From a virus: 61,440 bases of DNA. Made by a program: the position numbers and the translations under genes. Shown here piece after piece: positions 1-61,440 of this stretch. The stretch is from positions 1 to 61,440 of IMG/VR virus record IMGVR_UViG_3300041955_000322; one strand, written 5' to 3'. Each line of letters starts with the position of its first letter. Within the stretch, counting starts at the first letter, position 1. The notes under the pieces are model-generated. The model worked only from the letters and a program-made list of their open reading frames with translations, had not been told where the DNA came from and searched no databases.

Positions 1-1
1 G

Positions 2-1567
2 GTCGAGACTTCAAATCAGTACATGAACCCGAAGGCCGTCTATCTCAAATTCGACGGCAACCCGCATTTCATGGTGTTCCGCGATCAGCAGCTCGCCGAA
101 GCGGTCAAGCGGATGGGCCCGGAGAGCATGGGCGACACGCTCGGCTATCTGTTGCGCCTGCAGAACAAGATGAAGGCGCTGTGGACGCACTACTCGCCCG
201 ACTTCCTGTTTCGGCACTTCATGTTCCGCTACCCGATCGAGGGCGCGCTCAATTCGTTCGAGCAGAAGGAAGGCGGCGAGCATCGCGTCTCGAAGTATGT
301 GCAGGACAGTTTCCCGTTCATGGGCAAAGCGAGCAAGGCGATCTTCGCCTCGAACAAGGGCTTGCTCCACGACGATCCAGAAATCCGGCAGATGCAGAAG
401 GAATGGGACCTGATGCGCCGCGCCGGCGGGGCGATGATGTTCCGCAACATGCGCGACATCGACCTCACGCGCGAGCACCTGGCCACCGCGCTAAAGGATC
501 TGTCGGACAAGCCGCTGCAGAATGCCAAGGCGAAGGCGCGGCGCGCCGTCGAGGCCATGGATACCGTCACCAACGCGCTCGACAATTCGCTCCGCCTCGC
601 GGCCTACGCCTCCGCGCGCAAGCAGGGAAAGACGGTGCAGCAGGCGGCGTTGATCGCCCGCGAGGCTACCGTCGACTTCCAGCTAAAGGGCAAATGGTCG
701 AACATGATGGGCCTCCTGTTCCCGTTTGCCAACGTCGCCATCCAGACTTCGGCGCGGATGACGAAGGCGGTGTACCGCTCGCGCATCATGCGCCGCGTGT
801 TCATGGGCACGCTGGCGATGGGCTTTATGACGGCGGCGTTCAACTATCTCGTCGGCGGCGACGACAAGGACGGCATCCCGTTCTTCGACAAAATCCCGGA
901 GTGGGATCGCCGCCTCAACTTCATCATGCTCAACCCGTTCACCCCGGACGAGAAGGGCCGCCCGGAGCCGATCAAGATCCCGATGCCGTACAATTGGGCG
1001 TTCCCGCTCATGCTCGGCTACGCCTTCGGCGGTCTCATGTTCGGCAAGGAAGGCCCGCGCAAGCTGATGGCGATGGTGATCCACTCGGCGCTGGAAACCT
1101 TCACCCCGCTCGGCTCCGAGGGCAATCTCGCGGCCGAATTCACCCCGGCAACGCTGCGGCCGCTCACGTACATCTACACCAACCTCGATTGGGCCGGCCG
1201 GCCGGTGCATGCCGATCCGGACTTCCAGAAGTGGCCGAACAGCTATTCGGGACGGCAGACGACGGGCGAAGGCTGGAACAAACTCGCGCAAGGCGTCAAC
1301 ACCGCGACCGGCGGCTCGCCCGGCCAATCCGGCCTGGTCGACGTCTACCCCGAAGATTACCGGGAAATCCTCGAACAGTTCATCGGCACGCAGGTGCGGC
1401 TCGGCGCGAATATATGGAGCACCGGCGAGTCGGCGCTTGAAGGCCAGTGGCCCGATCCAACCAAGGTGCCGCTCGGCCGCGTCGTCTTCGGCACCGATTA
1501 CGATGCTGCCGATCGCGCCGCCGACTTCGAGTATCGCGATCGGCAGAGGCATCCGTGGAAACAGTGA
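2..1567 (+). CDS. Giant polyvalent protein, C-terminal part (LPD38-like)
   Basis: This is the C-terminal 521 residues of the protein that starts at 54390. The frame is open from base 2 and joins in frame through the terminal overlap, so the ATG at 23 is internal and not a start. The segment corresponds to the LPD38-type domain that commonly ends large phage polyvalent proteins. Early on it has a conserved-looking motif (residues SPDFLFRHFMFRYPIEGALN) and, near residues 255-285 counted from the ATG at 23, one clear hydrophobic segment (VFMGTLAMGFMTAAFNYLVGG). In this family such parts are thought to be packaged and delivered with the DNA. That role and the domain name are inferred from family resemblance. 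The gene ends with TGA, 69 bases before the moron promoter at 1637. Confidence 0.85.
   Translation, partial: VETSNQYMNPKAVYLKFDGNPHFMVFRDQQLAEAVKRMGPESMGDTLGYLLRLQNKMKALWTHYSPDFLFRHFMFRYPIEGALNSFEQKEGGEHRVSKYVQDSFPFMGKASKAIFASNKGLLHDDPEIRQMQKEWDLMRRAGGAMMFRNMRDIDLTREHLATALKDLSDKPLQNAKAKARRAVEAMDTVTNALDNSLRLAAYASARKQGKTVQQAALIAREATVDFQLKGKWSNMMGLLFPFANVAIQTSARMTKAVYRSRIMRRVFMGTLAMGFMTAAFNYLVGGDDKDGIPFFDKIPEWDRRLNFIMLNPFTPDEKGRPEPIKIPMPYNWAFPLMLGYAFGGLMFGKEGPRKLMAMVIHSALETFTPLGSEGNLAAEFTPATLRPLTYIYTNLDWAGRPVHADPDFQKWPNSYSGRQTTGEGWNKLAQGVNTATGGSPGQSGLVDVYPEDYREILEQFIGTQVRLGANIWSTGESALEGQWPDPTKVPLGRVVFGTDYDAADRAADFEYRDRQRHPWKQ
11..422 (+). repeat. Terminal overlap, copy 1
   Basis: These 412 bases are identical to 61029-61440, offset 61,018. 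It shows that the sequence is circular or terminally redundant. Bases 1-10 match 61019-61028 except at 4, 7 and 10, and all three differences are synonymous third-codon changes. Confidence 0.95.
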
Positions 1568-1636
1568 AATGCCGCTTTTCCCCCATATCCACATAGCGCG
1601 CCCCTCGGATTAACGCACCAGCGGCGGATATTATAC

Positions 1637-1665
1637 TTGACAAACCTACCGGCTAGGGGTAGGAT
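1637..1665 (+). promoter_or_regulatory. Sigma70-type promoter of the moron gene
   Basis: TTGACA at 1637-1642 and TAGGAT at 1660-1665 are separated by exactly 17 bases. The spacer holds an imperfect inverted repeat (CTACC, then GGTAG). The promoter lies between the stop of the giant protein and the small secreted-peptide gene, so that gene can be transcribed alone from a prophage. Confidence 0.6.
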
Positions 1666-1726
1666 TGGCTGTAGCCTGGAGATCGGCCACCAGCGGGCTT
1701 CCTACGGGCTCGATTTTTCGTCAATA

Positions 1727-1753
1727 CTCCCTCCCGGCTCCAAAACAGGGAGG
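1727..1753 (+). promoter_or_regulatory. Possible SD-sequestering hairpin
   Basis: CTCCCT (1727-1732) can pair with AGGGAG (1747-1752), which contains the ribosome binding site of the GTG start at 1759. The alternative register CCTCCC (1730-1735) with GGGAGG (1748-1753) is also possible. Either would mask the site, so translation of the secreted peptide may be held down or made conditional. This is a reading of base pairing only. Confidence 0.35.
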
Positions 1754-1758
1754 TACTC

Positions 1759-1932
1759 GTGAAAATCATCATCGCAATCGCTCTGCTCGCATCATCGCTG
1801 CTCGCGCCCGCCGCGATGGCTCAATCGATCCGGTGCGGGATCAAGCCTATCCCGCCGATCGGCTGCAAAGCCGAAGACGCTCACTGCGTCTGCACCGCGC
1901 AAGGACAATGCCATTGGGAATTTGATTGCTGA
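1759..1932 (+). CDS. Secreted six-cysteine mini-protein (moron)
   Basis: A 57-aa protein starting at GTG 1759, with a GGGAGG ribosome binding site 5-10 bases upstream. Residues 1-21 form a textbook signal peptide (MKIIIAIALLASSLLAPAAMA, shown here only as a pattern: charged start, hydrophobic core, A-x-A cut). The mature part of about 36 residues has six cysteines, two prolines in a row and a C-terminal cysteine, which suggests three disulfides in an oxidising compartment. The gene has its own promoter (1637) and terminator (1964-1996), the layout of a phage moron or lysogenic conversion gene. I do not recognise the family. A function toward the host envelope, superinfection or a eukaryotic partner is only a guess. 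Confidence 0.65.
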   Translation: MKIIIAIALLASSLLAPAAMAQSIRCGIKPIPPIGCKAEDAHCVCTAQGQCHWEFDC

Positions 1933-1963
1933 TACCCTCCCGGTCCACGGAGGGCTGTCACTG

Positions 1964-1996
1964 CCGCCGGGCCTTCGGGCTCGGCGGACTTTTTTT
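1964..1996 (+). terminator. Rho-independent terminator
   Basis: A GC-rich stem (CCGCCGGGCC / GGCTCGGCGG with a TTCG loop, 1964-1987) is followed by a run of seven T at 1990-1996. It ends the moron transcript just before the converging Dam gene. A second stem CCCTCC / GGAGGG lies just upstream, around 1935-1955. Confidence 0.85.
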
Positions 1997-2000
1997 GTTT

Positions 2001-2888
2001 CTATCCCGCCGCTGTTCCGGGCGCTGGAACGCTTTCGACATGACGCGTGGAGAACAACGGACGGCCGCGATCGCACGCATGCGGGGAGAGCCAGAGGACT
2101 TCCGTGCGGCCTATCCCGCCATCGGCGCGTGCAGCAATTTCGACCCGCTGCCAGTCCGGGTAAAGCTCTTTGTCGTAGAGCGCGCAGGCATAGCCGGAGA
2201 CCACCACCATGCCCTTGACCTGGCGCAGCTCGAGGGCGAGCGCGCGGTGATCCTCGTCGGTCATTTCATGGGCATAGCCGCTGTCGTTGTCGCCGCCCTT
2301 GTGCAAGAGCGACGTCCGGGTGGAGCGCACGTAAGGCGGATCGCAGTAGAACAGCGTGTCGATAGTGTCCTGCTGCTGGATGACATCGATCGCGTCCCGG
2401 TTATCGATCGTCACGCCGCGCAGGCGATCGAGGAAGATCGGGATTTCGTCGGGATAGGTGCGCCAGTCGGACGGCCCGGTCTGATTTTGCCGGTAGGCGC
2501 GAGCCCTAAAGCCGGTGCGGTTGACCCGCCGGGACGTAGTGCCGAACGCCATGAAGCCGCGCACGATGGTCCGCCGCGCCCGCTCGACGGGATCTGCGGC
2601 AAATTCGTATGCGGCGCGGAATTCCTCCCGCGACCATGGGGTGAGCTCGATCAGGTGCGCCAGGCGCGCGGAAGCGTCCGGGTCGCGCATGATCCGAAAG
2701 ACGTTCACGACGTCGCCGTCGAGATCGTTGTAGACCTCGGCAAAGCTCCGCTCCTTCTTCAACAGCACGCCGGCGCCACCGCCGAAGGGCTCGACATAGA
2801 TGCGGTGCGCCGGAAAATGCTCGATGATCCGCGGCGCGATGCGGTACTTGGCGCCGTGATAGCGGAGCAGGGGACGGCGCGGGGTCAT
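2001..2888 (-). CDS. dam: DNA adenine methylase (Dam family)
   Basis: A 295-aa N6-adenine DNA methyltransferase that moves a methyl group from S-adenosylmethionine to adenine in DNA. The N-terminal motif YHGAKYRIAPRI and the SAM-binding EPFGGGAG are followed by the catalytic motif DPPY (in YCDPPYVRST), in the order typical of Dam/MT-A70-like class alpha enzymes. The start at 2888 gives the family N-terminus; an upstream ATG at 2942 would add 18 residues not typical of the family. It lies apart from any restriction gene, so protection of phage DNA from host restriction, or regulation, is the likely role. Confidence 0.9.
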   Translation of the reverse strand: MTPRRPLLRYHGAKYRIAPRIIEHFPAHRIYVEPFGGGAGVLLKKERSFAEVYNDLDGDVVNVFRIMRDPDASARLAHLIELTPWSREEFRAAYEFAADPVERARRTIVRGFMAFGTTSRRVNRTGFRARAYRQNQTGPSDWRTYPDEIPIFLDRLRGVTIDNRDAIDVIQQQDTIDTLFYCDPPYVRSTRTSLLHKGGDNDSGYAHEMTDEDHRALALELRQVKGMVVVSGYACALYDKELYPDWQRVEIAARADGGIGRTEVLWLSPHACDRGRPLFSTRHVESVPAPGTAAG

Positions 2889-3196
2889 CGCCCGCCCCGC
2901 TTCCAGCAGCAGGCGCAGCACATTCCCAAGACGCTGCAGCACGGATAGGGACAGGAGGCGAAGGTGACCACTTCCGGGACTACCGTTGCGCCGGATTTTG
3001 CACCGTCTCGATCGCCGGCGAGCGCAAGAGGTACGCCGCCGCGTACCCCTTCCCCTGTCCGCTCAAGGGCATGGCCGGGCGCGGGGGTGGGACCACATTT
3101 GGGACCACCGCGTTCGTGTTCAGATTCGGCGGATTCGGCGGATTCGGACCCCTGGTTTGACCCGGAAACGCCGAAAGCATAAGGATTACAGCGTTC
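2889..3196. other. Intergenic region, left attP arm
   Basis: I see no convincing gene here. The short ORFs on both strands lack ribosome binding sites and family features. The region carries several GGGAC-type repeats (see the repeat entry) and a short tandem array of GATTCGGCG at about 3123-3150, directly left of the tRNA-derived core. It most likely serves as an attachment-site arm. Confidence 0.4.
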
Positions 3197-3358
3197 GGAG
3201 AGGTGGCCGAGTGGCTGAAGGCGGCGGTTTGCTAAACCGCGGCGGGACTCATTGCCCCCTTCAGCAAATTCTCTAAGCGCGTTCAACATCTTCTCCCCTC
3301 ATTGAGCTTCGATTTTTACCGTGCGACAAACACGCCTGGGACTCCTTTAGGGACTCCT
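2976..3358 (+). repeat. GGGAC-type repeats flanking attP core
   Basis: Six copies of a GGGAC(T/C) motif surround the tRNA-derived core: 2976-2984 (GGGACTACC), 3089-3096 (GGGACCAC), 3101-3109 (GGGACCACC), 3244-3250 (GGGACTC), 3338-3346 and 3350-3358 (both GGGACTCCT, spaced one helical turn apart plus two bases). All lie on the same strand on both sides of the core, as expected of arm-type integrase sites. This is inference from placement. Confidence 0.4.
3197..3240 (+). other. attP: attP core: 5' half of tRNA-Ser(GCU)
   Basis: These 44 bases look like the 5' half of a bacterial tRNA-Ser with anticodon GCT: the acceptor strand GGAGAGG, the D arm GCCGAGTGGCTGAAGGC, and a complete anticodon arm GCGGT-TTGCTAA-ACCGC. 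After 3240 the tRNA likeness stops: no serine-type variable arm, no GGTTCGAATCC T arm, no acceptor partner. A truncated tRNA next to the integrase gene marks the attachment site, with crossover probably in or just after the anticodon arm. On integration the phage would supply the 5' half of the rebuilt host tRNA gene. Confidence 0.75.
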
Positions 3359-3689
3359 GATGCACTGATTTTGGACATTCGGCCTTCACCCACGCTGCTA
3401 GAGTGCCGACGCGCCCGAACCATTCTCCGCGCAGCCGCTGCAGGTGGAACCGCGCGTGCAGATCCCGCTCGGTCTCCATCGTGCCGGGGATGAGCGCGTA
3501 CAGCATCAAGTCCTCCGGAACGCCATCCTGGATTTCGACGACACGCTCTCGCGCCTTCCGCGAAAAGCCGATTTTGATGTAGCCGGCGAAGCCGACAACA
3601 TAGACGTGCCCGGTATCGCTGGGGCCAAGCGGCGGCTCGTAGATGGCTTGCGATCGCCAGTCGCCCCGCAGCTTGCCGTCAGGCGCCAT
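3273..3689 (-). CDS. GIY-YIG-like protein (T5orf172 type)
   Basis: A 138-aa protein with the T5orf172/Mug113 variant of the GIY-YIG fold: the core runs from VYVVGFAGYIKIGFS through the helix with a conserved arginine (RKARERVVEIQDG) to the glutamate-bearing ERDLHARFHLQRLRGEWF. Members of this group often accompany phage and mobile-element genes, but their biochemical role is poorly defined. The start at 3689 overlaps the integrase stop by 11 bases and an alternative start lies at 3713. It lies between the integrase gene and the attP core. The C-terminal tail from about residue 105 is low in family features. Confidence 0.75.
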   Translation of the reverse strand: MAPDGKLRGDWRSQAIYEPPLGPSDTGHVYVVGFAGYIKIGFSRKARERVVEIQDGVPEDLMLYALIPGTMETERDLHARFHLQRLRGEWFGRVGTLAAWVKAECPKSVHQESLKESQACLSHGKNRSSMRGEDVERA

Positions 3690-4767
3690 GACTGGCCTCC
3701 AGCGTTCCGCCAAACATCGCCGCGCGCGCTTCCTCCGGCGTGAGGAATTTAAGGTAAATTTCGGTGGTTTTGATCGACGCGTGCCCGAGGCGCTGTTGTA
3801 GATCGTAGATCGAGCGTCCGGCTTTCAGCCAGTCGACCGCGTGCCGATGGCGGAGATCGTGGAAGCGAAATTTTCGGAAGGACGGCTCGTCGTGCCTCGC
3901 TTCCTTGGCCTCATCTACGGCGGCCTGGTAGATGCCCGCCACAATCTGAGCGAAGCGGCTCGACAGATTTCGGTACGGTTCGCCATTGCCGTGCCAGAAA
4001 AGCCACTTGCATCCAAGGCGCACCGGCAGCGCTCGCAGGACTTCGTAAGCGCCGCCAAAATTCAGATCAATCACTCGGACCTTATTGCCCTTCCCCCGCA
4101 CGGTAAGCTGCCGGTGGGTGTGGTCGAGCTTTGTCCGTTCGGCGGTTACGAGTTCTTCAAGCCGGCAGCCCGTCAGCCACGCCGCGCGGACCAAGGCAGA
4201 AAGCCGTCCAGGAGCCCGCGCAATTGCGCGCTCAATGTGCGCCGTTTCCGGCAACACGATCGGATCACGGCGTTCTTTGAGCCGCTTTAGTCGCGCCAGC
4301 GCCACGTTGTCGGCGACATCGGCAAACTTCAGCACGCTACCCAGGGCGACCAGGTCGCGGCGAATGGTGGCGGTTGAGACGCCGACCGCGCGCCGTGCGG
4401 TGACAATCTCCTCGACCTTATCCTTGTCGACCTGATCGAGAAACAGGTCGATCAGGAAAGGCTCGATCTGGCGCAAGGACACCGCATAGCGCTGCGCAGT
4501 GCGCGGGCCTACCTCGTGCACAACATGCCTCTCTGCCCAAGAGGCAACGATGTCGCGGTATTTTGCCCGGTTGTCGCCATAGAACGCAGCCGCCTTCAAC
4601 GTCTCGATGTCTTCCCGGACCCGAATGCGAGCAGTTTCGACATCGCCTGTTCGTAGCGACCAGCGCCGGAGCTTGCCCTTGATCCTGATGCGGCCATAGA
4701 GCGTGTCGCCGTGCCATTCCGTATTCGGCGGGGCTTTGCGGCGGCGGCTTTTGTTCGGCTCTCGCAT
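3679..4767 (-). CDS. int: Tyrosine integrase
   Basis: A 362-aa site-specific recombinase that integrates and excises the phage at the tRNA-Ser site. An N-terminal arm-binding segment (about 20-60, DTLYGRIRIKGKLRRWSL) and a core-binding domain (about 65-160) precede the catalytic domain, in which the family residues are all visible: R202 (TGCRLEEL), K229 (RGKGNKVR), H303 and R306 (HDLRH), H329 (LGHAS) and the nucleophile Y338 (TTEIYLKFL). It lies about 440 bases from the tRNA-derived core. Its first 172 bases overlap the upstream excisionase-like gene. Confidence 0.95.
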   Translation of the reverse strand: MREPNKSRRRKAPPNTEWHGDTLYGRIRIKGKLRRWSLRTGDVETARIRVREDIETLKAAAFYGDNRAKYRDIVASWAERHVVHEVGPRTAQRYAVSLRQIEPFLIDLFLDQVDKDKVEEIVTARRAVGVSTATIRRDLVALGSVLKFADVADNVALARLKRLKERRDPIVLPETAHIERAIARAPGRLSALVRAAWLTGCRLEELVTAERTKLDHTHRQLTVRGKGNKVRVIDLNFGGAYEVLRALPVRLGCKWLFWHGNGEPYRNLSSRFAQIVAGIYQAAVDEAKEARHDEPSFRKFRFHDLRHRHAVDWLKAGRSIYDLQQRLGHASIKTTEIYLKFLTPEEARAAMFGGTLEASHGA

Positions 4768-4964
4768 TGCTGCTTCTCCAGCTCGGCGAGCCAGATACGC
4801 AGCTTCGCCTCGTCAAACGTCCATACACCGCGGATTTTGATGGCGGAGGGGATTTCGCCCGCCTCCGCCATCTGCTGCATCACGCGCTCGTCCAGGCCAA
4901 CGATCGCGCGGGCGCGCGCCATCTTGATCCGCTCCGGCAGAGTCGGGGAGGCCAATTCGGTCAT
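4596..4964 (-). CDS. Excisionase-like winged-helix protein
   Basis: A 122-aa protein whose first 60 residues fit a small MerR/Xis-type winged helix: two short helices (RARAIVGLDERVMQQMAEAG), a basic wing-like strand (PSAIKIRGVWTFD) and a third helix (EAKLRIWLAELEKQQ). Such proteins bind and bend attP arms to steer the integrase toward excision. It starts by ATGA overlap with the gene upstream. Its stop lies inside the integrase gene, so the last 57 residues, rich in R, S and A, are read from sequence that also encodes the integrase N-terminus. The name excisionase is inferred from fold and position. Confidence 0.6.
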   Translation of the reverse strand: MTELASPTLPERIKMARARAIVGLDERVMQQMAEAGEIPSAIKIRGVWTFDEAKLRIWLAELEKQQCESRTKAAAAKPRRIRNGTATRSMAASGSRASSGAGRYEQAMSKLLAFGSGKTSRR

Positions 4965-5335
4965 TTTTGCACAGCCTTGGCGATCGCGGCGCGGGTCGCC
5001 TTGATGGCGGCGACTACGGCTTCGTGATCTGGACGAGATGGCCCGCAGTCGTGGCGCACGCTGCTCTCGATCACCAGCGAGAGACGGTCGAACTCTCGCG
5101 CGGCCGCGAGCAGCCCCGACATCGGATGCTCGGGACATTGCGCGATGTGTGCCTTCAACGCGTCCGCCATGCTTACCGGCGTCGTCTCGCCAGGCCCGTA
5201 ACGATGGCCGCAGTAGACGCAGTTGACGTACATGCCGGATTGAAGATCGGCGACCCACGCGGTAAGGCGCTCAACGTCAGCCGTAAGCTGTTTGACGATC
5301 TCCACCTGGGCGCGCGTCAGTCCCTCGTCACTCAT
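4961..5335 (-). CDS. Phage zinc-finger-like hypothetical protein
   Basis: A 124-aa protein. A helical N-terminus (RAQVEIVKQLTADVERLTAW) is followed by a likely zinc knuckle, CVYCGHRYGPG and then HIAQCPEHP, a CxxC...HxxxC arrangement seen in small phage proteins of unknown role. The C-terminal half is helical. The start at 5335 overlaps the upstream stop (ATGA), and its own stop overlaps the next start in the same way, so the three genes are translationally coupled. Confidence 0.75.
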   Translation of the reverse strand: MSDEGLTRAQVEIVKQLTADVERLTAWVADLQSGMYVNCVYCGHRYGPGETTPVSMADALKAHIAQCPEHPMSGLLAAAREFDRLSLVIESSVRHDCGPSRPDHEAVVAAIKATRAAIAKAVQK

Positions 5336-5775
5336 TGCTGCCCCTCCGCCAAGCCGAAATCGAACCGATAGCCGAATGGAAACACCCAAAGGTGATACAT
5401 ATCCGCAGCGTCGATCAGGTCAGCCGTTTGCGGAAAAACCTCGACGCCCATGCGATCGGCGCCAAAAATTTCATTCTTCATGCGCTGCTTCTCGCGCCAC
5501 GACAGTTCCGACTGCATTGCTGTGCGGAAGGCGGCATGCTCGACCGCGAGACCGAGCGCCGTTGTTTCAATCGTGCGGACTAGGACAACGAGCCATCCGT
5601 TCGACCAGACGCGGTTGATTTGGCGGAGCCAACCGCCAGGCATGCCGCCGAGAGCCGCACGCATTTCATCGAGCGGCCTGCGGGCGAATGGCGTCCATCG
5701 GCCGCTTGCCCGCTCATTTCTTTCCTGGGCAAACACCATGCGGCGAATGTCACGCGGAGCGGTATTGATGTTCAT
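5332..5775 (-). CDS. Conserved phage protein (DUF7694-like)
   Basis: A 147-aa protein in the leftward early operon. The central stretch RQINRVWSNGWLVVLVRTIETT and the end SWREKQRMKNEIFG with VEVFPQTADLIDAADMYHLWVFP resemble a widespread family of small phage proteins of unknown function (DUF7694-like by recollection). It has no membrane segments or recognised catalytic motif. The stop overlaps the next start by ATGA, indicating coupling. Confidence 0.7.
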   Translation of the reverse strand: MNINTAPRDIRRMVFAQERNERASGRWTPFARRPLDEMRAALGGMPGGWLRQINRVWSNGWLVVLVRTIETTALGLAVEHAAFRTAMQSELSWREKQRMKNEIFGADRMGVEVFPQTADLIDAADMYHLWVFPFGYRFDFGLAEGQQ

Positions 5776-5953
5776 CGCCGATGCCTCCAGGCTTCCGGCT
5801 CCATGAAGGTGCCGGAAAAAATTCCGCGTTTGGCAAGCCGCGCCTCAAGCTCCGCGTCCTCGTATTTGCGCGAGTAGCGGACCGCCAACACTTTAGGACG
5901 GTCAGTTCGTCATCAAGTGACGTTGGGCCTTTGATTTTGTCTGTTGGCTTCAT
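5772..5953 (-). pseudogene. Small gene split by an apparent frameshift
   Basis: The ATG at 5953 opens a protein beginning MKPTDKIKGPTSLDDELTVLK, then turns arginine-rich and unlike a protein. The next frame, from about 5891, reads naturally (VLAVRYSRKYEDAELEARLA and on to EAWRHRR) and ends at 5772 with an ATGA overlap onto the next gene. Adding one A to the CTAAAGTG run near 5893 would fuse the two into one coherent protein of about 60 aa. The cause may be a real -1 mutation, a slippage site or a homopolymer error. Alternatively the 39-aa downstream part is made from GTG 5891. Confidence 0.45.
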
Positions 5954-5967
5954 GGGCACTCAGGTCT

Positions 5968-6222
5968 TTACGCCGAATCTAATTTCTGGCCGCGCGCTTT
6001 GGCGATAGCAAGACGCCTAGCTACTCTGGCATCGTCAAACATCGGAAAGCAGGCGCCGCATTCCTCTGGAACGCCCTCGCCCTCGCATTCCTTACAATTA
6101 GCGTTCGCCTCCTCTGCGGCTTCTAATAACTCGGCGGCTTCAAGCAGGTCAGGCGCGGCGGCAATTAGGCGGGCGCGTCGCAGGATATAGTCAACCGGCT
6201 CTTTCATGTTGTGTCCTATCAT
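5968..6222 (-). CDS. Small CxxC-pair protein
   Basis: An 84-aa protein with a helical N-terminal half (YILRRARLIAAAPDLLEAAELLEAAEEA) and a CKEC...CGAC pair about 12 residues apart, a likely zinc-binding turn. The C-terminus is another basic helix. ATG 6222 was chosen because it follows the preceding gene by five bases; ATG 6207 (MKEPVDY) is an alternative. Function unknown. Confidence 0.65.
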   Translation of the reverse strand: MIGHNMKEPVDYILRRARLIAAAPDLLEAAELLEAAEEANANCKECEGEGVPEECGACFPMFDDARVARRLAIAKARGQKLDSA

Positions 6223-6227
6223 CGCGG

Positions 6228-6419
6228 TCAGGTCTTTTCTCTGCGGCGATGGCGCTGGCGGGCGGCGGCACGGTGCGCCGCCAGCAAGCGATAAATATAT
6301 TCTTGCGATCGTCCCGTCCCATAGCACCGGACACATTCAACTTCCTCGCCGGAGCGATCATAAGTCATGTCGATCAACCTTCCCTTGCCGTCGCACGACG
6401 AACAATTTTTGCGGCGCAT
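6228..6419 (-). CDS. DnaJ-type zinc-finger mini-protein
   Basis: A 63-aa protein with two CxxCxGxG-like elements (CSSCDGKGRLID and CVRCYGTGRS), the hallmark of DnaJ cysteine-rich domains, followed by a basic C-terminus (AARQRHRRREK). Single-repeat versions are frequent among small early phage proteins. It probably binds one zinc ion. Target unknown. Confidence 0.7.
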   Translation of the reverse strand: MRRKNCSSCDGKGRLIDMTYDRSGEEVECVRCYGTGRSQEYIYRLLAAHRAAARQRHRRREKT

Positions 6420-6570
6420 GGATCATCCTTCTCAGCGCGCCTAATGATGATCGCTGGCTAAGTAGCCCGAGGCGTGCGCGGTAGAGGCCTCACGGTCGAA
6501 TGGTTTCCTAGAATGTTGCTCCGCCTTATAAGTTGCAATACCATCCTGAAAGCTGCTTGGTCATCACTGA

Positions 6571-6669
6571 TTACCGTGGCCCTCGCCATCGAGCATTTTC
6601 GAGAGCAGTATTTTGCATTCTTCCGATCACCGGCGAGACTAGGATCAAGGCGATGAGCGCGCGCCTCAT
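6571..6669 (-). CDS. Short hydrophobic peptide, coupled by ATGA
   Basis: A 32-aa ORF that begins in the stop codon of the preceding gene (ATGA). The N-terminus is basic and then hydrophobic (RRALIALILVSPVIG), like a short signal or membrane anchor. Only the coupling and composition support it. Downstream, 6423-6570, I see no gene. Confidence 0.4.
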   Translation of the reverse strand: MRRALIALILVSPVIGRMQNTALENARWRGPR

Positions 6670-6896
6670 GCCGCTTTCTCCTTCCTGTTCTTGACCCACT
6701 CGATGATCTCGGCGCGATGGTCGCGGTTCCACTTCAACGTCTCCAACACCGCTTCCATGATCTGCGTCGCCAACTCCGCCTCCGATCTCCGGTGGAACGT
6801 GTGCCCCGGCCCGTAGGCCATGCGCGGATAGACCTTGGCGCGCATGCGCAGCTCGCGCTCGAGCTCGGCAATCTGCGATCCGATCGAGATTGTCAT
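6666..6896 (-). CDS. Hypothetical early protein
   Basis: A 76-aa, mainly helical protein (IGSQIAELERELRMRAK at the N-terminus, TQIMEAVLETLKWNRDHRAE in the middle, a lysine-rich end). The start at 6896 shares a base with the stop of the ACP-like gene (TGATG). Family not recognised. Confidence 0.65.
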   Translation of the reverse strand: MTISIGSQIAELERELRMRAKVYPRMAYGPGHTFHRRSEAELATQIMEAVLETLKWNRDHRAEIIEWVKNRKEKAA

Positions 6897-7153
6897 CACG
6901 CGGCCCTTTGCCTCGCGGCGTCCTGCGCCCGTTCCGTGGCGATGATGACGTCGGCGACGCTCGTCCAGCCGTTTGGGACTTCGACCGGCATCGGCACGCC
7001 AAATTCGTGCTCGATTTCGAGCGTGATCATCAGAAAGCCCTTCCAGCGGAGATCGCCGAGGCTCAATGCCGTCTCGGGTCGGACGTTTGCCGGCGGTACG
7101 TCCATAACCTTGGCAATCAAACTGCAGACGCGCTTGGCGATGGTGTCGGACAT
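6896..7153 (-). CDS. Acyl-carrier-protein-like protein lacking the carrier serine
   Basis: An 85-aa protein that follows the ACP pattern closely: an N-terminal helix TIAKRVCSLIAKVMDV, the loop PPANVRPETALSLGD, helix II (FLMITLEIEHEFGVPMP) and the late TSVADVI helix. At the place of the phosphopantetheine motif D-S-L it reads D-L-R-W, so the attachment serine is missing. It therefore probably does not carry acyl groups as a normal ACP does; it could bind an ACP partner enzyme or be a structural remnant. The similarity is from memory of the family, not a search. The 5' end overlaps the preceding gene by 37 bases. Confidence 0.6.
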   Translation of the reverse strand: MSDTIAKRVCSLIAKVMDVPPANVRPETALSLGDLRWKGFLMITLEIEHEFGVPMPVEVPNGWTSVADVIIATERAQDAARQRAA

Positions 7154-7392
7154 GGCTTGAGGCCTCCCTGGCCTGGTTTGCGATAAGGTGCTGGACGCGC
7201 ACGCCACGTAAACTCGTAATGACCCCGGCCAATCGGACGGCGATCGGCGGGCTCGATGTAGCCGTAGCTCCGCGCATGAGCGACACGCGCGCTTGCGCTC
7301 CCCATCTTCCAGCCGAAATGCGCGGCGATCTCTTTCGCTGTTTTCGGGCCGTGCTCGCGAACGTGCTCGGCGATGGCTTCTAGGGTAGTCAT
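7117..7392 (-). CDS. Winged-helix DNA-binding protein
   Basis: A 91-aa protein. The first 50 residues form a winged helix-turn-helix: LEAIAEHVREHG, PKTAKEIAAHFGW, GSASARVAHARSYGYIE, then a wing (GRGHYEFTW). It may be a transcription factor of the early operon. The C-terminal tail, rich in P and S, overlaps the ACP-like gene. Its start overlaps the upstream stop by ATGA. Confidence 0.7.
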   Translation of the reverse strand: MTTLEAIAEHVREHGPKTAKEIAAHFGWKMGSASARVAHARSYGYIEPADRRPIGRGHYEFTWRARPAPYRKPGQGGLKPCPTPSPSASAV

Positions 7393-7760
7393 AGCGGCGC
7401 GCTCTCCCGCTCGCTCACCTTCCTCTGCTTGGTTTCGCCGAGGATGAATTCAACATCGACCACATCGCCGTCGCTCAGTTCGGCCCAATGCTCGATGATG
7501 TACTTGTGGGCGGTGGCTCGCGTGCGATCGCCCCAAAAATAGGGATCGTTCGAGCAGCGATCGCCGTCGGCGGAAAGGTGAGTGATGGCGATGTTAGGGC
7601 GCCCGTCGCACGGATAGCCGCAGCGGCGCAGCAGATAGCGCTGCGCGTCATATTGCTGCGATCCGGGATCATAGCAGCCATCGGAAGTAGGGTTCATATC
7701 CACGCACAAGAGCGGTATGAAAGTCCCGTCGTCGCACAGCTCCAAGAGTTTTACTTCCAT
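7389..7760 (-). CDS. Hypothetical cysteine-containing protein
   Basis: A 123-aa protein that starts MEVKLLELCDDGTFIPLLC and carries a conserved-looking core (QRYLLRRCGYPCDGRPNIAI, then FWGDRTRATAHKYIIEHWAEL and DGDVVDVEFILGET). I recall this pattern from early regions of other proteobacterial phages but cannot name a function. The start overlaps the HNH gene by 10 bases. Confidence 0.7.
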   Translation of the reverse strand: MEVKLLELCDDGTFIPLLCVDMNPTSDGCYDPGSQQYDAQRYLLRRCGYPCDGRPNIAITHLSADGDRCSNDPYFWGDRTRATAHKYIIEHWAELSDGDVVDVEFILGETKQRKVSERESAPL

Positions 7761-8104
7761 GGTTGCCTCCGTTCGAAGCCGCGCGACCGCAGCGGGCGCA
7801 CAGGCTGTACTCTGATCCCGCGCGCGCGATCGCGCTGACGGTTTGATTTGGCGATCACCGGCTTGTCGTATGTGTTGGTCTTTTCGCGCCAGCAGGTTTT
7901 GCAGAGTGCGGCGCAGTTGCCGAGTGAGTTGTCGCTTTTGATGTTGTCCGGGGTGATGTGTTCGTAGAACGTGTTGCCTTCGCCGAGTGCCTGGCCGCAG
8001 CCTTGCGGACGATTGAGCATCGGCACGCGATGGCACTCGCAGATGCCGTTGCTGCGGTCCCAGGCTTCGCGCATGGTGCGGGCAGTGAATTCGAGGCGGG
8101 TCAT
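7751..8104 (-). CDS. HNH endonuclease
   Basis: A 117-aa HNH-family nuclease. The zinc ligands pair as CECH near the N-terminus and CKTC near the C-terminal side. The catalytic segment YEHITPDNIKSDNSLGN follows the E-H-...-N-...-N layout, with the final LCKTCWREKT helix. The basic C-terminal tail may bind DNA. In phages such proteins nick DNA during packaging or recombination. Here it lies in the early operon, far from terminase, so a recombination or homing-like role is possible. Confidence 0.8.
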   Translation of the reverse strand: MTRLEFTARTMREAWDRSNGICECHRVPMLNRPQGCGQALGEGNTFYEHITPDNIKSDNSLGNCAALCKTCWREKTNTYDKPVIAKSNRQRDRARGIRVQPVRPLRSRGFERRQPWK

Positions 8105-8331
8105 GCTGCGGCCTCTCGCTTGCTCGCCTCATAAGCCGCAATGAATTCCCTGGCTGTCGCGAAGCTCCGATCGCCGAGCCAATAGGTTGTTTTCGGCTCG
8201 CTGTTGCGCGTCTCGCAGTAGACGCTCTTGGAGCCGACGACCCTGCCGTTATCGAGAATGTCGTAAGCGTGTGCCCACCCGCCTTTGGCGAAATCGAGAA
8301 ATCCGGTGGCGCGCTGGCGGAGATCACTCAT
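8101..8331 (-). CDS. Hypothetical early protein
   Basis: A 76-aa protein of mixed sheet and helix (AYDILDNGRVVGSKSVYCET, then KTTYWLGDRSFATAREFIAAY). Both ends overlap neighbours by ATGA. Not recognised. Confidence 0.6.
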   Translation of the reverse strand: MSDLRQRATGFLDFAKGGWAHAYDILDNGRVVGSKSVYCETRNSEPKTTYWLGDRSFATAREFIAAYEASKREAAA

Positions 8332-8633
8332 TGCTTTGCCACCTGCGGAAACGCGGTGCCGTTCTTCTCAAAGAGCGGCGTCGAGCGCAGCATGCACTCG
8401 TTGAACACCGCTGTATTTGATGGGATGGCCGGGAAATCGCTGACAAAAGCCGCCGCCATGACTTCGCCGAGCGCGCCCGCGATTTCCTGGAGCGGATAGA
8501 ACAAGGCGTCGCCGGCGGCGGCTTTCTGCTGCAGGAGCTCATGCGTCGCCCTCCCGCTCGTCCTCGTCGCGCAGATCGCCCCCGAATTCCGTTTCGTCGA
8601 TGTCGGCCCGGCGCCATCGCTCGAACCGTTCAT
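8328..8633 (-). CDS. Hypothetical early protein, start uncertain
   Basis: The protein-like part is the last 70 residues or so (THELLQQKAAAGDALFYPLQ, EIAGALGEVMAAAFVSDFP, SNTAVFNECMLRSTPLF). The upstream gene on the same strand ends at 8539, so much of the N-terminus from ATG 8633 would overlap it in another frame and is unlike a protein. A non-standard start near 8535 is possible. The stop overlaps the next start (ATGA). Confidence 0.5.
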   Translation of the reverse strand: MNGSSDGAGPTSTKRNSGAICATRTSGRATHELLQQKAAAGDALFYPLQEIAGALGEVMAAAFVSDFPAIPSNTAVFNECMLRSTPLFEKNGTAFPQVAKQ

Positions 8634-8793
8634 GTTCCGCGCGGTCGCCCCAACGGCAGGTCTGCTCCGGCAATGCACGGCAGGCGCTGCAGACACCGCT
8701 CGGGTAGCGCGGATGCTGGTGAACGCGGCCGGCGTAGGAAAGCTCGCAGGGCGGCGGCTCCGGCCCGTATTCTTCGGCTGGATCGCGGATCAT
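8539..8793 (-). CDS. Small CxxC protein
   Basis: An 84-aa acidic protein, MIRDPAEEYGPEPPPCE at the start, with a cysteine cluster (CSACRALPEQTC) that could hold a metal. An upstream TTG at 8838 would lengthen it by 15 residues. Unknown function. Upstream, 8794-8979 holds only doubtful ORFs; one from 8904 (MSAGAKGALLTQEG...) looks briefly protein-like and then degrades. Confidence 0.55.
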   Translation of the reverse strand: MIRDPAEEYGPEPPPCELSYAGRVHQHPRYPSGVCSACRALPEQTCRWGDRAEHERFERWRRADIDETEFGGDLRDEDEREGDA

Positions 8794-8979
8794 CGCGGGT
8801 GCTCCGGCGAAGTGGGCCCCGCTGGTAGGTCCAGCCAACAGCGAGGCCCTGTAGTCGCGAAATTCCCTCCTGAGTGAGAAGAGCTCCCTTGGCGCCGGCG
8901 GACATGAGGGGAGCGCGCGCCGCCGCCGTGGGCGCCATGACCGGCGGCCGCGCTCAATCCGGCGATTGCCGGAATTTGA

Positions 8980-9453
8980 TTAAGCTGGAATTTTGGGGAG
9001 AGGATCGAGCCGCGGCCGGCGTCCGGCCCACTCGATAATCTGCTTCTGCCAAGCGCGGGAGCGGATTTGCGGAAGATAGTCCCGGTGCATGAGCTCGACG
9101 GCAATGTCGACGTAGTGAGAAAACTCGGTGTCGTCCATGAGCGGAAACGCCGTGGACTTGAGCCGCACCGCGATCGCGCTGGTGCCAGCGGCGCGCACCG
9201 GGATGATCTGCATGATGAGGCCGGCCTTAAACTTAAGGTCGGCGTGGAGCGCGTCGGGAGAGGCGTCGATTGCTTCGGCGACTTTCCCGACCAACCCTCT
9301 GTACCAGCGATTGAGCTTTGATGTCCGCGTGAAAAGCGTCGTGACCTGCATCGGCTGGTCGTAGCAGCGGATGCTGCGGATGCGGTCCTCGTCGATAGAC
9401 GTCGCCGGGACGAGCGCAAGCCGGCGCCGGTCCCGGACCATGCAAAGGTCCAT
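8980..9453 (-). CDS. Hypothetical early protein (DUF1367-like?)
   Basis: A 157-aa protein with a basic N-terminus (MVRDRRRLALVPATS) and a core KLNRWYRGLVGKVAEAI, LKFKAGLIMQII, DDTEFSHYVDIAVELMHRDYLPQI. The layout resembles the phage DUF1367/NinX neighbourhood proteins linked to recombination genes, and the next gene upstream is a recombination-type ATPase. The family match is tentative. Confidence 0.6.
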   Translation of the reverse strand: MDLCMVRDRRRLALVPATSIDEDRIRSIRCYDQPMQVTTLFTRTSKLNRWYRGLVGKVAEAIDASPDALHADLKFKAGLIMQIIPVRAAGTSAIAVRLKSTAFPLMDDTEFSHYVDIAVELMHRDYLPQIRSRAWQKQIIEWAGRRPRLDPLPKIPA

Positions 9454-9510
9454 GCGGTCGAGCTAATGGGGTGATTTGGTTGCCGCATGGTTAAGGTCCC
9501 TGGTGGAAGG

Positions 9511-9536
9511 CCCCTTCCTCTCGCTGCCGGAAGGGG
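9511..9536. other. Perfect 8-bp hairpin between early genes
   Basis: CCCCTTCC (9511-9518) and GGAAGGGG (9529-9536) form a perfect stem with a 10-base loop in the 141-base gap between two minus-strand genes. There is no T run, so it is more likely an mRNA processing or stability element than a terminator. Confidence 0.35.
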
Positions 9537-9594
9537 TAAGTCTCGGGGGGTGTGGTCGGAGGGCACTCCGAGTAGCGAGCCCGAGTCGAGCGCA

Positions 9595-10971
9595 TCAGCC
9601 CGCCGCAAGGGGGTTCACAAACTCACCGTTCGTCTTCCGGCGGAGCGCCGCCGGAATTTCTAAAGGGTCCTCGGCGCTGCTCTCCTTCGCGCCCACGAGC
9701 AATTGCTGCTTGAGTAGCGCGCTGTAGACCGCGCCGTTGCCCTCGAAGTCGCCATACTTGGCGCTGGTCGCTATCGCCCACTCCAAGCATTGCTGCATGG
9801 TTGTGAGCCCCGCGATCTCGGCGATGAGCTTGTCGGCGAGAACAACGGCCTTCGGCGGCGCCGAGTGTTCGGGCAGCTCGTCGTTGATCTCGGCGGGCTT
9901 CTCCGGCGCGAGCGCCGCGGCGTACCGCGACGGTTTGCCTTCCAGTTCGCGGTAGAGGCTGTCGTAGCCGGCGCGCAGGTCGCGCAGCGGCATGACTTTC
10001 TCGATCTCCGTCCACGTCGCGTCGAAATGCTTGAGGACGGCCTTGAGCTTGTTCTTCTTGTCCTCGGCGCCGGTTGAGGGATAGTGCAGCATCAGCAGGT
10101 TTTGGATTTCCTCGATGCAGATTTCGCGCTGCACCGGAAGATAGTCCCGCTTGTCGGCCGGGATCATTGCATCGCTGGTGCGCGTGGTGTCGACGCCGAG
10201 TTGCTTGCCGCCCAGGTTGAGCAGGGCGATGTGCGGCAGGAAGCTCTTGAACGTCGGATCAACAAACACCTGGCCGTCAAGCATGGTGGAGCGATCTTTC
10301 AGGACGGTGGCCTCGCGCCAGGTCTTGGCAACCGTGCCACCCTCGATCGACTGATGGCGGTCCATGAGCACGAGCAGCGACGGCTCGTAGCCCATTTCTC
10401 CTTCGGCCTTCATCTTGATGCCGGTTTTCTCCAGTTCCTTCTTGCCGTCGTCGCCTTCGAAATAGTCGTACTCGTAGCCGGCGCGGCCGCAGAGGATGAC
10501 GTGGAGCGGCGAGTTGATGAAGGCGTCGGTGAACTTGCCCCACTCGCCTTTGAGAAAGCCCCAATCCTGGAACTGCAGGCGATAGGTCGACTTCTTGTAC
10601 TCGGCGGCCTTGCGCCGCGAGTATGTGTCGCAAAGCTCCTTCCAGAAGTGGGTGATGCTGTCGATCAGCAGCAGCGAGCCGTTGGCCTGCGCCTCCGGGA
10701 CCGCCTGCATGAGATCGGAGAACGCCCGCGTCTTGGCGGTGTAGAGCTTGATGCCGGCGCGCTCGAAATCGGGTTTGACCCAATCGCTCCCTGTTTCGGT
10801 GTCGATGAAGAACACCGGCTTGCTGGCGTAGTCGATGTTGCGCTCGCGCATGTACTGCACGAGGCCGATGGCGGTGATGGATGCCGTCTTGGTCTTGCCG
10901 GAGCCGGCAAAGCCGAGCAGCCCCATTTTGAGGAAGGCCGATGTGGTCTCGGCCGGTTGGAACAGTGTCAT
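9595..10971 (-). CDS. RecA-fold ATPase, Sak4-like
   Basis: A 458-aa AAA/RecA-like ATPase. Walker A is GFAGSGKT (residues 20-27) and Walker B is SLLLIDS (99-105). A typical phage start precedes them (MTLFQPAE, SAFLKMGLLG). Proteins of this shape include the Sak4 single-strand annealing group and serve in homologous recombination or replication. The first 230 residues form the ATPase core; the rest is charged and variable. The ATG at 10971 overlaps the upstream stop (ATGA). The same frame is open back to 11298, where another coupled ATG lies, but the extra residues overlap a clearly coding gene. Confidence 0.8.
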   Translation of the reverse strand: MTLFQPAETTSAFLKMGLLGFAGSGKTKTASITAIGLVQYMRERNIDYASKPVFFIDTETGSDWVKPDFERAGIKLYTAKTRAFSDLMQAVPEAQANGSLLLIDSITHFWKELCDTYSRRKAAEYKKSTYRLQFQDWGFLKGEWGKFTDAFINSPLHVILCGRAGYEYDYFEGDDGKKELEKTGIKMKAEGEMGYEPSLLVLMDRHQSIEGGTVAKTWREATVLKDRSTMLDGQVFVDPTFKSFLPHIALLNLGGKQLGVDTTRTSDAMIPADKRDYLPVQREICIEEIQNLLMLHYPSTGAEDKKNKLKAVLKHFDATWTEIEKVMPLRDLRAGYDSLYRELEGKPSRYAAALAPEKPAEINDELPEHSAPPKAVVLADKLIAEIAGLTTMQQCLEWAIATSAKYGDFEGNGAVYSALLKQQLLVGAKESSAEDPLEIPAALRRKTNGEFVNPLAAG

Positions 10972-11204
10972 GACGCTACTCCTTCGTCCTTCGTTGGCGA
11001 CCGCGATTGACGTTTGGCCACGTGCAGAGCGGTCGTTCTTTTGCACGCGGCGATGGCAATGCTGGAAATCTTGAGAAACTCGGCCGCAAGCGAGGCGAGA
11101 TTGTCCTGCTCGTTGGCAAGGTTTGCGTCGGCGAGCGCCGAGTAGGCATCGTCGAGCATCGCCTTGATGCTGCCGAGGTCGAATTTGATGCCGGGGCGCT
11201 TCAT
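10968..11204 (-). CDS. Small helical early protein
   Basis: A 78-aa helical protein starting MKRPGIKFDLGSIKAMLDDA. Third codon positions are strongly G/C, so this is the coding frame here. It couples to the ATPase by ATGA. Starts at 11234 (MMRRRRPEPP) are possible. Unknown function; possibly a partner of the ATPase. Confidence 0.65.
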   Translation of the reverse strand: MKRPGIKFDLGSIKAMLDDAYSALADANLANEQDNLASLAAEFLKISSIAIAACKRTTALHVAKRQSRSPTKDEGVAS

Positions 11205-11294
11205 CGGCGGCTCCGGGCGCCGGCGGCGCATCAAGCTCTTGCGACAGCGGCAGCTCGCGCTCGGGCGGCAGCGCGTGTGCTGCGTTCGGGCCGC

Positions 11295-11462
11295 TCATGG
11301 CTGAACAATCTCTTTGCCAGCGTCGTCGGCGAGACGTTCCCACCGATCCGCTAATTCCTCAGTCGTGCGCGCGCCGGCTTCGCTCGCATCGCTTTGTGCG
11401 GCTGCTCGCAATTTGCGGGCATGTTCTTCGACCGCCTGGATAAGGCGCATGATGGCCCTCAT
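11295..11462 (-). CDS. Small helical protein
   Basis: A 55-aa amphipathic helical protein (MRAIMRLIQAVEEHARKLRA, then TEELADRWERLADDAGKE). Both ends overlap neighbours: its start with the stop of the membrane peptide upstream, its stop with an ATG at 11298. Unknown. Confidence 0.55.
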   Translation of the reverse strand: MRAIMRLIQAVEEHARKLRAAAQSDASEAGARTTEELADRWERLADDAGKEIVQP

Positions 11463-11554
11463 TGCTGATCTCCGTCCGCGAAGTAGCCGCCAACCAACGC
11501 GCCGAGGGGGAACTGAAGAAGAAGAATTACGAGCACGATCAGCATGGCGCGCAT
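11459..11554 (-). CDS. Membrane micropeptide
   Basis: A 31-aa single-span peptide (MLIVLVILLLQFPLGALVGG core) in the early operon, coupled by ATGA to the next gene. Possibly a membrane-acting early protein. Confidence 0.5.
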   Translation of the reverse strand: MRAMLIVLVILLLQFPLGALVGGYFADGDQQ

Positions 11555-11649
11555 GACAGTCCTCCAAAGATGGCGAGGGCGGCGATGATGGTCGCCGCCA
11601 GCAAGCCGGCGATGACGAGATCGCGGAGCATCGGCGCGGTGAAGCTCAT
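11539..11649 (-). CDS. Membrane micropeptide
   Basis: A 36-aa peptide with one clear membrane span (LVIAGLLAATIIAALAIFGG). It overlaps the next membrane peptide by 16 bases and starts in the stop of the preceding gene. Two tandem one-span peptides suggest a small membrane complex. Confidence 0.5.
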   Translation of the reverse strand: MSFTAPMLRDLVIAGLLAATIIAALAIFGGLSCAPC

Positions 11650-11888
11650 GGCGTGACCTCTGTTTCTTCGGTCTGATAGTTCTCGCGCTCGTACTCGTCG
11701 CGACCGTGCGAGTTGAAGATGCGCAGCAAGCGCCCAACGCATTGATCGACGCTCTCGCAGTCGCCGAATTCGCCGATCTCGCTGATGAAGGTGAAATCGC
11801 GCTCGACGATCCGATCGTCCCTCAGATCGACAATCCGGCACTCGAAGCGGTATTCGGGCTTGGGCGGTGCAGTGCCGGGGCTAGTCAT
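11646..11888 (-). CDS. Hypothetical early protein
   Basis: An 80-aa acidic protein of mixed strand and helix (YRFECRIVDLRDDRIVERDF, then CVGRLLRIFNSHGRDEYE). ATGA coupling downstream. Not recognised. Confidence 0.65.
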   Translation of the reverse strand: MTSPGTAPPKPEYRFECRIVDLRDDRIVERDFTFISEIGEFGDCESVDQCVGRLLRIFNSHGRDEYERENYQTEETEVTP

Positions 11889-12060
11889 TGAAGCCGCCTG
11901 TTTGAAGGACAGTGAGGCGTTCGATTTCCAGCAGCGCAGCAGCGGATACCACGTCGAGGTACCGCTCGCATTTCAGGGCCTTGGCGCACCACCGCGAAAC
12001 TTCGTCATCGGGCGCAGGCGCGAGCGTCCAAGCCTGCGGATGAAATCTGAGCTTCTGCAT
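11881..12060 (-). CDS. Hypothetical early protein
   Basis: A 59-aa protein, MQKLRFHPQAWTLAPAPDDE, then a helical end (ALKCERYLDVVSAAALLEIE). It follows the first gene of the operon by three bases and overlaps the next start by eight. Its fit between neighbours is the main support. Confidence 0.6.
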   Translation of the reverse strand: MQKLRFHPQAWTLAPAPDDEVSRWCAKALKCERYLDVVSAAALLEIERLTVLQTGGFND

Positions 12061-12063
12061 GGC

Positions 12064-12408
12064 TCAATACTCCCCCGGCTTGTCCCAACCGTTCCACTCG
12101 ATGCACGGCGTATCGTCGTGCGGGTTCTCGATGCGATCGCGCACACGCTCGTCGAGTTCCTGGATGGCGGCTTCCTGATCGTCGCTATCGCTGTTGGCGA
12201 TCGCTTCGAGCTCGGCGTCGGACAATTTCCAGATTGGTTTGATGCGCCGGCGCTGCTCGAGTCGCCGGGCGCGGGCGGTTTCATCAAACGCGGTGTCAAT
12301 GAAGGCGAGCGCAGCCTCCATTGCCGAACCGCCGCGAGCCTTGACGGCAGCGGAAGCGGCGCGACCGCGTTCAATGTCTGGATCTGCAAGGTGGGGATGA
12401 TCGACCAT
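12064..12408 (-). CDS. First gene of the leftward early operon
   Basis: A 114-aa acidic helical protein (ARARRLEQRRRIKPIWKLSD, AELEAIANSDSDDQEAAIQE). ATG 12408 has a GGAGGG ribosome binding site six bases upstream, which decides the start; an ATG at 12441 lies inside the operator. It is the promoter-proximal gene under the two operators, a place where phages often put an antiterminator or other early regulator, but I see no such motif. Confidence 0.65.
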   Translation of the reverse strand: MVDHPHLADPDIERGRAASAAVKARGGSAMEAALAFIDTAFDETARARRLEQRRRIKPIWKLSDAELEAIANSDSDDQEAAIQELDERVRDRIENPHDDTPCIEWNGWDKPGEY

Positions 12409-12436
12409 GGTGCCCTCCGAATCGTCCCGGATAGGC

Positions 12437-12486
12437 ACCATACAGCTAGACTGTAGGATTGTCCATACAAATACAGTTTGGCTGTA
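12437..12486 (-). promoter_or_regulatory. Leftward early promoter with two operators
   Basis: Read on the minus strand: -35 TGGACA (12465-12460), 17-base spacer, -10 TATGGT (12442-12437). Operator TACAG-CTAGA-CTGTA (12441-12455) fills the spacer, and a second, TACAG-TTTGG-CTGTA (12472-12486), lies just upstream of the -35. A half site TACAG follows at 12496. This is the pattern of a repressor-controlled PL. Confidence 0.75.
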
Positions 12487-12600
12487 TTTGCCTTCTACAG
12501 CCCGACTTGGCGCGACTAAAGATTGTGCCGCAGAATGGTAAAAAGGGTCAGTAGTGCTGACGTGTCAGAAAAGAAAACGTGCCCCCCTCGGGAGTTGACA

Positions 12601-12783
12601 ATGCAAGTCGTGAGGATGCGCGTGTGCAACGGTTCAGATGGCGGGCGGAGACAACATTGGCTGCGGCGGCAGGCCGCGTTTATCGTCTCGGAGCTGCCGG
12701 AGGATGACCAGGAGGCGTTGGCGATCTTGGAATGGGCGAGGCGGCTGATCGAGTTCTTGGGGGCGCCTACGCGCGTCTCGTAG
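12601..12783 (+). CDS. Small protein convergent with repressor
   Basis: A 60-aa ORF on the plus strand between minus-strand genes. The C-terminal half is protein-like (FIVSELPEDDQEALAILEWA, RRLIEFLG). It starts at ATG 12601, with CGGGAG a few bases upstream, and overlaps the end of the repressor gene by 17 bases tail to tail. Upstream lies an inverted repeat GTCAG-TAGTG-CTGAC (12547-12561). A lysogeny-linked role is possible. Confidence 0.5.
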   Translation: MQVVRMRVCNGSDGGRRQHWLRRQAAFIVSELPEDDQEALAILEWARRLIEFLGAPTRVS

Positions 12784-13087
12784 GCTTGGCCGCAGCGAGC
12801 TTCTGAATCTCGACCGCCAGCGAATGGGGCAGGTCGTCGAGATCGCCGTCGAAGATATAGTTCAAGCCGACGCGCGTGCGCCGTTTGATGGCCTTTGCGC
12901 TGTCGATCCCGATGCGATTGTCGCCGGTTTCAGCATTATTCCACGCGGCCGGATTGATGCCACAGAGCCGGGCAAATTCCGCCTGGCTCATTTCGCGCGA
13001 GCGCCCCTGCACGACGCCATAGGCAAGACGAATCAGCCTCAAACGGGCGCCAATTGCTAGCGGACTGTCCGGTCGGGCGGGAGCCAT
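12767..13087 (-). CDS. CI-like repressor (HTH_XRE)
   Basis: A 106-aa DNA-binding protein. The helix-turn-helix follows the Xre/Cro-CI pattern: LAIGARLRLIRLAYGV, EMSQAEFARLCGINPAAWNN (recognition region), GDNRIGIDSAKAIKRRTRVG, then a C-terminal tail. It lacks a LexA-type S24 peptidase domain, so induction is not by self-cleavage. ATG 13087 is chosen since upstream codons are unlike a protein. It faces the Cro-like gene across operator 13153-13167 and is the best candidate to bind the TACA-N7-TGTA palindromes. Confidence 0.8.
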   Translation of the reverse strand: MAPARPDSPLAIGARLRLIRLAYGVVQGRSREMSQAEFARLCGINPAAWNNAETGDNRIGIDSAKAIKRRTRVGLNYIFDGDLDDLPHSLAVEIQKLAAAKPTRRA

Positions 13088-13143
13088 GATGCGCCGAAAG
13101 CTCCCAAAACCTGCGCTCAACCGCCATCTAGCAGATGACAAAC

Positions 13144-13171
13144 TTGACACGATACAGCCCCACTGTAGATT
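13144..13171 (+). promoter_or_regulatory. Rightward promoter with embedded operator
   Basis: TTGACA (13144-13149), 16-base spacer, TAGATT (13166-13171). Operator TACAG-CCCCA-CTGTA (13153-13167) lies in the spacer. Only nine bases separate the -10 from the ATG at 13181, so the Cro-like mRNA should be leaderless or nearly so. Confidence 0.7.
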
Positions 13172-13180
13172 GGCCGGCCC

Positions 13181-13414
13181 ATGAGGATCAGGCATCTCGC
13201 AAACGTGGCGGACGTGATCGAGGCCATCGGTAGCCTCCGCCTTCAAGAAATCACCGACAAGCGCACCAACAATGTTTCCAACTGGAAGGCGGCGGGGCGC
13301 TTCCCGCCCGAAACCTATGTCGCCATCCAGGCCGAACTAAAAGCGATCGGCTGTCGGGCGCCGATCGGTCTTTGGCGCATGATCGAACCAAAGAAGCGAT
13401 CGCGCGCCGCCTAG
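13181..13414 (+). CDS. Cro-like regulator
   Basis: A 77-aa small DNA-binding protein. The stretch NVADVIEAIGSLRLQEITDK, RTNNVSNWKAAGRFPPETYV matches the YdaS/Cro-type helix-turn-helix in which the recognition helix holds N-V-S-N-W. It is divergent from the repressor gene and shares its operator, as in a lambdoid switch. No Shine-Dalgarno sequence is visible; a leaderless message is likely. Confidence 0.75.
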   Translation: MRIRHLANVADVIEAIGSLRLQEITDKRTNNVSNWKAAGRFPPETYVAIQAELKAIGCRAPIGLWRMIEPKKRSRAA

Positions 13415-13551
13415 CGGATGCGCGTGCGGAGCGAGAGTCGAGTCGCCGACCTACTAGGTCTTGTGTTTGGTACCGCGTCTGTTCCGGTGAGTTCGTGTGG
13501 ATAAGTGTTGTCGCGTGCGGACTTCCATCAGAAAAAGAGCGGCACGCACGG

Positions 13552-14322
13552 ATGCGAAATGCCCGCGGCTACATCGCCCTCTATCGAGACGTCTTAGATC
13601 ACCCGCTGTTCAAGGACGAGCGGCCGTACACCCGCTTCCAGGCGTGGGTCTGGATGATCCAGGAGGCGGCCTGGGGCCTAAGCCAGCAGCGGGTCGGGCG
13701 CACGGTCACCACGGTCGAGCGCGGGCAGCTCGCCGCCACGACGCGCGGCCTGGGGGAAACCTGGGGATGGGCACACGGACGGGTGCGGCGCTTCCTCGAA
13801 ACCCTGCGGCGTGAGGCGATGATCAGGACGCTGGTGACAGACACGGTTGCAGGCACAGAGACCGGCACACCCTCAAGGACCGGCATCACCATCATAACGA
13901 TCTGCAATTACTCAAAATTCCAAAGCGCGGCCGCGCAACCAATTGGCGAACAGGCACAGCACCCGACTCGTAGGCAGGCACGCAACGCACAGCAAGCCCT
14001 TGATCTCGCTGATGAGATTCGGCCCGAAGAACCTAACCAGCCAACCAAAATTAAGATTGAAAAGCGTTTTGGGGAAAAGAGTGGGGGAAAGAGTGGGGGA
14101 AAGTACACCGGTCCGCCGCGCCACGGTCAGACGTCCGAGAAGCACGGGACGATCTTCATCAAGATCGGCACCGATGAATGGGTGCAGTACGCGGCCGACT
14201 TCAAGCGGGTGCGCGGCGAGCATGTACCGCTGCTGCCAAATCGAGACGGCGGCTATTGGTTTTTCGCGGCGGGAGAGGCCGAACGCCCACCGCAGCAACG
14301 CGGATGGAGGCGACGCGCATGA
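13552..14322 (+). CDS. Replication initiator-like protein
   Basis: A 256-aa protein. The N-terminal 100 residues (GYIALYRDVLDHPLFKDERP, AWVWMIQEAAW, then a winged-helix with GLGETWGWAHGRVRRFLETL) are the DnaD/phage O-type N-terminal domain that binds the origin or recruits the primosome. The middle is a polar linker and the end has a strand-rich module (EKHGTIFIKIGTDEWVQYAA). No phage polymerase or DnaB is visible, so host replication machinery is probably used. ATG 13552 gives the family start. The gene overlaps the next by ATGA. Confidence 0.75.
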   Translation: MRNARGYIALYRDVLDHPLFKDERPYTRFQAWVWMIQEAAWGLSQQRVGRTVTTVERGQLAATTRGLGETWGWAHGRVRRFLETLRREAMIRTLVTDTVAGTETGTPSRTGITIITICNYSKFQSAAAQPIGEQAQHPTRRQARNAQQALDLADEIRPEEPNQPTKIKIEKRFGEKSGGKSGGKYTGPPRHGQTSEKHGTIFIKIGTDEWVQYAADFKRVRGEHVPLLPNRDGGYWFFAAGEAERPPQQRGWRRRA

Positions 14323-14738
14323 CCCTCATCTTCTTGCCGGTGAGAGAAAATCCAATCGTCGGCCTGGCGCGCCAGCGCCTCGAACGCGCGCTTGCGAAAG
14401 TTGAGAACTATGCGCGCCAAATGCTTGACGACTGTGAGGATTTCCCGCGGCACAATCCGAAGATGATGGTTGCGCAGACGCTGATCGCGGGGCTCGAAGT
14501 CGCCGGCAGCATCGCCATGACGGCGGCGCTGGCCAACAAAATCCACCCCAACTCGACGCTGTTCCGGCGCGCGATACGGCACGCCCTGGTGCCAGAGGCC
14601 GATCCGCGGCAGCCGTTGGAGGGCGAGCCGGCGCCGTGTCCCATCTGCGGAGCAGAGCGTTGTGACCACAGCCCGTCGGAGAAGCACCACGCCGCCGTGG
14701 ACCTGGAGCCGAGCGATCCGTTTGGGTTTCCGTCGTGA
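14319..14738 (+). CDS. Hypothetical protein with C-terminal zinc-like motif
   Basis: A 139-aa protein, helical over residues 15-75 (RQRLERALAKVENYARQMLD, MVAQTLIAGLEVAGSIAMTA), ending with CPICGAERCDH, a likely zinc site. Coupled to the replication gene by ATGA. Unknown; position suggests a replication accessory role. Confidence 0.65.
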   Translation: MTLIFLPVRENPIVGLARQRLERALAKVENYARQMLDDCEDFPRHNPKMMVAQTLIAGLEVAGSIAMTAALANKIHPNSTLFRRAIRHALVPEADPRQPLEGEPAPCPICGAERCDHSPSEKHHAAVDLEPSDPFGFPS

Positions 14739-15112
14739 GGCGGCCAATGACCAAGCTGGAGAGCCAGCTCATCGTCATCGTTGCCGTATTGGTGGGCTTG
14801 CTCGTGCTCGTGGCGACCTGCGGCCGCGCCCACGCGGAGACGTGCATCGCAAGCTGGTACGGGCGCGAGAGCGGGCCCAGGACCGCCAGCGGCGAGCGGT
14901 TTGGGGCCGGGCTCACCGCGGCGCACCGAACGCACCGATTCGGCACCTACGTCCGCGTGACCAACCGGCACAACGGCCGCTCCGTTGAGGTCCGGATCAA
15001 CGATCGCGGGCCATGGGTGCGCGGCCGCTGCATCGATCTCTCGCCGGCTGCGGCTCGAGCTATCGGGCTTGGTGGCACGGCACCGGTCACCGTCGACGTG
15101 GTGCGACCATGA
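14735..15112 (+). CDS. RlpA-like secreted protein
   Basis: A 125-aa protein with an N-terminal membrane or signal segment (LIVIVAVLVGLLVLVATCG) and a double-psi beta-barrel of RlpA type: ASWYGRESGPRTASGERFG, the histidine-bearing AAHRTHRFGTYVRVTN and the catalytic-region RINDRGPWVRGRCIDLSPAA. RlpA proteins are peptidoglycan lytic transglycosylases. It lies in an early gene cluster rather than with lysis genes, so it may change the envelope in the lysogen or aid entry. GTG 14735 overlaps the upstream stop; ATG 14747 is an alternative. Confidence 0.8.
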   Translation: MRRPMTKLESQLIVIVAVLVGLLVLVATCGRAHAETCIASWYGRESGPRTASGERFGAGLTAAHRTHRFGTYVRVTNRHNGRSVEVRINDRGPWVRGRCIDLSPAAARAIGLGGTAPVTVDVVRP

Positions 15113-15324
15113 GCGATGAGATCCCGCGGAAGCGCCACCGCGTCTACAAGTACAAGGCGATCAGCCGGCCGGGCGGAGCCGATCGGCCTAAGAGCTCAGT
15201 GACATCGGCGCAAATTCCGGTGGAGGTCCTGGCCGATCGCGATCGGCGGATGGAAGCATTGGAGCAGCGGGATCTGACCGGCAAACTCCTTGGCGATCCG
15301 GAGCCGGGGCGGCGGCGATGGTGA
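15109..15324 (+). CDS. Hypothetical basic protein
   Basis: A 71-aa charged protein (MSDEIPRKRHRVYKYKAISR ... IPVEVLADRDRRMEALEQRD, then LTGKLLGDPEPGRRRW). The end resembles short phage proteins that carry DNA-binding ribbons. It overlaps the RlpA-like stop by ATGA. Confidence 0.55.
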   Translation: MSDEIPRKRHRVYKYKAISRPGGADRPKSSVTSAQIPVEVLADRDRRMEALEQRDLTGKLLGDPEPGRRRW

Positions 15325-15380
15325 GAGTGGTGAATTGTCAAGGTGCCGGAAGCAGATAGCCGGCTAGGTGCGCGTGACAA

Positions 15381-15554
15381 ATGACGCGAGTTTCACGACG
15401 CTGGACAAAGAAACTCGAGGCCGAATTTGCTGCGTGGCAGGCCCAAAGGAAGCGCCAGCGCCCGCTTCGCATCTCTAGTGAGGCATCGCGCAAGGGGTGG
15501 AGATCCCGCAAGCGCATGAAAGCCGCGAGATTCCATATCAGCCGCACCCCCTAA
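15381..15554 (+). CDS. Small very basic protein
   Basis: A 57-aa protein with many K and R (MTRVSRRWTKKLEAEFAAWQ, AQRKRQRPLRI). It starts at ATG 15381 without a strong ribosome site and ends just before the operator-promoter at 15581. A nucleic-acid-binding role is possible from charge alone. Confidence 0.5.
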   Translation: MTRVSRRWTKKLEAEFAAWQAQRKRQRPLRISSEASRKGWRSRKRMKAARFHISRTP

Positions 15555-15580
15555 GCTGTTGAAAATTATTCTTTCTTTCA

Positions 15581-15606
15581 TACACGGCGACTGTATAATC
15601 ACAGTC
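15581..15606 (+). promoter_or_regulatory. Promoter -10 with overlapping operator
   Basis: A perfect -10 (TATAAT, 15594-15599) is overlapped by the operator palindrome TACAC-GGCGA-CTGTA (15581-15595) and by a second inverted repeat GACTGT-ATAATC-ACAGTC (15589-15606). The -35 is weak (near 15571-15576), which suggests an activator or tight repression. It drives the gene at 15630. Confidence 0.65.
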
Positions 15607-15629
15607 TGCGCCGCCCACGGGGAAACGCC

Positions 15630-15824
15630 ATGGCAGGGCCGCCGCCCGCCACAGCCGCGCTCGACGTGCTTGGTCTAAAACATGGCGACCAGGCGCTCCT
15701 GGAGGTCGAGATTTTCGATCACCCGACGCGCGATTGGACCAACGTGCGGATCGTGGGCCCAGGGCTCATTCAGAGATTTTGGGTGCCGACGGCGCTGCTC
15801 CGCAGGCGAGGCAGCGATTTGTAA
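15630..15824 (+). CDS. Small hypothetical protein
   Basis: A 64-aa protein with beta-strand character (DVLGLKHGDQALLEVEIFDH, TNVRIVGPGLIQRFWVP). ATG 15630 has a GGGGA ribosome site. First gene after an operator-covered promoter. Not recognised. Confidence 0.6.
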   Translation: MAGPPPATAALDVLGLKHGDQALLEVEIFDHPTRDWTNVRIVGPGLIQRFWVPTALLRRRGSDL

Positions 15825-15948
15825 CTCTCCGGTGTCCAGCGCTCGCCGCGCGGCGCGCCGGAAAGTGAGCCGGCGGGCGGTTGCGTACCATGCCGCCCTG
15901 CCGGTGGCACCGCGCTCTTAACCTATCCGCAAAGCCTCCGGGTCCAAC

Positions 15949-15965
15949 GTACACGCGCAATGTAC
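15949..15965. promoter_or_regulatory. Operator palindrome GTACA-N7-TGTAC
   Basis: GTACA (15949-15953) and TGTAC (15961-15965) with seven bases between. It abuts the GTG start at 15967, so a bound protein could block both transcription and access to the start. Confidence 0.6.
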
Positions 15966-15966
15966 G

Positions 15967-16740
15967 GTGGGGGTGCTGGTGGGTCATCGGGGGCGGCCGC
16001 CGAAGGCTGGAGATCGCTACCCGGGCGGCCAGCTCAAGCCCGACACCCGAGAACCGCTCGCACCGGCGCTGCTGCGTCGCATCTTCCGCGCTGCCGAAGA
16101 AGGGTACGCCGACGCGCGGCTCGCCTCCCAGGTGGGGCGATTGCTTTATCATCGTGAGCTCACCAGCGGGGAAGCTGGCACCGCTTTTCACATCGCCGAG
16201 ATCTACGGGCGTTTCGAGGCGCAGCACGGCACCAGGCGCACGACGCGATCGCCGTCGTACGAGACCGGATTCAGTAGTGCCGGCCGCGCCACCGCGCTCT
16301 TAACCTCCGAGGATATCGAGCGCATCCAGGCGATCGAGGCGGCCTGGCGCGCGCTGCAGGACGAGCTCAAGGAATATCCGCGGTGGGTGCGCGGCGCGAT
16401 CGAGACGCTGTGCGTCGACGACGGGGCGATCAGCTCGCTCTATCTCGGCGACGTCAGAAGGGTGCTCGCCAAGCTGGCGATGTTCTTCCGCTCGCGCCGT
16501 TCGAAAAAATCACGGCGCCGGCGCGTGTCTCTCATGGTTGTCGGGCCGGAACATCGAGCTGCGCCAGTTCCGCCAGCGGAGCCAGCGCGCCGCGTCGATC
16601 GAGACAAAGAGGCGTGGCTGGCAGTGCAACGCAAGCTGCGTCCGGACCTTGAAGACCGCCAATTAGCGGAAGCCTACGAGATATTCGTCGCGCTCAAAGC
16701 GCGTGCGCAGTTCAACGACAGCAAACAAACTCATTGTTAA
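15967..16740 (+). CDS. Hypothetical protein, possible late regulator
   Basis: A 257-aa protein. The N-terminus is basic and loop-like (VGHRGRPPKAGDRYPGGQLK), followed by helical regions (ALLRRIFRAAEEGYADARLA, HIAEIYGRFEAQHG) and a second helical part (RIQAIEAAWRALQDELKEYP, RWVRGAIETLCVDDG). The C-terminal 70 residues are charged. The place, after the switch region and before the packaging genes, is where antiterminator-like late regulators lie, but I recognise no domain. The start is uncertain among several GTG codons (15967-15981). Confidence 0.55.
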   Translation: MGVLVGHRGRPPKAGDRYPGGQLKPDTREPLAPALLRRIFRAAEEGYADARLASQVGRLLYHRELTSGEAGTAFHIAEIYGRFEAQHGTRRTTRSPSYETGFSSAGRATALLTSEDIERIQAIEAAWRALQDELKEYPRWVRGAIETLCVDDGAISSLYLGDVRRVLAKLAMFFRSRRSKKSRRRRVSLMVVGPEHRAAPVPPAEPARRVDRDKEAWLAVQRKLRPDLEDRQLAEAYEIFVALKARAQFNDSKQTHC

Positions 16741-17060
16741 GCACGTCGCGTCATCTGGTATTGCTTTCTTTACGGATCGGGCGCTAAGGAAATTCACTCT
16801 CCCAAAAATCTGCTCTGATCCGCCGCGCAACCCTCCCCCCCCCTGCGTGGCCGATCCCCCGCGGCGGCGCGCAAGTCGAGCGCGTCTTATCGGCGTGGAA
16901 ACGGCGCCGACCGAACGGGCGCATTGTGCTCGCTGATGCAATTGCGCTCGCTGACCGGGATAGCGACCGGCCCGCGGGGCTTTTCCGTTGAGTCCTCGTT
17001 AAGAATTCAGGCGCAAAGCGTGAGCGTACAGTTCGGATGTACGACACGGAGAGGGGACCA
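16741..17060. other. Intergenic region with hairpin and operator
   Basis: No convincing gene in 320 bases. It holds a run of nine C (16835-16843), a palindromic GCCCGCGGGGC followed by TTTT around 16972-16984 that could terminate the upstream transcript, and the operator at 17026-17042. Confidence 0.5.
17026..17042. promoter_or_regulatory. Operator palindrome GTACA-N7-TGTAC
   Basis: GTACAGTTCGGATGTAC. All but one base is identical to the site at 19706-19722. It lies 18 bases before the ATG at 17061 and just before its GAGAGGGG ribosome binding site. Confidence 0.7.
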
Positions 17061-17384
17061 ATGGGCCAAATTCATCAAGACTCGCCGTCGGGGGTAGCAA
17101 ACCGGATACCGCAAACGCAACAGCCTTCACCGACAGTGCTGCAAGAGCTGGTGAGCAAGCTCTATACTTTGACCGAGGACTACAACAACAATGCGGCACG
17201 CCTCTGTCGCGTGCTCGATCGTTTGCGCGGAACGACCTCGGCGGCAGTGAACGGACAGGGCGGAAAGCCTCAAGAAGTTCCGAATGGTCTTCTGGCGGAT
17301 TGCGAGATAGCGATCGTGCGACTCGCGGAGATCATGCAGACGCAGCGGTCAATGCTCAACGAGTGGCGCTCGTTGATTTCGTGA
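17061..17384 (+). CDS. Hypothetical helical protein
   Basis: A 107-aa protein, mainly helical (TVLQELVSKLYTLTEDYNNN, ARLCRVLDRLRG, LADCEIAIVRLAEIMQTQ). ATG 17061 has a strong GAGAGGGG ribosome site; an upstream ATG at 17037 lies inside the operator and is rejected. Unknown function, under operator control. Confidence 0.65.
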   Translation: MGQIHQDSPSGVANRIPQTQQPSPTVLQELVSKLYTLTEDYNNNAARLCRVLDRLRGTTSAAVNGQGGKPQEVPNGLLADCEIAIVRLAEIMQTQRSMLNEWRSLIS

Positions 17385-17400
17385 GGGCGCTCGTCTGACC

Positions 17401-17862
17401 ATGAGCGGCCGCACGCTGCATCTTCGCGACGGCGAGCTGATAACAAACCGCAAGACGGATAGGCGGCAATCACCGCGGCGTCCGTTACTGGTGCGCCTGC
17501 ACGAAATCAACGAGCGCCAGGCGCGGCGCAATCCGTCGCCCTGGAAGTTCGACGTCCGTCTCGGTTTCCTGCTGCCGAAGATGCTGCAGCCCTTCGTCGC
17601 CTCCGGTCCACACGGCAACGGTGTCACTGTGCACCGCGGCTTTGTGCAGATCCGGCACGGCTCGACGGAGGAATGCCTTTTGAGCGCCGCCGAGTTCTTT
17701 GCCGTCGTGGCGCGCGGCCGTTCGGCGTTCGTCGTCATGGCCTCGATCGTGTCGCCTACGCATCCCGATCGGCCAGGCTGCGGGCGATGGTTGTCGGTGG
17801 TCAACGGCGCGATGGTTGTCTGCAGCGGACAAGTCGAGCCGCGCATCTATGAGGGCGCCTGA
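17401..17862 (+). CDS. Hypothetical protein
   Basis: A 153-aa protein rich in short strands (VRLGFLLPKMLQPFVASGPH, GVTVHRGFVQIRHGSTEECL, SAFVVMASIVSPTHP). No known motif. It starts 16 bases after the previous stop and its end overlaps the next micropeptide by one base (TGATG). Confidence 0.6.
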   Translation: MSGRTLHLRDGELITNRKTDRRQSPRRPLLVRLHEINERQARRNPSPWKFDVRLGFLLPKMLQPFVASGPHGNGVTVHRGFVQIRHGSTEECLLSAAEFFAVVARGRSAFVVMASIVSPTHPDRPGCGRWLSVVNGAMVVCSGQVEPRIYEGA

Positions 17863-17942
17863 TGCCGATCCTGCTTTTCATATGGTGGTACGTGGTGGTC
17901 GAAGCGGCGTTCAAAGCGGCCTGCGAGGGCCGTTGGCTATGA
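17862..17942 (+). CDS. Membrane micropeptide
   Basis: A 26-aa peptide with one aromatic hydrophobic span (ILLFIWWYVVVEAAF). It is coupled at both ends (TGATG upstream, ATGA downstream), which supports real translation. Confidence 0.5.
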   Translation: MPILLFIWWYVVVEAAFKAACEGRWL

Positions 17943-18133
17943 GCGTCGCCGCTACGCGCCTGCGCCCGATGACGACGATCGAGATTTACGACACGCTCGG
18001 CGACATTGCGCAGCGTCTTGGCTGGTTGAAGCCGGAAAGCCGCAATCCCGAGAAGTATCACGAGGACAAGTCCGAGCTGCTGCGCGACATCGGCAGATTG
18101 CGCGAGAACGTGAGATTGGGGACGAGATCATGA
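17939..18133 (+). CDS. Small hypothetical protein
   Basis: A 64-aa protein (TTIEIYDTLGDIAQRLGWLK, HEDKSELLRDIGRLRENVRL), helical and charged. Overlaps by ATGA at both ends. Not recognised. Confidence 0.55.
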   Translation: MSVAATRLRPMTTIEIYDTLGDIAQRLGWLKPESRNPEKYHEDKSELLRDIGRLRENVRLGTRS

Positions 18134-18312
18134 GCGCCTGGTATGTCGTTGGCGTTCTCTACGTCCTTGGGGTGATCGCCATCGGCGCAACAGTTGAGTG
18201 TTATGCGCCGCGGCCGTTGAAACTGCAGGACAAGCTGAGCGTGCCGTTTTGGCCTGTGGCGGTGATCCTTGGGATTGTCCTTATCGGGCTTGATGTTCTG
18301 AGGGCAAGATAA
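18130..18312 (+). CDS. Two-span membrane protein
   Basis: A 60-aa protein with two hydrophobic spans (WYVVGVLYVLGVIAIGATV and WPVAVILGIVLIGLDVL) joined by a short polar loop. In size it could pass for a holin, but it lies in the early gene cluster, far from the lysis genes. Coupled to the previous gene by ATGA. Confidence 0.6.
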   Translation: MSAWYVVGVLYVLGVIAIGATVECYAPRPLKLQDKLSVPFWPVAVILGIVLIGLDVLRAR

Positions 18313-18313
18313 G

Positions 18314-18589
18314 ATGGCGCGCGCGGCATCGAGCTATAGAGCGGCCAGGCGCAACGAGTGTCTGCGCGGTGAGACGCGGGGGATATGGGGCTCGCCGAGG
18401 TTCTATCACCCGGAGTTTGAGCCGAAGCGCGGGCGGATCACGGTGCTGTGGCGGCGGCCGAGCAAATATCATCCGCTGGCAGACGCTCGAGCGTATCTGC
18501 GTTCGGTCAAGGAAGCGATCGCCGTGCGGCGCATCGGAAAATCGATGGTCCCGCAGATTTTTCGGCGAGGATCGGCGAGAGCGGTCTAA
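18314..18589 (+). CDS. Small basic hypothetical protein
   Basis: A 91-aa basic protein (SYRAARRNECLRGETRG, RGRITVLWRRPSKYHPLADA, LRSVKEAIAVRRIGKSMVPQ). It begins one base after the previous stop. Not recognised. Confidence 0.55.
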   Translation: MARAASSYRAARRNECLRGETRGIWGSPRFYHPEFEPKRGRITVLWRRPSKYHPLADARAYLRSVKEAIAVRRIGKSMVPQIFRRGSARAV

Positions 18590-18662
18590 ACCGCATGGAA
18601 TGGGCGTTTTCGCTGTTTGTTCGCGTCCGCGGCCGTAAATCGACCTCGTAGGAAGGTCCGTG

Positions 18663-18734
18663 GTGCGTTATTTGGAAGCGCCCGCTATGTCGGTATGGGC
18701 TAAAATCCGCATCGATCATGTTGAGCAAAGATAA
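18663..18734 (+). CDS. 23-aa ORF overlapping the next start
   Basis: GTG 18663 follows AGGAAGG by about seven bases and reads 23 residues (MRYLEAPAMSVWAKIRIDHV at first) to a TAA at 18732 that lies 15 bases inside the next gene. Because of this overlap it may act as a leader that feeds ribosomes to ATG 18718, which lacks its own clear site. Confidence 0.35.
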   Translation: MRYLEAPAMSVWAKIRIDHVEQR

Positions 18735-19080
18735 GGTCGAAAGTCTCGCGCAGGCGTTCCGCTACGGCGCCAATATCGCCGAAGCGTCGCGCAGCGTCGG
18801 CTGTTGCCGAGAGACTGTCGTCCGCTACTTTGCATGGTTCGGTGCGCAGGGTGTTGCGCGTGGATATCGCAGCAGGTTCGGGGTGCAAGTGCGAGGACAT
18901 CGCGCGTTGCCTTTGCCTCGACCGTATGGTTGGCCGGTGCGGTATGTCGGCCCGGTAGTGATCGGCAAAGCGACCACGCCGGCGACAACGCCGCAAGGAC
19001 CGGAGTGGATCGGGAAGACGATCACGGACAGCGCCGGCCGCCGCGTGCTGGTGCATCATGACCCCCGATTTCGAACCTGA
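18718..19080 (+). CDS. Helix-turn-helix protein
   Basis: A 120-aa protein. The N-terminal 40 residues are a resolvase/Hin-type helix-turn-helix (KVESLAQAFRYGANIAEASR, VGCCRETVVRYFAWFGAQ). The C-terminal part is proline-rich. It may regulate transcription or help recognise DNA in packaging. Its end overlaps the next small gene. Confidence 0.65.
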   Translation: MLSKDKVESLAQAFRYGANIAEASRSVGCCRETVVRYFAWFGAQGVARGYRSRFGVQVRGHRALPLPRPYGWPVRYVGPVVIGKATTPATTPQGPEWIGKTITDSAGRRVLVHHDPRFRT

Positions 19081-19168
19081 TCCCGGCGGCGACGAGTACG
19101 ACGAGGACACCGCGCTGGACGATCCGTGTGGTGAGCCGGAAGATATCGAAGTCGAGGACGACGAATGA
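19058..19168 (+). CDS. Acidic micropeptide
   Basis: A 36-aa peptide that is almost half D and E (DPGGDEYDEDTALDDP, EPEDIEVEDDE). It overlaps the preceding HTH gene by 23 bases. DNA mimicry is a thought that comes from charge alone. Confidence 0.45.
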   Translation: MTPDFEPDPGGDEYDEDTALDDPCGEPEDIEVEDDE

Positions 19169-19221
19169 AAGCGGCCGTTTCCTCGTCCGCGGCTTGATTG
19201 TTTTTCAAACGGAAATCGAAA

Positions 19222-19686
19222 ATGCCGAGTGGTGGTCCAGGGCGCGGCCAGGGGCGCAAGCCCGGTTCGACGAACGCGAACCAAAGCCACACGCGCGAGA
19301 TCATCGAGCAGGCGGCCAAGGATGGCGTGCTGCCGCTCAAGATCATGTTCGACGGCCTGCGGCTCTACGCTCGGGACCTGGATGCCCTGATCGGCCTGCT
19401 GGTGACGCAAGGCGCGCCACCGCGGCCTGGCGAGAAGGCCGAAGACGACAGTCCGCACGCGGACGTTATCGATGCGCTGAAGCAGGCGCTCGGCATCCGC
19501 AAGCGGATGGAGGACCTGGCGGCGATCGCTGCGCCGTACTGCCATCCGCGCCAGGGCCTGGCGAACGAGGGCGAGCGCGTGGACGACTTCGTACCGCTCG
19601 CCGATCGGCTCGCTGCCTACCAGCGCCGCGACGCGATCGCAGCCGGCGGTGCGCAGGTGGTCGAGTTCAAGCCCGGTGGAAAGTGA
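19222..19686 (+). CDS. Probable terminase small subunit
   Basis: A 154-aa protein. The N-terminus (GPGRGQGRKPGSTNANQSHT) is the basic arm seen in many small terminases and related DNA-binding packaging proteins. A helical body follows (ALKQALGIRKRMEDLAAIAA, and the C-terminal AYQRRDAIAAG). It lies about 0.9 kb before the large subunit, with three small genes between. The function is inferred from position and the start motif. ATG 19222 is chosen over an upstream TTG. Confidence 0.55.
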   Translation: MPSGGPGRGQGRKPGSTNANQSHTREIIEQAAKDGVLPLKIMFDGLRLYARDLDALIGLLVTQGAPPRPGEKAEDDSPHADVIDALKQALGIRKRMEDLAAIAAPYCHPRQGLANEGERVDDFVPLADRLAAYQRRDAIAAGGAQVVEFKPGGK

Positions 19687-19705
19687 CGCCGAGGGATTCA
19701 CAACG

Positions 19706-19722
19706 GTACAGTTCGGGTGTAC
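19706..19722. promoter_or_regulatory. Operator palindrome GTACA-N7-TGTAC
   Basis: GTACAGTTCGGGTGTAC, differing in one spacer-edge base from the site at 17026-17042. It lies 43 bases before the ATG at 19766. Confidence 0.65.
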
Positions 19723-19765
19723 GCCTTGATTTGCGCGAATCACCGCGCAATGGAGGCAAGACACA

Positions 19766-19981
19766 ATGGCTAATCGATATACCGGGGAGCAGATCCCTAA
19801 CTCGACCTGGCGGCGCATGCGCGCGTCACTGAACACGGCGCTGAAGCGCCAATCGGTCTCGCTGACAAAGGCGTGTCTGCAGGAGTTTGACCGGATTAGG
19901 CCGGGCGGGCGCACGACGAGCCAGGCAGCGCGTCGACGCACCAGCCCGCGGCGGACACAGCGTCCGGCCACCGGCCTCTGA
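19766..19981 (+). CDS. Small basic protein behind an operator
   Basis: A 71-aa protein with many R, T and S (STWRRMRASLNTALKRQSVS, then a basic tail). ATG 19766 follows GGAGG-like bases by 14. It is alone between an operator and a terminator, so it is likely a separately controlled unit. Its short helix could bind DNA. Not recognised. Confidence 0.55.
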   Translation: MANRYTGEQIPNSTWRRMRASLNTALKRQSVSLTKACLQEFDRIRPGGRTTSQAARRRTSPRRTQRPATGL

Positions 19982-20016
19982 TCGCCGCCTAGTTCTTCTT
20001 TGCCTTCGTCTGTCTC

Positions 20017-20047
20017 AGCCCCGGCTAATCACCGGGGCTCTTTTTTT
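20017..20047 (+). terminator. Rho-independent terminator
   Basis: Stem AGCCCCGG / CCGGGGCT with loop CTAATCA (20017-20039), then C and seven T (20041-20047). It separates the early and regulatory block from the packaging genes. Confidence 0.9.
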
Positions 20048-20056
20048 GGGTGCGCC

Positions 20057-20263
20057 ATGCCCGTCAAGCGCCGGCCCCGACAGGTACGCCAGCTCGGGCC
20101 GCGCGACTTCACGCAATGGATCATGCCGCCGAGCATGCGCAAGCACCGGATCGCCTGCTGCGACTGCAGCCTCACCCACGATTTCGAATTCCGCGTCGTC
20201 ATCGACGGCAAGGGCAGGGCGCGCGTGCAGTACCGGGCACGGCGCGTCGGGAAAGCCACATGA
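20057..20263 (+). CDS. Small zinc-finger-like protein
   Basis: A 68-aa basic protein with CCDCSLTHDFEFRV in its centre, a compact possible metal site, and a basic C-terminus. It precedes a similar small protein and the large terminase. Similar short genes just upstream of terL are common; role unknown. Confidence 0.6.
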   Translation: MPVKRRPRQVRQLGPRDFTQWIMPPSMRKHRIACCDCSLTHDFEFRVVIDGKGRARVQYRARRVGKAT

Positions 20264-20613
20264 TCGGCCGCACGGCAGAGCTTATCGTCGACAAGCTTTC
20301 GGAATGGCGCGATGAGCGCCGGCGCAAGCGCTACATCGCCGAGCACGAGCAAGCCAAAGCGAAGGCGGACGCCGGCAATCTGACCGACGCCGAGCTGGTG
20401 TATGCCGCCTATGCGCGGTGCCCTTGTGGCGCGGGGATGGCATACCCGAAAGGCATCGGCGGTCATGGCTTTTGGGATTGTTCGGCCATCTTGACCGGCC
20501 GCGCTTACATCAGCGGCGAGGTAAAACACACTGATCGCCTCCCATTCGTCTTTTGGAAGGTGAAGTCCGAGGTTCAACCGAGCGTCAACGGCGCGACGAC
20601 GCGCCCGAAATGA
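20260..20613 (+). CDS. Hypothetical protein with CxCG motif
   Basis: A 117-aa protein. The N-terminus is a charged helix (LIVDKLSEWRDERRRKRYIA, EHEQAKAKADAG) followed by YARCPCGAGMAYPKG and HGFWDCSAIL, a likely zinc-binding fold. Coupled by ATGA to both neighbours, including terL. Confidence 0.65.
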   Translation: MIGRTAELIVDKLSEWRDERRRKRYIAEHEQAKAKADAGNLTDAELVYAAYARCPCGAGMAYPKGIGGHGFWDCSAILTGRAYISGEVKHTDRLPFVFWKVKSEVQPSVNGATTRPK

Positions 20614-22229
20614 GCCTTCCCGCTGCGGTCGCGAGCTACGAGGGCGCCGATGCCCTGATGCGGCGCGACCTGCAGCTCTACTGCGCCAACCTCATCAAGA
20701 TCGGCACCAAGCAGGCCGGCGAACTCGTCCCCTTCGTCTGGAACCCGGCGCAGCTCGAGCTACACCGGCGCCTGGAGCGGCAACGCGACAGCCGCGGCCT
20801 GGTGCGCGCCCTGGTTCTCAAAGCCAGGCGGCTAGGGGTTTCTACGTATGTCGGCGCCAGGTTCTTCCACCGCACGACGCTCTGGCGCGGCCATAAGAGT
20901 TTCATCCTCACCCACGAGGACAGCGCCACGCAAACGCTGTTCGACATGGTGCGGCGGATGCAGGAGAACATGCCGGCGGACTATCGGCACGCGCTCGCTG
21001 CAACGAACGAGAACGAACTCGACTTTGCTCGCATCGAAAGCGGCTACCGCGTCGGCACGGCAAAGAACGTGGCTGGATTGGGACGCGGGAAGACGCTGCA
21101 GCTCTTTCACGGCTCGGAAGCCGCGTTTTGGGCGCAGGCGCAAAAGCATTGGTCCGGCGTGCTGCAGGCGATTTCGCTGGTGCCCGGCACCGAAGTGATC
21201 ATGGAGTCGACCAGCAACGGGCCGTTCGGCGCCTTCTACGATCAGTGGGTGCTCGCCGAAAAGGGCCTCTCGGACTTCATCCCGATCTTCCTGCCGTGGA
21301 TGATCGACGCGGACAATGCGCGCGAAGTCACAGTCGATTTCGAGCCGTCGGCCGCGGAAGAAAAGTACCAGGATCTGCACAAGCTCACCGACGAGCAACT
21401 GTGTTGGGCGCACTACAAGAACATCGAGCTCGGCGGTAATCCCGGACAGATCGGCTCGGAATTCAAGCGGGAATACCCGGCGACCGCGGCCGAGGCCTTC
21501 GAGGCCGGCTCCACCAACAGCCTGATCTCGGATCAGTACATTCTCTCGGCCAGGCGCCACAAAGCCGGCAATCAGCGGATGCTGCCGCGGGTGCTCGGCG
21601 TCGACGTGGCCCGCTCGAACAAGGATGAGCGCGACGAAAAGGGCAAGCTCCTGGTGCGCGATGCCACGCGCCTGGTCGATCGCCAGGGCCGCCGCGGCGG
21701 CATGATCGACGAGGAATACTACACCGACGACGCCACGGTGATTGCGGCCGCGGTGTCGAGGCACCTGCGCGACAACCCCGACATTCGCAAGGCTTTCATC
21801 GACGCCTCGGAGGGCATGGGCGCCGCGGTGGTGAGCATCGTCCGCGGCAACGGCTTCGAGGCCAGGGTCGCCGGCGTCAACTTCGGCGCCGAGGCCCAGG
21901 AGCCCGAGCTCTACAAGAACCGCCGCTGCGAAATTTGGGGGCGGATGCGCGATTGGTTCAAGGACCCCGGCGGCGCGCAGATCCCGGACAGCGACGTCGC
22001 GCAACGTCACTTGACGGCGCCGCGATACAAGCACGACCCGAACAGCCGGCTCGAACTTGAGCCCAAACCGAAGATCAAGGCGCGCGTCGGCTTCTCGCCG
22101 GATTGGGCCGATGCCTTCGCACTCACGTTCTCGGACATCCTGCCGATCGACATCCCCGACGACACCCAGAAGTGGATGAAAGACGAGCTCGGCGATGACG
22201 CCGACGCCGACGACTTCTGGACCTCATAG
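20610..22229 (+). CDS. terL: Terminase large subunit
   Basis: A 539-aa packaging motor ATPase and nuclease. The ATPase half has a variant Walker A (KARRLGVST, residues 71-79), a coupling-type motif MESTSNG (199-205) and an N-terminal entry loop (VPFVWNPAQLELHRR). The RNase H-like nuclease half has the metal-binding aspartates in GVDVARS (D332), FIDASEG (D398) and WADAFAL near the C-terminus. It translocates and cuts concatemeric DNA at the portal. The start is set by the ATGA overlap with the preceding gene. With a P22-like portal and permuted ends, headful packaging is expected. Confidence 0.95.
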   Translation: MSLPAAVASYEGADALMRRDLQLYCANLIKIGTKQAGELVPFVWNPAQLELHRRLERQRDSRGLVRALVLKARRLGVSTYVGARFFHRTTLWRGHKSFILTHEDSATQTLFDMVRRMQENMPADYRHALAATNENELDFARIESGYRVGTAKNVAGLGRGKTLQLFHGSEAAFWAQAQKHWSGVLQAISLVPGTEVIMESTSNGPFGAFYDQWVLAEKGLSDFIPIFLPWMIDADNAREVTVDFEPSAAEEKYQDLHKLTDEQLCWAHYKNIELGGNPGQIGSEFKREYPATAAEAFEAGSTNSLISDQYILSARRHKAGNQRMLPRVLGVDVARSNKDERDEKGKLLVRDATRLVDRQGRRGGMIDEEYYTDDATVIAAAVSRHLRDNPDIRKAFIDASEGMGAAVVSIVRGNGFEARVAGVNFGAEAQEPELYKNRRCEIWGRMRDWFKDPGGAQIPDSDVAQRHLTAPRYKHDPNSRLELEPKPKIKARVGFSPDWADAFALTFSDILPIDIPDDTQKWMKDELGDDADADDFWTS

Positions 22230-22252
22230 AGACTTCAACCCGGAGACGAACG

Positions 22253-23344
22253 ATGACCACAGCACTTCAACGCTTGCAGGCGGTGTTCGGCTCCGCTTGG
22301 CATGTGAACTCGACGGCCTGCCTGCAGCAGATCCTCGATGAGATCGAAGGTGGCGACACCGCCGGCGTCGATCCCGTCAGTACCGCTATCAATACAGTCG
22401 GAGCCGGTGTGCTCACCGCGGCCGCCCTGGTGGGCGGGCTGGTTAGCCGCGGCGGGACGCAGACCGCGGCCTTCAGCGACGCCACGGACACAGCGGCGGC
22501 CATCATCGCGGCCATGCCAAACCAGAACGTCGGCACGTCGCAGTGGGTCTATGTCGCCAATACGACGTCCTATCCGCAGACGATCACCGGCGGAGCGAGC
22601 GTGTCCGCGAGCGGCACCCTCGTCATACCGCCCGGCAGCGTTCTGCAGGCGTTGATGACCATCACCAGCGCAACGGCAGTGTCTTTCGTCGGCATTGGCG
22701 TCTTGAGCGCGGCGCAGCAGACCTTGCTCACCAAGGCCGTATTCCTGGCCCCGCTGCCGGCGGACACGACCGGCAGTACGCCTGTTCTCGTTGCGCCGGT
22801 TACGCCATCGAACGTGGCGCTGACCATTGCCTATCAGCCGCCGCAGGCGCGCAAGCTCATCATCCAAATCCACATCGGTACGTCGACGACGACGGCGATC
22901 ACGGCCGGCAACCTGGCCCTGGTCGGTGTCGACCAGGACGGCAATGCGGTCTCGGAAAATATCAGCCTGATCGAAAACGCGACCGCCATTAAGACGAGCA
23001 AGTGGGCGTATTCGTCCATCACCTCGGCGACGGTTTCCGCCTATGCGGCGAACGGCTCCGGCACCGGCAACACCATCGGCATCGGCCAATCCAATGACTT
23101 CGGCGTCCCCACCTGCGCAGGGGTTTCCAACTTCGCGCTGGTCAAGTCCTCGAAGATCATCACCACGTTCACCCCGAGCTCGACCGCTGCCAGCATCGCC
23201 TGGGCGCGCGCCGTCACCGACGATACGAGCTTGGGCACCGCTACCGTCGATGCAGTAGCACGCACCGTGGCACCCTACACCGCGCCAGGCACGGCCGGCA
23301 TCAACGATTACGAGTTCACCTGCTCGTACAACCCGCCGAGCTAA
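22253..23344 (+). CDS. Virion structural protein, unknown
   Basis: A 363-aa protein rich in T, S, A and G and in beta strands, a style typical of virion surface proteins. A run at about residues 100-165 (WVYVANTTSYPQTITGGASV, SGTLVIPPGSVLQALMTITS) and a later part (LALVGVDQDGNAVSENISLI) look like repeated beta modules. The N-terminus is helical (ALQRLQAVFGSAWHVNSTAC, LQQILDEIEGG). It could be a head decoration or fibre. ATG 22253 has GGAGACG upstream. Confidence 0.6.
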   Translation: MTTALQRLQAVFGSAWHVNSTACLQQILDEIEGGDTAGVDPVSTAINTVGAGVLTAAALVGGLVSRGGTQTAAFSDATDTAAAIIAAMPNQNVGTSQWVYVANTTSYPQTITGGASVSASGTLVIPPGSVLQALMTITSATAVSFVGIGVLSAAQQTLLTKAVFLAPLPADTTGSTPVLVAPVTPSNVALTIAYQPPQARKLIIQIHIGTSTTTAITAGNLALVGVDQDGNAVSENISLIENATAIKTSKWAYSSITSATVSAYAANGSGTGNTIGIGQSNDFGVPTCAGVSNFALVKSSKIITTFTPSSTAASIAWARAVTDDTSLGTATVDAVARTVAPYTAPGTAGINDYEFTCSYNPPS

Positions 23345-23350
23345 TGCGCG

Positions 23351-23431
23351 GTGCTACTGCCGCTCGCCATCGCGATCCCGCTCGTCATTTTTGGCGCCTG
23401 CTTCTGGCAGGCGTTTGAGGAATTCGCATGA
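23351..23431 (+). CDS. Membrane micropeptide
   Basis: A 26-aa hydrophobic peptide (LPLAIAIPLVIFGACFWQAF) from GTG 23351, overlapping the next start by ATGA. Coupling and a clean membrane span are the support. Confidence 0.45.
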   Translation: MLLPLAIAIPLVIFGACFWQAFEEFA

Positions 23432-23742
23432 GCACGCTCTACATCACGGAATACATCGGCGTCGGCGTCGTCGGCAGGTTTGCCGGCTCGGCTGGCCTGG
23501 TGGCGATGGCCGAGGAACCGGGCACCGATCAGTCGCCGATCACGATCTCCGGCACGGCCGCGCAATCCACGGCGTTTGCGTCGACGACCAAGTTCATCCG
23601 CGTCCACACGGACGCTATCTGCTCGATACTCGTCGGCAATAATCCGACCGCGACCACGAGCAACAAGCGGTTGGCGGCAAATCAAACCGAGTATTTTGCG
23701 GTGCCGGCCGGGATGAAGCTCTCCGTAATCGCCAACACATAG
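23428..23742 (+). CDS. Small virion-associated protein
   Basis: A 104-aa beta-rich protein (STLYITEYIGVGVVGRFAGS, STAFASTTKFIRVHTDAICS, RLAANQTEYFAVPAGMKLSV). This short pattern recurs in structural regions of proteobacterial phages. The exact role, perhaps head decoration or stabilisation, is unknown. Confidence 0.6.
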   Translation: MSTLYITEYIGVGVVGRFAGSAGLVAMAEEPGTDQSPITISGTAAQSTAFASTTKFIRVHTDAICSILVGNNPTATTSNKRLAANQTEYFAVPAGMKLSVIANT

Positions 23743-23750
23743 GTTCCGCC

Positions 23751-24326
23751 ATGATGGGTGCGATAGTGGCCGGCGAAGACACCCGCCTGGCGCTCCTGCG
23801 GATCGTTTCTGATCCAGAAAAGCATCAAGCCGCGCTAGATGCGCTCACCAAACGCATCAATGAGGCCAACAGCGCCGAGGCGGCCGCAAAAGCCGCGCAA
23901 GATAATCTCCAGGCGGATAAGGCCGAAATTGAAGCCGAGCGAGCGAAGGCGGACAAAGAGTTGTCCCGGCGCGAAGCGGAGATGAATTCGGCAATCGATG
24001 CGAGCGTCCGGGCGGCCGACGAGCGCGCGCAGGGTCTGCTCCGGGAAAAACAGGATCATGAAAGGGCGGTCGCAACCCATGCTCTCCGCCAGCAAGAGCT
24101 TGCCAATCAAGCGACTGCTTTGCAGCAACGGGCTCGCGATCTCGATGCGCGCGATGACGCATTGAACGAGAAGAGCGCCGCGCTCGATGCGCGGGATAAA
24201 GCAGCCGCCCAGGCGCTTCGTGAGGCGCAAGAGGCGAAGATCGCCGCCCAACTTTTGCGCGACCAGCACGAGGCCAAGCTGCAGAAAGTCAATCGCACCC
24301 TGCAATCGCTGAACGCGGCGGACTAA
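23751..24326 (+). CDS. Coiled-coil protein
   Basis: A 191-aa protein. From residue 35 almost to the end it is a long coiled coil, rich in A, E, K, Q and R (EIEAERAKADKELSRREAEM, REKQDHERAVATHALRQQEL). Like other virion coiled-coil proteins, it may act as a spacer or chaperone. The N-terminus up to residue 30 is globular. The next gene starts one base after the stop. Confidence 0.6.
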   Translation: MMGAIVAGEDTRLALLRIVSDPEKHQAALDALTKRINEANSAEAAAKAAQDNLQADKAEIEAERAKADKELSRREAEMNSAIDASVRAADERAQGLLREKQDHERAVATHALRQQELANQATALQQRARDLDARDDALNEKSAALDARDKAAAQALREAQEAKIAAQLLRDQHEAKLQKVNRTLQSLNAAD

Positions 24327-24327
24327 C

Positions 24328-25185
24328 GTGCCCGGTGGATTTCCTCTTGGCCTGCAACTGTGCAACGAGCAAGTGCTCGGCGTTGCTTCTTCGGCAGGCA
24401 CAGCTTGCGCAAAATCAGCGACAGCGAACACTAAAGGGGCGTGGAAGCAGTTGATAGCTGCTACGGCATACGATGCCTGCTGGCTGACCGCGACACTCGT
24501 CATTGATTACGCCGGTGATATGTCGGAAGCATTCGACATTGGCTTTGGCGCAAGCGGCAGCGAAGTCGCCGTTGTTAATAATCTAATGCTCCCAGGTGTG
24601 ACCAGCCTCGCAGATAATTCACCGTACTCAGTAATTGAATATTCTTTTCCTCTGCATGTTCCGGCAGGCACGAGAATTGCGGCCAGGGTTCAATCGCCGC
24701 TGACAACTGACGAGGACGGGTCCTCTATAGCCGTCAACCTTTACGATGGCGCGTTCACACAGATCGAAGGTGCGGCTGGAGTTGACGCCATCGGCTTCAA
24801 TTCTTCCACTACGTTGGGGACAGCGTTGGTCCCAGGAGCGTCGGGGGCATTTGGCTCATACGCTCAACTAACCGCCTCCACTTCTAGAGACTATATGGGA
24901 ATTTTTCTTGGGTTTGACACCCAGGGGGCGTTGCCTGCACTTGGCGGCAATTTTGAAATCGAAGTCGCAATAGGGGCAAGCGGAAGCGAGCACATCATCA
25001 AAACCACATTAGGCTTCGCTTCGAACTTGGGGAGCAGTCGGACAGCGTGGTTGCCGCTTGGGTCACCGTTCCTACCAATTAACATTCCAGCAGGAACACG
25101 GATTGCTGCGCGCATTTCCGAGAACAACGTCTTCGGCACCTCTCAATCTAACTTTGGCCTGACGCTCTACGGGGTCTACCAATGA
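24328..25185 (+). CDS. Virion protein with internal duplication, AT-richer
   Basis: A 285-aa beta-rich protein made of two related halves. Each half carries a GASGSE element and later an HVPAGTRIAARV / NIPAGTRIAARI element, at about residues 72-115 and 214-265. Codon use is clearly different from the neighbours, with many A/T third bases (for example GCA, TCA, AAT), so the gene was probably acquired recently. A surface or receptor-binding role is likely, since such genes are the ones exchanged. GTG 24328 is the likely start. Confidence 0.6.
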   Translation: MPGGFPLGLQLCNEQVLGVASSAGTACAKSATANTKGAWKQLIAATAYDACWLTATLVIDYAGDMSEAFDIGFGASGSEVAVVNNLMLPGVTSLADNSPYSVIEYSFPLHVPAGTRIAARVQSPLTTDEDGSSIAVNLYDGAFTQIEGAAGVDAIGFNSSTTLGTALVPGASGAFGSYAQLTASTSRDYMGIFLGFDTQGALPALGGNFEIEVAIGASGSEHIIKTTLGFASNLGSSRTAWLPLGSPFLPINIPAGTRIAARISENNVFGTSQSNFGLTLYGVYQ

Positions 25186-25511
25186 GTTGGACCCTCAGCG
25201 ACAGTGGCACGACATCGGGGCTCACGATCGGCACCGAGACGACGCTGGCGACCGACACAAATAACGGCACCTTCGTTCTGCAGGTCGACACATCGAACCT
25301 GGCTTTGGGTGATCTGCTCGAAATCCGCATCTACACCATCAATCTCTCCGGCGGCACGTTGACGCAAAGCTGGAAGGGCACGTATCAGCACGCGCAGATC
25401 AACAACGAGAAGATCAGCCCGCCCATTGCCTCCGATCAGTCGATAAAGTGCACCTTGAAGCAGACGGCAGGGACCGGACGCACGTTCGCCTGGAAGATGC
25501 TGCGCATCTAG
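25182..25511 (+). CDS. Small virion protein
   Basis: A 109-aa beta-strand protein (GLTIGTETTLATDTNNGTFV, LEIRIYTINLSGGTLTQSWK, IASDQSIKCTLKQTAGTGRT), a layout found in small tail or decoration proteins. Coupled to the previous gene by ATGA. Confidence 0.6.
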   Translation: MSWTLSDSGTTSGLTIGTETTLATDTNNGTFVLQVDTSNLALGDLLEIRIYTINLSGGTLTQSWKGTYQHAQINNEKISPPIASDQSIKCTLKQTAGTGRTFAWKMLRI

Positions 25512-25523
25512 GAGCGCGCCTAG

Positions 25524-26213
25524 ATGTTCAATTATCAGCAGTACGGGCTGATCGATGAGTTGCCCGCTGCACGTTTGCTGTTCGGCGACCGCCTCGTCAC
25601 CAAGCAAGAGCAGCCTTGGCACCCACCGCCTGGCGGCTTCTTTTGGGCCGGCGTGCAGGGACCGAATGTTCGCTCACCGATCACAGATCGGATCGTGCTG
25701 CGGCAGGAAACACCGTGGCATCCCGGCTCTAGTTTTTGGTTCGGCGTTCAAGGTCCAAACGTCGAAGTCCCGGTTTGGAACGAGCTCGTCACGCGGCAAG
25801 AGCTCCCGGGTCATCCGGCGTCGAAGTTCTTTGCCGGTGTTCAAGGTCCGAATGTTCGGCCGCCGATCATCGATTGGCTTTTCCTCCTTCAGGAAGCGCC
25901 GCCGCACCCCGGCTCTCGGTTTTGGGCGGGGACGCAAGGTCCCAACGTCCGGCCGCCAATCAGCGATTGGTTTCTGTTGCGCCAAGAGGCGCCGTGGCAT
26001 CCGGGCTCGTTCTTCTATCCGGGCTATCAGTTCGCCGCGCCGGTATTCCGGTCCCCGATCACCGATCGGCTTTTCATCTGCCAGGAAATTCCGTGGCATC
26101 CGGGACCGTTCTTCGATGTTGGCGGATCGTTCTATGTGCCGACGCCGCTCGCGACGGCGATACCCCACCACCGCCACTTCCATGCCGACGTGGGCGCCCT
26201 GATGATCCGGTGA
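25524..26213 (+). CDS. QE-PWHPG repeat protein A
   Basis: A 229-aa protein that consists almost wholly of about six 30-residue repeats. The unit reads QE-x-PWHPG-SxFxxGxQGPNV-xxPIxD, with the core RQETPWHPGSSFWFG and the joint QGPNVRPPI. Conserved W, H, P and G in every unit suggest a repeated beta or polyproline-like fold, perhaps an elongated virion appendage. A paralogue lies at 38515-39126. I do not recognise the family. Confidence 0.7.
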   Translation: MFNYQQYGLIDELPAARLLFGDRLVTKQEQPWHPPPGGFFWAGVQGPNVRSPITDRIVLRQETPWHPGSSFWFGVQGPNVEVPVWNELVTRQELPGHPASKFFAGVQGPNVRPPIIDWLFLLQEAPPHPGSRFWAGTQGPNVRPPISDWFLLRQEAPWHPGSFFYPGYQFAAPVFRSPITDRLFICQEIPWHPGPFFDVGGSFYVPTPLATAIPHHRHFHADVGALMIR

Positions 26214-26225
26214 CAGTGACATTGC

Positions 26226-28253
26226 ATGAAATTCGGTCCGGTTCCTCCGACGAAGATCCCCAAACAGGACCCTTCGAAGGTCCTGCTATTGGCGGAGCGC
26301 TGGCAACGGAGCGCGGAAGCGCAGCAGCGGTGGGCCGAACGCGCCAAGCAGGCGGTCGATTTCTTCGAGGGCCGGCAGTGGACCGAGGATCAGCTCACGC
26401 TGATGAAGCGGCAGAAGCGGCCGGCGCTCAAGTTCAACATCATCGCCCCGCTCGTGCGCCTGGTGCTCGGCTACAACGCCTCGAACAAGTCCGACATTAC
26501 CTTCCTGCCGGGCCAGGACAATCGCGCTACGGAACAAGTGGCGGAGTCGCTGACCAGGATCGAGAAGGTGATTGCCGAGGGCTCGCGCCTCGATTTTGTC
26601 GACACCGAAGTGTTCCTCGACGGCCTGATCGCGTCGCGCGGCTACTACGATACGCGGCTCGATTGGGAGACTAACGACCTCGGCGAGATCAAAACCTCGG
26701 CCGCGGACCCTTTCAGCGTCTATCTCGACCCCGACGCCGACAGCTACGACCTCAACGAGAACCATTCCTACGTCCAGCAGTCGAAATACGTCTCGCTGGA
26801 TGAGATCGAGGCGGCGTTCGGCAAGAAGGTGATGGAGCTGCTGCAGCCGTTCTGCCTCGGGCAGACGCCGCTGGCGCCGATCTCGTCGCTGATCATCGAC
26901 GATGAAATCAGCCCGGTCCGCACCTTCGGCGAGCGGCACGAGGATGACGTCAACTTTTGGGACAGCTTCTATTCTCTCGTCGGCGACTTCGTCGACACCC
27001 GCCGGCGCTCAATCCGCATGATCGAGACGCAATACAAGGTGGTCGAGCCTAAGAACGTCGTCATCGACCTGGAAACCGGCGACAAAAAGGTGCTGCCCGA
27101 CGAGTGGGGCAAGGACAAAATCCAGAAGATCCTGCTGTACGGGGAAACCGTCGGCAATCCGCTCCGCGTCCAGCGCCGCATGGTCGAGCGCATCCAGTGG
27201 ACGACGATGGCGGGCGACCTGCTGCTGTACGACGCGCCCTCGTTCTACGACAGCTACACGCTGACCGGCTACTTCCCCTATTTCCGCCGCGGCATGACGA
27301 AGGGCATGGTCGACGACTTGATCGACCCGCAGATGGAGAAGAACAAGCGGCGCTCGGCACAGATCGAGATCGTGTCGAAAACCGCCAACGGCGGCTGGAA
27401 ATACGCCGACGACTCGCTCGATCCAGTGCAGGAGCGCAACCTGCAGAAGTTCGGTTCGTCGCCCGGCGTCAACATCAAATACAAGGCCGGCAAGCCCGCT
27501 CCGGAGCAAATCGAGCCGAATTCGCCGCCGATGGCCCAGGAGCGCCTCGAGCTGCGCGCCGACGACGACATCAAGCAAATCTCGGGGATCAACGAATCCT
27601 CGCTCGGCCAGGATGAGAGGGTCCAGTCGGGCCGCGCCGTGCAGGCCAAGCAGCGCCAGGCCGTCCTGTCCATTCAGATGTACATGGACAACCTGAAGCG
27701 CTCGAAGGAGCTGCTCGGCACCAAGCACCTGGAGATCATCCAGAACCATTACACCGAGCCGCGCCTCTACCGGATCATGGGCAAGGACGGCAAGTTCTCG
27801 CAGATCATGCTCAATCAGCAGGCGCAGAACAAAATCACCGGCGTGATCCAGATTATGAACGACGTGACGGTGGGCAAATACGCGGTCAAGGTCGACGACG
27901 CGCCGCTGTCCGACACCTTCCTCGATGCGCAGTTCCAGGAAATGCTGATGCTGCTGCAGAAGATGGGACCGGCGGTCGCGCCCTACATGCCGATGTTCGC
28001 CGACTTGATGATCGATATGTCGTCGATGCCGCGCAAGGACGAATGGATCGAGCGCATCAAGGCGGTGGCGGAGAAATCGCAGCAAGACCAGCAGCAGGGC
28101 AAGCCGCCGCCCGGTCATCATCCGCCGGCGCCGCATGGCGGCGGTCATCCGGCGCACCCGCCGGCGGGACACGCCGAGCCAGGTCCGCTCGGTGGCGGCG
28201 CGGTCGCACAGAATGTCGTGCCGTTCTCTCACGCACAGCAGCGCAACGGGTAA
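26226..28253 (+). CDS. Portal protein (P22 gp1-like)
   Basis: A 675-aa portal that forms the dodecameric DNA gate at one vertex, nucleates the head and docks terminase. Length and order match P22-type portals: the N-terminal helix (ERWQRSAEAQQRWAERAKQA, VDFFEGRQW), the clip/stem region (KFNIIAPLVRLVLGYNASNK), FSVYLDPDADSYD, and a C-terminal part with long helices. The last 60 residues are P-, H- and G-rich (PPPGHHPPAPHGGGHPAHPP). ATG 26226 follows the repeat protein by 12 bases. Confidence 0.9.
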   Translation: MKFGPVPPTKIPKQDPSKVLLLAERWQRSAEAQQRWAERAKQAVDFFEGRQWTEDQLTLMKRQKRPALKFNIIAPLVRLVLGYNASNKSDITFLPGQDNRATEQVAESLTRIEKVIAEGSRLDFVDTEVFLDGLIASRGYYDTRLDWETNDLGEIKTSAADPFSVYLDPDADSYDLNENHSYVQQSKYVSLDEIEAAFGKKVMELLQPFCLGQTPLAPISSLIIDDEISPVRTFGERHEDDVNFWDSFYSLVGDFVDTRRRSIRMIETQYKVVEPKNVVIDLETGDKKVLPDEWGKDKIQKILLYGETVGNPLRVQRRMVERIQWTTMAGDLLLYDAPSFYDSYTLTGYFPYFRRGMTKGMVDDLIDPQMEKNKRRSAQIEIVSKTANGGWKYADDSLDPVQERNLQKFGSSPGVNIKYKAGKPAPEQIEPNSPPMAQERLELRADDDIKQISGINESSLGQDERVQSGRAVQAKQRQAVLSIQMYMDNLKRSKELLGTKHLEIIQNHYTEPRLYRIMGKDGKFSQIMLNQQAQNKITGVIQIMNDVTVGKYAVKVDDAPLSDTFLDAQFQEMLMLLQKMGPAVAPYMPMFADLMIDMSSMPRKDEWIERIKAVAEKSQQDQQQGKPPPGHHPPAPHGGGHPAHPPAGHAEPGPLGGGAVAQNVVPFSHAQQRNG

Positions 28254-28256
28254 GCC

Positions 28257-28418
28257 ATGGCCGATCTTAACGACACAACGGCCCCGGACATAAACCCCGA
28301 CGGGCCTTGGGGAGCTGCTGCGACGAACAGGCAAAGAGAAGCCCTGATCCGTCGAAAGGCAGAGGAAGCTAAGAAGCCGCAGCCGGCGCGTCCCACGACC
28401 AGCCTGAAGGATATGTAG
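28257..28418 (+). CDS. Small hypothetical protein
   Basis: A 53-aa charged protein (MADLNDTTAPDINPDGPWGA, AATNRQREALIRRKAEEAKK). It begins three bases after the portal stop and ends two bases before the next GTG. Probably a minor head protein. Confidence 0.55.
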   Translation: MADLNDTTAPDINPDGPWGAAATNRQREALIRRKAEEAKKPQPARPTTSLKDM

Positions 28419-28420
28419 CC

Positions 28421-28729
28421 GTGAAATGGACGGTGCTCGCCGCGGGCTTATTGCTCGCCACGCTATCGCTCGCCACCGTCTTTGCCGCGAGTGTCTTGCT
28501 CGCCACGCCGGCGCTCGCCCAGGAGCCAAGCGACGCCGAGAAAGCCGCCTGCAGACCGGATGCACTGAGGCTCTGCTCGGCTGGCGCCATTGCCAAAGCG
28601 ATGTTCGGCGACCGCAGCGGCGTTTACGAGTGCCTCATTGCTGAAAAGCGCAGTTGCTTCACGCCAGGGCGTTGGCGCTGCGATCTCTCCAAACCATGCC
28701 GCGACGTCCTCACCAAGCACGGGCTCTGA
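28421..28729 (+). CDS. Secreted cysteine-rich protein
   Basis: A 102-aa protein with a signal peptide (hydrophobic residues 7-30, cut near TPALAQ) and six cysteines in the mature part (ACRPDALRLCSAG, YECLIAEKRSCF, CDLSKPC). It resembles small secreted proteins in Bradyrhizobium-type genomes that begin with ACRPDALRLC. An envelope effect in the infected cell is likely. It is the only signal-peptide protein between portal and scaffold genes, so it is probably a moron riding the late operon. Confidence 0.65.
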   Translation: MKWTVLAAGLLLATLSLATVFAASVLLATPALAQEPSDAEKAACRPDALRLCSAGAIAKAMFGDRSGVYECLIAEKRSCFTPGRWRCDLSKPCRDVLTKHGL

Positions 28730-28730
28730 C

Positions 28731-29279
28731 ATGCTCCGCGAAGCCGACCTGATCACGCCGGCGCTGCTAAGGCGCTTCGAGGCGGAGGCCAAGATCGACG
28801 GCAACAACGGCGAGTTCTACGCGCTGATCCGCCGCGACGACGGAGACTTGCTCTCGCACCATCCGGGATCTCCGCCGATCATCCCCGAGCAGACGATGTG
28901 GGCGGCCGACGTGCTCAAGCGCCTCAACCGCGAACTGCACCACGATGGCGCCTGGGTGATCGTGTTCACCGATCCGGCGCCGCAAGGCGAGGGTGAGTAC
29001 GCCATCTACCGTCTCGGCATGCACCGGGAATACGGCCGCTACGCGCTGTTGTGGCTCGACCAGGACGGCGACGTGCAATTCGCCCAGGAATGGGTGCGCA
29101 ACGAGAGTGAGCTGCTCGATTGGACCGACGTGCTTCTCGCCGGCATCGAGTCGGTGATGGCAAAGTGCGAGGCCTCCTGGAACATCTGGAACACCCACAT
29201 GCGCCAGGTGCTGCAGCCGGCCGAAGGGCAGACCTTCAAGCGCGCCCGCGGCCAACGCGCATCATCGGCGAGGCATTGA
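28731..29279 (+). CDS. Hypothetical protein
   Basis: A 182-aa protein (ADLITPALLRRFEAEAKIDG, FYALIRRDDGDLLSHHPGSP, a sheet core and a helical end). It begins one base after the secreted-protein stop. No known motif seen. Could be a minor head protein. Confidence 0.6.
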   Translation: MLREADLITPALLRRFEAEAKIDGNNGEFYALIRRDDGDLLSHHPGSPPIIPEQTMWAADVLKRLNRELHHDGAWVIVFTDPAPQGEGEYAIYRLGMHREYGRYALLWLDQDGDVQFAQEWVRNESELLDWTDVLLAGIESVMAKCEASWNIWNTHMRQVLQPAEGQTFKRARGQRASSARH

Positions 29280-29280
29280 G

Positions 29281-29478
29281 ATGGCTCCGCGGGATGACAA
29301 GCTTCTCGAAACCGTGACGCGCATCGACACCAACGTCGCGCATCTTTTGGTCGCGGATGAGGACAAAGAGAAGCGGCTGCGGTCGCTCGAAAAGAAACAG
29401 TGGGCTCATTCAACGGTAGTGGCGCTGTTCGCCGCCGTGCTGGCCAAATTCGGCATCCCGATCATCGGGCAGCATTAG
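29281..29478 (+). CDS. Small coil-plus-membrane protein
   Basis: A 65-aa protein, first a charged coil (LLETVTRIDTNVAHLLVADE, DKEKRLRSLEKKQW), then a C-terminal hydrophobic span (VVALFAAVLAKFGIPIIG). The pattern matches XkdX/hemolysin-like membrane coils and some holins. Its last bases overlap the minus-strand gene. Confidence 0.5.
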   Translation: MAPRDDKLLETVTRIDTNVAHLLVADEDKEKRLRSLEKKQWAHSTVVALFAAVLAKFGIPIIGQH

Positions 29479-29780
29479 CGATCTTCGGTCCACGCCTTCA
29501 CCATCGCCGTGTAGCGCATCCTCATCTTCTCTCGATTGACGGTGAGAGCGCTGCCCTTGATGTCTTGCCACGCTGCTGTTGGGATCAGGCCAGCGGCAAT
29601 CATTTTCTCGGTCGGCTCCTTCGGCACGATGACGTAGCCGGCCTGGTCTAAGCCGTCGATTATCGAGTGAATCTCGCCGCTGCACAACGCGAGCGCCGCT
29701 CTCACCGGGTCTTTCTCGGTTGATCGAAGCATCGCGCTTTCTACCACGAATTCCCGCCCAACCTCTAGGGCCTCCCTCAC
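29475..29780 (-). CDS. Reverse-strand gene within the late operon
   Basis: A 101-aa protein on the minus strand among plus-strand structural genes. It reads as a small phage protein whose C-terminal half (PKEPTEKMIAAGLIPTAAWQ, REKMRMRYTAMVKAW) matches a common DUF of early phage genes of unknown role. Orientation against the operon marks it as a moron-like insertion. Confidence 0.6.
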   Translation of the reverse strand: MREALEVGREFVVESAMLRSTEKDPVRAALALCSGEIHSIIDGLDQAGYVIVPKEPTEKMIAAGLIPTAAWQDIKGSALTVNREKMRMRYTAMVKAWTEDR

Positions 29781-29888
29781 CTAGCGAGACTTGCCGGGTG
29801 CTTCCGCACGCGTGAGCGACATCACGCACCGAGCCGCCGTCGGACTTTCCGGGCGCTTCCGCAACGCCATCACGCGACAGGGGATGAC

Positions 29889-31073
29889 ATGACCACGAAT
29901 AGCGAAGGCTCACAGCCCAATCCGGGCGATCAACTTGGACCCGACGCCGCAGCGATCGCTGCCGCAGCCGCAGCCGCGGCCGCACAGCAGCAGGAGCCCG
30001 CGGAGCCGGAACCCGCCGTTGACATCGATCAGGCAGAAGTCGACGCCGCCAAAGCCGCAGCAGAAGCCGAGAAGGCTGCAGGCGGACGCGACGGGACTAT
30101 TGCAGTCGATACCGGAACGACAGGCCAGCAACAGCCAGCCAAGCCGCAGGATCAGCAGCAGCAACCCGCCGGGCAGCAACAGCAGCCCGCCGGCGACGCG
30201 GTGATGATCCCAAAAGCCCGGTTGGATGAAGCGCTTGCCAGGGGCGACAAGCTCGGAGCCGAAGCCTCTTATTGGAAGGGAGTTGCCGACGCACGCGCAG
30301 CCCAACAGCAGCAGCCCCAAGGCGGGCAGCAGCAGCAACCTGGTGTGCAGCAGCAGCAACAGCCGACCACCGAGCAGCGGCTCGCCGCGATCCAGGCCGA
30401 ACAGGATGCTCTCGCCAAGAAATTCGACGACGGCGAGATCACCATGTCCGACCTCACGCGGCAGCAGCGCGAGCTCAACAACCGCGAGCAGGCCATCCGC
30501 GAGGAAGTCCTGACCGCGAAGTTGAGGCCCGCCGATACCAGGCCCGATCAGAACGCCGTCGACAACACGCTCTATCTCGACACGCTCACGGCGCAGATCG
30601 AAGTCGAACACCCATGGGTGGCAGTCATCGACCAAACCGTCGGCGACAAGTCACCCGAGTGGAGAATGATCAAGGAACGCGCCATCGAGAACCTCGTTGC
30701 GCGCGGCATTGACCCCACGAAGAAGGGTACCGGGCAGTACGAGCTCCGCAAGGAGTTCGCCACGCTCGCGGATCAGCTTGGGCCGGCTCTTATCGGCGAT
30801 CGCGCCAAGGCCAAAGGCATCGCTATTCCAGGTCAAGCACCGTCGCAAGGCGGGCAACAGCAGCAGCAACCAGCACTCTCCCCGCAGGCAAAAGCCCGCG
30901 CGGCCGCGCTGGCGAAAGCAGAGGGCGCTCCGCCAAATCTGCAACGCATGAGTGGCGTTGCCGATGACGGCACCGGCGTTCCCACCGACTCCCGTCTCGA
31001 ACACATGACCGACGACGAGATCGGCGCTTTGCCCGACGCCACACGAAGAAGACTTCTCGGCACCATAGGTTAA
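29889..31073 (+). CDS. Scaffolding-like protein
   Basis: A 394-aa acidic, glutamine-rich protein just before the major capsid gene, the usual place for scaffold. The N-terminal 170 residues are low-complexity (A, E and Q runs), the middle is a coiled-coil helix (TEQRLAAIQAEQDALAKKFD, LTRQQRELNNREQAIREEVL), and a globular part follows (LYLDTLTAQIEVEHPWVAVI). The C-terminal tail may bind the capsid protein. Glutamine stretches are coded by CAG and CAA repeats. Confidence 0.75.
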   Translation: MTTNSEGSQPNPGDQLGPDAAAIAAAAAAAAAQQQEPAEPEPAVDIDQAEVDAAKAAAEAEKAAGGRDGTIAVDTGTTGQQQPAKPQDQQQQPAGQQQQPAGDAVMIPKARLDEALARGDKLGAEASYWKGVADARAAQQQQPQGGQQQQPGVQQQQQPTTEQRLAAIQAEQDALAKKFDDGEITMSDLTRQQRELNNREQAIREEVLTAKLRPADTRPDQNAVDNTLYLDTLTAQIEVEHPWVAVIDQTVGDKSPEWRMIKERAIENLVARGIDPTKKGTGQYELRKEFATLADQLGPALIGDRAKAKGIAIPGQAPSQGGQQQQQPALSPQAKARAAALAKAEGAPPNLQRMSGVADDGTGVPTDSRLEHMTDDEIGALPDATRRRLLGTIG

Positions 31074-31090
31074 CCTCAGAGGCAAGTGTT

Positions 31091-32221
31091 ATGGCAGTAA
31101 CCGACTTCGGCGCACTGACCGCGGCGCAAAAGCGCGTTTGGGCAGCCGAGATCTGGAAGGCGGGGCGCGACGCTTCGTTCTTCTTCGCAAACGGCTTCAT
31201 CGGCACGTCCGATAGCGACATGAACTCCGTCATCCAGCGGGTCACGAAGCTTTCGGAAACCGAGCGCGGCCTCGAATGCGTCATGCAGCTCGTGCTCGAC
31301 CTGCAGAGCGACGGTGTGGTCGGCGACAACGAATTGGACGGCAACGAAGAGGCGATGGTCAACGATGCACAGACCATCCGCATCGATCAGTTGCGCCAAG
31401 GCACCAAGTCGAAGGGCGAGATGGCCGAGCAGGCCACCGTCGTCCGGTTCCGCGAGCAGTCCAAGGACAAGCTCTCGTTCTGGCTTTCCGACAAGCTCGA
31501 CGAGCTGATGTTCCTCACGCTGTCCGGCGTGTCGTATGCGTACACGTACAACGGTGCGACCCGCGTCAACAGCCAGCTTCCGTCGTTGAGCTTCGCCGGC
31601 GACGTCGTGGCGCCGTCCGCGAACCGCGTCCAGTATGCCGGCACGGCGACCAGCACCGCAACCTTGACGACCGCCAACACCATGAATTGGGCGACCATCG
31701 TCGAGGCCGGCACGCTCGCCGAGACAAAGCGGCTGCGCCCGATCCGCTCTGGCGGTCGCAATTACCACTGCATGGTGGTGCACCCGCGGCAGCGTCGCGA
31801 CCTGGTGCTCGACCCGACCTACCAGACCATCCTGCGCACGGCGGAAAAGCCCGGCAGCAAGCACCCGCTGTTCACCGGCGCGATCGCCACCGTGGACGGC
31901 AAGGTGATCCACTCCCACAACAAGGTCTACAACACGTCGGGCCTGGCTTCCGGCTCGAAGTGGGGATCGGGTGGCACGGTCGACGGCGCGCAGGCGCTGT
32001 TGCTTGGCGCCCAGGCCGGCGGTCTCGCCACCACTGGCTCGATGTTCTGGCGGGAATCGGATCACACCGATTACAAAAACCGCCCCGGCATCGGCATCGG
32101 CCGCAAGATCGGCATGCTCAAGCCGCAGTTCCTGTCGACCTACGACGACACGACCGGCACCACGACCCCGACGCGCCAGGACTTCGGCGTGATCTCGGTC
32201 TACACCGCGGCCGCGGCGTAA
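31091..32221 (+). CDS. Major capsid protein (N4-gp56 family)
   Basis: A 376-aa HK97-fold shell protein. The segment EQATVVRFREQSKDKLSFWL and DKLDELMFLTLSGVSYAY is the signature of the N4-gp56/DUF4043 family, as is the C-terminal RFDFGVISVYTAAAA-like end. It assembles the icosahedral shell. It follows the scaffold gene by 17 bases with an AGAGG ribosome site. Confidence 0.9.
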   Translation: MAVTDFGALTAAQKRVWAAEIWKAGRDASFFFANGFIGTSDSDMNSVIQRVTKLSETERGLECVMQLVLDLQSDGVVGDNELDGNEEAMVNDAQTIRIDQLRQGTKSKGEMAEQATVVRFREQSKDKLSFWLSDKLDELMFLTLSGVSYAYTYNGATRVNSQLPSLSFAGDVVAPSANRVQYAGTATSTATLTTANTMNWATIVEAGTLAETKRLRPIRSGGRNYHCMVVHPRQRRDLVLDPTYQTILRTAEKPGSKHPLFTGAIATVDGKVIHSHNKVYNTSGLASGSKWGSGGTVDGAQALLLGAQAGGLATTGSMFWRESDHTDYKNRPGIGIGRKIGMLKPQFLSTYDDTTGTTTPTRQDFGVISVYTAAAA

Positions 32222-32240
32222 CGCGGACTTCAACACAACG

Positions 32241-32296
32241 GAAGCCGGCGGTCTCGATCACGTCGCGCGCAAGCGCGAATGACGCGCGTCGGCTTC
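32241..32296 (+). other. Structured spacer after capsid gene
   Basis: GAAGCCG (32241-32247) and CGGCTTC (32290-32296) can pair across a GC-rich interior, followed by a CT-rich tract. It could lower read-through or stabilise the abundant capsid mRNA end. Confidence 0.35.
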
Positions 32297-32333
32297 TCCC
32301 CCTTAAATTCCCCAAACTAAGGATCGTCGCGTT

Positions 32334-33032
32334 ATGACCAACACTCCCGGCTATAACCACTACAAAATCCAGCTCAAGGATTCGGTGACGGGCGCTTCCC
32401 TCACCGCTTCCGGTGGCACCGTCTTTGTCGCCATCGCTGGCACGTCGCAGAAGGAAACGCTGACCGACAAGTTCGGCAACAGCGTTGCCAATCCGATCCT
32501 GATGACCGCCGGTCTGATGGATTTCTGCATCCCGCTCTCGCACTTGACCGTCGATCTCTACATTCAGACCGCCGGCGGTCACTTCGAGGTTGTCAAAGGC
32601 ATCGGGCCTTCCGGCAACAACGAGTATCCGATCGACACGGAGCAGAAGCGGCAAACCTATGTAATCCCGTTCAACATCGCGGATTGCGTGGCTGCCACCG
32701 AGAAGGACACCGGCTTCGTCCTGCCGGCGCACGCCTTTGTGCTCGATCGACTGCACGGCTGCGGAGTGAACGTCACGACAGCCGAGACCGCCGGCGCCAA
32801 GACGCTGACCGCTGGCACCTTGTCATCGCAGTCGGGCGGCGTGGCCGCGGGCTTCATCAACGGTTCCTCGACCGCATCGCTCGGCCTCGTCATCGGCACC
32901 AACGGCTCGCTGTTCTCGAGCAACGCGCCGTATCCGACCGACGAATATACGGCCAAGAACATCAGCTACACGCTGGTGACGGCCTCGGTCGCCGCTGCGG
33001 GCTTCCTCATTCTGCCGGTGCAATTGGTCTAA
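32334..33032 (+). CDS. Capsid decoration-like protein
   Basis: A 232-aa beta-rich protein (YNHYKIQLKDSVTGASLTAS, GTVFVAIAGTSQKETLTDKF in the N-terminal half, EYTAKNISYTLVTASVAAAG at the end). Its place straight after the major capsid gene and its composition suggest a head-surface decoration or fibre protein. No enzyme motif. Confidence 0.6.
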   Translation: MTNTPGYNHYKIQLKDSVTGASLTASGGTVFVAIAGTSQKETLTDKFGNSVANPILMTAGLMDFCIPLSHLTVDLYIQTAGGHFEVVKGIGPSGNNEYPIDTEQKRQTYVIPFNIADCVAATEKDTGFVLPAHAFVLDRLHGCGVNVTTAETAGAKTLTAGTLSSQSGGVAAGFINGSSTASLGLVIGTNGSLFSSNAPYPTDEYTAKNISYTLVTASVAAAGFLILPVQLV

Positions 33033-33056
33033 TCCGGCCGGCTTGACGAAAAAGAA

Positions 33057-33082
33057 ACGGCCGGGCGGTAGCGTCCGGCCGT
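33057..33082 (+). terminator. Hairpin, possible weak terminator
   Basis: A perfect 8-bp stem ACGGCCGG / CCGGCCGT with a 10-base loop. The T run is missing, so it may reduce transcription or protect the 3' end rather than stop it fully. Confidence 0.4.
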
Positions 33083-33116
33083 CTTCGCTCCACCATTCCA
33101 CCAGGGGGAAACCGCC

Positions 33117-33749
33117 ATGGAAGCTACCGGCCTTGCCGCCCTTGAGGCTGACCCTGCCATTGCCGACTTCGAGGCACGGCACCCGCAGCCGGACCCGCAG
33201 CCGGACCCGCAGCCGGACCCGCCGATCGCCGAAACCGCGGTGCCGGCGCGAAAGCCTCGCATTCCGGAGACGCTTTTCGTCCTCGACACCACGGCGAAGC
33301 CGGGCAAAGGCCCGCGCGAGCACGAAATGATCGTCGACGGCCTGGTCAAGCCATTCAAGTTCGAGCCGGGCATCCCCCTCGAGCTGCCGCTCGCGGTTGC
33401 CATCAAGTTCCTGCGCCACGACGATTTCAAGCGCACGAACGCCAAAGGCGACTTGCTTCCCTATCACCGCAAGCCGAGGCAGCCCGACGAATTGAAGGCG
33501 GGCGAGCGGTTCACGCTCAAGGATCACGAGACCATTGCACGCTACAGCGAGCTCACCGATATGGCGTTGCTGCAGCGCGCGCTCGAACTGCCGCGCGGGG
33601 AAATGATCCCCGACAAGCAGGACCGCGAGGCGCTGATCGCCTTCATCACCAAGGCCGAGATCGAGAAGCGCAAGGCCAATGCCGCCAAGCAGGGCGATCT
33701 GGTCGAGGGCGGCTTCGTCCCCGAGGCCGAAGTGACCGAAGAAGATTAA
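33117..33749 (+). CDS. Hypothetical head protein
   Basis: A 210-aa protein. The N-terminus has a PQPDPQPDPQPDP repeat coded by a 12-base tandem repeat, then a globular charged part (IPLELPLAVAIKFLRHDDFK, DHETIARYSELTDMALLQRA, REALIAFITKAEIEKRKANA). It lies between the decoration and head-completion genes. Function unknown. Confidence 0.6.
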   Translation: MEATGLAALEADPAIADFEARHPQPDPQPDPQPDPPIAETAVPARKPRIPETLFVLDTTAKPGKGPREHEMIVDGLVKPFKFEPGIPLELPLAVAIKFLRHDDFKRTNAKGDLLPYHRKPRQPDELKAGERFTLKDHETIARYSELTDMALLQRALELPRGEMIPDKQDREALIAFITKAEIEKRKANAAKQGDLVEGGFVPEAEVTEED

Positions 33750-33755
33750 GCACCG

Positions 33756-34538
33756 ATGAGCGCCGTCCTGCCCGCCGTCACCATCTGCGAGCGGGCGCTG
33801 CGAGCTATTGGCGCGTTCCCGGTTACCGAGTCGGCCGCCGACGGCGAGCAACTGCGCGAGGCCATGACCTGGCTCGACCTCATCATGGCGGAGCAGGCCG
33901 GCGCGACGCGGCTGTGGTTTCTTGTGCCGGCCACGCTCTCGCTTACGCTCACCAACGGTACGTCAGTCTATAATCTCGACCAGGCGCTCGGTGCCAATCT
34001 GCCGATCGATCAAATCCAGTTTCCGGTCGAGGCACTCCTGCAATATCCGTCCGGGCGGCAAGAGCCGCTCCCGATCGTTAACCGGGATGCCTTCCAGGCG
34101 ATCGAGGAAAAGACTGCTCACGGCCCGCCGCGCCTCATCTACATCGATCGTCTGCCAATTCCGACACTTACCACCTGGCCGACACCGCCATCGACCGATC
34201 CGAATACCTGGATCATCAAGCTCGACGTGCAGACCTACGCGCCGAACGTGGCGCCGGCCGGCGTGACGGGAACGCAGCCGCAAGGCTCGATCCAGACCAA
34301 TTTTCGCCAGGCGTGGCAGCGCTGGCTGATCGTGCAGCTCGCCCACGATCTCGGCTCCGGCCCGATCTTCAAGTTGCCGGAGACTTCGCTCAATCGCTTC
34401 GGCAAGATGGCGTCAACCGCCAAGCTGGCGCTCGAGTCCTTCGAGAACCGCGAGCACCAGACGACGCCGCCGGTGGGCGAGGCCTGGGACGGCGAGGACG
34501 GCGACTATTACGAACACAGCCATCGGTACAGGGGATAA
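33756..34538 (+). CDS. Head-tail adaptor (P22 gp4-like)
   Basis: A 260-aa protein. The start (VTICERALRAIGAFPVTESA) and the helical DGEQLREAMTWLDLIMAEQA match the N-terminus of P22 gp4-type tail accessory factors, and the middle and C-terminal part (WQRWLIVQLAHDLGSGPIFK) fits a ring protein that closes the portal. It would join the portal to the tail hub after packaging. Confidence 0.75.
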   Translation: MSAVLPAVTICERALRAIGAFPVTESAADGEQLREAMTWLDLIMAEQAGATRLWFLVPATLSLTLTNGTSVYNLDQALGANLPIDQIQFPVEALLQYPSGRQEPLPIVNRDAFQAIEEKTAHGPPRLIYIDRLPIPTLTTWPTPPSTDPNTWIIKLDVQTYAPNVAPAGVTGTQPQGSIQTNFRQAWQRWLIVQLAHDLGSGPIFKLPETSLNRFGKMASTAKLALESFENREHQTTPPVGEAWDGEDGDYYEHSHRYRG

Positions 34539-34541
34539 GCC

Positions 34542-35702
34542 ATGGCGTCGTTCCTCGGCTGCATCCCCGACTTCATGCTCGCGAACCCGCTCTATATCGG
34601 CGCCACGGTTTCATTCTTCACGGTCAACGCCAACGGCACGCCGACCACGACGCTGGCCACGCTCTATACCGATCCGACCGGCAACACGACCGCCAGCAAT
34701 CCGCAGGTCCTCGATAGCGAAGGCAAGTTCGCGGCTCCGGTCTATGCCGGCGTGCCGGTCATCGCGCAAGTCACCGGGCCGAATGTCCCTTCGCACGAGA
34801 CCGGCGTCATCAACGCGCGCGGCACCTGGCGCGGCGCCTGGACTGCCAACACCGTCTATTTCTCGACCGACTTCGTGCAGGACCCGGTTTCCGGCGACAT
34901 CTACGCCGCGGCGATGGATTACACCTCGTCGTCGTCGCTGACCACGGACGTAACGGCCGGCGATCTCGTTCTCATCATCGATCAGACCGCACTTGTCTCC
35001 GGTGGTGCGGCTCTTGCCATCAAGCTCGCGGTGCAGTGCGCGACGACCGGCAGCAATATCACTCTCTCCGGCCTGCAGACGATCGACGGCCATACGACGC
35101 TTGCCGGCGATCGCGTGCTTGTCAAAGATCAATCGAACCCGGCGCAGAACGGCATCTACAATGCTTCCACCGGGGCATGGGCGTATGCGACCGACTGCGA
35201 CGTATCCGCCAAGATCGGCAACGGCTTCATCGTCTATGCGATGAACGGCACGCTGAACGCCAACCGTGGCTTCCAGGCCAGTATCACCGCGCCGTTCACG
35301 CTCGGCTCATCGCCGATCGCGTTCACCGATCTCATCCTGCCGGCGTCCGAAATCGTCATCCAGATTTCGAACGCGCCCGATGCAGTGCTCGGCACCGGCG
35401 TCAAAGGCTATATTCCCGTCCCGTTTCCCTGCACCATTACCGGGATGACGTTGCTGGCCGACGTCGCCGGCTCGATCCAAATGGACATTTGGGCCGCGCC
35501 GTTTGCGAATTACCCGCCGACCGTCGCGAATTCGATCGTCGGCAGCGACTACCCGACGCTTTCGAGCCAGCAGAGCGCGCAAGATACCACCTTGGCCGGC
35601 TGGACCCCCGCGCTCGCCGCCGGAACTGTGCTCGCCTTCAACATCAAAAGCGTAACAGGCATCCATTTTGTGACGCTGACACTCACTGTCGCGAGGACCT
35701 AA
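34542..35702 (+). CDS. Tail fibre protein with shared anchor and tip domains
   Basis: A 386-aa fibre. Residues 1-90 form an anchor domain shared with the tailspike (IGATVSFFTVN, LATLYTD, NPQVL, PVYAGVP, ETGVI). A middle repeat (RVLVKDQSNPAQNGIYNAST) is a typical phage tail module. Residues 285-386 form a tip domain (GYIPVPFPCTITGMTLLADV, GSIQMDI, VLAFNI) shared with 36930-37388. It probably binds a host receptor. It follows the adaptor gene by three bases. Confidence 0.7.
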   Translation: MASFLGCIPDFMLANPLYIGATVSFFTVNANGTPTTTLATLYTDPTGNTTASNPQVLDSEGKFAAPVYAGVPVIAQVTGPNVPSHETGVINARGTWRGAWTANTVYFSTDFVQDPVSGDIYAAAMDYTSSSSLTTDVTAGDLVLIIDQTALVSGGAALAIKLAVQCATTGSNITLSGLQTIDGHTTLAGDRVLVKDQSNPAQNGIYNASTGAWAYATDCDVSAKIGNGFIVYAMNGTLNANRGFQASITAPFTLGSSPIAFTDLILPASEIVIQISNAPDAVLGTGVKGYIPVPFPCTITGMTLLADVAGSIQMDIWAAPFANYPPTVANSIVGSDYPTLSSQQSAQDTTLAGWTPALAAGTVLAFNIKSVTGIHFVTLTLTVART

Positions 35703-36008
35703 ATGCGATCGATCAACAACGGCGCCGGTTACTTCTTCAATGACGACCGCTGCTCGGGCGGCAAGCTCGATGAGGACGACGTCATCGCCTGCGAGCATCG
35801 CGCGCCAGGCTGCACAAGCAACCTGATGAAGAAGTCCGAATGGAAGCTCCAAGGCGGCTTCTGCATGTGCTGCGGGAAACCGCTTTGCCTCAAGTGCTAC
35901 GAGCGCACCAAGAAATTCGGCTGTGAAGGCCCCGAAGTGAAGCGCTTCGAGCAGGCCATCAACGACGATTACCGCCGATCGCAGAACGCAAAGGTTCTCG
36001 GCATCTGA
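35703..36008 (+). CDS. Zinc-ribbon-like phage protein
   Basis: A 101-aa protein with four or more cysteine pairs (CEHRAPGCTSN, FCMCCGKPLCLKCYERT), arranged as a zinc ribbon. Similar small proteins are found among structural genes of podoviruses. It starts directly at the stop of the fibre gene. Role unknown. Confidence 0.65.
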   Translation: MRSINNGAGYFFNDDRCSGGKLDEDDVIACEHRAPGCTSNLMKKSEWKLQGGFCMCCGKPLCLKCYERTKKFGCEGPEVKRFEQAINDDYRRSQNAKVLGI

Positions 36009-36105
36009 AATTCCGGCTGTGTTGCCGGATAGCCCAAACGCGGAGATGGGCACCCGCACTCGCGCCGTCGTGAAGACGCCGCATTCCCCATGATGGAGCC
36101 CCGAT

Positions 36106-36573
36106 ATGCCCACCTATACGGTGAACAACGGCGCATTCACGCCGTCGACTTCTCAGGACAACTACACTCTCGACCCGCAGACCGCCGGCGTGTTCGCCAA
36201 AGTCGTGGCGGTCGGATGGGGCGGTCGCCTCACTACCTCGACCGGCTACCGCACGCGCTGGACGCGGCCGACTACCGCAGGGTCGTCGACCTTCACCGCG
36301 CTCACGCTCGCCTACGGCAACCTGGCTTACAACTCGATGGGCTCGCGCGCCGGCACCTTTGCGACGGCGCCGACGCTCGCCACCGATCCCGCCGGCAACC
36401 TGTGGGCCCAGGACTGGAACGCCCAGGGCGGCGTCGGCATGATCGTGTTCCCGCTCGCCAATCCCTGGTGGTTCGCTTACGTCGCGTCCGGCGGCTACGG
36501 TCAAATCTCCTGCCGCAACATTGCGGGCACCGACGCCAACGGCTCGACCTATTCGGCCACGGTCGAGGAATAA
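36106..36573 (+). CDS. Virion protein, beta-rich
   Basis: A 155-aa protein rich in aromatic residues, G, T and S (TVNNGAFTPSTSQDNYTLDP, RWTRPTTAGSSTFTALTLAY, WFAYVASGGYGQ). The pattern is that of a beta-sandwich virion protein, perhaps head fibre or tail tip. No family recognised. Confidence 0.6.
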   Translation: MPTYTVNNGAFTPSTSQDNYTLDPQTAGVFAKVVAVGWGGRLTTSTGYRTRWTRPTTAGSSTFTALTLAYGNLAYNSMGSRAGTFATAPTLATDPAGNLWAQDWNAQGGVGMIVFPLANPWWFAYVASGGYGQISCRNIAGTDANGSTYSATVEE

Positions 36574-36609
36574 CGGCGGTTAACCTGCCGTTGTGGCAAA
36601 TCTGGCATG

Positions 36610-36636
36610 CCCTCCTGGTGCTCATCACCAGGAGGG
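36610..36636 (+). promoter_or_regulatory. Hairpin masking a ribosome binding site
   Basis: CCCTCCTGGT (36610-36619) pairs perfectly with ACCAGGAGGG (36627-36636) around a seven-base loop. The 3' arm contains the AGGAGG ribosome binding site of the ATG at 36641, so the folded RNA hides it. It may tie expression to upstream translation or to a bound factor. Confidence 0.6.
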
Positions 36637-36640
36637 AACC

Positions 36641-36913
36641 ATGCCAGCCGAACCCAACGCCTCGCTCATTCGCGATCTCAAGCACACCTTGTCGCTCGCC
36701 GAGTCGGGCGCCATCACCAATGCGGTGATCGTCGCCGCCGGCGACGATGTGTTTCATCGTCTCTGGAATATCCCGAAGCCCGCCGACTATCCCATGATGA
36801 TCGGCGAAGTCGGCCTATTCCAACGCGAACTCGAATTCGTCGTGCTTGGCAATCGCACCGAGAAGTTGAACAAGCAGCCTCATCTTGTGGCTCCCGGCCT
36901 TGTTCGGGACTGA
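36641..36913 (+). CDS. Small hypothetical protein
   Basis: A 90-aa helical protein (NASLIRDLKHTLSLAESGAI, YPMMIGEVGLFQRELEFVVL, NRTEKLNKQ). It is unlike its beta-rich neighbours and is under the RBS hairpin. Possibly a chaperone for fibre folding. Not recognised. Confidence 0.6.
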   Translation: MPAEPNASLIRDLKHTLSLAESGAITNAVIVAAGDDVFHRLWNIPKPADYPMMIGEVGLFQRELEFVVLGNRTEKLNKQPHLVAPGLVRD

Positions 36914-36929
36914 TCGCAAAGAGTGATCC

Positions 36930-37388
36930 ATGCTCGGTCTAAGCGGTCTTGCCCAAACGGCGCTGGCCGCACTGCCGGCGACCGAGCAGCAAGTCACGCC
37001 GGTCCCGGTCTTTCGCAATCTGTCGTGGCATCAGCCCTACGCGCTGATCGGGACGCGGGTGTCTTCGCCGATCGGCTCAGTGATCCGTACCGGCGTCAAG
37101 AGCTACTTCGTCGTGCCGCAGAAATGCAACATCGTCGGCATGATGCTCGTCGCCGATCAGGTGGGATCGCTCGTCGTCGATATCTACCGCACCAGCTTTG
37201 CGCAGTTTCCGCCGACCGAAGGCTCCAGCATCACGTTCGGCAATCGGCCGACGCTATCGAACGCTCAATCCATCGAGGATCGCGCCCTCATCAATTGGAG
37301 CACGCCGCTCAATCGAGGCGATGTGCTCGCCATCAACGTCTTGAGTTGCACAACGATCACGAACTTTAGCTTGGTGCTGCTCGTCTAA
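36930..37388 (+). CDS. Short fibre/tip protein
   Basis: A 152-aa protein. From residue 50 on it matches the C-terminal tip domain of the fibre at 34542 (GVKSYFVVPQKCNIVGMMLV, GSLVVDI, FAQFPPT, PTLSNAQS, VLAINV). The short N-terminus (LSGLAQTALAALPATEQQ) resembles that of repeat protein B. Thus it is a minimal receptor-binding or tip subunit. Confidence 0.65.
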   Translation: MLGLSGLAQTALAALPATEQQVTPVPVFRNLSWHQPYALIGTRVSSPIGSVIRTGVKSYFVVPQKCNIVGMMLVADQVGSLVVDIYRTSFAQFPPTEGSSITFGNRPTLSNAQSIEDRALINWSTPLNRGDVLAINVLSCTTITNFSLVLLV

Positions 37389-37424
37389 CGCGCCTAGCCG
37401 CCTTTCACATCAGGATATAAGCCC

Positions 37425-38492
37425 ATGACCATTGCCGTTCTCGCGGATCGCGCCGGCATGTCGAGCGCCACGACCGGCACCGGCTCGACCATCACGCTCG
37501 AAGCCGCGCTCGGCGCGGTGGCGCCGAATGTCTGCTCGTTCCAGGATTTCGGCACAGCCGGCATCACCAACGGGCAAGTCGTCTCGTATCTGATCTTCGA
37601 CAGCAACGGTAATTTTGAATACGGCCACGCCACTTTCTCGACCAGCGGCCCGAGCTTGACCGGCAGGACGCCGTTGGGGTCGTCGAATGCCGGCGCCGCC
37701 ATCAGCCTCTCCGGCAATCAGCAGGTGTTTCTCACCGCATTAGCCGAAGACATCGTTACCAACATCGTGGCGGGGACGGGCCTCTCTGGCGGCACGCTCC
37801 AGAACGGCGGAACGGTTGCCATTACCAATCCTGTCGTTGCGACTGCACCGACGCATACGATCCTCACTGCCGGCTCTGGCACCTACACGACGCCGGCTGG
37901 CGTCAAATGGCTGCGCGTTCGCATGGTTGGCGGCGGTGGCGGGGGCGCTGGTGGAAGCACGACCAGCGGTGGCGCCACAAATGGGGGCACCGGAGGAAAT
38001 ACTACATTCGGTTCATCGTTCCTGGCCGCTAATGGTGGCGCCGGCGGGGCCGCCGGCGGCGGTATGGGAGCCATCGGCGGGACGGCATCGCTTGCTTCTG
38101 GGGCAACTGGAATTGCGCTGCAAGGCGGATCGGGCGCCCCTGGTTCGTACACCGGAGCGAGCACTTACTATAACCTCGGTGGTAATGGCGCATCTACTCC
38201 CTTCGGCGGCGGCGGCTGCGGCGGTTACGCAGGCCAAGTAGGACAAGCCGCGATTACAAATTCTGGAGCAGGTGGGGGCGGCGGGGGCACAACAAATGCT
38301 TCTTCAGCGCCAGGAGGCATTGGCGCTGGCGCGGGCGGCTTCATTGACGCCATTATTGCCTCGCCGTTATCGTCCTACGGTTACGCAGTTGGCGCCTCGG
38401 GATCAGCAGGAACCGGAGCACCTGGCAGCGGTTATAACGGCGGCTCTGGCGGCTCAGGCATCATCATCATCGAAGAGCACTACAATTATTAA
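37425..38492 (+). CDS. Glycine-rich receptor-binding fibre
   Basis: A 355-aa protein. The N-terminal 130 residues are a beta-structured head. Residues 145-345 are a glycine-rich domain with the family start SGTYTTPAGVKWLRVRMVGG and then long runs of G, A, S, N and T, as in polyglycine-II receptor-binding tips of phage fibres. The end (SGIIIIEEHYNY) is the usual closing strand. This type of protein determines host range. Confidence 0.75.
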   Translation: MTIAVLADRAGMSSATTGTGSTITLEAALGAVAPNVCSFQDFGTAGITNGQVVSYLIFDSNGNFEYGHATFSTSGPSLTGRTPLGSSNAGAAISLSGNQQVFLTALAEDIVTNIVAGTGLSGGTLQNGGTVAITNPVVATAPTHTILTAGSGTYTTPAGVKWLRVRMVGGGGGGAGGSTTSGGATNGGTGGNTTFGSSFLAANGGAGGAAGGGMGAIGGTASLASGATGIALQGGSGAPGSYTGASTYYNLGGNGASTPFGGGGCGGYAGQVGQAAITNSGAGGGGGGTTNASSAPGGIGAGAGGFIDAIIASPLSSYGYAVGASGSAGTGAPGSGYNGGSGGSGIIIIEEHYNY

Positions 38493-38514
38493 GTGATCGA
38501 CTGAGGCCGCCGCC

Positions 38515-39126
38515 ATGCTCGGGTTAACCGGCCTCGGCCAATCAGCGATCGCGGCGTTCGGCCCGAACGGCACGCCGCCCGCGATCGCCGAATTCAACGG
38601 CACCTTCCTCATCACTGGCGCGGTGCTCAGCGATCACGCCGCCGAGTATGAGCGCGCAGCCCGCGGCTATCGTTTCTTCCAGGCCGGCGTCCAAGGCCCG
38701 AATGTCGCGCCAAACCCGCAAGTTCGCAACATCTTCATCGGGCGACAAGAGCAGCCGTACCACCCCGGCCCGTTCTTCCAGACCGGCATCCAAGGCCCGA
38801 ACGTCGCCCCGCCTCCGCTCGTTCGCTCAACGATCATCGTCACTCAGGAGCAGCCCAATCATCCAGGCCCGAAGCTCTGGCCTGGCTTCCAGCTCGGCAA
38901 CGTCGCCCCGCTCTCGGCAGGAAAGTCCTACCTCTTTGTCCCCCAGGAACAGCCGTGGCATCCCCGCCCGTATTTTTGGGTCGCGCCGCCGCCAACACCA
39001 AAGCAAATTCCGTTCGAGCAATCGCTGATGTTGCGCCAGGAGCAGCCGTGGCATCCGGGGTCGTTCTTCAATTCGGGCACGATCCCGTTTGATTACGAGG
39101 ACGTCCAAGTCCTCATCATTTTCTAG
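38515..39126 (+). CDS. QE-PWHPG repeat protein B
   Basis: A 203-aa paralogue of the protein at 25524. At least four repeats are present (RQEQPYHPGPFFQTGIQGPN, TQEQPNHPGPKLW, PQEQPWHPRPYFW, RQEQPWHPGSFFNSG), each about 30 residues long. The N-terminus (LTGLGQSAIAAFG) is like that of the short tip protein. The last residues are hydrophobic (DVQVLIIF). Two copies far apart in the virion region suggest two places for the same module in the particle. Confidence 0.7.
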   Translation: MLGLTGLGQSAIAAFGPNGTPPAIAEFNGTFLITGAVLSDHAAEYERAARGYRFFQAGVQGPNVAPNPQVRNIFIGRQEQPYHPGPFFQTGIQGPNVAPPPLVRSTIIVTQEQPNHPGPKLWPGFQLGNVAPLSAGKSYLFVPQEQPWHPRPYFWVAPPPTPKQIPFEQSLMLRQEQPWHPGSFFNSGTIPFDYEDVQVLIIF

Positions 39127-39153
39127 TCCACCCTCTAAACCCAGGAGTTGACC

Positions 39154-39342
39154 ATGGAACACATCATCGACGCCGCGATCGGCGGCGGCATCATCGTCGG
39201 CGGCTATCTCGTCTACGTCGCTGCCACCAAGGGCGTGCCCGCCGCGTGGGCGAAGGTCAAAGCCTGGTGGACCGCCGGCGAAGTCCGGCTCGCCAAGATC
39301 GAGCGCGACATCGCAACGCTGCAGGCCAAGGTCGGCGCGTAA
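39154..39342 (+). CDS. Small membrane protein (holin-like)
   Basis: A 62-aa protein with one N-terminal span (IGGGIIVGGYLVYVAATKG) and a charged C-terminal helix (VRLAKIERDIATLQAKVG). It begins the lysis region and could be a holin or pinholin. ATG 39154 has an AGGAGTTG ribosome site. Confidence 0.6.
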   Translation: MEHIIDAAIGGGIIVGGYLVYVAATKGVPAAWAKVKAWWTAGEVRLAKIERDIATLQAKVGA

Positions 39343-39346
39343 GTGG

Positions 39347-39541
39347 CTGCTGCTGTTCGGTCTGCTCCTTCTCACCAAACCGGACGGCGGCCCCGTCTGG
39401 ATCGTCGTTGAGCAAGTCGCTGGCGTGCTTTCCGTCAAGCACGTCGGCGCCACCGATACCGCGATCGTCACGCTCGGCGGCACGTTCTACGTGCGCGAGC
39501 CGCCGGAAGAAGTCGCCGCAAAGCTCGGATGGAAGCGATGA
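39347..39541 (+). CDS. Membrane-anchored protein, no standard start seen
   Basis: The frame reads a hydrophobic start (LLLFGLLLLTKPDGGPVWIV) and a well-formed body (VLSVKHVGATDTAIVTLGGT, FYVREPPEEVAAKLGWK) to TGA 39539-39541, which overlaps the next ATG. No ATG, GTG or TTG precedes it in frame after the prior stop; CTG at 39347 is the best candidate. It lies among lysis genes. Confidence 0.5.
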   Translation: MLLFGLLLLTKPDGGPVWIVVEQVAGVLSVKHVGATDTAIVTLGGTFYVREPPEEVAAKLGWKR

Positions 39542-39738
39542 CGTTTGAGAAAACCAAGGGCCACGTCCGCCGGCATCGCCGGAAATACGCCGTAGGATCG
39601 GCGCTGTGGGGCGCTGCCTCCGGCGCTTATGCAATTCTCCCCAACCTCAGCGGGGAGCTCAATCCCTACGTCCTGGCTGTCGCTGTGACCTTCCTCGCCG
39701 GCGCGCTCGCGCTCGGCCGTCGCGGAGCCGATACATGA
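39538..39738 (+). CDS. Putative holin
   Basis: A 66-aa protein: a basic N-terminus (KTKGHVRRHRRKYA), then two likely spans (AVGSALWGAASGAYAIL and YVLAVAVTFLAGALAL). It lies straight before the lysozyme and overlaps it by ATGA, the classic holin-endolysin order. Confidence 0.65.
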   Translation: MTFEKTKGHVRRHRRKYAVGSALWGAASGAYAILPNLSGELNPYVLAVAVTFLAGALALGRRGADT

Positions 39739-40259
39739 GCGCCGTCCAACAGCATTTTCAGCAGCACGGCAAGAAGTACGCCGGCGGCGCTGTCGCGATG
39801 ACACTTGCCGCCACGCTCATTTCCCATTGGGAAGGCGAAGATCGGACGGCGAAGCACAACTCCTTCGACCCGCCCGGCATCATCACCGTTTGCGACGGCG
39901 TGACCAATTACGATTGGCCGTCGCTCAAGGTCGGGCAGACCTTCACGCATCAGCAATGCCAGGATGCGCTGGCCGACCTGATCCTGCAGTATGCAGCGCC
40001 GGTGCAAAAATGCGTGCCCGGCCTTTATCAGATGCCGCCGCACCGGCAGGCCGCGCTTCTCAGCTTCTCCTACAACCTCGGCCCGGCACGCATCTGCAAC
40101 TCGCAAATCGCGCCGCTGCTCAACGCCGGCAAAGACGCGCAGGCTTGTTCACTCATGAAAGCTTACGTCCGCGCCAACGGCCGCGTCCTGCAAGGTCTCG
40201 TCAACCGACGCGACGATCCGGTGTGGGGCGAAGAAGCCTGGTGCATGAGGAACGATTAA
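39735..40259 (+). CDS. Endolysin, GH24 lysozyme
   Basis: A 174-aa glycoside hydrolase family 24 enzyme that cleaves peptidoglycan. The N-terminal hydrophobic stretch (residues 16-30, AGGAVAMTLAATLIS) looks like a signal-anchor, as in SAR endolysins. The catalytic triad fits E33 (HWEGE), D45 (SFDPPGIIT) and T51, with a three-residue insertion between E and D compared with most members. Later motifs (QAALLSFSYNLGPARICNSQ, VRANGRVLQGLVNRRD) complete the family. Confidence 0.9.
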   Translation: MSAVQQHFQQHGKKYAGGAVAMTLAATLISHWEGEDRTAKHNSFDPPGIITVCDGVTNYDWPSLKVGQTFTHQQCQDALADLILQYAAPVQKCVPGLYQMPPHRQAALLSFSYNLGPARICNSQIAPLLNAGKDAQACSLMKAYVRANGRVLQGLVNRRDDPVWGEEAWCMRND

Positions 40260-40681
40260 TGTCTGATCTGTTCGCCGCTTGGCGCGAAGTCGCGCACATC
40301 AGCGAGATCACCGGCCTTTCGGTGGGCGCGATCGCGGCACTCATCGCCGCGGCCTATCTCGATCCGACCATTCGCAAATTCGCGATCCGCGTCATCATCC
40401 TGCTCGTCATCGGCTACGTCTCCGGCATTTACCTCTATCACCTGGGCGCGAAGGACAAGCAGGCGCAATGGGACGAGGCCAACGCCGCGGCCGACAAGAA
40501 GGCGGCGGCGCATGACGCGGCGCTCGGCGCCTCGATCCACGCCACGTACATGGCGCAGCTCGCCGCGCTGCAGAAGCAAGCCGACGAAAACCAGCAACAG
40601 GTGACGGAATATGAGCGCACCCTCAAAAGCACTCCTGCTTGCCTGCTTGGCGACGAGCCTCTGCGGTTGCGTCACCACTGA
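40260..40681 (+). CDS. Rz-like inner-membrane spanin
   Basis: A 140-aa protein. Two hydrophobic segments (LSVGAIAALIAAAYLD and VIILLVIGYVSGIYLY) are followed by a periplasmic coiled coil (KDKQAQWDEANAAADKKAAA, LAALQKQADENQQQVTEYER), as in Rz-type spanins that link inner and outer membranes. Its end overlaps the lipoprotein gene in another frame, the usual Rz/Rz1 arrangement. Confidence 0.8.
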
Positions 40682-40895
40682 GCAGGGCGCCGTCGGCCTG
40701 GCGCGCGCCATTCCGACGCAAACCTGCGAGCTCATCCTCAAAGCCGTGCCGCTGCCGCAGGCCACCGCGACCACCGACGCGCGCGCGGCTTTCATCGAGG
40801 ACGACGCCGCGCTCTTGACCGCCAACGACCGCATCCGCGCCGGCCGCCACTGCATCGCCGACATCAGGACGGGCTATGCTGCAAAGCGAAAATAG
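40611..40895 (+). CDS. Rz1-like outer-membrane lipoprotein
   Basis: A 94-aa lipoprotein. The lipobox SLCGC sets C20 as the lipid-bearing residue after a hydrophobic start (ALLLACLATS). The mature part is short. It starts inside the Rz gene in a different frame with 71 bases of overlap. It would pair with Rz to fuse the membranes at the end of lysis. Confidence 0.8.
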   Translation: MSAPSKALLLACLATSLCGCVTTEQGAVGLARAIPTQTCELILKAVPLPQATATTDARAAFIEDDAALLTANDRIRAGRHCIADIRTGYAAKRK

Positions 40896-41343
40896 TTTTC
40901 ACACCGCCTGGCAGAAACGCCGCAAGGCGCGGCTGCGCAACGAGCGCATCAAGCGCTACGCCGGCATCATTCTCTCAATCGCCATGGCGTTTGCCCTGAT
41001 GTGGGCCCTGGCGAGGGTTGCAATCGCCGGCGACCCGACCGGCAAGTGGGCAGACCTCATCGCCAAAGGCAAAGCGCCGCCGGCGCAGTGGTGGAACGGG
41101 CTCGCGAGCGGCAAGGGCTTGTGTTGCTCGTTCGCCGACGGCGTCGCGATCGAGGATGTCGAATGGGATACCGGAGGTCCCGGCGGTCAGTACCGCGTGT
41201 GGCTGCATAGCGCCTGGTACTTGGTTCCCGAAACCGCCCTGGTGACCGAGCCGAACAGATACGGCCCTGCCGTCGTGTGGCCGTATGAGGACGTCGACGG
41301 CAGCACGCGAATCCGCTGCTTCCTGCCGGGCGCAGGGGCGTAA
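40876..41343 (+). CDS. Membrane-anchored or secreted rhizobial-type protein
   Basis: A 155-aa protein with a basic N-terminus, one hydrophobic segment (IILSIAMAFALMWALARVAI) and a mature domain WWNGLASGKGLCCSFADGVA, EDVEWD, QYRVWLHSAWYLVPETAL, RIRCFLPGA. This domain is frequent in small exported proteins of Bradyrhizobium-like bacteria and their prophages. Function unknown. It overlaps Rz1 by 20 bases. Confidence 0.65.
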   Translation: MLQSENSFHTAWQKRRKARLRNERIKRYAGIILSIAMAFALMWALARVAIAGDPTGKWADLIAKGKAPPAQWWNGLASGKGLCCSFADGVAIEDVEWDTGGPGGQYRVWLHSAWYLVPETALVTEPNRYGPAVVWPYEDVDGSTRIRCFLPGAGA

Positions 41344-41346
41344 GCA

Positions 41347-43284
41347 ATGCCTTCCGTCCGGCTCGCCGATTTTGACACTTGGCGGCCGGGTTACGGCTTC
41401 GCCACGGTGAGCGTCCTGCAGGCGAATACTACAGTGCTTGCCTCAATCTATACCGACGAAGCACTGACGCAGCCCGCGGCCAATCCGCAGACGCTGCTGC
41501 AGATGACCTCCAACGGCATCTCCTACGGCAAGTGGGCCGTGCCGCTCTATGTCGGCGTGCCTTACACGCTGCAGATCAATACCGTCGACGAAACCGGCGT
41601 GATCGAGGTTCCGCTTACGACGTTGATCGGCGAGGATGCTTCGGAGGCGACGGTCATCCCGACCGGAGCGTCGGTCGCCGGCAATCTCGACGACATACTC
41701 GCCCGCCGCATCGACGTGCGCGATTACGGCACCTTCATCGCGGTAGGGCAGAACAATGCCTCCGCGATCACCAACAACGACACGATCACCGAAGCACTCG
41801 GTGTCGCCGGCGCCGCCGGCGGCGGTTATGTCGAGTGTCCGGCCGGCACCTATCAATTCACGACACTGACCATTCCGGAAGGCGTGGTGCTCCGCGGCCA
41901 GGGCCAAGGTGCCACCACCCTGCAATCGACCGAGGAAGGGCAGGTTATCACGCTCGCCGGCGACACCGCGGGTTTCGAGCGCATCACGATCGACGGCGTG
42001 AACCAAGTCACCGACTCGATCGGTGTCTTCGGCGCCAACATCAACTTCGTTCACATAAACGATGTGATGATCAAGCGGTTCGATATCGGCCTGCGGCGCT
42101 ACGGCGGCACCGGATCGCATTGGTACGACCTGTCCCTTTCCGACTGTTCGACTGCCGGCTATCAGTGCCACGGCTATAGCGACAACGGCCTGGGCGGCAC
42201 AATCACCGAGGAAACCTGGGACGGCGGCAAGGTCACACTGTGCGCCGGCATCGGCATCGATATCCGATTTGTCGACTCGACCGTCGCGCAACTGCAGTTC
42301 TCCGGCATCGGTTTCGATACCAATACCGGCACGGCGGTGTCGATCATCGGCGGCCAGCAGATCAAGTTCGACGAGACTTGCTGGTGGAACGGCAACACCG
42401 ACAATATCCTGATCGACGACGCCGGCCCGACGTCCTCGACGCAAGGGCAGAACTCGATCGGCATCGAGTTTCACGATGGCTCGTTCGGTCCGGCGATCGC
42501 CCCGATTGCCGCCTCCGGGCAGACCGCGGCGCAGCCGGCGACCAATTCGACCATCACGCTCAACAATACCCTGGAGTCGGTGGCCTTCCGGCGCTGCGAC
42601 TTTGCCTATGTCACGATCGATATCAACTCGCCGTCGAATAACGTGCTGGCGCAGGATTGCCGGGAAATCACCGGCATGGCGTTCGGCGGCAACTCGCCGC
42701 AAGCCTGGAACCGGGCCAAGACGTTCAACCGCGGGGAAAGCTCCGGGCTGACCACCGGCAACGCCGCAACCATCGCTTGGGCGCTCGAGCTGCAACCCGG
42801 CGTCGCCGTCTATCTCGAAGCCAAAATCATCGGCCGCTCGCGATCGAGCACCGATACCGGGTTTTTCCATATCGCCGTATCGGCGCATCGTCCGGGATCG
42901 ACGTTGCTCTACGATGCCGCAACCGGCGCATTTGCCGCCGGCAACATCGTCACCGGACAGACCTCGGGTGCCAGTGCCCGCATCATCAACGTCGCCGCGA
43001 CCGGATCGAGCGGCACGCTGACGCTGCAGGACATCGACGGCACTTTCCTCAATAACGAGCTCATCACCGACACAAATACCGGATCGGCCAACGCCAACGG
43101 CACGACCACCAACCAGAATTGCGTGCTGATCGGCTCCGTCACGTCGCTTCGTCCGGCACAACTGACCGACACCAATTGGGCCGCGACCTTCGTCGCAGCC
43201 GGTCCCGAAATCCAAATCCAGGTCACCGGGGACGCGTCGATGAATGTCGAGTGGACCGTCGACGTTGACCAGGTATTCGGCTAA
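41347..43284 (+). CDS. Tailspike with beta-helix
   Basis: A 645-aa trimeric-type tailspike. The N-terminal 90 residues are the anchor domain shared with 34542 (GFATVSVLQAN, SIYTDEALTQ, NPQTLLQ, PLYVGVP, ETGVI). After DVRDYGTFIAVGQNNASAIT comes a right-handed beta-helix (about 130-440; GGGYVECPAGTYQFTTLTIP, GVVLRGQGQGATTLQST). The C-terminal domain (PGVAVYLEAKIIGRSRSSTD, and on to VEWTVDVDQVFG) is beta-sandwich-like. It likely binds or cuts a host surface polysaccharide. Catalytic residues not identified. Confidence 0.8.
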   Translation: MPSVRLADFDTWRPGYGFATVSVLQANTTVLASIYTDEALTQPAANPQTLLQMTSNGISYGKWAVPLYVGVPYTLQINTVDETGVIEVPLTTLIGEDASEATVIPTGASVAGNLDDILARRIDVRDYGTFIAVGQNNASAITNNDTITEALGVAGAAGGGYVECPAGTYQFTTLTIPEGVVLRGQGQGATTLQSTEEGQVITLAGDTAGFERITIDGVNQVTDSIGVFGANINFVHINDVMIKRFDIGLRRYGGTGSHWYDLSLSDCSTAGYQCHGYSDNGLGGTITEETWDGGKVTLCAGIGIDIRFVDSTVAQLQFSGIGFDTNTGTAVSIIGGQQIKFDETCWWNGNTDNILIDDAGPTSSTQGQNSIGIEFHDGSFGPAIAPIAASGQTAAQPATNSTITLNNTLESVAFRRCDFAYVTIDINSPSNNVLAQDCREITGMAFGGNSPQAWNRAKTFNRGESSGLTTGNAATIAWALELQPGVAVYLEAKIIGRSRSSTDTGFFHIAVSAHRPGSTLLYDAATGAFAAGNIVTGQTSGASARIINVAATGSSGTLTLQDIDGTFLNNELITDTNTGSANANGTTTNQNCVLIGSVTSLRPAQLTDTNWAATFVAAGPEIQIQVTGDASMNVEWTVDVDQVFG

Positions 43285-44723
43285 TGCCGACCGCGCTTCG
43301 CGGCGGAGCCGAGCAGTGGGTCCCGCTGCCGCTCGACAAGCCGCTATTTGCCAACCTCGATCCCGACGCGGTGGTCAACCGTCAGACCGCGATCGAGAAC
43401 GGCTTCATCAATGAGTTCGGCGGCCATACCCGGTTTCCTGGCCTAGTCGAGTTCTGCACGCTGGCCGACAACGGCCGCGTCTATCTCTACGACTTCATGG
43501 GCGATTTGCTCGCCGCGACCAGCAAGGGCCAGGCCTACCGCATCGCGCAGAACGGCAAGGTGACGAACGTCACCAACGTGCCGATCACTGGCGGCCGCCG
43601 CGTCATTTTCGCCAAGAACAACCAGGAATCGTTCATGGCGGCGGGTGGGCAGATCATCCGGCTGCGCTCGACCAAGACCGAAGTATTGAGCCCGAACGCG
43701 CCGCTGTCGAGCCACATCGCGGTTATCGACAACATGGTGGTCGCGGTCGCGATCAACTCGCAGCTTTGGTACTACTGCAATCCCGGCTATCCCGATCAAT
43801 GGCCGGCGCTCAATACCTTCTCGGCGGACTCGAGCCCCGACAATGCCTCCGCCTTCATCATCGATGATTTCCGGGATCTGCTGTTCTGCGGATTGACGGC
43901 GATCGAGCAGTGGCAGCGGGTGCCGACCGGCAACACGCCGTTCTACCGGCAATGGGCGATCGGCGAGGGTGTCAAGGTCCCTTACGCGCTCTTGTCCGCC
44001 GACAATGCGGTGTGGACGATCAACAAGCGATCAGAGTTTGTGAAGATAAGCCAGCAAATCACGGCGTCGATGTCGAACGATATCGGCAAGATCCTGGAAA
44101 GGATCGATGATTGGACCGACGCCTGGCTCGGCGGCTACCCCAACAGCCCCTGTCACGTCATTGGCCAAAAGTTCATGATCCTGCAGATGCCGAACGCATC
44201 GAATGCGTACGGCACCAAGGGCGTGACCCTGCTCTACGACTATCGCAACAAGCGCTGGTCGACGCTTTATGGGTGGGACCCTAAAACCGGAACGCCGATG
44301 CGCTGGCCCGGCTGGTCGCACTGGCGGCTGTGGGATCAGGTCTTCGTCGGCGGCGAGGGCAAGATCTACAGGTTCACCACCGATACTTACACCAACGACG
44401 GCGTGATCTCGCGCTGGCTCACTCGAACCTCGCACATCGCCGACGGCAATCAGTTCCAGATCCGGGATTTCCGGCTGCAGCTTAAACGCGGCGTCGGCGG
44501 TTCGGCCACGGCTCCTACCATCCTGGTGCGCTGCTCGCGCGATGCCAGGCCGTTCGGCCCCTGGATCAAGCGCGATCTCGGCGTTGCCGGCGACCGCATC
44601 CAGTTCAAGAACTTCGGCCCGTTCGGCACTGCCACGACCTTCATGTTCGAGATCTCGTCGGCCGACGACACGCCGATCGATCTCATCAAGGCCGAATGTA
44701 AGGGCGTGCAGATCGGCCACTGA
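43284..44723 (+). CDS. Packaged DNA stabilisation protein (P22 gp10-like)
   Basis: A 479-aa tail hub protein. The start (LDKPLFANLDPDAVVNRQTA, IENGFINEFGGHTRFPGLVE) and the WD-like repeats (VYLYDFMGDLLAATSKGQAY) are typical of the gp10-type six-bladed propeller that sits between the gp4 ring and the tail needle/spike. The start at 43284 overlaps the tailspike stop (TAATG). Confidence 0.85.
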   Translation: MPTALRGGAEQWVPLPLDKPLFANLDPDAVVNRQTAIENGFINEFGGHTRFPGLVEFCTLADNGRVYLYDFMGDLLAATSKGQAYRIAQNGKVTNVTNVPITGGRRVIFAKNNQESFMAAGGQIIRLRSTKTEVLSPNAPLSSHIAVIDNMVVAVAINSQLWYYCNPGYPDQWPALNTFSADSSPDNASAFIIDDFRDLLFCGLTAIEQWQRVPTGNTPFYRQWAIGEGVKVPYALLSADNAVWTINKRSEFVKISQQITASMSNDIGKILERIDDWTDAWLGGYPNSPCHVIGQKFMILQMPNASNAYGTKGVTLLYDYRNKRWSTLYGWDPKTGTPMRWPGWSHWRLWDQVFVGGEGKIYRFTTDTYTNDGVISRWLTRTSHIADGNQFQIRDFRLQLKRGVGGSATAPTILVRCSRDARPFGPWIKRDLGVAGDRIQFKNFGPFGTATTFMFEISSADDTPIDLIKAECKGVQIGH

Positions 44724-45061
44724 TGAGCAGCACCGACACCACGACCGACGCAAACTCAGGTCCCAACCAGCAGACTACCGGCGCGATCGTTCCGCCGCCG
44801 CCGCGAATGACCGGCAATGCCGAAGTCGACATGTATTCGCTGGTTAATTGGATGTGGGATTTCTATTCGGCGACCGTCATCGAGACCGGTCTGCTCAATC
44901 CGACCACGCAATCGACCGCGGCGTCTTGGGACCCGAATAACCTGCCCAACCCGTCATCCACCACGATCGCCAGCGCGCAGCAGACGGCGAACCTGGCATG
45001 GCGGTTCGCGACGCTGATCAACAATTCGCTGACCTACCCCGTCACGCCGCCAACGCCTTGA
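44723..45061 (+). CDS. Small virion protein
   Basis: A 112-aa protein. A polar N-terminus (STDTTTDANSGPNQQTTGAI) precedes a helical core (AEVDMYSLVNWMWDFYSATV, SAQQTANLAWRFATLINNSL). It is placed where P22-like phages have the tail needle or injection proteins. Overlap with the gp10-like stop by ATGA-like bases (TGATG). Confidence 0.6.
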   Translation: MSSTDTTTDANSGPNQQTTGAIVPPPPRMTGNAEVDMYSLVNWMWDFYSATVIETGLLNPTTQSTAASWDPNNLPNPSSTTIASAQQTANLAWRFATLINNSLTYPVTPPTP

Positions 45062-45069
45062 GCGCTTAA

Positions 45070-45888
45070 ATGGCCATTGAACAGCCGAGCAATCCAAACA
45101 CCGGCGGCACCGGGATAACCGGCAGCAACGCCTCGGAAGTGGACGCGCCGCAATTTGTCGGCGGCGAAGTCAATCCGACGCTCGGCACCGATATTCCGTC
45201 GAACGCCAATCAGGCGGCAGTGGCGCCGACCCCGCAATCGCAAGCGAGCGGGCCATCCACGACGCCGCAGACCAGTGCGCCATCGTCCGAAATTTCCGCG
45301 TCGACCATTCCAACGCCAGCCACTCCGACAACCTCATTGGCCAGCGTCAGTGCAACCCCGGCGACTTCCTCGACGAGTTCGCTGGACAGCGATTTGCTGC
45401 TTGGCGGCGCGGGTCTCTTGGCCGCGGCACCCACAATCTCGAATGCGTTGGGTGGTACTGCGGGCGTCGGCTCGACGCTTTCAAGAATTCTTGGCGGCGG
45501 CGCTTCCACGACACCGATCGATGCGACCGTCCTCAATGCCAATGCGGGCTCGGCAGCGGCAACTTCGAATATCGCGGCGGCAAGCGCGCCCGGAGCCGCA
45601 TTGCCAGGCGGGATCGACGCCGCTGCTGGCGCCCCACTCGATCTTGCTGCAACAGCCGCCGCTCCTGCCGCCGCCGAGGCTGCGGCTCCTGCCGCCACCG
45701 TTGCCGCCACGACCGCCGTCGACGCTGGCGTCCCGGCAGCCGCCGATCTTGCTGCAACAGCCGCCGCTCCTGCCGCCGCCGATGTTGCAGCGGCTGTTGC
45801 TCCCGCTGTTGCCGATGTCGCCGCACCGGCAGCCGCGGCGAGCGGTGGCTTTCTCGATTTCCTCGCCGGCCTGTTCGCGTTCCTTTGA
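45070..45888 (+). CDS. Alanine-rich virion/ejection protein
   Basis: A 272-aa low-complexity protein, T/S/P-rich at first, then alanine-rich (LAATAAAPAAAEAAAPAATV). It ends in a hydrophobic helix (GGFLDFLAGLFAFL), which could insert in membranes. A 39-base direct repeat codes part of the alanine tract. Such proteins in this position are typically ejected with the DNA. Confidence 0.55.
   Translation: MAIEQPSNPNTGGTGITGSNASEVDAPQFVGGEVNPTLGTDIPSNANQAAVAPTPQSQASGPSTTPQTSAPSSEISASTIPTPATPTTSLASVSATPATSSTSSLDSDLLLGGAGLLAAAPTISNALGGTAGVGSTLSRILGGGASTTPIDATVLNANAGSAAATSNIAAASAPGAALPGGIDAAAGAPLDLAATAAAPAAAEAAAPAATVAATTAVDAGVPAAADLAATAAAPAAADVAAAVAPAVADVAAPAAAASGGFLDFLAGLFAFL
45639..45782 (+). repeat. 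39-bp direct repeat
   Basis: Bases 45639-45677 recur exactly at 45744-45782, 105 bases apart, in frame (35 codons). It encodes DLAATAAAPAAA-type residues and marks a recent internal duplication or a hot spot for length change. Confidence 0.8.
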
Positions 45889-45911
45889 CCACGCACCTGA
45901 AAGGTTAAGTC

Positions 45912-46472
45912 ATGCCGTTTCCCAATCAGCAGCCCGCCAATCCGCCGCCGACGATGCAGCGGCAACCGCAAGGCGGCGGTGCTCCGCCTCCGCCTGCGCC
46001 GCGACCGCCGCAAGCCGGGCCGGCCGGCGGGCCTCCGGCTGGTGGTCCTCCCGGCGGTCAACCGCAGGGCGCCGCTCCTGGCGGCGTGCGCGTGCCACCG
46101 CAGTTCCAGCGCTTCATCGATCCAAACAACAAATTGCAGGCGCTTCTCCTGCAGCGCATCGATCAGTTGCCGCAACAGTCCGCACAGGCGCTCTACGCCA
46201 TGGAGCCGGCCGAGCTCATGGTGTTCAAGGCAATCCTGCCGGAAGTAGGCTTCATGTTCGACGCCATCATCCAGATGAAGCAAAAACAGCAGGGCGGCGG
46301 CGGGCAGCCGGGCGGCCAGCAGCCAGGCGGGCAGGACGCACCCGGCCAGCAGAACGGCCAGCAGCCAGGCGCTCCCGGCGCCGGACCTGGCGCCGGACCT
46401 GGCCCGAGCGGTCCCGGCCCGAGCAACGCCGGTGGACCGCCGCGGCCGCAGACCGGGCTCTCCAATCTCTGA
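45912..46472 (+). CDS. Proline/glycine/glutamine-rich virion protein
   Basis: A 186-aa protein. Both ends are P-, G- and Q-rich (PPPTMQRQPQGGGAPPPPAP at the start, GQQPGAPGAGPGAGPGPSGP at the end) around a helical centre (FQRFIDPNNKLQALLLQRID, PQQSAQALYAMEPAELMVFK, FMFDAIIQMKQKQQ). It is probably an internal virion protein. No family recognised. Confidence 0.6.
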   Translation: MPFPNQQPANPPPTMQRQPQGGGAPPPPAPRPPQAGPAGGPPAGGPPGGQPQGAAPGGVRVPPQFQRFIDPNNKLQALLLQRIDQLPQQSAQALYAMEPAELMVFKAILPEVGFMFDAIIQMKQKQQGGGGQPGGQQPGGQDAPGQQNGQQPGAPGAGPGAGPGPSGPGPSNAGGPPRPQTGLSNL

Positions 46473-46503
46473 GCTCCGGTAAGATACCAGCAGGTACATA
46501 GTC

Positions 46504-47412
46504 ATGTGGGCACTTCTCGCGCCGGCGCTCGCGGTCGCAGGCGCCGTCATTGGCATGACGGCCAACACCAACGCGAGCAATACCGCTGTCAGCTCGATCG
46601 CCGCCGGCGAGAACGCCGCGATCAATACCATCACCGCCGGAAACACCACGGCGGAGAATACGGTCGCGACAGCGGCAACGGGCGCCGTCAATACGATCCT
46701 GTCCGGCACAAACACCGCCGTGCAGCAATTGGAGCAGGGCCAAAGCACAGCCGACCAGGTCTATCAGACCTACGCTGCCAATGAAGCGGCACAGAACGCA
46801 GCAGGCCCGCAGTATCTGCAGAAAGTCGTTGCGACGTCGGATCAGCTCACTCCGGCGCAGGCCGAGCAGCTCAATCTCAGTCGTCAATCTCTCGACAATC
46901 AACTGCACGGCTCGGACTTCGCCGGCTCCGGCCAAACCGCGGCCGCATTGTTCAAGAGCAGCGAAAACGATTTCACCAACACGGCGCTGCAGAACAACCG
47001 GCAGAACGCAATCCAGGCGGCCACGGCGCTGAACTCGAACGCCAACAGCGCGGCGACGACGGCGGCGACCGGAGAGGCCAGCACCGCGACCGGCACGGCC
47101 TCCAGCATCGCCAACACGATCAGCAGCGGATCAAACGCGGTGGCCAACGTCACCACCAATGCCGGCAACACGATCGGCGGCATCCAGAGCAATACCGCCA
47201 ACACCGAAGGCACCATCCAAAACACCGCCTCGACCAGCGAGGGGCAGATCGAAGCCAACGCGGGCCTTGCCGATGCGAACCTCACCGGCCAGGCGATCGG
47301 CACCATCGGCTCATCGATCGCCCAAGCGAACAAGGCGGCGCCGTCCGGCAATGTCGTGGTCAACGTGCCGAGCACGTCGACGACAAACCTCAACAACGTC
47401 AACGCCGGGTAA
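46504..47412 (+). CDS. Ejection-type internal virion protein
   Basis: A 302-aa protein. The N-terminus (LLAPALAVAGAVIGMTANTN) is one hydrophobic helix; the rest is rich in A, N, T, S and G in short periodic patterns (NTAVSSIAAGENAAINTITA, GNTTAENTVATAATGAVNTI). It matches ejection proteins that make a conduit through the host envelope. The sequence periodicity suggests a helical rod or beta-solenoid. Confidence 0.6.
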   Translation: MWALLAPALAVAGAVIGMTANTNASNTAVSSIAAGENAAINTITAGNTTAENTVATAATGAVNTILSGTNTAVQQLEQGQSTADQVYQTYAANEAAQNAAGPQYLQKVVATSDQLTPAQAEQLNLSRQSLDNQLHGSDFAGSGQTAAALFKSSENDFTNTALQNNRQNAIQAATALNSNANSAATTAATGEASTATGTASSIANTISSGSNAVANVTTNAGNTIGGIQSNTANTEGTIQNTASTSEGQIEANAGLADANLTGQAIGTIGSSIAQANKAAPSGNVVVNVPSTSTTNLNNVNAG

Positions 47413-47417
47413 TCGGC

Positions 47418-48500
47418 ATGGATATCAATTTCATCACGTCGAACCCGACGATCGACGAATACAATCGCGCCAACAAGCTCGCCGACGCCGAGACGGCGCA
47501 GGACCTCAAAAACAAGCTAACCGTTGCCGACACCAACAAAACCAATTTCGAGACGCAGCAAGCGCAGCAGCAGGCACCGACCAAGCTGCGATTCATGAAC
47601 GCGACAGCGGATACCCAAGTCGCCAGAGCTCAAACGGAGCAAGCGCAAGCGCCCTACGCCGGGCCGCAAGCGGCCGCACAGCTTCAGCAGACCCGCGCGC
47701 AGATCTCCGAAATGAACGCGCGGACCGCAAGCATCCACATGAATGCGTTCTCGAAGGAGCTCGAGCTGCTCGACGCCGGCGACGTCGATGGCGCCAAGCG
47801 CCTGGCGGCAAGCGTCGGCGACACCATCCCGGATGGCATAATCCAAAGCTCGCAGGCGCGCGCGGCGCTCAAGAACGTCACCGCGACGGCGCAGCAGCTC
47901 TATCCCGGACGGCCGAAGGATCAGATGGCGTACATCACCGCGCACATCGCCGAGCTCGGCAACCAGCAGCAGCAAGGCAAGACGATCAATCCGGCGACCG
48001 CGCCTTATACGCAGCCTGCCGGCGCGCCGGTGCCGCAGGAAACCAACGCCACGGAAAAGTCCGGCGAGACGGAGCGCATCGCGGAGCAAATCCGCGCCGA
48101 AGCCGCGAAAAACGGCAAGCCGATGACTTATGCCGAATCCATTGCGCTGGCCCACAAGGCTCCGCAAAACGACGAGATGCGCAAGGAGAGCTTGGCGCAA
48201 AAGGCCGCCATGGCCGATCCCGCTTATCGCGGTAATCCCGAACCGACGCTGGCAAAATGGCGGCAGTATTACGGCGTGCAGGGTGGCGCACCCGCGCCAG
48301 GCGCAGCGCCGGCGCCGCTTCCGCCGCGTCCGCCCAATGTCCCGGTCGGCTCTGCATACTCGGCAAGCCGCAATATGTGGAAACTCCCCGACGGAACGCT
48401 GGTCGGCGCCGACGGCAAGCCCGCACAGGCCGCGGCACCGGCCCCGCAGGCGGCCGCAGCTCCAGCGGTGCAATATCCCACTCTCCCGCAATCGCAGTAA
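47418..48500 (+). CDS. Internal virion protein
   Basis: A 360-aa protein, mainly helical and glutamine-rich (ADAETAQDLKNKLTVADTNK, RAQTEQAQAPYAGPQAAAQL, SGETERIAEQIRAEAAKNGK), with a proline-alanine-rich C-terminus around a small motif (SAYSASRNMWKLPDGTLVGA). Gene order and composition support an ejection protein. It is followed closely by the polyvalent protein. Confidence 0.6.
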   Translation: MDINFITSNPTIDEYNRANKLADAETAQDLKNKLTVADTNKTNFETQQAQQQAPTKLRFMNATADTQVARAQTEQAQAPYAGPQAAAQLQQTRAQISEMNARTASIHMNAFSKELELLDAGDVDGAKRLAASVGDTIPDGIIQSSQARAALKNVTATAQQLYPGRPKDQMAYITAHIAELGNQQQQGKTINPATAPYTQPAGAPVPQETNATEKSGETERIAEQIRAEAAKNGKPMTYAESIALAHKAPQNDEMRKESLAQKAAMADPAYRGNPEPTLAKWRQYYGVQGGAPAPGAAPAPLPPRPPNVPVGSAYSASRNMWKLPDGTLVGADGKPAQAAAPAPQAAAAPAVQYPTLPQSQ

Positions 48501-48506
48501 GCCGCC

Positions 48507-51401
48507 ATGGCGGAAGTCGATGATTGGATTGTCGATGACGGCAAGCCCCAGGATTGGGTAACGCCGCCGCAAAATCTGCACGACAAGATCGGTGCACGCG
48601 ATCCGCTGAATGTCGCGCCGGGCACACCTGGCGCACGCGTGCTCGAGGCGGCAGGCCGCGGCGCCAAGGAAGGCTTCGGCGATGAGCCGCTCGGCATCGT
48701 CGGCGGATCAAAAACCGATAAAGAGCTCGCCAAGCTCGGCATCTTCCATGACGGCGACAAGGGCTACGTCGGCCCGATCGGCGCCGTGCAGTTGCTCAAT
48801 GAAGCAATCTTGCGGCCGACCGCCGCCAGCGTCGATGCGTTCTTCCGCGCACTGAGCGGCGGCGTCTATGGCGTTGCCGCCGGCGCCGGCCAGGTCGCAC
48901 AGGAGCTCGGGCAAAGTCCGGAGCAAGCAGCGAAGCTCTCGCGCGATGTGCTCACCGGCGAAGACCTTGCGCTTATGTCGCACGTCCCGGAGCGCCAGCT
49001 CCTGCAGGCCGGGCGCAGCGCGGGCTCACCGGCTTATGCGCCGGTGCAATCGTCGCCTAGCGAAGTCGAGGCGTTTCTCGGCCGCGCCCGCGGCATGCAA
49101 GCGCGCAAGGAAGTCGATGACTTTCTCCGCGAGCAAGAAGCCCGCAGAGCAGCACAGCCAGCGCCCGCCGGCACACCGCAACTACCCCCTCCCTCCGAGG
49201 GTGCGCCATCTGCCCCGGCAGCGGCGCAACCTCCGAACGCGCCCGCGCCGGAAGCTCCGGCAGCCCCGGTTGCGGGCGCGCGCCCCATCGATGAGAGCTT
49301 TCCGAACCTCGACGAGCCGACGCGAGCATCGCCGGCGCCCGTCGACGATTGGATCATCCCGCAGGAGACGCCCAATGATCGTCAAGTCGGGCCAGGGCTA
49401 CCAGGTCAAGTCGGAGCACGGCAAGAACCTCAGCCGGCCGGGCCTGTCGAAAGCGCAGGCGGAGCACCGGCTCAAGCAGGTGGAATACTTCAAGCACCTC
49501 AAGGAGCACCGGCGGCCGAAAACGTCGCTCGCCCGAATGTAGCGCCGCCTTCGCTCCAAGAACTGTTTGCAGATCCGCGCACCGCGGATCAGATGAGGGC
49601 CGATCGCGCGGCGGAACGTGGCAGGATCGAAGCGGTTGGACAGCGCGGCGCCCTCGACGCCGGTCAAAACGTCACTACGACACCTGATGTCATAGCGCTC
49701 GGTCCGCCGGCGCCGGCGCCCGCCACCACCACTCAAACGGTTGTTAACGACCAACCGCCCGCCGCCCGCCCGACTTCCCTCCAAGAGCTATTCGCCGATC
49801 CGCGCTCGGCCGACGAGATCCGGGCGGAGATCGAGGCGGCGAAGAGATGGCAGCCAACCGCCGATTGGCAGGAAGTTCCGCAAATTCCGGGCGGGTATCA
49901 CAATCCTGTTATGTCCGGCCTCGAAACCCGCACCGAGGACGGCAAGACCTTCGCGCGGATCCCGCCGCCTCCGCCCACACCCGGCACCCCGGAGGCTCCG
50001 GTCGAGCTAACCGGTCCCGCCGACGTGCACCATGGCGCCGCGATCACCGCGGAGCCCACCCCCGCCCAGGCCGAAGCCGGCAATTACCGCAAGCGCCACG
50101 TCACCTGGAACGGCCTCGACATTGCGATCGAGACCGAGGCGGGGCAAGAACGCACCGGCATCGGGCCGAATAACGCGCCCTGGTCGGTGACGCTGCAGCA
50201 CCCCTACGGCTACATCAAGCGGACCGAAGGTGCAGACGGCGAGCAAGTCGACGTCTATCTCGGCCCTCATCCCCAATCCCCCCACGTCTATATCGTCGAT
50301 CAGATCGACCCGGCGACGGGCGCGTTCGACGAGCACAAGGCCCTGATCGGGTTTCCCGACGAGGTCAGCGCGCGCGCCGCCTATGCCGCGGGCTTTTCCG
50401 ACAATCTCGGCCCGGCGCGCCTGGGCGCCCTGCGCGCGGTCACTGTGCCCGAGTTCAAGACCTGGCTGCATAGGGGCGACCTCACCAAGCCCACCGCGTA
50501 CAGCGACCCTGTAGAGGCGGCGCGGGCCCTTGCAAAAGAGCACGGACTGAACGCCACCGACGCCGAGATCGAGGCAGCGGCCCGCTCGGCAAAGGACAAC
50601 AATGCTGACCTATTAGACGAATTGGTCTCCACGATCGAGCACGCCGCTATTGTCGAGGAAGCCGATTCGCCCGATAGTATCCAGCGCCAAGAGGCGGCAC
50701 ATGCACCTGTCACCGCAGACACGAGTGGAATTGGCAAAGAGCCTGCGCAAGCAGGCGAACAAGCCGGGCGTGCCGGTGCGCAAGAAATTGAACAAGCGCC
50801 GGCTGTCGTCGAACCTCATGGCAATGAACGCGATCAAGCTGCAGAGCCGGTAAAGAAACCGCCGACCCCGCAAGTCCCCGCCGAGCCGGGCACGAAGTAC
50901 GTCCTCCCGTCATTCGTCACCAATCAGTACGTGACCAAGAAGCCCACGCGCGGCGGCAAAGAGCCGAGCGATTGGACCGAGATCGGCAAGAACGAGATAG
51001 GCCAAACGCTCTACGAGGATCAGCGCGGCGTTCGCTCGTACATCGAGAACGGCGTGCGGACCACCGAGGCGGTTCCGATCCGGCCCACGCGCGCCGGCGT
51101 CGAAGTGGAGAAGCCCGAGCACAAGGACGAATGGCGGCTCGCGTCGGAAACGACAAAACCGGCGACAAATATTCCTGAAAATATAACCGAGCCCGCTCTT
51201 GAACCGATCGAGCCCTACGTCGGCACGGCCGCGCCCACCGCTCGCGATCTCATCAAACTCGCCAACACCAAGATGAACGATGCACAGCGCGCGGATGCGC
51301 GCCGCTACATCGAACGTATGATGGAGCAGATGGAAGCCGAAGGCCGCAAGATCGCCGAGCATTGTCTCGAAACGGCCGGCAAGTTTTCGCTGCGGGGATG
51401 A
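48507..51401 (+). CDS. Polyvalent protein with pyrophosphatase-like domain
   Basis: A 964-aa modular protein. Residues 1-320 are an N-terminal virion-type part (GAVQLLNEAILRPTAASVDA). Two copies of a short linker motif, SLQELFADPRTADQMRA and SLQELFADPRSADEIRA, lie near 350 and 425. About 520-665 is a pyrophosphatase-like domain of polyvalent proteins: RKRHVTWNGLDIAIETEAGQ, HPYGYIKRTEGADGEQVDVY, PHVYIVDQIDPATGAFDEHK. The rest is linker-rich. Such proteins are believed to be delivered with phage DNA to act early in the cell. The domain match is from memory. Confidence 0.75.
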   Translation: MAEVDDWIVDDGKPQDWVTPPQNLHDKIGARDPLNVAPGTPGARVLEAAGRGAKEGFGDEPLGIVGGSKTDKELAKLGIFHDGDKGYVGPIGAVQLLNEAILRPTAASVDAFFRALSGGVYGVAAGAGQVAQELGQSPEQAAKLSRDVLTGEDLALMSHVPERQLLQAGRSAGSPAYAPVQSSPSEVEAFLGRARGMQARKEVDDFLREQEARRAAQPAPAGTPQLPPPSEGAPSAPAAAQPPNAPAPEAPAAPVAGARPIDESFPNLDEPTRASPAPVDDWIIPQETPNDRQVGPGLPGQVGARQEPQPAGPVESAGGAPAQAGGILQAPQGAPAAENVARPNVAPPSLQELFADPRTADQMRADRAAERGRIEAVGQRGALDAGQNVTTTPDVIALGPPAPAPATTTQTVVNDQPPAARPTSLQELFADPRSADEIRAEIEAAKRWQPTADWQEVPQIPGGYHNPVMSGLETRTEDGKTFARIPPPPPTPGTPEAPVELTGPADVHHGAAITAEPTPAQAEAGNYRKRHVTWNGLDIAIETEAGQERTGIGPNNAPWSVTLQHPYGYIKRTEGADGEQVDVYLGPHPQSPHVYIVDQIDPATGAFDEHKALIGFPDEVSARAAYAAGFSDNLGPARLGALRAVTVPEFKTWLHRGDLTKPTAYSDPVEAARALAKEHGLNATDAEIEAAARSAKDNNADLLDELVSTIEHAAIVEEADSPDSIQRQEAAHAPVTADTSGIGKEPAQAGEQAGRAGAQEIEQAPAVVEPHGNERDQAAEPVKKPPTPQVPAEPGTKYVLPSFVTNQYVTKKPTRGGKEPSDWTEIGKNEIGQTLYEDQRGVRSYIENGVRTTEAVPIRPTRAGVEVEKPEHKDEWRLASETTKPATNIPENITEPALEPIEPYVGTAAPTARDLIKLANTKMNDAQRADARRYIERMMEQMEAEGRKIAEHCLETAGKFSLRG
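50499..50513. promoter_or_regulatory. Intragenic operator-like palindrome
   Basis: TACAG-CGACC-CTGTA, the perfect form of the operator consensus, inside the polyvalent protein gene. It could be a chance match or a stoperator-like site that blocks late transcription in the lysogen. Confidence 0.4.
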
Positions 51402-51405
51402 GACA

Positions 51406-51849
51406 ATGGGCCAGCTAGATAATTTTGCCGCGGCCGTGCAGGCGATGCAGCTCACGCCGCAGGAGCAGGCGCTTTATCAGCGGCATTTGCAAAATCTCTA
51501 CGGACCTGGCGGCGTGACCAATCCAGATGGTTCGCGTTCAACGCTCTATCAAATGTCGACCGAGATCAACGGGCGCGTCTACAATCTGCCCACCGTCTAT
51601 GACGGCAAAATTCTCAGTCCGCCGGACGCCATGCAGCGCGCGCAGGCGCAGGGCCTAAACAACTTTCCGTCCTATGGGAGTGAGCAAGAAGCCGAAGCGC
51701 GCTACCAGCAGATGCACCAATTCATGGAAAAGGACACGGCTGCGTATCTCGCGCAGCAGAAGACCGCGCAGCCGGCTGCTGCTCCTACGACAGCGACCCC
51801 ACCACCGGCTGCGCCCACCACACGCCTGCAAGGCATGAACGCTCAATAA
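51406..51849 (+). CDS. Small internal virion protein
   Basis: A 147-aa protein with the core NPDGSRSTLYQMSTEINGRV, YNLPTVYDGKILSPPDAMQR, found in modular virion proteins of related phages. A helical N-terminus and an A-, P- and T-rich tail flank it. It follows the polyvalent gene by four bases. It may be an ejection protein or a released fragment of one. Confidence 0.6.
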   Translation: MGQLDNFAAAVQAMQLTPQEQALYQRHLQNLYGPGGVTNPDGSRSTLYQMSTEINGRVYNLPTVYDGKILSPPDAMQRAQAQGLNNFPSYGSEQEAEARYQQMHQFMEKDTAAYLAQQKTAQPAAAPTTATPPPAAPTTRLQGMNAQ

Positions 51850-51857
51850 CTTCGGGG

Positions 51858-52070
51858 CTAACACGTCACGTCGAATAGCTGCCGGTGTGCGCAGTGCAAG
51901 CAACCATACTCGCACTCCCACACTCGATCGTGGTGCGCTCGAACGCTAGGCCACGCTGCGACTATCCTCATGGGGCCGCCGCACGCGGCACACTCGCGCA
52001 CCAAAGGTTGGGCGGCTTCATCAGGCAACACGCGACGATCTACGCGACGATCTGCTTGCTGCAGTGACAT
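51858..52070 (-). CDS. Reverse-strand zinc-binding small protein
   Basis: A 70-aa protein with CAACGGPMRI and CEYGCLHCAHR, a likely zinc site. It is transcribed against the late operon and divergently from the SpeD-like gene across the operator at 52155, so it belongs to the accessory module. ATG 52070 is chosen. It may be a regulator. Confidence 0.6.
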   Translation of the reverse strand: MSLQQADRRVDRRVLPDEAAQPLVRECAACGGPMRIVAAWPSVRAHHDRVWECEYGCLHCAHRQLFDVTC

Positions 52071-52154
52071 GGCAGTCTCCCTCTTGTGAGAGACGCCTCC
52101 CCGTTGTCGCACCCGACAATAGAACCCTCGCTGGCGGAAAACTGAGCAAAACGA

Positions 52155-52169
52155 TACACCCCGCCTGTA
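52155..52169. promoter_or_regulatory. Operator in the divergent accessory promoter region
   Basis: TACAC-CCCGC-CTGTA, fitting TACA-N7-TGTA, in the 155-base gap between the divergent genes 51858-52070 and 52226-52645. It ties this module to the same regulator as the immunity region. Confidence 0.6.
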
Positions 52170-52225
52170 CGGGGCCGGTTTGACCTAAATCAACGCACCC
52201 AAGCATCAAAATAAGGCGGCCGGGA

Positions 52226-52645
52226 ATGATTCAACGCAACCAAGCGTGGAAGCAGCGGCGCCGTCCGCAGCGCGATCGGCACGAGTTTGAAGCCCTCGGG
52301 CTCCGCATGTTCTTCCGCGGCATCGCGCTCCACGGCGATCTACCCGAGTTGGAATGGCGGGATTTCCTCGTGAAAGCCGCGGAAGCCATGGGCATGACGC
52401 CAGTGGCGAGCGCCGCCTCCTGGCAATACCCGCTCGCCGGCGCCGGCGGCAGCGGCTTCACCATCGTGCAGCCGATCACCGAGAGCTTTCTCGCGCTCGA
52501 CACCTGGCCCGATCACAGCGGCGCCTACCTCTTTATTTGCTCCTGCAAGCCGTTCGCGCCGGACTGTCTGCGCCAGGTCCTCGAAAATTTCCGTCTGAAA
52601 CAAGGGCAAGCCATCGGCGCGCCCGATATGCTGAGGCTCGCCTAA
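52226..52645 (+). CDS. SpeD-like (AdoMet decarboxylase family) protein
   Basis: A 139-aa protein of the size and fold order of class 1 S-adenosylmethionine decarboxylase proenzymes. The key segment GSGFTIVQPITESFLALDTW PD lines up with the SpeD cleavage and active site: the E-S pair where the pyruvoyl group forms is kept, as is a later cysteine (LFICSC), but the usual histidines of ESHxTIHTWPE are replaced (F and D). So it may be an altered decarboxylase for another amino-acid-like substrate, or inactive. It precedes an ATP-grasp ligase by one base. The family match is by motif, not by search. Confidence 0.65.
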   Translation: MIQRNQAWKQRRRPQRDRHEFEALGLRMFFRGIALHGDLPELEWRDFLVKAAEAMGMTPVASAASWQYPLAGAGGSGFTIVQPITESFLALDTWPDHSGAYLFICSCKPFAPDCLRQVLENFRLKQGQAIGAPDMLRLA

Positions 52646-52646
52646 C

Positions 52647-53903
52647 ATGACCGATTTCAGGTCCAAAACTTGCCTGGTTTACGACAACGGCCTGTTCGTA
52701 GAATTTGCGCGCGAGCTCGCCAAGGACTTCGGCAAAGTCCTCTACTACGTGCCATGGCAGTCAGGCTTTCCAAAATCCAACATCATGCTGATCGGGCAGG
52801 GCATCCCGAACATCCGCCGCGTCGACAGCTTCTGGAACATCCTCGACGAGATCGACCTGTTCGTCTTTCCCGACGTGTACGAGGGGCCGCTGCAGGTTCA
52901 CCTGCAGGGCCTCGGCAAGCGGGTATGGGGCGGCAGGATGGGTGAGGACCTCGAGCTGTGCCGCGTCGACAGCAAGGAGCACCTGAAGTCGATCGGCATC
53001 GACATCGGCCCGTACAAGGTCATCAAGGGCCTCGACGCGCTCCGCGACTTCCTCAAGAAGCACGACAATCAGTATGTGAAGATCAGTCGCACGCGCGGCG
53101 ACATGGAGACGTTCCACGCCGAGAATTACGACTTGATCGAGCCGAAGCTCGACGAGCTCGAATACATGCTCGGTGCCAAGAAGAAGATCATGGAGTTCAT
53201 CGTCGAGGAAGCGATCGAGGATGCGGTCGAGATCGGCTACGACGGCTACACCATCGACGGCAAATTCCCGAAGAACGCCATGGCCGGCATCGAAGTGAAG
53301 GACAAGGGCCTGGTGATGAAGACGCTGCCCTATGCCTCGCTCCCGGAGGAAGTGCGCGGCGTCAACGACAAGCTGGCGCCGACGTTCCGCCAGTTTGGCT
53401 ACCGCGGCTTCTTCTCGTCCGAAATACGCATCACGCGCGATCTGACGCCCTACGTCATCGATCCTTGCGCGCGCATGGGCTCGCCGCCCGGCGAATTGTT
53501 CCAGTTGATGGTGCGCAATTGGGCCGACATCGTGTGGGAGGGATCGGTCGGAACGGTGGTGGAGCCGATCTTCGACGCCAAGTGGGGCGCCGAGCTGCTC
53601 CTGCTCTCAAGTTGGGCCGACAAGAACTGGCAACCCGTCGAATTCCCGAAGTCGATCCGCGATAACGTCAAGCTGCGCAACCTCACCATCATCGAGGGCA
53701 AATACTACGTCGTGCCTCAAGCCGTGGGATTGCCGGAAATCGGCGCCGTGGTTGCCACCGGCGACAGCATGCAGGCGGCGATCGACGAAGTGCGCCGGCT
53801 CGCCGAGAAGGTGGATGGGCATTACCTCGAAGTGGTCCCCGACAGCTTGGACGAGGCCAAGGATCAGTTCGACAAGCTGAAAGAGTTCGGGATCAAGATT
53901 TAG
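52647..53903 (+). CDS. PurD-like ATP-grasp ligase
   Basis: A 418-aa ATP-grasp enzyme, a fold that joins a carboxylate to an amine through an acyl phosphate. The N-terminal pre-ATP-grasp part (CLVYDNGLFVEFARELAKDF, NIMLIGQGIPNIRR) is followed by the ATP-binding lysine region (QYVKISRTRGDMETF), a central lid and the metal-binding end (FFSSEIRITRDLTPYVIDPC ARMGSPPGE). It resembles phosphoribosylamine-glycine ligase in order but lacks purine genes around it. With the SpeD-like gene it suggests synthesis of a small amide or peptide conjugate. The substrate is unknown. Confidence 0.75.
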   Translation: MTDFRSKTCLVYDNGLFVEFARELAKDFGKVLYYVPWQSGFPKSNIMLIGQGIPNIRRVDSFWNILDEIDLFVFPDVYEGPLQVHLQGLGKRVWGGRMGEDLELCRVDSKEHLKSIGIDIGPYKVIKGLDALRDFLKKHDNQYVKISRTRGDMETFHAENYDLIEPKLDELEYMLGAKKKIMEFIVEEAIEDAVEIGYDGYTIDGKFPKNAMAGIEVKDKGLVMKTLPYASLPEEVRGVNDKLAPTFRQFGYRGFFSSEIRITRDLTPYVIDPCARMGSPPGELFQLMVRNWADIVWEGSVGTVVEPIFDAKWGAELLLLSSWADKNWQPVEFPKSIRDNVKLRNLTIIEGKYYVVPQAVGLPEIGAVVATGDSMQAAIDEVRRLAEKVDGHYLEVVPDSLDEAKDQFDKLKEFGIKI

Positions 53904-54378
53904 AGCCAGGACCGACGGCCAGCGGAGACATCATCATCGGCGCCGTGGCGCGCATCGCGGCCAGCGCGTGGTTTTCCAGGATCTGAAGCTCATCCTCGGT
54001 CATTCCGTGCTCGTCGCGCGGGGGCAATCCAGCCTCCGCACGCTCCGCATCGGTGATGATCTGAGCGCCGCTGTCGAAAAACAGGTCGAGCAGCTCACGC
54101 GCACAGTCACGGTGATGATTGCGCTGACTATGATCGCAATCGCAAATGTGCTTGCCGACGATGGACATGGTGTGACCGAGCAATAGCTGCGCTCGCATAT
54201 ATCGCCGGTTCATTGTGATCTTTGGACTCGACGCTTCCCGCCTCGGCAGTGTGCCTAGACAAAGCATTGCCATCCCACCGGCCCACGCCCCGCCGTTTTC
54301 CATTGTTGCGGCCTTGTCGCGGATTTCCGTGAGAGCGGCCCGCATCTGCTCAAACTGCCTTCTCTCAATGAGATCCAT
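53893..54378 (-). CDS. Reverse-strand hypothetical protein
   Basis: A 161-aa protein on the minus strand, tail to tail with the ATP-grasp gene (11-base overlap) and head to head with the giant gene. It has a helical start (MDLIERRQFEQMRAALTEIR), a CDCDHSQRNHHRDC cluster that could bind metal, and a helical end (MTEDELQILENHALAAMRAT). Its orientation marks it as a separately transcribed accessory gene. Function unknown. Confidence 0.65.
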   Translation of the reverse strand: MDLIERRQFEQMRAALTEIRDKAATMENGGAWAGGMAMLCLGTLPRREASSPKITMNRRYMRAQLLLGHTMSIVGKHICDCDHSQRNHHRDCARELLDLFFDSGAQIITDAERAEAGLPPRDEHGMTEDELQILENHALAAMRATAPMMMSPLAVGPGSKS

Positions 54379-54389
54379 CGCCATCCTCC

Positions 54390-57300
54390 ATGCCAATCAA
54401 GTGTCCGAACTTCCGCGACGATAAAGCCCGCGAGGGCTTCAACCAGGTGCTCACGCGCCTGGGCGGCATTGCCATGTCCGCGGATGATATCACGCCGCGG
54501 CAACCGTATCTCGCCCGGCTGAATGAAAGGCAAACGACGGCGTACTACCAGGCCCATTACCTGCACAATGCGCACAAGACGCCCGCGGAGATCGGGAAAT
54601 TCCTAGATGCGCTCGACCAGGTGCGGGCTGCGCTGGCCGCAGAGCCGGCGCCGGCGCCCGCAAAAATGCCGGCACCGGCGACGAAAGCGGAGAACGAAAG
54701 CGGACGGACTCCTTCTGTTCCTGCCGGGGCGGGTGTCGTTTCTAGCGCCACTAGCGCCACGCCCGAAGCCGGCCCGCTCTCGAACCTGCCGGCGATCGAT
54801 CTCGCGCGGGCGCTGGTCGAGCGGCTGCGGGACCCGAGCCAAAAGATCACCGCCAAGGTGCTGCAGATCGAGGCGAGCAAGGCCTACGGCGCCAAGCTTT
54901 CCGAAGGCAAATTCGACCGCAAGGACATTCAGGACGCGCTCGAGCTCGCCGTCAACATGCACATCATGCAGACGCCGGGGCTGCGGATCGACGCCGGCGG
55001 CTCGGCCAAGATGGTGATGACGCGGCTCGAGTCGCTGCTCAACGACATTCCGGCGCAGCGGGTGCGCTCCGAGGAACAACAGGCCCTGCAGCAGTTCTCC
55101 ACCCCGCCGAACTATTCGGCCGCGGCGGTCTATGCGGCCAATCTCCGCGACGGCGACGTCATGCTGGAGCCGTCGGCCGGTACCGGCTCGATCGTGGCGG
55201 CCGCCTCAAAGCCGGGTGTGAAAATCATCGCCAACGAGCTGTCCGAGCGCCGGACGGCCCTTTTGCGGGCGCTTCTCGGTAACAAGGCTGAAATATTTCG
55301 TGAGAACGCCGAGCAGCTCAACAACACCCTCCCCGATAGCGTGAAGCCCACCGTGGTGGTGATGAACCCGCCGTTCTCGCAGACGGCCGGCCGCCTGGGC
55401 GATCGCAAGGTGCCGATGACCGGCGCCATCCATATCGAGCAGGCCTTGAAGCGCCTCGAAGACGGCGGCCGCCTGGTGGCGATCGTCGGCCGCGGCATGA
55501 CGATGGGCGCCCCAACCTTCCGCGCCTGGTGGTCGAAGATCGCCAACGAATACGCCGTGCGCGCCAATATCGGCGTCGAGGGCAAGGTCTACGAGAAGTA
55601 CGGGACCACTTTCGGGACGCGTTTACTTGTCATAGATAAGGTGAAGCCGGACGGGACGAAGCCCGTTCTGGCGGATGCGCAGACGGTCGATGACCTGATG
55701 CGCGAGTTGGAGCCGATCCGAAATGCCCGGCCTGCCGCAGAACAACATCCCGCTCAACCGAGTGGCGCTGCAGTGGCTGAAGGAAGCCAAGACGCCGGCG
55801 CCGGCGCATTACCTGCATCTGCTGACACTGGCGCAGTGGGGCCTGGAACACCAGGCGAGCGGGGAGTGGCCGGACAGCGACCGAGCGGCGCTGCAGCACC
55901 AACTGGAGCTGCTGGACGGGTGGAAGCCGGCGGACGCCCTGGCGTGGCTGCTGGCGAACCCGAACGCGGGGGATCGGTCGGAGCAACAGGCGAACCTGCT
56001 GCGGCTCCTGGAAACCGTGGAGGACCCGAAGGTAGCGGCGGCGCACGTCCTCAACGCGATCTACAGCCGGCAGGTGAGCCAGAACCCGGCCTTACAGCCA
56101 GCGGCGAGCGAATTGAGCTAGAGCACGCCGAGCCCGGCGAGCAGGGCGCGTCGGAGATCTCCGAAAGCCTCTACGACAATTACGAGCCGCAGCGCGTCAA
56201 AGTTCATGGCGCCAAGCCGCATCCCTCGAAGCTCGTCGAATCGGCCGCGATGGCATCGGTGGCACCGCCGACGCCGGCGTACAAGCCGAGCCTGCCGCGC
56301 GCGACCATCGAAAAAGGCCTGCTCTCCACCGCGCAGCTCGAGCCGGTGATCTACGCCGGCGAAGCGCACTCCAAGATGCTGCCGGCGGCGGAAGGCGAGA
56401 AGCCCACGCGCAAAGGTTTTTTCATCGGCGACGGTACAGGTGTGGGCAAAGGCCGCGAGATCGCGGGCATCATCCTCGACAACTGGAACCAGGGCCGCCA
56501 GAAAGCGGTGTGGGTGTCGGAGAAGCGCAAGCTGCTCAGTGACGCGCGGCGCGATTGGTCCGGCATTGCGCAAAAGCCCGATCTCATCTTCGACGTCGGC
56601 AAGATCAAGAACGGCGAGCCGATCGGCGCCGCCAAGGGCATCGGCTTCATCACCTATGACACGCTGAAAGGCGGCATGTCGGATCAAGCCGCATTGTCCC
56701 GCGGCGGCTTCGTGCGCAAGCAGCAAGTCTCGGTGAACGGACAGAGCGGCGTCGTCCAACGTGTCGGCAAGGTCGCCCGCGGCAAGCCGGCCGAGATCAC
56801 CGTGAAGCTCGAAAACGGCACGACCGTCACCGTGCCGGCGAACGAGGTCAAATCGCTCGAAAAGGCGATGGTCAAGTCGCGCATCGATCAGATCGTCGAT
56901 TGGTTCGGCAAGGATTTCGATGGTGTGGTCGCGTTCGACGAGTCCCACAACATGGGCAACGCCACCGATGTAAAGGGCGATCGCGGCCAGAAGGACGCCG
57001 CCATGAAGGCGATCGCCGGCATGGAGCTGCAGAAGCGATTGCCGAACGCCCGCATCGTTTATGTGTCGGCGACGGGTGCCACCGAAGTTGAAAACCTGGC
57101 CTATGCCGAGCGGCTCGGTTTGTGGGGCAGGGGCACGCCGTTCGCGTCGCGCGCGGCTTTCGTGTCCGAGGTCAAGCAGGGCGGCATCGCGGCGATGGAG
57201 CTCATCGCCCGCGACATGAAGCAGCTCGGGCTCTACACCGCGCGCAATCTCTCCTACGATGGCGTCGAATATAACCGCGTCGAGCACAAGCTCGATCCCA

Positions 57301-60300
57301 ACCAGCGCGAAATCTACGACACGCTCGCCGAAGCCTGGCAGGGGGTGCTCCGCAACATCAACGACGCGCTGAAGCTCACCGGCGGTGATAAGGACAGCCG
57401 AACCAAGAGCGCCGCCATGTCGGCGTTTTGGGGCGGCCATCAACGCTTCTTCAATCAAATCATCACGTCGATGCAGATGCCGTCCGTCATCAAGGCGGTG
57501 GAGAAGGACCTGGCCGAAGGCCGCCAGGCGGTGCTGCAGCTCACCAACACCAACGAGGCCTCGCAGGAACGCGCCGCGGCGAAGGCACAGACCGCGGAGG
57601 ATATCGAGGATCTCGACATCACGCCTCGCGATCAGATCATCCAGCTTGTCGAAAACTCGTTTCCGACGCAGCAGTACGAAACCTATGTCGACGAGGACGG
57701 CAAAGAGCGATCGCGTCCGGTCACCGACAGCAACGGCAATGCGGTCCAGAACAAGGAAGCGGTAGCGAAGCGCGAGGCCCTGATCGACCAGCTCGCCTCG
57801 GTGCGCGTGCCGCAAGGACCGCTCGACCTGGTGCTCGATCACTTCGGCATCGATACCGTGGCGGAAGTCACCGGGCGGGGACGGCGCTTTGTGCTCAAGC
57901 CAGACGAGAAAACCGGCCAGCGGCGCCGCGTCGAGGAAAGCCGGCCGGGATCTGCCAACCAGGCCGAAACCGACGCCTTCCAGGATGCCAAGAAGAAAAT
58001 CCTGATCTTCTCCGAAGCCGGCGGCACCGGCGCCTCGTATCACGCCGACAATACCGCGCCGTCGAAGGACGCGCGGCGCGCGCACTACCTGGTGCAAGGC
58101 GGGTGGAGGGCCGACAAAGCAGTGCAGGGGTTTGGCAGAACGCATCGCTCCAACCAGGCCAGCGCCCCGATCCTGAGCCTAGTCACCACCGACCTGCAGG
58201 GGCAGAAGCGGTTTATTTCCTCGATCGCGCGGCGGCTCGGGCAGCTCGGCGCTTTGACCAAGGGCGAGCGCAAGGCCGGCGACCAAGGCGTATTCGCCGC
58301 CCGCGACAATCTGGAAAGCACGGAAGCGAAAACCGCGCTCACACAGTTTTTCCGGGATATCTACAATGACGCCATTCCGGGGATCGAAGTCGGCGATTTC
58401 GAGCAGCAGACCGGCCTCAAAATCCGACAGTCCGACGAGGAAGGCCGCAGCATGGGGATGCTGGAGGACCTGCCGCCGATCACGCAATTCCTCAATCGTC
58501 TCTTGTCGCTCAAGATCAACCTGCAGAACAAGGTGTTTGACGCGTTCTCGGAACGTCTCGACGCGGTGATCGAAGCCCGGCGCGAGGCCGGCTTACTTGA
58601 CGTCGGGCTCGAAACGGTCAAGGCGGACAAGATCGTCAAGGACAGCGAGCAGACCGTGCACACGGTCGAAGGCTCCGGCGCCGAGACGAAGTACGTCAAG
58701 CTCACGCTGTCCCACAAATTCCATCCGACCGAATTTGAGACGGTCGCGCATAACGAGTGGCGCAAAGTGGTCGCCTGGCTCAAAAGCCCGAACGGCAAGG
58801 TCTATGCCGCGGCCGAAGCGCCGAGCCTCACCGACGAGAACGGCCGCATCATCGATCATTACCGCTTGGTGAGCCCGGTCTCGGATTCGCGCACCATCAA
58901 CAAGGATAACGTCGAGAAGCGTGAAACCAAGTGGACGAAGATCGAAAAGAGCGAGGCCTCCGCGCTGTGGCGCAAGGAGATCGCCGGGGCACCGGAATAT
59001 GTCACGCGTGACATGCACCTGGTCACCGGCGTGATCCTGCCGATTTGGGACCGCCTCAAAGGCAATCCGCGCGTCGTGCGGCTGGTGACGGAGGACCGCG
59101 AGCGTATGATCGGCCGCGTCATTCCCAACGACGCGATCGCGGCAACGCTCCGAGCCCTCGGCGCCGAATTGAAGGGCGGCAAGGAAGTGTTGCCGGGCGA
59201 CCTGTTCGAGAAGGTCCTGGCCGGCGGCCGCGCCACGCTGGCAAACGGCTGGACTTTGAGCCGCCGCACGGTCGCCGGCGAGCACCGTATCGAATTGATC
59301 GGCCCGCAGGCCTTCTCCGAAGGCCAGGAGGTCAAAAAGGATGGCGTGTTCACCGAGCGCATTGACTACAAGGTGCGCTATTTCGTGCCGACCAATCCAG
59401 CCGAAGGCATCCAGGTCCTCAAGCGGATCACGCAATACCGGCCGGTGACGGAGCTGCAGGAACACGGCTATGTCCCGGACGACCTGGCCGCCGGCGACGA
59501 GCCGATGTTTTCGGTGCGCGAGGGCACGGTCAAGGGCGAAACAGATGAGCTCGCTGCTGCTGTGGCGCGGCGACTTTATCCCGAGCTGCGCGCCGAACTC
59601 GATCGCATGGGGTTGACCGACATTCCGCTCAATCTGCCCGGAACACTGACCGCCAAGATGGGCGGCAAGCAATTTGAACTGAACGGGTACTATCTCCAGA
59701 AGGCGATCACGGTTGCGCTCAATGCCGACGATATCGCCAACACGTTGCACCACGAGGCGCTCCACGCGCTCCGCGATCTCGGCGTCTTCAAAGACACCGA
59801 ATGGCAAATCCTCGCGAACCAATCAACGCGGACGTGGCTCCGAGACTACAATATCGTCAAGCACTATGCTCACCGCGACCACCTTGTACGGATCGAGGAA
59901 GGCGTTGCCTACGCCTATGCCGATTGGGCGACCGGCAAGAGGAAGGTCGACGGCCGGATCGCCCGGCTGTTCAAGCGCATCCGCGACTTCCTCGAAGCGC
60001 TGCGCAACGCGCTTCGCGGGCTCGGCTTCAAAACCGCGGAAGATGTGTTCCGCGACGTGAAGGAAGGCGAGATCGGCGCGCGCACACGCGGCGCCGGCGG
60101 CAGCGAGCCGATGTTTTCCGTCCGCGAAGCCCCGCCGGCGGAATTCCGGGACACCCCGAACCTCAATGCGCGCGTGCGTGAGCGCATCGCGCAAGCGCTC
60201 GACAGCAAAGCCGCCCGCAAGTTCATCGAGGGCGTCCAGGACCTGTCGCACCCGGTCAAGCTGCTGCAGGACGAGCTCGAGCTGCGCCGCGAGGGCGCAT

Positions 60301-61440
60301 TCGACGATCCCGAGAGCTTCTATGTGCGCAAGCGGCTTTATCCCGGCCGCGTCGGCTCATGGACCGACACCTTCAACAAGAAGCATCTCGATCCGATCGT
60401 CAACGTGCTCAAGTCCAACAGCATCGGCCTGCAGGAAGCGGGCGATTACCTCTATGCGCTGCACGCGGCCGCGCGCAACGAGGAAATGGACAAGATCAAT
60501 CCGGCGGTCGGCGGCGAAGGCTCCGGCATGTCGAATGACGAGGCCGAGAAAATCCTCGCCGAAGCCAGGCGCGGCGAGAACGCCGCAGCGTTCGACGAGC
60601 TGCGCACCAAGATCGGCAGCATCCGCGATCTCATCCTCGACGTGATGGAGAAGGCCGGGCTCGAAAAGCCCGAGGTCATCGCCAACTGGCGGGAAAAATA
60701 TAAGGACTATGTGCCGCTGCGCGGTTGGGAAGTGGAACCGGACGATGCACCGCCCGAATATCGCGGGCCTGGCGCCGGCTTCAACGTCCGCGGCAAGGAG
60801 GTCAAGCGAGCCTTCGGCCGCCGCTCCAAGGCGGATAATCCCTTGGTCAACCTGTTCGACCAGGCGTACCGCACCTTCGACCGCGCCGAACGAAACCGCT
60901 ACCTGCAATCGCTCTACCGCGCGATCGACGATCTCGGCGATGCGGCAGAGGACATCGCCACGCTCGATCGCGGCAAGCCGCGGCGCGACATCGACCCGCG
61001 CACCGGCATGGTGCGGACGGTGGAAACCTCAAATCAGTACATGAACCCGAAGGCCGTCTATCTCAAATTCGACGGCAACCCGCATTTCATGGTGTTCCGC
61101 GATCAGCAGCTCGCCGAAGCGGTCAAGCGGATGGGCCCGGAGAGCATGGGCGACACGCTCGGCTATCTGTTGCGCCTGCAGAACAAGATGAAGGCGCTGT
61201 GGACGCACTACTCGCCCGACTTCCTGTTTCGGCACTTCATGTTCCGCTACCCGATCGAGGGCGCGCTCAATTCGTTCGAGCAGAAGGAAGGCGGCGAGCA
61301 TCGCGTCTCGAAGTATGTGCAGGACAGTTTCCCGTTCATGGGCAAAGCGAGCAAGGCGATCTTCGCCTCGAACAAGGGCTTGCTCCACGACGATCCAGAA
61401 ATCCGGCAGATGCAGAAGGAATGGGACCTGATGCGCCGCG
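54390..61440 (+). CDS. Giant polyvalent protein: methylase, Sno helicase, zincin, LPD38
   Basis: The frame opened at ATG 54390 stays open to the window end and continues at base 2, giving about 2731 aa. Domains in order: an N-terminal helical part; an N6-adenine methylase-like domain (LEPSAGTGS near 258, MNPPFS at 325-330); a low-complexity linker (about 445-580) that is overprinted by another ORF; a strawberry-notch-type helicase (Walker A GDGTGVGKG near 680, DESH near 850, VSATGATE near 890, motif VI QGFGRTHRSNQ near 1245); a zinc protease motif HEALH (1788-1792); and an LPD38-like end. Polyvalent proteins of this build are thought to enter the cell with phage DNA and shield it or remodel host functions. 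The early methylase may protect the DNA on entry. Confidence 0.85.
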   Translation, partial: MPIKCPNFRDDKAREGFNQVLTRLGGIAMSADDITPRQPYLARLNERQTTAYYQAHYLHNAHKTPAEIGKFLDALDQVRAALAAEPAPAPAKMPAPATKAENESGRTPSVPAGAGVVSSATSATPEAGPLSNLPAIDLARALVERLRDPSQKITAKVLQIEASKAYGAKLSEGKFDRKDIQDALELAVNMHIMQTPGLRIDAGGSAKMVMTRLESLLNDIPAQRVRSEEQQALQQFSTPPNYSAAAVYAANLRDGDVMLEPSAGTGSIVAAASKPGVKIIANELSERRTALLRALLGNKAEIFRENAEQLNNTLPDSVKPTVVVMNPPFSQTAGRLGDRKVPMTGAIHIEQALKRLEDGGRLVAIVGRGMTMGAPTFRAWWSKIANEYAVRANIGVEGKVYEKYGTTFGTRLLVIDKVKPDGTKPVLADAQTVDDLMRELEPIRNARPAAEQHPAQPSGAAVAEGSQDAGAGALPASADTGAVGPGTPGERGVAGQRPSGAAAPTGAAGRVEAGGRPGVAAGEPERGGSVGATGEPAAAPGNRGGPEGSGGARPQRDLQPAGEPEPGLTASGERIELEHAEPGEQGASEISESLYDNYEPQRVKVHGAKPHPSKLVESAAMASVAPPTPAYKPSLPRATIEKGLLSTAQLEPVIYAGEAHSKMLPAAEGEKPTRKGFFIGDGTGVGKGREIAGIILDNWNQGRQKAVWVSEKRKLLSDARRDWSGIAQKPDLIFDVGKIKNGEPIGAAKGIGFITYDTLKGGMSDQAALSRGGFVRKQQVSVNGQSGVVQRVGKVARGKPAEITVKLENGTTVTVPANEVKSLEKAMVKSRIDQIVDWFGKDFDGVVAFDESHNMGNATDVKGDRGQKDAAMKAIAGMELQKRLPNARIVYVSATGATEVENLAYAERLGLWGRGTPFASRAAFVSEVKQGGIAAMELIARDMKQLGLYTARNLSYDGVEYNRVEHKLDPNQREIYDTLAEAWQGVLRNINDALKLTGGDKDSRTKSAAMSAFWGGHQRFFNQIITSMQMPSVIKAVEKDLAEGRQAVLQLTNTNEASQERAAAKAQTAEDIEDLDITPRDQIIQLVENSFPTQQYETYVDEDGKERSRPVTDSNGNAVQNKEAVAKREALIDQLASVRVPQGPLDLVLDHFGIDTVAEVTGRGRRFVLKPDEKTGQRRRVEESRPGSANQAETDAFQDAKKKILIFSEAGGTGASYHADNTAPSKDARRAHYLVQGGWRADKAVQGFGRTHRSNQASAPILSLVTTDLQGQKRFISSIARRLGQLGALTKGERKAGDQGVFAARDNLESTEAKTALTQFFRDIYNDAIPGIEVGDFEQQTGLKIRQSDEEGRSMGMLEDLPPITQFLNRLLSLKINLQNKVFDAFSERLDAVIEARREAGLLDVGLETVKADKIVKDSEQTVHTVEGSGAETKYVKLTLSHKFHPTEFETVAHNEWRKVVAWLKSPNGKVYAAAEAPSLTDENGRIIDHYRLVSPVSDSRTINKDNVEKRETKWTKIEKSEASALWRKEIAGAPEYVTRDMHLVTGVILPIWDRLKGNPRVVRLVTEDRERMIGRVIPNDAIAATLRALGAELKGGKEVLPGDLFEKVLAGGRATLANGWTLSRRTVAGEHRIELIGPQAFSEGQEVKKDGVFTERIDYKVRYFVPTNPAEGIQVLKRITQYRPVTELQEHGYVPDDLAAGDEPMFSVREGTVKGETDELAAAVARRLYPELRAELDRMGLTDIPLNLPGTLTAKMGGKQFELNGYYLQKAITVALNADDIANTLHHEALHALRDLGVFKDTEWQILANQSTRTWLRDYNIVKHYAHRDHLVRIEEGVAYAYADWATGKRKVDGRIARLFKRIRDFLEALRNALRGLGFKTAEDVFRDVKEGEIGARTRGAGGSEPMFSVREAPPAEFRDTPNLNARVRERIAQALDSKAARKFIEGVQDLSHPVKLLQDELELRREGAFDDPESFYVRKRLYPGRVGSWTDTFNKKHLDPIVNVLKSNSIGLQEAGDYLYALHAAARNEEMDKINPAVGGEGSGMSNDEAEKILAEARRGENAAAFDELRTKIGSIRDLILDVMEKAGLEKPEVIANWREKYKDYVPLRGWEVEPDDAPPEYRGPGAGFNVRGKEVKRAFGRRSKADNPLVNLFDQAYRTFDRAERNRYLQSLYRAIDDLGDAAEDIATLDRGKPRRDIDPRTGMVRTVETSNQYMNPKAVYLKFDGNPHFMVFRDQQLAEAVKRMGPESMGDTLGYLLRLQNKMKALWTHYSPDFLFRHFMFRYPIEGALNSFEQKEGGEHRVSKYVQDSFPFMGKASKAIFASNKGLLHDDPEIRQMQKEWDLMRR
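55723..56121 (+). CDS. Overprinted ORF inside the giant gene linker
   Basis: A 132-aa ORF in the +1 frame of the giant gene. ATG 55723 has GGAG about 11 bases upstream, and TAG ends it at 56121. The product looks like a folded helical protein (NRVALQWLKEAKTPAPAHYL, ALQHQLELLDGWKPADALAW, LLRLLETVEDPKVAAAHVLN). By my count only about 15 of 132 codons end in A or T, whereas the giant frame here has mixed third bases and encodes a G-, P- and A-rich linker. Both observations say that this frame is under coding selection. Leucine is nearly always CTG and alanine GCG, unlike neighbouring genes. No family is recognised. Confidence 0.7.
   Translation: MPGLPQNNIPLNRVALQWLKEAKTPAPAHYLHLLTLAQWGLEHQASGEWPDSDRAALQHQLELLDGWKPADALAWLLANPNAGDRSEQQANLLRLLETVEDPKVAAAHVLNAIYSRQVSQNPALQPAASELS
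61029..61440 (+). repeat. Terminal overlap, copy 2
   Basis: Second copy of 11-422, in frame with the giant gene. It ends with the window, so the true length of the redundancy cannot be seen. Confidence 0.95.

Follow-up and report, generated by a model that had tools for sequence, protein, structure and literature searches.

Dozens of uncultivated bacterial viruses carry, next to each other, a gene for a small SpeD-like protein and a gene for a PurD-like ATP-grasp ligase. We give an even chance to the reading that the two form a metabolic module of the phage, in which the SpeD homologue would make an amine and the ligase would place it in an amide. The pair was found in a 61,440-nucleotide stretch of viral DNA (the window), which spans positions 1–61,440 of IMG/VR virus record IMGVR_UViG_3300041955_000322. 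Family searches identified terminase, portal, head-closure and integrase genes in the window. Its ends form a near-exact direct terminal repeat of 422 bases (positions 1–422 and 61019–61440, 419/422 identical), so this record probably represents a complete or circular genome ∼61,018 bases long. It also encodes a D12-class adenine DNA methyltransferase (2001–2942, − strand, PF02086). The pair sits after virion-type genes, and the features of this region are as follows.

48507–51401, + strand: virion-type protein of 964 amino acids with an InPase-like domain (PF18823, E = 9e-47); its PHROG matches include minor head and virion structural proteins
51858–52112, − strand: divergent zinc-ribbon-like gene, 84 amino acids, with CxxC and CxxxCxxC cysteines
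52113–52225: intergenic stretch 5′ of the pair, containing GAAAACTGAGCAAAACGA (52137–52154) and the FNR/FixK-like TTGACCTAAATCAA (52180–52193)
52226–52645, + strand: SpeD-like protein, 139 amino acids (PF02675, 36.3 bits, cut-off 25), with stop codon TAA
52647–53903, + strand: PurD-like ATP-grasp ligase, 418 amino acids, fold nearest PurD, beginning with ATG
53893–54396, − strand: convergent gene with an 11-base overlap with the 3′ end of the ATP-grasp gene; 67% over 99 amino acids in the relative L063

A single base (C at 52646) separates the SpeD-like stop codon from the ATP-grasp start codon, as the first-pass annotation of this DNA had described.

Folds and active-site residues of the two proteins

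The 139-residue protein has a predicted class 1b SpeD fold. It passes the curated cut-off of PF02675 (AdoMet_dc), which was exceeded in 11 of the 28 records searched, and falls below that of the NCBIfam equivalog TIGR03330 (19.9 vs 75.65 bits). The AlphaFold2 model, built from a 42-sequence alignment, has a mean pLDDT of 88.1. The first-pass annotation had named the lack of a SpeD fold as one of two findings that would refute its reading, and the fold is present: the model aligned with Thermotoga maritima AdoMetDC (1tlu_A) with a VIA-align Z of 12.2 and an r.m.s.d. of 3.2 over 108 residues, and Foldseek matched it to 1vr7_B at E = 1.4e-5. The best VIA-align match that is not an AdoMetDC was human spermine synthase (Z 8.7), an enzyme that itself contains a SpeD-related domain.

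When the profile is aligned with 2iii, E-S falls on E-S, an aspartate on the histidine and the last cysteine on the cysteine. In the numbering of T. maritima AdoMetDC, E86-S87 corresponds to the processing site (S87 = S63), D92 occupies the position of H68 and C107 that of C83, so that the earlier description of a protein keeping the E-S pair and a cysteine without the usual histidine is borne out. S87 and C107 are present in all 42 aligned rows (taken from 50 extracted sequences), with position 92 being Asp in 40 and Glu in two, and position 86 being Glu in 37, Asp in four and Thr in one. Across 51 aligned rows, the processing serine is found in 50 and the cysteine in 49, the exceptions being the partial rows of L020 and L090, which were left out of the SpeD tree. 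The H68 position is Asp in 46 of these rows, Glu in two, His in one (L005), Leu in one and a gap in one. In PMC10407285, self-processing of T. maritima AdoMetDC is stated to require S63, H68 and C83, residues that the authors expected to persist in derivatives with ornithine (ODC) or arginine decarboxylase (ADC) activity. The SpeD of the pair breaks the expectation for H68, having Asp or Glu there in 48 of 51 rows.

The 418-residue protein is predicted to have the three-domain PurD/ATP-grasp fold (pLDDT 88.7, pTM 0.89). Foldseek ranks 1–13 in the PDB were all GAR synthetase/PurD (best E = 9.3e-22, TM 0.73), with 14–17% identity to PurD chains in the fold alignments, and a PDB search with the family profile likewise hit PurD (E = 4.6e-6). 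The window protein had no match to a Pfam, NCBIfam or PADLOC family and a best PHROGs value of only E = 0.09, its relative in L134 scored below the PurD sequence-model cut-off (16.8 vs 288 bits), and a BFVD search returned distant ATP-grasps only. A defence or counter-defence role was rejected, as the PADLOC search gave no match. Identical in all 40 aligned rows (of 61 extracted sequences) are K145, R150, E154, E187, E259, R261, D272, R276 and S279-P280-P281, of which we take E259 and D272 to be metal ligands from known ATP-grasp patterns. The conserved residues of both proteins are compatible with catalysis.

Two further features were noticed by eye around the ATP-grasp. A short C-terminal ‘GxIS(D/E)K’-type motif, which may be SHOCT-like, is shared by several proteins encoded at these loci, namely ATP-grasps of 445–455 amino acids and small basic proteins nearby (L002, L031, L034 and L091). 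An O-antigen ligase/polymerase-like membrane protein is encoded 5′ of the ATP-grasp in L002, L003, L025, L031 and L034, following a terminase-like gene in L031 and L034.

Conservation and genomic setting of the pair

Scanning IMG/VR with the family alignments yielded 52 ATP-grasp loci and 33 loci of the SpeD-like protein. Profile HMMs run over the 92 collected loci, a redundant set fetched mostly for the ATP-grasp, found the ATP-grasp in 90 and the SpeD-like protein in 69. Among loci found with the SpeD profile only, 31 of 33 also contained the ATP-grasp; the SpeD seeds were taken from ATP-grasp loci, and members of this SpeD clade that lie elsewhere could be under-sampled. L084 has the SpeD and no ATP-grasp, with its contig ending ∼550 bases downstream, and L090 has a SpeD without an ATP-grasp in 11.7 kb.

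With a 200-base segment of the ATP-grasp gene used to tell contigs apart, 49 of 61 distinct ones (window included) had an upstream SpeD homologue on the same strand. The first-pass annotation had said that its reading would be refuted if the pair were not conserved elsewhere; the pair is conserved to this extent. SpeD is missing from the other 12, two of which have no upstream DNA, leaving 10 of 59 SpeD-less. The stop-to-start gap is between −17 and +26 nt in 34 of the 48 loci with chosen starts; in L001 and L002, other genes spanning over 1 kb separate the two.

Across 44 pairs, the distances of SpeD and the ATP-grasp are correlated (Mantel test, r 0.62, reached by none of 2000 permutations). 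Taken by itself, a correlation of this kind could stem from common phage descent as well as from a functional link. Both genes are under purifying selection: dN is lower than dS in those listed close pairs for which dS was computable. SpeD evolves faster than the ATP-grasp, with dN/dS near 0.9 for SpeD in two comparisons (L091 with L081 and with L082). Between L006 and L026 on one side and L027 and L030 on the other, the SpeDs are 43% different and the ATP-grasps only 9–11%; in some lineages the SpeD gene seems to have been exchanged or to be diverging much faster.

A tblastn search of 50,697 catalogued phages gave no match to the window ATP-grasp (E 1e-3), the window SpeD (E 1e-2) or the divergent ATP-grasp of L054 (E 1e-2). 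In GTDB contigs, the ATP-grasp was found in at least two loci (a lower bound set by a pattern pre-filter), one in Bradyrhizobium sp. YR681 (L091) and one in a Rhizobiales MAG, and 297 genomes of the Bradyrhizobium order yielded one match, the known one. A host origin of the pair was rejected on these counts. In L091, portal- and capsid-like genes lie beside the pair (open reading frames read by eye).

The pair lies among head, portal or internal-virion genes, as judged from family searches in the window (head and portal) and from reading frames inspected by eye in L001, L002, L134 and L148. This position suggests that the pair is expressed late in infection.

We also considered the genes and sites flanking the pair. 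The first-pass annotation had placed a divergent zinc-binding gene ahead of the pair, within the span of its module; CxxC and CxxxCxxC cysteines are present, but membership of this gene in the module is not supported, since among 217 loci beyond the window’s own copies a homologue was found in L063 only (45% over 71 amino acids). We therefore rejected it as a component, and it is probably a neighbour. The convergent gene at 53893–54396 is likewise a neighbour of the pair. Its similarity to carboxylate-amine ligases of the YbdK type is weak (15.5 bits against a cut-off of 176.4) and probably due to chance.

The same annotation had placed the pair under an operator of a phage regulon. Three candidate sites were found, none of which has a second perfect copy in the window. 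The first is a perfect dyad, TTGTCG-N4-CGACAA (52104–52119), which overlaps the first codons of the divergent reading frame. The second, TTGACCTAAATCAA (52180–52193), which we assume resembles an FNR/FixK site, is absent from L063, the nearest relative. The third, GAAAACTGAGCAAAACGA / GAAAACTGnnCAAAACGA (52137–52154), is the sole candidate also present there. Imperfect copies are in excess for two of the three: the dyad has 18 sites with up to two mismatches (shuffle mean 2.9) and the FNR/FixK-like TTGAYNNNNRTCAA has nine with up to one mismatch (shuffle mean 3.2), counts that no shuffle reached. With no candidate recurring perfectly and one of three found in L063, control of the pair by an operator or regulon is not supported.

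A second SpeD lineage and a second partner of the ATP-grasp

The SpeDs of L005 and L032 differ from the others in the collection. Their AdoMet_dc scores are 59.7 and 52.0 bits, and a 58-protein tree places them together with all 10 reference SpeDs (support 100/99), apart from the other 46. The L005 protein keeps the serine, histidine and cysteine (ESGIQIHT), and that of L032 has Asp at the H68 position. That all 10 references have His is in part due to selection, as the motif filter demanded His or Asp at H68; four of the first 10 proteobacterial SpeD loci (L106–L109 of L100–L109) failed it, and L110–L117 were left out. The ATP-grasps of L005 and L032 fall inside a 30-member clade (support 100/100) in which 25 pair with the SpeD of the module and three with none, their exact positions within the clade being weakly supported. 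The ATP-grasp tree labels L075 as SpeD-less, but L075 has a SpeD that duplicates that of L074. The module SpeD is also found beside ATP-grasps outside this clade.

From these trees, the SpeD slot beside the same ATP-grasp has been filled from two lineages, one of them with a complete triad, which argues that decarboxylase activity is kept and that SpeD is not a mere structural partner. This exchange of SpeD lineage is the best evidence that the two proteins act together and that SpeD would be catalytic. It also bears on the alternative that the SpeD-like protein is a non-enzymatic subunit or regulator of the ATP-grasp, comparable to the AdoMetDC prozyme of trypanosomes or to the N-terminal SpeD-like domain in human spermine synthase; VIA-align gave both structures as fold matches of the model. 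The replacement of H68, the faster evolution of SpeD and the ATP-grasps lacking SpeD are what such a role would lead one to expect; the essentially invariant serine and cysteine, kept despite low overall identity, and the full triad of L005 in the same slot are not, and we regard it as unlikely.

The ATP-grasp has a second frequent neighbour, a small protein of ∼125 amino acids with conserved HxxxE, D, EPG, PY, H and E, here called HELVE. It lies beside the ATP-grasp or SpeD in eight of the 12 SpeD-less contigs and in eight contigs with SpeD. In IMG/VR, HELVE relatives are encoded by 350 of 430 candidate stretches, the best 80 of which were kept. These gave 77 distinct loci (by a 250-base stretch of the HELVE frame, a few on contigs among the 61), of which 44 have a same-strand ATP-grasp no more than 450 nt away that matches the family profile: 29 strongly (E < 1e-20) and 15 weakly, the latter possibly being other PurD-like ATP-grasps. 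A further six have such an ATP-grasp farther off or on the opposite strand, seven lie on contigs that end early, and in 20 it is absent with more than 1.5 kb present on both sides.

HELVE was rejected as a strict alternative to SpeD, given that both occur in eight of the 61 contigs, HELVE occurs without SpeD in eight, and it occurs without this ATP-grasp in 20 of its 77 distinct loci. The members scanned had no Pfam match over the cut-off and no strong PHROG, NCBIfam or PDB match. HELVE is a widespread phage protein and, with its conserved H, E, D, H and E, looks like a metalloenzyme. In the HELVE loci (L126–L217, L007, L009, L039, L045–L048, L054 and L059), its gene often overlaps that of a PurD-like ATP-grasp, and portal- or terminase-like genes are nearby in those read by eye.

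Since 10 of 59 contigs are SpeD-less and HELVE often adjoins the ATP-grasp, SpeD is not the sole ATP-grasp partner. The ATP-grasp is the wider core, and its pairing with SpeD is one well-conserved version.

A possible amide-forming pathway

In the module that we favour, the SpeD-like protein would cleave itself at E86-S87 to generate a pyruvoyl group, with D92 taking over the role of H68 and C107 acting like C83. The resulting enzyme would decarboxylate an amino acid or an AdoMet-like substrate to an amine. Phage SpeD homologues with ODC or ADC activity are known (PMC9992855 and PMC10407285). Because assayed phage homologues without AdoMetDC activity use ornithine or arginine (PMC9992855), a substrate of that type is the likeliest here, and a putrescine- or agmatine-type amine is a plausible first product. 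The PurD-like ligase would then activate a carboxylate at the expense of ATP and couple it to the amine, giving an amide. It may also accept other amines, supplied by the host or prepared by HELVE, which would explain the SpeD-less genomes.

Against this module stand the Asp or Glu at H68 (48 of 51 rows), the absence of SpeD from 10 of 59 ATP-grasp contigs, the faster evolution of SpeD, the genes that separate the two in L001 and L002, and the SpeD of L090 with no ATP-grasp. The frequent pairing of the ATP-grasp with HELVE also speaks against a simple scheme of two enzymes. The first-pass annotation had proposed a pyruvoyl decarboxylase coupled to an amide ligase; with the pair conserved in 49 of 61 contigs and the SpeD fold present in the model, this is still the best reading, without SpeD being the sole partner.

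The pair might instead be two separate activities, the SpeD homologue supplying putrescine or agmatine to the host pool as SpeDC and SpeDA enzymes do, next to an unrelated ATP-grasp. SpeD-derived ODC and ADC enzymes are established in phages (PMC9992855), the ATP-grasp also occurs without SpeD and with HELVE, and Microcystis phage MaAM05 has two SpeDs together with speE and speB. Set against this are the adjacency in 49 of 61 contigs, the second SpeD lineage in the same slot, the loss of H68, and the lack of speE or PLP-type ODC/ADC genes: searches for spermidine synthase (PF01564) and for PLP ornithine/arginine decarboxylase (PF02784) each found none in 25 virus records, which include the window and most of which may be fragments. 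For these two families, the first-pass observation that no polyamine genes are nearby holds in these records. A host spermidine synthase could be the partner of the phage SpeD. We assign separate activities a low probability.

Two catalogued phages carry SpeD genes in other settings. The MaAM05 locus is L118 (MW495066.1, 245225–251566), and its speH_1 lies in one of only four catalogued records that match the L005-type SpeD. In Pseudomonas phage ZRG1 (L124; OQ504961.1, 25685–31786), a SpeD gene of canonical appearance overlaps one for a ParB-N + N6/N4 methyltransferase; genes for DUF1441 and terminase come directly after.

A third alternative reverses the order of the steps: the ATP-grasp would load an amino acid onto a carrier, whether peptide, nucleotide or small molecule, before the SpeD-like enzyme decarboxylates the bound residue. 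Such an order would explain both the changed SpeD active site and an ATP-grasp able to act alone. No carrier candidate was found beside the pair, however, and among the 45 largest neighbour clusters SpeD is the only small protein that spans most contigs; we consider this order very improbable.

The closest known systems are class 1b AdoMetDC/SpeD and its SpeDC and SpeDA derivatives, which have in common with the window family the fold, the processing serine, the catalytic cysteine and an occurrence in phages (PMC10407285, PMC9992855). The window family differs in its Asp or Glu at H68, which leaves the S63-H68-C83 triad of the SpeDC/SpeDA type incomplete, in its score below the TIGR03330 cut-off, in its ATP-grasp neighbour, and in the 25 records having no speE or PLP-type ODC/ADC gene. 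PurD/GAR synthetase has the same three-domain fold as the ATP-grasp and is its best structural match, with weak profile similarity, whereas the window protein is phage-borne, 14–17% identical and without a Pfam or NCBIfam match. The amidoligase cassettes of LUZ24-like phages also place a phage ATP-grasp near other predicted amide-bond enzymes. The cassette of phage UFV-P2 comprises an amidoligase, a glutamine amidotransferase and an ATP-grasp (PMC3890496); there, a 291-residue ATP-grasp lies with the amidotransferase in the early region, whereas in the window a SpeD homologue accompanies a PurD-like enzyme of 418 residues, and the two follow virion genes. We found no description of the SpeD/ATP-grasp pair in the literature searched, from which subscription papers are mostly missing. 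As far as this literature shows, both superfamilies and the phage SpeD variants are known, and the pathway, if real, would be new.

Tentatively, and at somewhat less than an even chance, we propose a new phage pathway in which a SpeD-derived pyruvoyl enzyme with Asp in place of His and a PurD-like ATP-grasp would make a new amide metabolite late in infection; in many more phages, HELVE would replace or join the SpeD-like protein as partner. The product might be a cationic conjugate packaged with the DNA, for example, or a modifier of the virion or cell envelope. If this is true, an ATP-grasp family so far without a name would gain a function, its member in the window having no Pfam or NCBIfam match and no match in 50,697 phage records, and the SpeD fold could function with Asp at the H68 position. 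If the two enzymes act in series, they would constitute a phage-encoded biosynthetic step, of which we know no counterpart and whose product could be sought by simple metabolomics.

Follow-up and report, generated by a model that had tools for sequence, protein, structure and literature searches.

A protein-coding gene nested in the interdomain linker of a giant viral methylase-helicase gene, with free-standing relatives in bacteria

Iyer et al. (2017; PMC5512222) described a class of polyvalent proteins, the DNA methylase-helicase dyad proteins, that includes strawberry-notch types such as Methylomonas WP_020485828.1. The antirestriction protein DarB of phage P1 is a large virion-associated protein that likewise combines a methyltransferase with a helicase (PMC5512222). 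A different precedent comes from hepatitis B virus, in which a gene thought to have once lain between two enzyme genes was later overprinted, and in which a spacer joins the domains (PMC8227390).

The window analyzed here, a 61,440-nucleotide stretch of a virus record (IMG/VR IMGVR_UViG_3300041955_000322), contains terminase, portal and head-closure genes. It also contains a giant gene that fits the polyvalent methylase-helicase class, as both an adenine-type methyltransferase and an SNF2/strawberry-notch helicase are encoded in one mobile-element ORF. An N-terminal part is followed by the DNA methyltransferase (PHROG match, E 8.8e-11), a linker, the strawberry-notch helicase (Pfam AAA_34, E 3.8e-115; Helicase_C_4, E 5.9e-84) and further domains. 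With P1 DarB the giant protein shares the general class alone. The linker hides a second gene, called OV here. PMC5512222 contains neither the word ‘overlap’ nor the word ‘linker’ and makes no mention of a nested gene, so OV is new relative to that paper. The features of the locus are as follows.

54390-61439, plus strand: giant polyvalent ORF, 2350 aa, running off the window (from the ORF list)
55044-55685, plus strand: methyltransferase region of the giant protein, directly upstream of the overlap (PHROG_6263 and 799)
55686-56309, plus strand: disordered linker of the giant protein, about 208 aa, holding the overlap (AlphaFold, alignment)
55709-55712, plus strand: GGAG ribosome-binding site of the nested gene, 10 nt from its ATG (sequence)
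55723-56121, plus strand: nested gene OV, ATG to TAG, in the +1 frame relative to 54390-61439
56733-58616, plus strand: strawberry-notch helicase (AAA_34 core plus Helicase_C_4), downstream of the overlap (Pfam)

The ORF, its ATG, stop and frame and its base composition are as first noted, with a product of 132 aa (14.5 kDa, pI 5.4, all-alpha). An earlier hand count of about 89% G/C at third positions is matched by the computed whole-ORF value of 0.89 in the +1 frame, against 0.43 in the giant frame. In sliding windows over the nested ORF the two frames take values of 0.83-0.92 and 0.39-0.52, and the preference reverts to the giant frame on both flanks of the overlap. Among same-strand nested ORFs of at least 90 aa in the long window genes scanned, this inversion is the strongest by far. 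The length of the ORF is within chance for a GC-rich giant gene (codon shuffling, P = 0.29 and 0.38). We dropped ORF length as proof of coding, as it is non-significant in GC-rich members. Because length alone is uninformative in the giant gene, we compared relatives, and it is on conservation across homologues, rather than on ORF length, that the case for a real nested gene rests.

Two close viral contigs encode OV proteins of 68% and 61% identity. BLAST of the 132-aa protein against annotated phages and plasmids gave zero matches because the plasmid members are too diverged, and a pattern search of viral and genome contigs, built on a three-sequence alignment, gave no additional members. The flanking helicase and methyltransferase were therefore used as queries; the methyltransferase region is 84% conserved in the viral contig L002 and down to about 40% in far relatives. 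These queries recovered dozens of giants, some on viral contigs and others in genomes of Proteobacteria, Bacillota, Thermodesulfobacteriota and Spirochaetota. With plasmid and Bacteroides phage records added, 60 homologous loci (L numbers below) were examined.

The nested ORF is at the same place in every one of the 49 giants, from many phyla, that are full-length and have both a long linker and a clear +1 protein. Their linkers run to about 178-230 aa and their nested ORFs to about 108-157 aa, always in the +1 frame and always with the giant frame open. In none of the full-length long-linker homologues was the +1 frame broken while the linker stayed open. Giants with short linkers (about 120-150 aa) do not have OV; they are mostly from plasmids of Rhizobium, Sphingobium, Nostoc and others. 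They form a clade of nine rows split from the long-linker giants by one branch of the giant tree (support 55/79), with a single change needed in 89% of bootstrap trees. Whole-record searches of seven short-linker plasmids found no OV copy elsewhere on the record. Four loci were left out as unclear: L015, L018, L047 (assembly gap) and L077 (ORF present, profile match absent).

An unbiased profile search across all six frames of about 1,550 genomes gave two further nested matches in Gammaproteobacteria (L085, L086), again between methyltransferase and helicase. L103 and L104 hold broken OV fragments in decayed elements, with a short methyltransferase stretch in L103 and none within reach in L104. 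In three Clostridia-type giants a +1 ORF sits at the same place without a match to the family profile (L040, 5653-5997; L060, 4492-4848; L062, 4519-4872); these may be either very diverged OV or a different gene in the same niche. In the Thioflavicoccus plasmid pTHIMO01 (L067) the nested ORF is intact, and the annotation covers the helicase end of the giant only. Plasmid MEALZ_p of Methylotuvimicrobium alcaliphilum 20Z (L068) has the nested ORF at 2156-2500.

Both frames bear the marks of selection. In 33 of 33 pairs the +1 protein is more conserved than the linker (e.g. identities of 0.68 and 0.52 between the window and L002), and third positions of the giant frame are the most variable in the helicase but not in the overlap. 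With the giant peptides held fixed, the observed +1 identity exceeded that of codon-shuffled sequences with a median z of 10.7, compared with 1.2 in a helicase control, which speaks for strong purifying selection in the +1 frame; these z-scores, and the counts given here, overstate certainty, as the sequences are related and not independent. Conversely, with the +1 protein held fixed, the 49 nested copies would be expected to show 86 stops in the giant frame and show none. Free-standing chromosomal copies have 4-12 stops in the equivalent frame, as many as random. The conserved +1 protein and the stop-free giant frame together mean that both frames are under selection, as the dual-coding overlap proposed earlier implied. 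The pattern indicates that the nested frame is constrained as a protein and the giant frame mainly to stay open as a spacer. The earlier note named two refuting checks, one for broken +1 frames and one for selection, and neither went against the gene. On this comparative evidence we regard 55723-56121 as confirmed to be a genuine protein-coding gene in the +1 frame of the giant gene.

The start signals are conserved as well. The GGAG site and ATG first proposed from the window alone have counterparts in 40 of 47 homologues, where 18.4 ± 3.0 sites, and 7.4 ± 2.4 sites paired with an ATG, are expected when synonymous codons of the giant frame are resampled; these counts are indicative, since starts were chosen with the alignment known and the rows are related. 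The giant peptide at the ribosome site varies (LEPIR, LEGIR, LQEVR, LKGVR, LAGVH, LGGIR) and GGAG(G) persists in shifted register; it is therefore the DNA signal that is conserved, not the peptide. Ribosomes would thus be expected to start at OV's own GGAG-ATG inside the giant mRNA.

The product would be a small, acidic, all-helical protein, and the giant-frame reading of the same bases a disordered spacer between methyltransferase and helicase. The AlphaFold model of OV, built with 36 aligned relatives, has seven helices (pLDDT 91.5, pTM 0.85). The giant linker scores about 30 (about 28-33) and is structureless in a prediction poorly informed by its eight sequences. The contrast agrees with the earlier description of a helical product over a G/P/A-rich disordered linker. 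No family match was found in Pfam, PHROGs or NCBIfam, no fold or sequence match in the PDB and no fold match in BFVD, the best E of about 0.65 being meaningless. Conserved positions (N7, L11, N12, A15, L19, L31, L36, W39, L64, P69, P102, A106) are mostly structural, and no candidate catalytic set is found among them. OV is acidic across the family (median pI 4.8). We considered a DNA-mimic inhibitor and rejected it, as the acidity is not extreme and the fold search was unsupportive.

Besides nested copies, the six-frame search uncovered stand-alone OV-related genes in Desulfobacterota, and profile-profile comparison joins the nested and free forms (probability 99.6, E 2e-24). One free clade is a single-copy core gene, present in 37 of 46 genomes of one Desulfobacterota order; its chromosomal members encode about 115-130 aa (L107-L109, L111-L120, L122-L151), and one is fused to a Nudix domain (L120). 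Two further copies are liberated nested genes (L106, 5998-6363, minus strand; L110, 5989-6303, minus strand), in which the ORF is intact and the methyltransferase and helicase are gone. In L106 the linker frame is still readable and is 51% identical to the L046 giant over the OV stretch; in L110 it still reads LQEVRDARTPAGERG, with the ribosome site and the adjoining upstream linker peptide preserved. A helicase search, run without a positive-control genome, gave no match in any of 15 genomes with free copies. Free-standing relatives thus exist without a methyltransferase or helicase nearby, which argues that OV can act alone, without the giant gene. The chromosomal neighbors (Ppx/GppA with a PAS histidine kinase, Nudix, deformylase with Met-tRNA formyltransferase, NrfHA, M29, PCMT) differ by lineage and give no single answer, and we set them aside as a clue to function.

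The window holds a second nested gene, inside another ORF.

49375-49542, plus strand: second nested gene, 55 aa, MIVKSGQGYQVKSEHGKNLSRPGLSKAQAEHRLKQVEYFKHLKEHRRPKTSLARM, in the +1 frame of the polyvalent ORF 48507-51401

An AGGAG site lies 7 nt before its ATG. The product is 73%, 59% and 56% identical to those of L002, L007 and L016, each of them nested in a giant frame. Relatives are free-standing in Aeromonas phage 1233 (L152) and viral contig L154, and form part of a longer ORF in other sequences. The case directly illustrates a small gene found free in other sequences but swallowed in the window. The surrounding 964-aa ORF contains a domain resembling inorganic pyrophosphatase (Pfam InPase) and is similar to DarB-like and virion proteins; it is likely another polyvalent protein adjoining the giant.

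The earlier note took OV to be overprinted on the linker, a polarity that is probably wrong. OV is confidently folded, has free-standing relatives and is better codon-adapted in most genomes, and the linker is disordered and fast-evolving; for these reasons we consider it likely, though not proven, that the linker was written over an older OV gene. In 36 of 49 copies, mainly GC-rich members, codon adaptation is higher in OV than in the linker; this polarity fails in 13 of 49, AT-rich members. Distances for OV and the giant correlate (r 0.75), so the two have long travelled together. The OV tree requires at least three changes between nested and free states, although its deep branches are weak and the tree cannot be rooted. 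The chromosomal clade groups in it with nested phage copies, again on weakly supported deep branches. Phage-to-cell and cell-to-phage origins are therefore not settled by this tree. The nested mobile-element form is widespread and the chromosomal clade is confined to one order, a distribution that would be consistent, too, with OV having left a mobile element and entered that order.

In what we take to be the most likely history, a folded small gene lay, or was inserted, between methyltransferase and helicase cistrons. The giant ORF would then have read through it in the -1 frame, so that the linker was overprinted on OV. OV would later have escaped at least twice as a stand-alone gene, with a probable third escape that gave rise to the core gene of one Desulfobacterota order. 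More generally, linkers of polyvalent giants may be ‘swallowed genes’: ORFs would have grown through small neighbors in the -1 frame, leaving disordered linkers that are out-of-frame copies of living genes, with two cases in the window, one of which later left its mobile element and became the core gene of a bacterial order. We offer this generalization tentatively, as an idea that may well prove wrong. As to function, OV may be a trans-acting binding protein, an adaptor or inhibitor rather than an enzyme, directed at a target common among cells and made alongside the giant when the element expresses the latter. We propose this role because OV persists without the giant and lacks enzyme-like residues, and would put its chances just short of even. 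Taken as a whole, an explanation built on a genuine nested gene, with a linker written over it, later escapes and, at the lower odds just given, a trans-acting binder, is very probably the best account of the data.

Other readings of the locus deserve weight. The reverse history, in which the linker is old and OV was born de novo in its +1 frame, is rather unlikely in our judgment. Such a history would accommodate three observations: de novo frames in published surveys occur most often at +1 (PMC8227390), the range of taxa with the mobile-element form is far wider than that of the chromosomal form, and nested copies are the tree neighbors of the chromosomal clade. However, it is the de novo proteins that are disordered as a rule (PMC8227390), and here it is OV that has the confident compact fold and the linker that has none. 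Codon usage favors OV as the older frame in the majority of copies given above, and the short-linker relatives suggest that OV arrived along with roughly 80 additional linker residues. Nor is the nested frame confined to the overlap, as expected of de novo birth: it has free-standing homologues in Desulfobacterota, two of them clearly secondary escapes. A chance product of composition, with GC-rich linkers leaving long +1 ORFs open, is already refuted by the conservation tests and retains virtually no probability. The non-significant ORF lengths in GC-rich members are what it predicts, and the short-linker plasmid L072 has a 164-aa +1 ORF without homology, but it does not account for the conserved protein, conserved start signals, confident fold and free-standing homologues, nor for AT-rich members (L037, L049, L061, L063) in which nested ORF lengths are significant.

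OV might instead serve the giant. As a dedicated partner of the methyltransferase-helicase (a regulator, inhibitor or loading chaperone), it would be made from the same message, letting both assemble at once, and might keep the giant silent, or ready for packaging or transfer; we find both the role and this mechanism doubtful, if well worth considering. Co-occurrence with long-linker giants is strict, divergence of the two is correlated, and OV sits between the two enzymatic domains. Known effector chaperones are small, acidic and helical, and OV may resemble them in this respect. Against a dedicated partnership, free-standing OV occurs in genomes where such a helicase was not found, and short-linker giants work without OV in cis or elsewhere on the plasmid. 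The short-linker clade also counts against our main reading, in that it shows that methyltransferase and helicase can dispense with OV. Alternatively, the +1 frame could be reached by programmed frameshifting from the methyltransferase, yielding a methyltransferase-OV fusion, which we think very improbable. The +1 frame of this giant gene stays open over only 24 nt upstream of the ATG, which leaves a small space for a possible shift. The ribosome site and ATG are conserved beyond what the giant peptide demands, however, and the ORF persists in the liberated copies L106 and L110, where the methyltransferase is gone.

We found no prior report of the nested gene in the literature searched, which takes in only a minority of subscription journals. 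OV is also absent from the gene annotations and protein-family libraries checked, because the gene sits inside another gene; a family that spans phages, plasmids and bacterial chromosomes thus lacks a family-library entry. Its members provide a natural experiment in dual coding, with nested copies (stop-free host frame), copies just liberated (ghost linker) and copies long free (stop-filled). They also point to one specific way in which giant proteins of many domains may acquire their disordered linkers. The second nested gene suggests that further cases would turn up if polyvalent genes were systematically reread.

The OV locus resembles the overlap of the polymerase spacer and surface gene of hepatitis B virus in having an overprinted gene between enzyme domains. 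It differs in that virus and proteins are unrelated and in that OV is also free-standing in bacterial chromosomes; unlike the hepatitis B virus case, OV has lasted across phages, plasmids and several phyla. Like overlapping genes of E. coli and phages (PMC4683798, PMC9927249, PMC9936078), it is an extra frame in a known gene that annotation has missed. Most reported bacterial overlaps are young or antisense, whereas OV lies on the same strand as its host gene, spans phyla and has escaped independently more than once.
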